From NCBI GenBank assembly GCA_002748705.1, contig PDSZ01000003.1, forward strand, positions 1-9,128: a stretch of DNA of 9,128 nt. Reading direction: 5' to 3'. The stretch is from Candidatus Fermentibacterota bacterium (GTDB lineage Bacteria > Fermentibacterota > Fermentibacteria > Fermentibacterales > Fermentibacteraceae). The notes under the pieces were generated by a model, which was not told where the DNA came from, did no database searches, and saw only the letters and a program-made list of their open reading frames with translations. Positions 1 to 9,128 of this stretch are shown one piece after another. How positions within the stretch are numbered: the stretch's first letter is position 1; every line of letters begins with the position of its first letter. The translations under genes and the position numbers were made by a program.

Positions 1-466
1 ACCGGCCTTTATTCACAAAGCCTCCATCATCACTGGAAGACGATTCATCATCTCTGTGGCGCTTGCGGGCGGCCAGGAGGATTCTCTCGTTTATCTCAGC
101 TATGGCCTGTGCGGGAAATCTCTTCCTGAACCTGCAAAGCTGTGACTGATCCAACGGAGGCTTGATCTGGAACTCCTGCAATCCTAAGAACCACTGGAGG
201 TAAGGATTCTCTCTGATCGTGTCCACTGTCTCCCTGTCTGTCAGACCAAGTTTCTCCTGGATCAGTATGGAACCGAACGCGAATCTGCCGGGGAGGGCTC
301 GCTGTCCTTCTTTCTTTCTCCCGAGACTTCGAAGATAAACTTCTTCCACGAAATCCCAGGGAACCAGCTTTGCCAGCTTGACCCATCTGTTCTCAGTATC
401 CAGCGGTGTCCTGAATGGAGTCTTGAAGGCCTCAATTTCCAACTGACGGTTGTTATGCTGATACAA
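1..466 (-). CDS. IS5-family transposase, N-terminal part, cut by window edge
   Basis: The first 155 codons of the transposase are visible and identical to the first 155 of the right copy. The start is taken as a TTG codon (466-464) because a GGAG ribosome site lies six bases upstream, no ATG lies nearby in frame, and the resulting N-terminus (LYQHNNRQLEIEAF) matches the MYQ-type starts common in this family. The visible part is the DUF772-like N-terminal domain, with the signatures ENRWVKLAKLVPW (about residues 25-37), IQEKLGLTDRETVD and IRENPYLQWFLGL. The window ends just before the first catalytic aspartate (D159 in the other copy). Nothing visible suggests that this copy is broken. Confidence 0.85.
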   Translation of the reverse strand, partial: MYQHNNRQLEIEAFKTPFRTPLDTENRWVKLAKLVPWDFVEEVYLRSLGRKKEGQRALPGRFAFGSILIQEKLGLTDRETVDTIRENPYLQWFLGLQEFQIKPPLDQSQLCRFRKRFPAQAIAEINERILLAARKRHRDDESSSSDDGGFVNKGR

Positions 467-584
467 TTGAATCTCCAGGTGCAAGGGTTTTGAGCAAATG
501 TGCTCATATTGCGTGCATTTCTATGCACCTAATATCCCCTCGTTCCGTTGCGCTGTAAAGGTTTAAAGCTTCAGCATCAAGCCC
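1..584 (-). mobile_element. IS5-like insertion sequence, 5' part (left copy)
   Basis: This stretch is the reverse complement of 8117-8700, base x pairing with base 8701-x. The two copies differ at only three places: 536/8165, 542/8159 and 552/8149. Homology stops at 584, so 584 is taken as the transposase-proximal end of the element. The rest lies beyond the left edge. The element contains a 118-base leader and the start of a DDE transposase reading leftward. It faces away from the second copy, so the 7.5 kb between them is bracketed by inverted copies. The family assignment rests on the encoded protein. The end is inferred from loss of similarity, since no target duplication can be seen. Confidence 0.85.
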
Positions 585-600
585 TATTTAGGGCTTGATG
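575..600. repeat. Perfect 10-bp inverted repeat at the inner edge of the left IS
   Basis: CATCAAGCCC (575-584) is followed by the six-base spacer TATTTA and then its exact reverse complement GGGCTTGATG (591-600). The left arm is the terminal ten bases of the IS. The right arm lies outside the IS and points the opposite way. It could be a hairpin at the end of the cluster, a relic of a second IS end, or a target resembling the IS end. No run of T follows either arm closely, so it is a poor classical terminator. The right IS copy has no such second arm. Confidence 0.7.
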
Positions 601-670
601 ATCAACAAAGAACTATTTATTTATCTATAGAATCATATCTGACTCTGTTTAGGGGTTGTTGCAGTGCAGT

Positions 671-1789
671 TCAGTAACTGCCGTAAGCAGGACAGGTGTT
701 GCAGTCAAGGGTGCTGCAGCCTGCGTCGCTTGTGAGCAGGAAAGTGAAGCCGGAGTTGGGATCACACCTGAAACTGTACCTGGAAAGAAACTGGTAGATT
801 ATACCTGCTCTTTCCATGGTGTACGGCTCATACTCAATGGCGAAGAGTCTGAACCGCTGCTCTTCAGCAGCATTGTTGACCAGCTCCTGCCAGGGCTGGA
901 GTTCTTCTTCAGAGCGGAAGTCCATCCACCATGGAGCAATGACACCTGAGAGAGGGGGTATGCTGGCCAGCGCATTTTCCCAGGAGTTTTCTTCTGCTTC
1001 TACCAGTACAAACACCGGGCCACCAGCATCTTCCAGATCATTGAACATTTCTGATCCTTTATCGCCTTCCACTTCAGGGAAAGTCAGAATGTAAAGCGAA
1101 TCCTGTTCAATAGCATTGAAAATGGTAGCAGTTTCTCTTGCTCCAGGCTGTTCTATAAGAACTTTCCTTGGGGAGAAAAAGTGAGATGCAAGCCCTCTGA
1201 CTCCGATAATGGTGAAGTAGACTGCTACGAAGATAGCTGCATATCGAGCTACGCTGTTAAGCCACTGTTTGTTGCTGAATAGACCGAACACAGCGAATGG
1301 AATCATGTAGATAGAAGTACCTATGAAGAATCCTGAAAAAAGAAGCGCACCACTAAAGGCGCCGCTGGACTCAAATGCACTTGTCATTGCAATGAGGAAT
1401 GCAGGGCAAACTGAGAAGCCTGTGAGAATTCCCAGAAGTATCGGGCTTTTTGTGAACTGCATCCATTTGGGGATATTACAGCCTTTGCAGGTTTTGTTAA
1501 TCCGCACTACTGAAATTACCAGATAAACAGAGAAAAGAAGGTAGCCGCCAAAAGCAAGAGGAATTCTCAGTGAGGATGGAACATATCCACCTACAATCCC
1601 CATGATGGCTCCGAATCCTGCGTAGGATATGAACCGGCCAAGATTCAGAAGAAGGATTACATAAACAGACTGTTTTCCAGAGCGCTGTTCACTGAGAAGA
1701 TAGGAAAGGTAAATAGGACCGCATGAAGCCAGACATGAAATGCCTGTCGCAAGACCCAGACCTGCACCGTGAACCAAGCCGGAAAACAT
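671..1789 (-). CDS. CcdA/DsbD/UreH-like membrane redox protein with Cys-rich periplasmic tail
   Basis: This is a 372-residue membrane protein of the broad CcdA/DsbD transmembrane or UreH_2 (TauE/SafE-like) superfamily. ATG at 1789 is preferred over a TTG at 1810 because AGGAG lies seven bases upstream. Six hydrophobic helices lie at roughly 8-33, 43-68, 76-97, 115-140, 145-170 and 180-203. SCLASCGP (C19, C23) in helix 1 and VCPAF (C128) in helix 4 sit where CcdA/DsbD carry their electron-transferring cysteine pair, and NLGRFISYAGFGA is typical of the UreH-like branch. The loop between helices 3 and 4 is very basic and holds a CKGC motif (101-104), so it is probably cytoplasmic. This puts both termini outside. 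Residues 207-372 form an unrecognised soluble domain ending in C358, C363 and C366. Likely role: thiol or electron transfer across the inner membrane, perhaps to the exported ferredoxins encoded upstream. The substrate is unknown; a plain sulfite exporter is less likely given the cysteines. Confidence 0.72.
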   Translation of the reverse strand: MFSGLVHGAGLGLATGISCLASCGPIYLSYLLSEQRSGKQSVYVILLLNLGRFISYAGFGAIMGIVGGYVPSSLRIPLAFGGYLLFSVYLVISVVRINKTCKGCNIPKWMQFTKSPILLGILTGFSVCPAFLIAMTSAFESSGAFSGALLFSGFFIGTSIYMIPFAVFGLFSNKQWLNSVARYAAIFVAVYFTIIGVRGLASHFFSPRKVLIEQPGARETATIFNAIEQDSLYILTFPEVEGDKGSEMFNDLEDAGGPVFVLVEAEENSWENALASIPPLSGVIAPWWMDFRSEEELQPWQELVNNAAEEQRFRLFAIEYEPYTMERAGIIYQFLSRYSFRCDPNSGFTFLLTSDAGCSTLDCNTCPAYGSY

Positions 1790-1806
1790 CAGAATGCTCC
1801 TGTCAT

Positions 1807-1848
1807 TCAAGAAAACCGCAGCTGCTTCTTGTTAGATAACAGCTGCGG
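1807..1848 (-). terminator. Hairpin plus T-run between barrel gene and CcdA-like gene
   Basis: CCGCAGCTG (1816-1824) and CAGCTGCGG (1840-1848) form a perfect nine-base stem around a 15-base loop. Read on the minus strand it is followed at once by TTTTCTT, like a Rho-independent terminator. It lies 18 bases after the barrel stop codon and ends just before the AGGAG of the CcdA-like gene. It probably ends or attenuates the ferredoxin-barrel message, so that the membrane gene is expressed at a lower level. The 15-base loop is long for a terminator. Confidence 0.55.
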
Positions 1849-1866
1849 CTGAGAAGGTTCCAATAA

Positions 1867-3066
1867 TCAATGAGAAACAGGGTAGAACCCTATTCCTCCT
1901 CTGATTCGGCCCCATGCCTTATCGGAATTAAGATCAGAGGCCTCATGTTCATAGATAACAAAGGAGTTCAGGCCGTTGGACATTCTGAACTCTAGACCGC
2001 CGCCGATTATTTCTCTCACTCGGTAGCCTCCTGTGTTTATAACCGAACTGGGTCCGTACCACAGCTTGCCTGTAATAAGAGCAGACAGGCCGGAGTAGAG
2101 GCTTACTCTGCCTTCCATCTCTCCCAGTCTTGTGGTAACAGCAGACTGGGTAAACTGCCCTGTGAGTGTAACCGAAGATGGCTCATTTCCCCATCCTGCA
2201 AACTTGAACCTTGTTCGGAGAGCACCCTGGAATGGTCCTATGGCAGTAGCATCTTCATAGAAGTCCGCAGCCTGGGAAACTGTTACATTGAATGTAAGGT
2301 TTCTGGCTACATTCTGAACTGCTCTAAGCCTTGCTGTGAATCTTTCTGGAAGATCCATTCCTGTGTAATCCTGGCCATTGTAAAGAGAGTACTCTGCCTC
2401 GGCTCTGATGAAGGTCATTGCAGGAAATTTGGCAGGGGTATACCCTGCGGCTATATCCACCCTGGACCAGTTTTCATTGTAGTCATAAGAGTCCAGCTTT
2501 GTATTGTGGGCAAATCCGCCAACTGAAAGATAGGCGCCCAGTGGAGTGTGCCAGAGAGCCTGGCCTCCGTACTGCACCTCGGACCACTCAGTATCTGTAT
2601 CTGAATCAAGAGCCGCAACATCCCTTACCCAGTATCTTCCAGTACCGGATACTTCAAGCACCTGTGGAACAGACCAGGACAGTGTCATAGCCGGACGAAC
2701 GGCAGAGTTTCTGTAACCGGCTCCTTCAGAGTGAGGGAGCACAACTGCAGAACTGTCCAAGTCAAGGTCTAACTGGATGTCAGGACTTATTCTGAAGTTT
2801 CCTAATCTGACAGAACCGGCAAGGTTGGATTCAAGCCTGCTGTTGTAGAACCTGTTCAGAGAAGCACCTTCTCCTGCTGTTGCCCAGTCTTCTGTGAGAA
2901 CAAGGTTCCAGTTTTCGCCGGTGAGTCTGAGACCTGCGGTGATGTCTTTTCTCAGGCCCTCACCGTAAACAATACTGTCGGAGTTGAAGTTTACCTGTGC
3001 GTACTCTTCAATTTGAAGAGCAAGTGCAGCTGTTGCTGAAAGAAGCATGATCATGAATGTTTTCAT
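1867..3066 (-). CDS. Putative outer-membrane beta-barrel protein of the ferredoxin cluster
   Basis: This is a 399-residue exported protein of unknown family. ATG at 3066 is chosen because it shares one base with the stop of the upstream ferredoxin (TGATG), has GGAAGGAG upstream, and begins a clear Sec signal peptide (MKTFMIMLLSATAALA). An open frame extends further upstream to 3111 but only overlaps the ferredoxin. The mature part is rich in alternating polar and hydrophobic stretches with aromatic girdles, such as SVTLTGQFTQSAV, GRVSLYSGLSALITGKLWYG and SFVIYEHEAS. It ends in GIGFYPVSH, all as expected for an outer-membrane barrel. There is no cysteine anywhere, in sharp contrast to its Cys-rich neighbours, so it does not bind clusters itself. 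By position it could be the pore or anchor for the exported ferredoxins. A periplasmic beta-rich protein is the alternative. Confidence 0.68.
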   Translation of the reverse strand: MKTFMIMLLSATAALALQIEEYAQVNFNSDSIVYGEGLRKDITAGLRLTGENWNLVLTEDWATAGEGASLNRFYNSRLESNLAGSVRLGNFRISPDIQLDLDLDSSAVVLPHSEGAGYRNSAVRPAMTLSWSVPQVLEVSGTGRYWVRDVAALDSDTDTEWSEVQYGGQALWHTPLGAYLSVGGFAHNTKLDSYDYNENWSRVDIAAGYTPAKFPAMTFIRAEAEYSLYNGQDYTGMDLPERFTARLRAVQNVARNLTFNVTVSQAADFYEDATAIGPFQGALRTRFKFAGWGNEPSSVTLTGQFTQSAVTTRLGEMEGRVSLYSGLSALITGKLWYGPSSVINTGGYRVREIIGGGLEFRMSNGLNSFVIYEHEASDLNSDKAWGRIRGGIGFYPVSH

Positions 3067-3314
3067 CAGTAGATCGCTCCTTCCGGGCAAGTTTCTATGC
3101 ATCTGTTGCACTGGTGGCAGAGGCCCGGGTTGATAACAGCATCACCGTCTATAACCTCAATGGCATTGTATGGGCAAACTTCTTCACACTCGCCGCATCC
3201 TATGCACCTGGCACGATCAATTGTAAGCATGGCGTTGGCCATTGGACTCTTGCAGGCAGCCAGAACAGCAAGCAAAGCAAGAACAGTAAGAATAACCTTA
3301 GTGGATCGCATCAT
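3066..3314 (-). CDS. Exported lipoprotein ferredoxin, 2x[4Fe-4S]
   Basis: This 82-residue protein has an N-terminal lipoprotein signal ending in the lipobox LAAC (C21), then a complete bacterial-type dicluster ferredoxin. Cluster motifs are C37-x2-C40-x2-C43-x3-C47-P and C66-x2-C69-x2-C72-x3-C76-P, the standard pair that binds two low-potential [4Fe-4S] clusters. The residue after C21 is Lys, not Asp, which under E. coli Lol rules would allow outer-membrane sorting. No twin-arginine motif is present. The start overlaps the end of the upstream ferredoxin by 17 bases. Two adjacent ATGs (3314 and 3311) are possible, preceded by AGGGGGTG. The stop is fused to the barrel start (TGATG), implying coupled translation. 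Electron transfer outside the cytoplasm is the natural guess; the partners are inferred from context only. Confidence 0.85.
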   Translation of the reverse strand: MMRSTKVILTVLALLAVLAACKSPMANAMLTIDRARCIGCGECEEVCPYNAIEVIDGDAVINPGLCHQCNRCIETCPEGAIY

Positions 3315-3525
3315 AGGTACACACCCCCTGACACAGTCCGCAGCCGATGCAGGTTTCAGGGTCTATATGAGATGCCCCGTCCTCAATTGTTATTGCTCCA
3401 ACAGGACATACTGCTTCACAGTCTTTGCAGCCGCAGCATTTATCCGGCTCAACCCAGTATCTGGTTCCTGCAGCGGCTGCTGCAACGAGAACCAGCACAA
3501 GGATCAACATCCCCTTTTTAAGCAT
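3298..3525 (-). CDS. Exported small ferredoxin, 2x[4Fe-4S]
   Basis: This 75-residue protein has a Sec-type signal peptide (MLKKGMLILVLVLVAAAAAG), or an uncleaved N-terminal anchor, joined almost directly to a dicluster ferredoxin. The motifs are C30-x2-C33-x2-C36-x3-C40-P and C59-x2-C62-x2-C65-x3-C69, the last followed by Thr rather than the usual Pro. An extra cysteine, C31, neighbours the first ligand. There is no lipobox and no twin-arginine motif. Its ATG shares one base with the stop of the preceding gene (TGATG), and GAGGAGG inside that gene's last codons is its ribosome site. It is the smallest member of the set, with hardly any sequence beyond the signal and the ferredoxin fold. Confidence 0.85.
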   Translation of the reverse strand: MLKKGMLILVLVLVAAAAAGTRYWVEPDKCCGCKDCEAVCPVGAITIEDGASHIDPETCIGCGLCQGVCTYDAIH

Positions 3526-3956
3526 CAGTCCTCCTCAAAACCTTCCTGAAGCAGGGTCTCGTTGCCTTCAGCATCTATACCGTAAAGTTCACAAACTGCA
3601 GAATCAGAGGGGAAGATTGTTCCCACTGGACATGTTCCTGCGCAGATTCCACAGTTGATGCAGAGTTCAGGATCAATTACAGCCTTGTTGTTATCATCCA
3701 TGGAGATGGCCTGAACAGGGCATGCGTTGACGCAAAGCTGGCAGCTGACACAGCCTTCAGGTGCCACGAAGTAGGAGTCTTTGAGTTCTATTGTTCCTGG
3801 AAAAACTCCGTCGACAGCTTCAACCACTGCAAGAACAGCTCCCTGAGCCCTTACTTCAAGGGTAGAGTAGTCCTCCGGCATACATTCGGTGTCAATAACA
3901 AGCGAGCCTGCAGCTGCACTGAGGGCAAAGGCTGATACAAGTAGAATGTTTTTCAT
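3525..3956 (-). CDS. Exported ferredoxin with N-terminal extension, 2x[4Fe-4S]
   Basis: This 143-residue protein starts with a Sec signal peptide (MKNILLVSAFALSAAAG) followed by about 50 residues of unrecognised sequence containing C25. A dicluster ferredoxin domain then spans about residues 66-112, with C69-x2-C72-x2-C75-x3-C79-P and C99-x2-C102-x2-C105-x3-C109-P. A further cysteine, C122, lies in the acidic C-terminal tail, which ends FEED. C25 and C122 are outside the cluster motifs and could form a disulfide or bind something else. It has an AAAGGA ribosome site, begins 22 bases after the upstream lipoprotein gene, and is coupled by TGATG to the next ferredoxin. Export is supported by the signal; the electron partners are unknown. 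Confidence 0.83.
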   Translation of the reverse strand: MKNILLVSAFALSAAAGSLVIDTECMPEDYSTLEVRAQGAVLAVVEAVDGVFPGTIELKDSYFVAPEGCVSCQLCVNACPVQAISMDDNNKAVIDPELCINCGICAGTCPVGTIFPSDSAVCELYGIDAEGNETLLQEGFEED

Positions 3957-3978
3957 GTTTTTCCTTTCCCCCTGTCAG

Positions 3979-4986
3979 TCAGGGTCTTTCAGGATAGGGA
4001 TATTCAGGCTCCCAATCTGCTGGCACAACTCTCTTCTTGAATGACAGGAATCCCCAACCGAGACTGCTATCCGGATTAATTCTTCCCTCGTAGTTCCAGC
4101 ACTCAAGGAAGCACTGACCACAGCTGATGCACTGGTCATAATCTATATAGACCATGTCTATTATAGGGCCGTACGGAATAGTGTCTGTACCCACTACGTA
4201 TCCCTCATCCTGCCAGATTGCATCAACCGGACATCCTGGGCCTGCCCAGATTGTACGATCCTTATCTCTCCAGTCATTGAGCACATAACAACCACCGTAG
4301 CAACTTACAGAATCTTCCCGATCGCTGCAGCGTTGGCACTGCTGAAACCCAGTAGAGGTACCAAGAGACTCATGGGCATTGAAATAGATCAGCTTGAAAG
4401 CTTCATCTGCAACAGAGATGTCATCAGCAGGATCATCCTCACCGTAGAAACTCCTTATGCCGAAATAGTATCCTTTGTTGAATCTTGTTCCTGAAATTGC
4501 ATCAACAGGACAGGCATCCTGACACTGACCACAGGCAGTGCAGAGGTCATAGTCAATAACAGCAACACCCCCCTGAACAGTTATAGCATTCATCGGGCAT
4601 GCCTGCTGGCAAAGACCGCAACCGATACACGGTTCTGCTTCGACCTGTACCTGAACGAATACATCAGCAGTGTCTGCAGGCGCATTTACCGTTGTCATAA
4701 AGGTTGCGTCATTCCAGTTATCCGTTGTGATTGGTTCCTGTGATGCCCTTATCTCATAAAAAGCAGCTTGGGGGTCTTCTGTCCATCGCAGAGTGAACGC
4801 GGAGAACTCACCCAATCTATACCCCCAGGCAGGTACAACCACGCCTGAAGTAAAGTCTTCCTGTACTATCAAGTCCCCCTGAGTCACAGACGAGGGAGTC
4901 AGGGGGCTCTCTCCCTCCGTAATACATGCAGCGCCAGCTGCGAAAAGACATACAGCGATGACTGCCATCAACTGTTTTTTCTTCAT
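3979..4986 (-). CDS. Lipoprotein with ferredoxin domain inserted in an Fn3-like fold, plus second Fe-S region
   Basis: This is a 335-residue protein. ATG at 4986 is chosen over an upstream ATG at 5064 because GGAGGT lies four bases before it and it begins a clean signal ending GAAC (C21), a possible lipobox. Residues about 60-100 (FTLRWTEDP, FYEIRASQEPITTDNWNDAT) resemble the first strands of a fibronectin type III domain. GTRFNKGYYFGIRSFYGED (about 166-184) resembles its last strands. Between them sits a full dicluster ferredoxin: C120, C123, C126, C130-P and C149, C152, C155, C159-P. A second Cys-rich region follows: C217, C220, C229, C233 and C252-PVDAI, then C286-x2-C289-x2-C292-x3-C296. 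The protein could hold up to four clusters. It is the first and largest gene of the cluster and may be its surface or scaffold component. The Fn3 reading comes from motif memory, not a profile search. Confidence 0.78.
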   Translation of the reverse strand: MKKKQLMAVIAVCLFAAGAACITEGESPLTPSSVTQGDLIVQEDFTSGVVVPAWGYRLGEFSAFTLRWTEDPQAAFYEIRASQEPITTDNWNDATFMTTVNAPADTADVFVQVQVEAEPCIGCGLCQQACPMNAITVQGGVAVIDYDLCTACGQCQDACPVDAISGTRFNKGYYFGIRSFYGEDDPADDISVADEAFKLIYFNAHESLGTSTGFQQCQRCSDREDSVSCYGGCYVLNDWRDKDRTIWAGPGCPVDAIWQDEGYVVGTDTIPYGPIIDMVYIDYDQCISCGQCFLECWNYEGRINPDSSLGWGFLSFKKRVVPADWEPEYPYPERP

Positions 4987-5113
4987 TATTACCTCCGAGA
5001 ATAATAAGCTCAGTATGCAAATACCCATAGTATGGATTATTGTTCCTTTTCGCCGTGAAAGCAAGCGTTTCTGGAAACCGAATCCAGTGTGCGTTTATAT
5101 GGATGGAAGGGGA
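4987..5113 (-). promoter_or_regulatory. Upstream region of the ferredoxin cluster
   Basis: This region lies between the terminator-like hairpin of the propeller gene and the first ferredoxin gene, so it should hold the cluster's promoter. On the minus strand AATAAT lies 17 bases after TTGCTT, a weak sigma-70-like pair. CCATAGTATGG (5025-5035 on the plus strand) is an 11-base dyad that could bind a regulator, and AGTATG occurs twice nearby. GGAGGT at 4991-4996 is the ribosome site. None of the promoter assignments is firm. Confidence 0.3.
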
Positions 5114-5140
5114 GTGCCCCTGATTGAACATCAGGGGCAC
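5114..5140 (-). terminator. Strong hairpin after the propeller gene
   Basis: GTGCCCCTGAT (5114-5124) and ATCAGGGGCAC (5130-5140) form a perfect 11-base, GC-rich stem with a five-base loop. It starts seven bases after the stop codon of the minus-strand propeller gene. The downstream sequence is pyrimidine-rich (TCCCCTTCC) rather than a pure T-run. It probably ends that transcript and separates it from the ferredoxin cluster. Confidence 0.6.
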
Positions 5141-5147
5141 AGATCGG

Positions 5148-6365
5148 CTACTGGGAGATAACCAGCTTTCCGCTGATCGTTTCAGCTCCGGAGGAAGCCT
5201 GATAGACATAGATACCTCTGGGTACGGAAAAAGAGAAGTGTGCTTGACCGGCCTCAGTGCTGGCCTGAGAATTTTCAACCCTTCTTCCGGACATGTCGAA
5301 CAGTTCAACGGTAACAGTGGAGTTTTCAGCTCTGACTGTAAGCATACCAGTTCCCGTTGTGGCTGAAGCCTGCAGTCCACTGTGAGTATCAGTGCTTTCA
5401 TCGCTGATGATGCCGATTCCGCAACTGGTGTTTGAGTTACCAACTACATAGATGTCGGTCGTTGCTGTACCCCAGCTCGATACTCCATTCAGTTGTCTGG
5501 TGGTGCCTGAAAAAACTGAGTTCCAGCTAACTCCCAGATTGGTTGACCGGAGAATAGTTCCTGAACTTCCGACAGTGATGTATACCTCTTCACTGTTGCA
5601 ATCAGCGCTGTATGCCACAGCGTACAGGTTTGCCGTTGTGCCACTGGACACAGAAGACATGGGGTGGGGGTGGTTGATACGATAGATAGCACCTTTAGCA
5701 CCACATGCCACTATTGGCAGACCTCCACTGGCGACTTTGGTGGCTCCTCTGAACGCAGTGTTGCCCCCACTGTATGAAGGATAACCTGAGTAGTTTCCTG
5801 TACATGTGCCGTTGTTACCAAACGCCCAGTCCGGCAGTGTTCGACATCTGTGTCCAGCGAAGGCATACAGATCCTCTGTGGTTCCCGAACTTAACCATCC
5901 TTGCGTTGTGCTGTATAGCTGCCCATTTGCTCCGCCGAGAATAATCGCACTGGTAGAGTTTGGGTCTGTCCACAGGCAGTTGATAGTGAACGGAGCAGAT
6001 GTTGCTATATGCCAGGTGTTACCCCAGTCGGATGAGTAGAGGAGGCGTCCATTTTCTCCTCCTGCCCAGAATTTCGCGCCAGCTAACGTAAACATGACGG
6101 AATTGAGGTCCTCGGTGATCCCTGGAATGCTTTTATCTACCCAAACGTTCGTCTGGGAGTTTCGAACAAGGATTGTACCATTATCGCCAACAGCAACAGC
6201 GTTACCCAGTTTCCACGATGACACATCATTCAGATGCTGAGAGCAGTTGCTTGCCTCAGAAGTCCATGTCAGGCCTGCGTCTGTTGAGTGAAGTATTACA
6301 GCATCACCATATACTACTCCGCTGAAAAGAAGAAGTAGTGCAAGAACACCAGTTTTGAACCGCAT
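5148..6365 (-). CDS. Secreted Ycf48/BNR-like beta-propeller with T9SS-type C-terminal sorting domain
   Basis: This is a 405-residue secreted protein. The ATG at 6365 has GGAGGC five bases upstream and begins a Sec signal (MRFKTGVLALLLLFSGVVYG). Residues about 21-325 hold roughly seven beta-propeller repeats of the Ycf48/BNR kind: ILHSTDAGLTW, LNDV...AVGDNGTILVR, LNSV...AGGENGRLLYSSDWGNTW and LYAV...VGSSGTILRSTNLGVSW. The last 77 residues (from about 329) look like a type-IX-secretion sorting domain (VELFDMSGRRVE, FSVPRGIYVYQ, GKLVISQ). This indicates export through the outer membrane and surface attachment or release in FCB-group bacteria. Several cysteines in the blades may form disulfides. 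In cyanobacteria Ycf48 helps assemble photosystem II; here that role is not implied. It is paralogous to the divergent gene at 6540 and is followed by a strong terminator. Its biological role is unknown. Confidence 0.8.
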   Translation of the reverse strand: MRFKTGVLALLLLFSGVVYGDAVILHSTDAGLTWTSEASNCSQHLNDVSSWKLGNAVAVGDNGTILVRNSQTNVWVDKSIPGITEDLNSVMFTLAGAKFWAGGENGRLLYSSDWGNTWHIATSAPFTINCLWTDPNSTSAIILGGANGQLYSTTQGWLSSGTTEDLYAFAGHRCRTLPDWAFGNNGTCTGNYSGYPSYSGGNTAFRGATKVASGGLPIVACGAKGAIYRINHPHPMSSVSSGTTANLYAVAYSADCNSEEVYITVGSSGTILRSTNLGVSWNSVFSGTTRQLNGVSSWGTATTDIYVVGNSNTSCGIGIISDESTDTHSGLQASATTGTGMLTVRAENSTVTVELFDMSGRRVENSQASTEAGQAHFSFSVPRGIYVYQASSGAETISGKLVISQ

Positions 6366-6539
6366 AAGTTGCCTCCAATGAAATTATATAAGTAACATAC
6401 CTATACATAACGACATTAATGTTTCTGCAATGATTTGTCAATTGGGTTCGTGAAACGTTTGCTGATCCTTGCAGGCTTGATTGTTCCCCTTCATATTTAT
6501 CAGAGTTCAATAGCATTCTTGATTACTGCTGGAGGTAGA
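6366..6539. promoter_or_regulatory. Shared divergent upstream region of the two propeller genes
   Basis: These 174 AT-rich bases separate two divergently transcribed paralogues. On the minus strand an exact TATAAT lies at 6383-6388 but no good -35 box precedes it. Its start site would fall at the ribosome site, so it is doubtful. ACATTAATGT (6413-6422) is a perfect 10-base palindrome near the middle and could be an operator shared by both genes. GGAGGT at 6531-6536 serves the plus-strand gene. No RNA gene was seen. Confidence 0.35.
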
Positions 6540-7463
6540 ATGAGGTATTTCAAGCTGCTTTGTCTCTTTTTACCCTGTGCTCTTAGCGCTGAAGCCCTGA
6601 TCCTCAGGACGGAAGACGGAGGGATAACCTGGCAGAGAGAAGAGAGCAGGTGTTTCAATTCGCTGAATGCAGTTGCTGCTGACATGATTACCGATCTGAT
6701 GATAGCCGTAGGGGAGAGGGGAACTATTCTCCTTCGGGATGCTTCAGGTGTCTGGCAGGATGTGTCTCCTGCAGGGTTGACTGCTGACCTGAACTCGGTT
6801 GCCATTGCTGTTAATGGACTGTGCATGGTCTGCGGTGATGACGGAACTCTTCTTTCCTCATTTGATAGAGGCGAGAGCTGGAGGCTGTGGGATGAGTTCG
6901 ATTGCGGTGGGGTGGATCTTCTTTCAGTTAACTTTGCGCCTACATCTCCCGACCTGTTCGTCATTACAGGTGATGACGGTTTCACCCGTTTTTCAGAGGA
7001 CTGGTCCATTCAGTTCATCGATTCTGAACCCATCGTCGGATCATGCTTCAGGCTCTGCTCAGGGGCTCCCGAGTTCATTGCTTCAGCTTCAGGGCGGATG
7101 GTCTCAGATGATGCTGTTGCTGGAGAGACAGGTTTTCCGGTCAGGGGCGTTACTCCTGTGGTTTCAGGCGGAAGTCACCCTTTTCTTGTCGGAGAAGACG
7201 GCATGATGTCAACTGTGAACGGAAGTGCCCGAGAGGTTGTTCCTGGTCTGTCTGCTGATCTGAAATCAGTGAGTGCCCTGACCTGGGGCAGTGATTGCTG
7301 TGCTGTGGGAGAGGGCGGGACCATTCTTGTCTCTCATGATAACGGGTCAGACTGGGAGCTTCTGACGGGCATTGCATTGCGGGACCTGAATGGCGTCTGC
7401 AGTAATGGTTCCGGTACAGGATGTATCGTGGGTGATACAGTTCTGGATAGGATACTGCCCTGA
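6540..7463 (+). CDS. Secreted Ycf48/BNR-like beta-propeller, no sorting domain
   Basis: This is a 307-residue protein. ATG at 6540 is chosen over an upstream ATG at 6435 because GGAGGT sits three bases before it and it begins a normal Sec signal (MRYFKLLCLFLPCALSA). The mature part is a beta-propeller with about seven repeats: ILRTEDGGITW, LNAV...AVGERGTILLR, LNSV...CGDDGTLLSSFDRGESW, LKSV...AVGEGGTILVSHDNGSDW and LNGV...CIVGDTV. Its first two blades align closely with those of the divergent 405-residue protein, so the two are paralogues. Unlike that protein it ends straight after the propeller (TVLDRILP), with no type-IX sorting domain, and so probably stays in the periplasm. It is cysteine-rich for a propeller. 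The glycosylase gene follows after 11 bases, so the two are probably cotranscribed. Its role is unknown. Confidence 0.78.
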   Translation: MRYFKLLCLFLPCALSAEALILRTEDGGITWQREESRCFNSLNAVAADMITDLMIAVGERGTILLRDASGVWQDVSPAGLTADLNSVAIAVNGLCMVCGDDGTLLSSFDRGESWRLWDEFDCGGVDLLSVNFAPTSPDLFVITGDDGFTRFSEDWSIQFIDSEPIVGSCFRLCSGAPEFIASASGRMVSDDAVAGETGFPVRGVTPVVSGGSHPFLVGEDGMMSTVNGSAREVVPGLSADLKSVSALTWGSDCCAVGEGGTILVSHDNGSDWELLTGIALRDLNGVCSNGSGTGCIVGDTVLDRILP

Positions 7464-7474
7464 ACCTTTCGGAA

Positions 7475-8113
7475 ATGTACCACAGGCTGATGAAGAGGTT
7501 CGGTCCCAGAGGGTGGTGGCCTGGTGACTCTTCATTTGAACACTTCATAGGGTGCATTCTTGCCCAGAACACCAGATGGGACAGGGTGGAGCCTGTCATA
7601 GCGGCTCTGAAGGATAAGGGGCTGCTAGCACCATCGGAGTTCCTTTCTCTTCCTGAGGAAGAGCTTGCAGAGATGCTTCGCGGTTCAGGTACTTACAGAC
7701 GCAAGGCAGAGTATCTCAGAATTGCAGGAGAGTTTATGCTGTCTCTGGGCTGGAATGGAAGTGCAGATTCGGTTACCGAAGCCTCTGAGACCTTAAGAAA
7801 AAATCTGCTTGCTCTGAAGGGTATCGGCCCTGAAACATGTGACTGCATACTTCTCTATGTTCTCAAACGGCCATTTTTCGTGGTGGATGCCTACACGAAG
7901 CGTATATTGAGCAGACATGGTTTTTGCCGTGAAAGAGAATCCTATTCTGCTGTGCAGGAGCTTTTTCACAGAGAACTTGAGAGAAATACACAGGTATTCA
8001 ACGAGTATCACGCGCTGCTGGTAGAGTGCGGAAAGGTTTACTGCCGCCCGGTACCCCGATGTGACCAGTGCCCCCTTTGTGAAGAAGAAACCTGTATTAC
8101 CTGTGATAAGTAA
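7475..8113 (+). CDS. Endonuclease III-like HhH-GPD DNA glycosylase (MagIII-type)
   Basis: This 212-residue protein belongs to the endonuclease III / HhH-GPD superfamily, cytoplasmic base-excision-repair enzymes that remove damaged bases. The N-terminus FGPRGWWPGDSSFEHFIGCILAQNT (in part, from residue 9) is typical of the branch that includes Helicobacter MagIII, a 3-methyladenine glycosylase. The helix-hairpin-helix is LKGIGPETCD (114-123) and the catalytic aspartate is D138 in VVDAYTKRIL. Where E. coli Nth has its Schiff-base lysine, this protein has E120, so it is probably a monofunctional glycosylase without lyase activity. The C-terminal cysteines C190-x5-C196-x2-C199, with C202, C207 and C210 beyond, resemble the family's [4Fe-4S] loop, though spacing differs from Nth (x6, x2, x5). 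The ribosome site is weak. The IS begins three bases after the TAA stop, so the gene seems complete. Confidence 0.87.
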   Translation: MYHRLMKRFGPRGWWPGDSSFEHFIGCILAQNTRWDRVEPVIAALKDKGLLAPSEFLSLPEEELAEMLRGSGTYRRKAEYLRIAGEFMLSLGWNGSADSVTEASETLRKNLLALKGIGPETCDCILLYVLKRPFFVVDAYTKRILSRHGFCRERESYSAVQELFHRELERNTQVFNEYHALLVECGKVYCRPVPRCDQCPLCEEETCITCDK

Positions 8114-8173
8114 TTGGGGCTTGATGCTGAAGCTTTAAACCTTTACAGTGCAACGGAATGAGGGTATATTAGG

Positions 8174-8209
8174 TGCATAGAAATGCACGCAATATGAGCA
8201 CATTTGCTC
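8174..8209 (+). other. Two small hairpins in the IS leader
   Basis: TGCAT-AGAA-ATGCA (8174-8187) and GAGCA-CATT-TGCTC (8196-8209) are two adjacent five-base stems with four-base loops. They lie between the IS end and the transposase start and are repeated exactly in the left copy. Structures here could limit transposase translation from read-through transcripts, as known for other IS elements. That role is inferred and the stems are short. Confidence 0.35.
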
Positions 8210-8234
8210 AAAACCCTTGCACCTGGAGATTCAA

Positions 8235-9128
8235 TTGTATCAGCATAACAACCGTCAGTTGGAAATTGAGGCCTTCAAGACTCCATTCAGGACACCGCTG
8301 GATACTGAGAACAGATGGGTCAAGCTGGCAAAGCTGGTTCCCTGGGATTTCGTGGAAGAAGTTTATCTTCGAAGTCTCGGGAGAAAGAAAGAAGGACAGC
8401 GAGCCCTCCCCGGCAGATTCGCGTTCGGTTCCATACTGATCCAGGAGAAACTTGGTCTGACAGACAGGGAGACAGTGGACACGATCAGAGAGAATCCTTA
8501 CCTCCAGTGGTTCTTAGGATTGCAGGAGTTCCAGATCAAGCCTCCGTTGGATCAGTCACAGCTTTGCAGGTTCAGGAAGAGATTTCCCGCACAGGCCATA
8601 GCTGAGATAAACGAGAGAATCCTCCTGGCCGCCCGCAAGCGCCACAGAGATGATGAATCGTCTTCCAGTGATGATGGAGGCTTTGTGAATAAAGGCCGGT
8701 TGATCGTTGATGCAACAGCGACCCCTGCTGACATCACATTCCCCACAGACCTGAAACTGCTGAACAAGGGGCGAGAGCTGCTTGAGAAGATGGTTGATGT
8801 ACTCCATTCGGAACGGGAGCCGGGCAGCACAAAGCCCCGGACCTACCGGAAGAGAGCACGGAAAGCTTTCCTTAGCCTGCAGAAAACCAGACGGCCCGGC
8901 AGCAGAAAACTCAGAAAGGCAATGAGGAAGCAGCTTGGCTATGTGCGCAGGGATCTTGGTCATGTGGATGCCCTGCTTGATGAAGTTGGCTTTGGAGTAC
9001 TGGATCTGGATCTTTACAGAAAGCTGCTTGTCATCCGTGAGGTATACCGTCAGCAGCAAGAGATGTATGATGAGAGAAAGCGGACGATACCCCACCGCAT
9101 AGTAAGCATATCACAGCCGCATGTACGT
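8235..9128 (+). CDS. IS5-family DDE transposase, 298 codons visible, cut by window edge
   Basis: This is the transposase of the right IS copy, which catalyses cut-and-paste movement of the element. The TTG start at 8235 is supported by GGAG six bases upstream. The frame is open back to a TAG at 8178 but has no ATG there. After the DUF772-like N-terminal domain (about residues 10-130) comes a short acidic, serine-rich linker (DDESSSSDDGG). The start of the catalytic domain follows, with the first DDE aspartate in GRLIVDATATP (D159). A long basic insert rich in Arg and Lys spans about residues 195-250. The visible part ends at HRIVSISQPHVR, normally just ahead of the second catalytic aspartate in this group, so the other two acidic residues lie outside the window. 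No frameshift is seen. Confidence 0.88.
   Translation, partial: MYQHNNRQLEIEAFKTPFRTPLDTENRWVKLAKLVPWDFVEEVYLRSLGRKKEGQRALPGRFAFGSILIQEKLGLTDRETVDTIRENPYLQWFLGLQEFQIKPPLDQSQLCRFRKRFPAQAIAEINERILLAARKRHRDDESSSSDDGGFVNKGRLIVDATATPADITFPTDLKLLNKGRELLEKMVDVLHSEREPGSTKPRTYRKRARKAFLSLQKTRRPGSRKLRKAMRKQLGYVRRDLGHVDALLDEVGFGVLDLDLYRKLLVIREVYRQQQEMYDERKRTIPHRIVSISQPHVR

What the first reader, a model, noticed from the sequence alone, without database searches (positions are those of the whole stretch)
1867..4986. Cluster of four exported ferredoxins coupled to an outer-membrane barrel: possible iron-sulfur conduit
Five adjacent minus-strand genes encode four proteins with dicluster ferredoxin motifs, each behind a Sec or lipoprotein signal, and a Cys-free putative beta-barrel. 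Up to about ten [4Fe-4S] sites would lie outside the cytoplasm. Known trans-envelope conduits use multihaem cytochromes in a porin (MtrCAB-type). Here the same layout (barrel plus multi-cluster periplasmic and lipidated proteins) would be built from ferredoxins. Alternative readings are metal or sulfur sensing, or iron storage or handling. I recall no described system of this composition. The gene content is seen; the conduit idea is inference.
Basis: partly seen in the sequence, partly recalled or inferred. Interest (0 to 1): 0.87.

Follow-up and report, generated by a model that had tools for sequence, protein, structure and literature searches.

The report
Exported ferredoxin and outer-membrane barrel operon
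A fixed block of six genes in a little-known group of fermenting bacteria appears to export four iron-sulfur proteins alongside an outer-membrane pore and a membrane thiol carrier, which could be a haem-free way to move electrons across the cell envelope.

Summary
On the minus strand the window carries a lipoprotein with four [4Fe-4S] motif sets, two apparently Sec-exported two-cluster ferredoxins, a two-cluster ferredoxin lipoprotein and a Cys-free beta-barrel. In the phylum Fermentibacterota 36 of 42 genomes searched carry the barrel. In 28 of these all six genes lie in the same order on one contig; in 7 the run is cut at contig ends; in one (G011) the first gene lies on another contig. Nearly all cluster and lipobox cysteines are invariant. 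The barrel model, of modest confidence, matches only outer-membrane barrels in the 50 rows listed. CcmF/CcsA was found in 0 of 42 genomes, DsbB in 1, VKOR in 0: a cytochrome conduit is unlikely and exported thiols may stay reduced. TatC is in 36 of 42, yet the signals look Sec-type. Best reading: an envelope-spanning iron-sulfur electron relay kept metallated by its own thiol transporter. Clusters, surface location and electron transfer are inferred, not shown. Ten searches of open papers listed no such system.

The parts
3979..4986 (-). fdL: 335-aa lipoprotein; a 2[4Fe-4S] ferredoxin domain (about residues 112-167) that appears inserted in an Fn3-like beta-sandwich, followed by a second set of eight cluster-type cysteines
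3525..3956 (-). fdC: 143-aa 2[4Fe-4S] ferredoxin with a Sec-like signal
   Evidence: Pfam Fer4 E 4.3e-14; 7 of 8 cluster Cys columns 33/33, one 29/33; N-termini listed
3298..3525 (-). fdB: 75-aa small 2[4Fe-4S] ferredoxin with a Sec-like signal, mature part about 55 aa
   Evidence: Pfam Fer4 E 1.2e-14; 8 cluster Cys 34/34; signal list
3066..3314 (-). fdA: 82-aa lipoprotein 2[4Fe-4S] ferredoxin
   Evidence: Pfam Fer4 E 7.7e-18; lipobox Cys 35/35 and 8 cluster Cys 35/35 except one column 34/35
1867..3066 (-). outer-membrane beta-barrel, 399 aa with signal peptide, no Cys in the mature part, about 20 strands, no plug domain seen
671..1789 (-).
   Evidence: PF13386 E 1.3e-22, 81.1 bits against 24.9; Cys 26, 30, 108, 111, 135 in 37/37, 365 in 35/35, 370 and 373 in 36/36 rows with a residue there; charge pattern

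Best explanation
The six genes encode an envelope-spanning redox relay built from [4Fe-4S] ferredoxins. Two ferredoxins (fdC, fdB) are soluble in the periplasm; two (fdA, fdL) are lipid-anchored; the barrel sits in the outer membrane and gives the chain a way through or an anchor there, with the four-cluster fdL the likeliest outward-facing end. The CcdA-type protein passes reducing equivalents from the cytoplasm to the periplasmic side, which would keep the cluster-ligand cysteines of Sec-exported apo-ferredoxins reduced so that clusters can be built outside the cytoplasm, and might also feed electrons into the chain. The likely use is disposal of fermentation electrons to an outside acceptor or partner. 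Shown: genes, order, conservation, export-type N-termini, barrel fold class (by model), near-invariant cysteines, no CcmF/CcsA hit. Inferred: cluster loading, cell location, physical complex, electron flow and its direction.
For: Gene order L-C-B-A-barrel-DsbD2, one strand, on one contig in 28 of 36 carrier genomes, 7 more cut by contig ends, one partly displaced. DsbD_2 is found in 36 of 42 genomes, the same 36 that carry the barrel, and is missing from the same 6. Cluster cysteines are near-invariant while the barrel falls to 25-31% identity. Barrel fold. CcmF/CcsA family 0 of 42 with 9 of 14 controls positive; Paired_CXXCH 1 of 42, control 1 of 14. DsbB 1 of 42, a weak hit with two stops, controls 6 of 14; VKOR 0 of 42, controls 3 of 14: two known disulfide-forming routes are lacking, so exported thiols may stay reduced. 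RnfC at E 2.3e-13 or better in 35 of 42, so low-potential electrons may be at hand. S. silens is described as a strictly anaerobic obligate fermenter with Rnf, no respiratory chain, a Gram-negative envelope and a partner role with sulfate reducers (PMC5763382, passages and section 10 seen).
Against: No spectroscopic, proteomic or electrochemical evidence. Sec export would deliver unfolded apo-protein, and I know of no cluster-assembly machinery outside the cytoplasm (recalled). No inner-membrane quinol or ferredoxin oxidase is in the operon; the only inner-membrane partner is a thiol carrier. The barrel model is of low confidence (only one of five models above pLDDT 36; Foldseek TM-scores 0.19-0.46) and no complex could be modelled. 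The second Cys set of fdL is in a poorly modelled part. Lipoprotein surface display is unknown. RR occurs in 8 of 33 fdB signals (4 fit a loose Tat core), in 1 of 33 fdC N-termini (L062) and in one fdL signal (L054), so Tat is not fully excluded. DsbA was not searched for.
Confidence: 0.45

Rival explanations
1. Iron, sulfide or iron-sulfur handling: the exported Cys-rich proteins bind or store iron and sulfide at the surface or periplasm and the barrel lets them or iron through; the thiol transporter recharges the cysteines.
For: The barrel model resembles TonB-dependent receptor barrels, many of them iron receptors; iron piracy from plant ferredoxin is known in Pectobacterium (PMC6793856, start of abstract seen); members come from sulfidic, anoxic places among others.
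Against: No plug domain is seen: strands start right after the signal and there is no Pfam hit. No TonB, protease, permease or ABC gene is among the six genes. Full dicluster ferredoxin motifs with near-invariant cysteines favour redox use.
Confidence: 0.2
2. A periplasmic reductase chain: the thiol transporter and ferredoxins supply electrons to a periplasmic or surface enzyme (for example a sulfur or disulfide reductase) coded elsewhere; the barrel only anchors or admits the substrate.
For: The DsbD2 protein has conserved Cys pairs in a positively charged loop, near its membrane parts and in the acidic C-terminal domain, a possible full thiol relay on its own; linkage of DsbD2 to the operon.
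Against: No catalytic subunit is among the six linked genes; genes farther out were not annotated in the relatives, so this is weak.
Confidence: 0.2
3. The cysteine motifs bind zinc, copper or another metal, or the proteins act as redox or metal sensors; no electron relay.
For: Sec export of apo-proteins makes other metals possible; three of the proteins are small.
Against: Complete CxxCxxCxxxC pairs, Pfam ferredoxin families and, for fdL, the ferredoxin fold; four such proteins with about ten sites exceed what a sensor needs (inference).
Confidence: 0.1
4. Export by Tat of folded, cluster-loaded ferredoxins, as for DmsB or HybA (recalled), so no cluster building outside is needed.
For: TatC in 36 of 42 genomes; RR in 8 of 33 fdB signals, 4 of them fitting a loose Tat core, in 1 of 33 fdC N-termini and in the L054 fdL signal.
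Against: RR in 0 of 35 fdA signals; fdB mostly has RK, KK or other pairs. Of the 7 fdL rows with RR nearby, six (L010, L055, L063, L068 and two in L069) read as AAGGAG- or GGAGG-type ribosome-binding sequence before the presumed start; only L054 has RR after it.
Confidence: 0.1

Closest known systems
Porin-cytochrome conduits (MtrCAB, PCC)
   Same: Outer-membrane barrel coded with apparently periplasmic and lipid-anchored multi-centre redox proteins; MtrB is among the Foldseek rows (6r2q_B, rank 10, TM-score 0.44 on the query), though so are many unrelated barrels.
   Different: No haem motif in the window's proteins, clusters instead; small ferredoxins in place of decahaem proteins; no CcmF/CcsA hit in the phylum.
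DsbD/CcdA thiol transporters
   Same: PF13386 above cut-off, with invariant Cys in the parts that correspond to the first and fourth helices (helix assignment by eye and recall).
   Different: Joined to an acidic C-terminal domain with three further conserved Cys; tied to ferredoxin genes rather than to cytochrome c maturation.
Tat-exported Fe-S subunits (DmsB, NrfC, HybA; recalled)
   Same: Multi-cluster ferredoxin-like proteins outside the cytoplasm.
   Different: Those travel folded by Tat with a catalytic partner (recalled); here mostly Sec-type and lipoprotein signals and no catalytic partner among the six genes.
2[4Fe-4S] clostridial-type ferredoxins
   Different: Exported, lipidated or joined to an Fn3-like domain.

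Membership tests
Porin-cytochrome conduit | Multihaem c-type cytochromes | tested here: not met
   No CXXCH in the window's six proteins by reading; CXXCH counts over families: 0 in 35 fdL, 33 fdC, 35 fdA and 40 barrel ORFs, 1 in 34 fdB and 8 in 38 DsbD2 ORFs; CcmF/CcsA 0 of 42
Porin-cytochrome conduit | Outer-membrane beta-barrel in the same operon | tested here: met
   model of modest confidence
Porin-cytochrome conduit | Redox protein inserted in the barrel and a surface-exposed lipoprotein | not testable with these tools
   No complex modelling or localisation
DsbD_2/CcdA | Family profile and membrane cysteines | tested here: met
   PF13386 81.1 bits against a cut-off of 24.9; Cys 26, 30, 135 in 37/37
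2[4Fe-4S] ferredoxin | Two CxxCxxCxxxC motifs and ferredoxin fold | tested here: met
   Motifs and Pfam for all four; fold modelled for fdL only; cluster binding itself not testable
Tat-exported Fe-S protein | Conserved twin-arginine signal | tested here: not met
   RR in 0/35 fdA and 8/33 fdB signals, 1/33 fdC N-termini and, after the presumed start, in one fdL (L054): present in some members, not conserved
TonB-dependent receptor | Plug domain in front of the barrel | tested here: not met
   No Pfam hit at E <= 1; strands begin at residue 18 of the model

The most novel reading that the evidence does not exclude
A complete cytoplasm-to-surface electron path without haem: thiols across the inner membrane, about ten [4Fe-4S] clusters assembled outside the cytoplasm on Sec-exported ferredoxins, and an outer-membrane barrel as the passage, used across a whole phylum of fermenters that appear unable to make c-type cytochromes.
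Probability: 0.35. Interest if true: 0.93.

Novelty: categorically new. Interest (0 to 1): 0.82.

Why it matters
In the passages of a 2025 review that I saw (PMC12203936), outer-membrane electron conduits are porins with a multihaem cytochrome inside. A ferredoxin-based one would show that electrons can leave a cell with an outer membrane without c-type haem, would mean that [4Fe-4S] clusters are built or kept outside the cytoplasm on Sec-exported proteins, and would give uncultured fermenters of seeps, sediments and digesters an overlooked route for trading electrons with sulfate reducers or methanogens.

Tried and rejected
Window's own genome: not held, so relatives were used. Homologue search with the 21-row barrel alignment A3: 31 rows, of which one new full-length member (P0128) and one fragment (P0129); only the 7,999 candidates sharing most words were scored, so it says little about other phyla; one search was capped in the same way (7,998). 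The species-genome scan used two conserved peptides and gave 12 loci from 62 matching stretches, near relatives, so restriction to Fermentibacterota is not shown. The lipoprotein search drops from family members at E 4.5e-30 to generic ferredoxins at 3.7e-18; the rows above that gap that carry an organism name are Ca. Sabulitectum, but most rows carry none. PDB sequence search of DsbD2: nothing at E <= 1. Rfam: nothing at gathering threshold. Literature: none of the ten searches listed such a system; the library holds open PMC papers only, and the Ca. Fermentibacter genome paper was not held. A Cloacimonadota paper was looked into for exported ferredoxins (PMC8542988, passages seen): nothing on them. 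Twin-arginine reading of RR before fdL starts in L010, L055, L063, L068 and L069: rejected, it is ribosome-binding sequence read in frame if the presumed starts hold. The T9SS-tail and BNR genes beside the operon: the glycosylase and BNR pair is found upstream in the window and in L001, L002, L003, L005, L008, L009 and L074, and the BNR gene alone in L072, which then ends; L010 and L011 lack it, and none of the 22 loci L050-L071, many of them short, shows the pair (L071 has the glycosylase only). I left them out.

The 6 of 42 genomes without the operon (G020, G021, G022, G024, G026, G032) may only be incomplete: TatC is also missing from 6 of 42, five of them other ones, and no completeness figures were given.
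Full report
WHAT IS THERE. The window is most likely a piece of a Fermentibacterota genome near Candidatus Sabulitectum: the one homologue of the barrel with an organism name is 69% identical and assigned to Ca. Sabulitectum sp., and the 12 loci from the species-genome scan are titled Sabulitectum, Fermentibacteraceae, Fermentibacteria or Hyd24-12. It ends in inverted copies of an insertion element, 1-590 against 8111-8700, 99% complementary, with a DUF772 transposase in the right-hand copy, so the contig was probably cut at a repeat. Spacings are 22, -1, -17, -1 and 77 bases, an operon by layout.

EXPORT. fdL and fdA have lipoboxes; fdB and fdC have hydrophobic N-termini. A lipobox pattern fits 33 of 35 fdA and 28 of 35 fdL ORFs. 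Of the other 7 fdL ORFs, 4 (L004, L007, L073 and one L050 ORF) are cut at a locus edge, L011 begins with an over-long upstream stretch, and the first L001 ORF and L072 carry a Cys that the pattern misses. One of the 28 counted, the second L001 ORF, is an internal piece, so its match is not a signal. RR is in 0 of 35 fdA and 8 of 33 fdB signals, 4 of the latter fitting a loose Tat core, and in 1 of 33 fdC N-termini (L062). Seven fdL rows have RR near the signal: six of them (L010, L055, L063, L068, twice L069) are ribosome-binding sequence before the presumed start, while in L054 it follows the start. TatC occurs in 36 of 42 genomes, so Tat is available yet a conserved Tat signal is not seen. 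No trained signal predictor was at hand.

THE SIXTH GENE. PF13386 at 81.1 bits. Cys 26, 30, 108, 111 and 135 are in 37 of 37 rows; 365 in 35 of 35 and 370 and 373 in 36 of 36 rows with a residue there. The 97-129 stretch is strongly positive (+5.2) and the 204-379 tail strongly negative (-16.4), which by the positive-inside rule puts the CxxC loop in the cytoplasm and the Cys-bearing tail outside. The helices themselves came out fragmented in that simple hydropathy scan, so the six-helix CcdA topology is taken from the family (recalled). If right, one protein holds a full thiol relay.

SPREAD AND LINKAGE. In the 42 Fermentibacterota genomes held, A1 finds the barrel in 35. A 36th, G011, has a divergent operon (fdC, fdB, fdA, barrel at 297 bits with the wider profile, DsbD2), with its fdL on another contig. 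Of the 35, 28 show all six genes in order and on one strand on one contig, some with fdL or DsbD2 cut by a contig end or with an ORF split (L001, L052); 7 (G007, G013, G023, G025, G030, G033, G035) show the part that their contigs hold, G013 and G033 on two contigs. DsbD_2 is in 36 of 42, the same 36 genomes, with one extra copy each in G002 and G038. Six genomes lack barrel, DsbD_2 and full-length fdL alike; this may be incompleteness. Tandem copies of fdL occur in L001 (split) and L069, and a contig-cut second copy in L050.

PHYSIOLOGICAL SETTING. CcmF/CcsA 0 of 42 with 9 of 14 controls positive, 8 over cut-off; Paired_CXXCH 1 of 42 (control 1 of 14, so a weak test); DsbB 1 of 42, weak and with stops (controls 6 of 14); VKOR 0 of 42 (controls 3 of 14); RnfC_N at E 2.3e-13 or better in 35 of 42, weaker hits in the other 7. 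S. silens is described as strictly anaerobic, obligately fermentative, with Rnf, no respiratory chain, a Gram-negative envelope, and a partner of sulfate reducers (PMC5763382; passages and section 10 seen). A digester study (PMC7382037, passages seen) discusses H2-independent electron transfer across 20 phyla; the passages seen do not say that Fermentibacterota do it, though a figure legend lists them among the taxa drawn.

HOW IT MAY WORK. The layout matches a trans-envelope relay: thiol carrier in the inner membrane, two soluble ferredoxins, two lipidated ones, a barrel. The phylum seems unable to make c-type cytochromes, so it could hardly build an Mtr-type conduit. The thiol carrier would solve a problem that the export route creates: Sec delivers unfolded apo-protein, so ligands must stay reduced until clusters form. 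It may also be a source of electrons. I put the relay reading at 0.45, iron or sulfide handling at 0.2, a periplasmic reductase chain at 0.2. Where cluster assembly outside the cytoplasm would come from is unexplained.

NOVELTY. Ten literature searches in the open PMC library listed no such system. The review passages seen treat outer-membrane conduits as porin plus multihaem cytochrome (PMC12203936). I therefore rate the composition as categorically new, with function still to be shown. Whether it occurs outside the phylum is open.

Noticed in passing
window 1-590 and 8111-8700: Inverted, 99% complementary copies of an insertion element, with a DUF772 transposase in the right-hand one, form both ends of the window, so the contig was probably cut at a repeat.
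   Followed up: partly
window 5148-6365 and 6540-7463: Two YCF48/BNR-like proteins, the first with a T9SS-type sorting tail; the second, with the glycosylase gene, lies divergently upstream of the operon in the window and in seven relatives' loci.
   Followed up: partly
window 7475-8113: HhH-GPD DNA glycosylase (PF00730) with a C-terminal Cys pattern that looks like a 4Fe-4S loop by eye.
   Followed up: no
L001:7003-8000, L069:4042-7024, L050:7722-8971: Tandem whole or cut copies of the four-cluster lipoprotein gene; the L001 extra copy is split over two frames.
   Followed up: partly
P0091, P0093, P0094, P0105, P0111, P0115, P0123: Multi-cluster ferredoxins, mostly with hydrophobic, signal- or anchor-like N-termini; P0105, P0111 and P0115 are named Cloacimonadota or Cloacimonadaceae.
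   Followed up: no
L079 (G011): The only carrier genome where fdL is seen not to be next to fdC: about 2.2 kb of contig continue past fdC without it, and fdL lies on another contig.
   Followed up: partly
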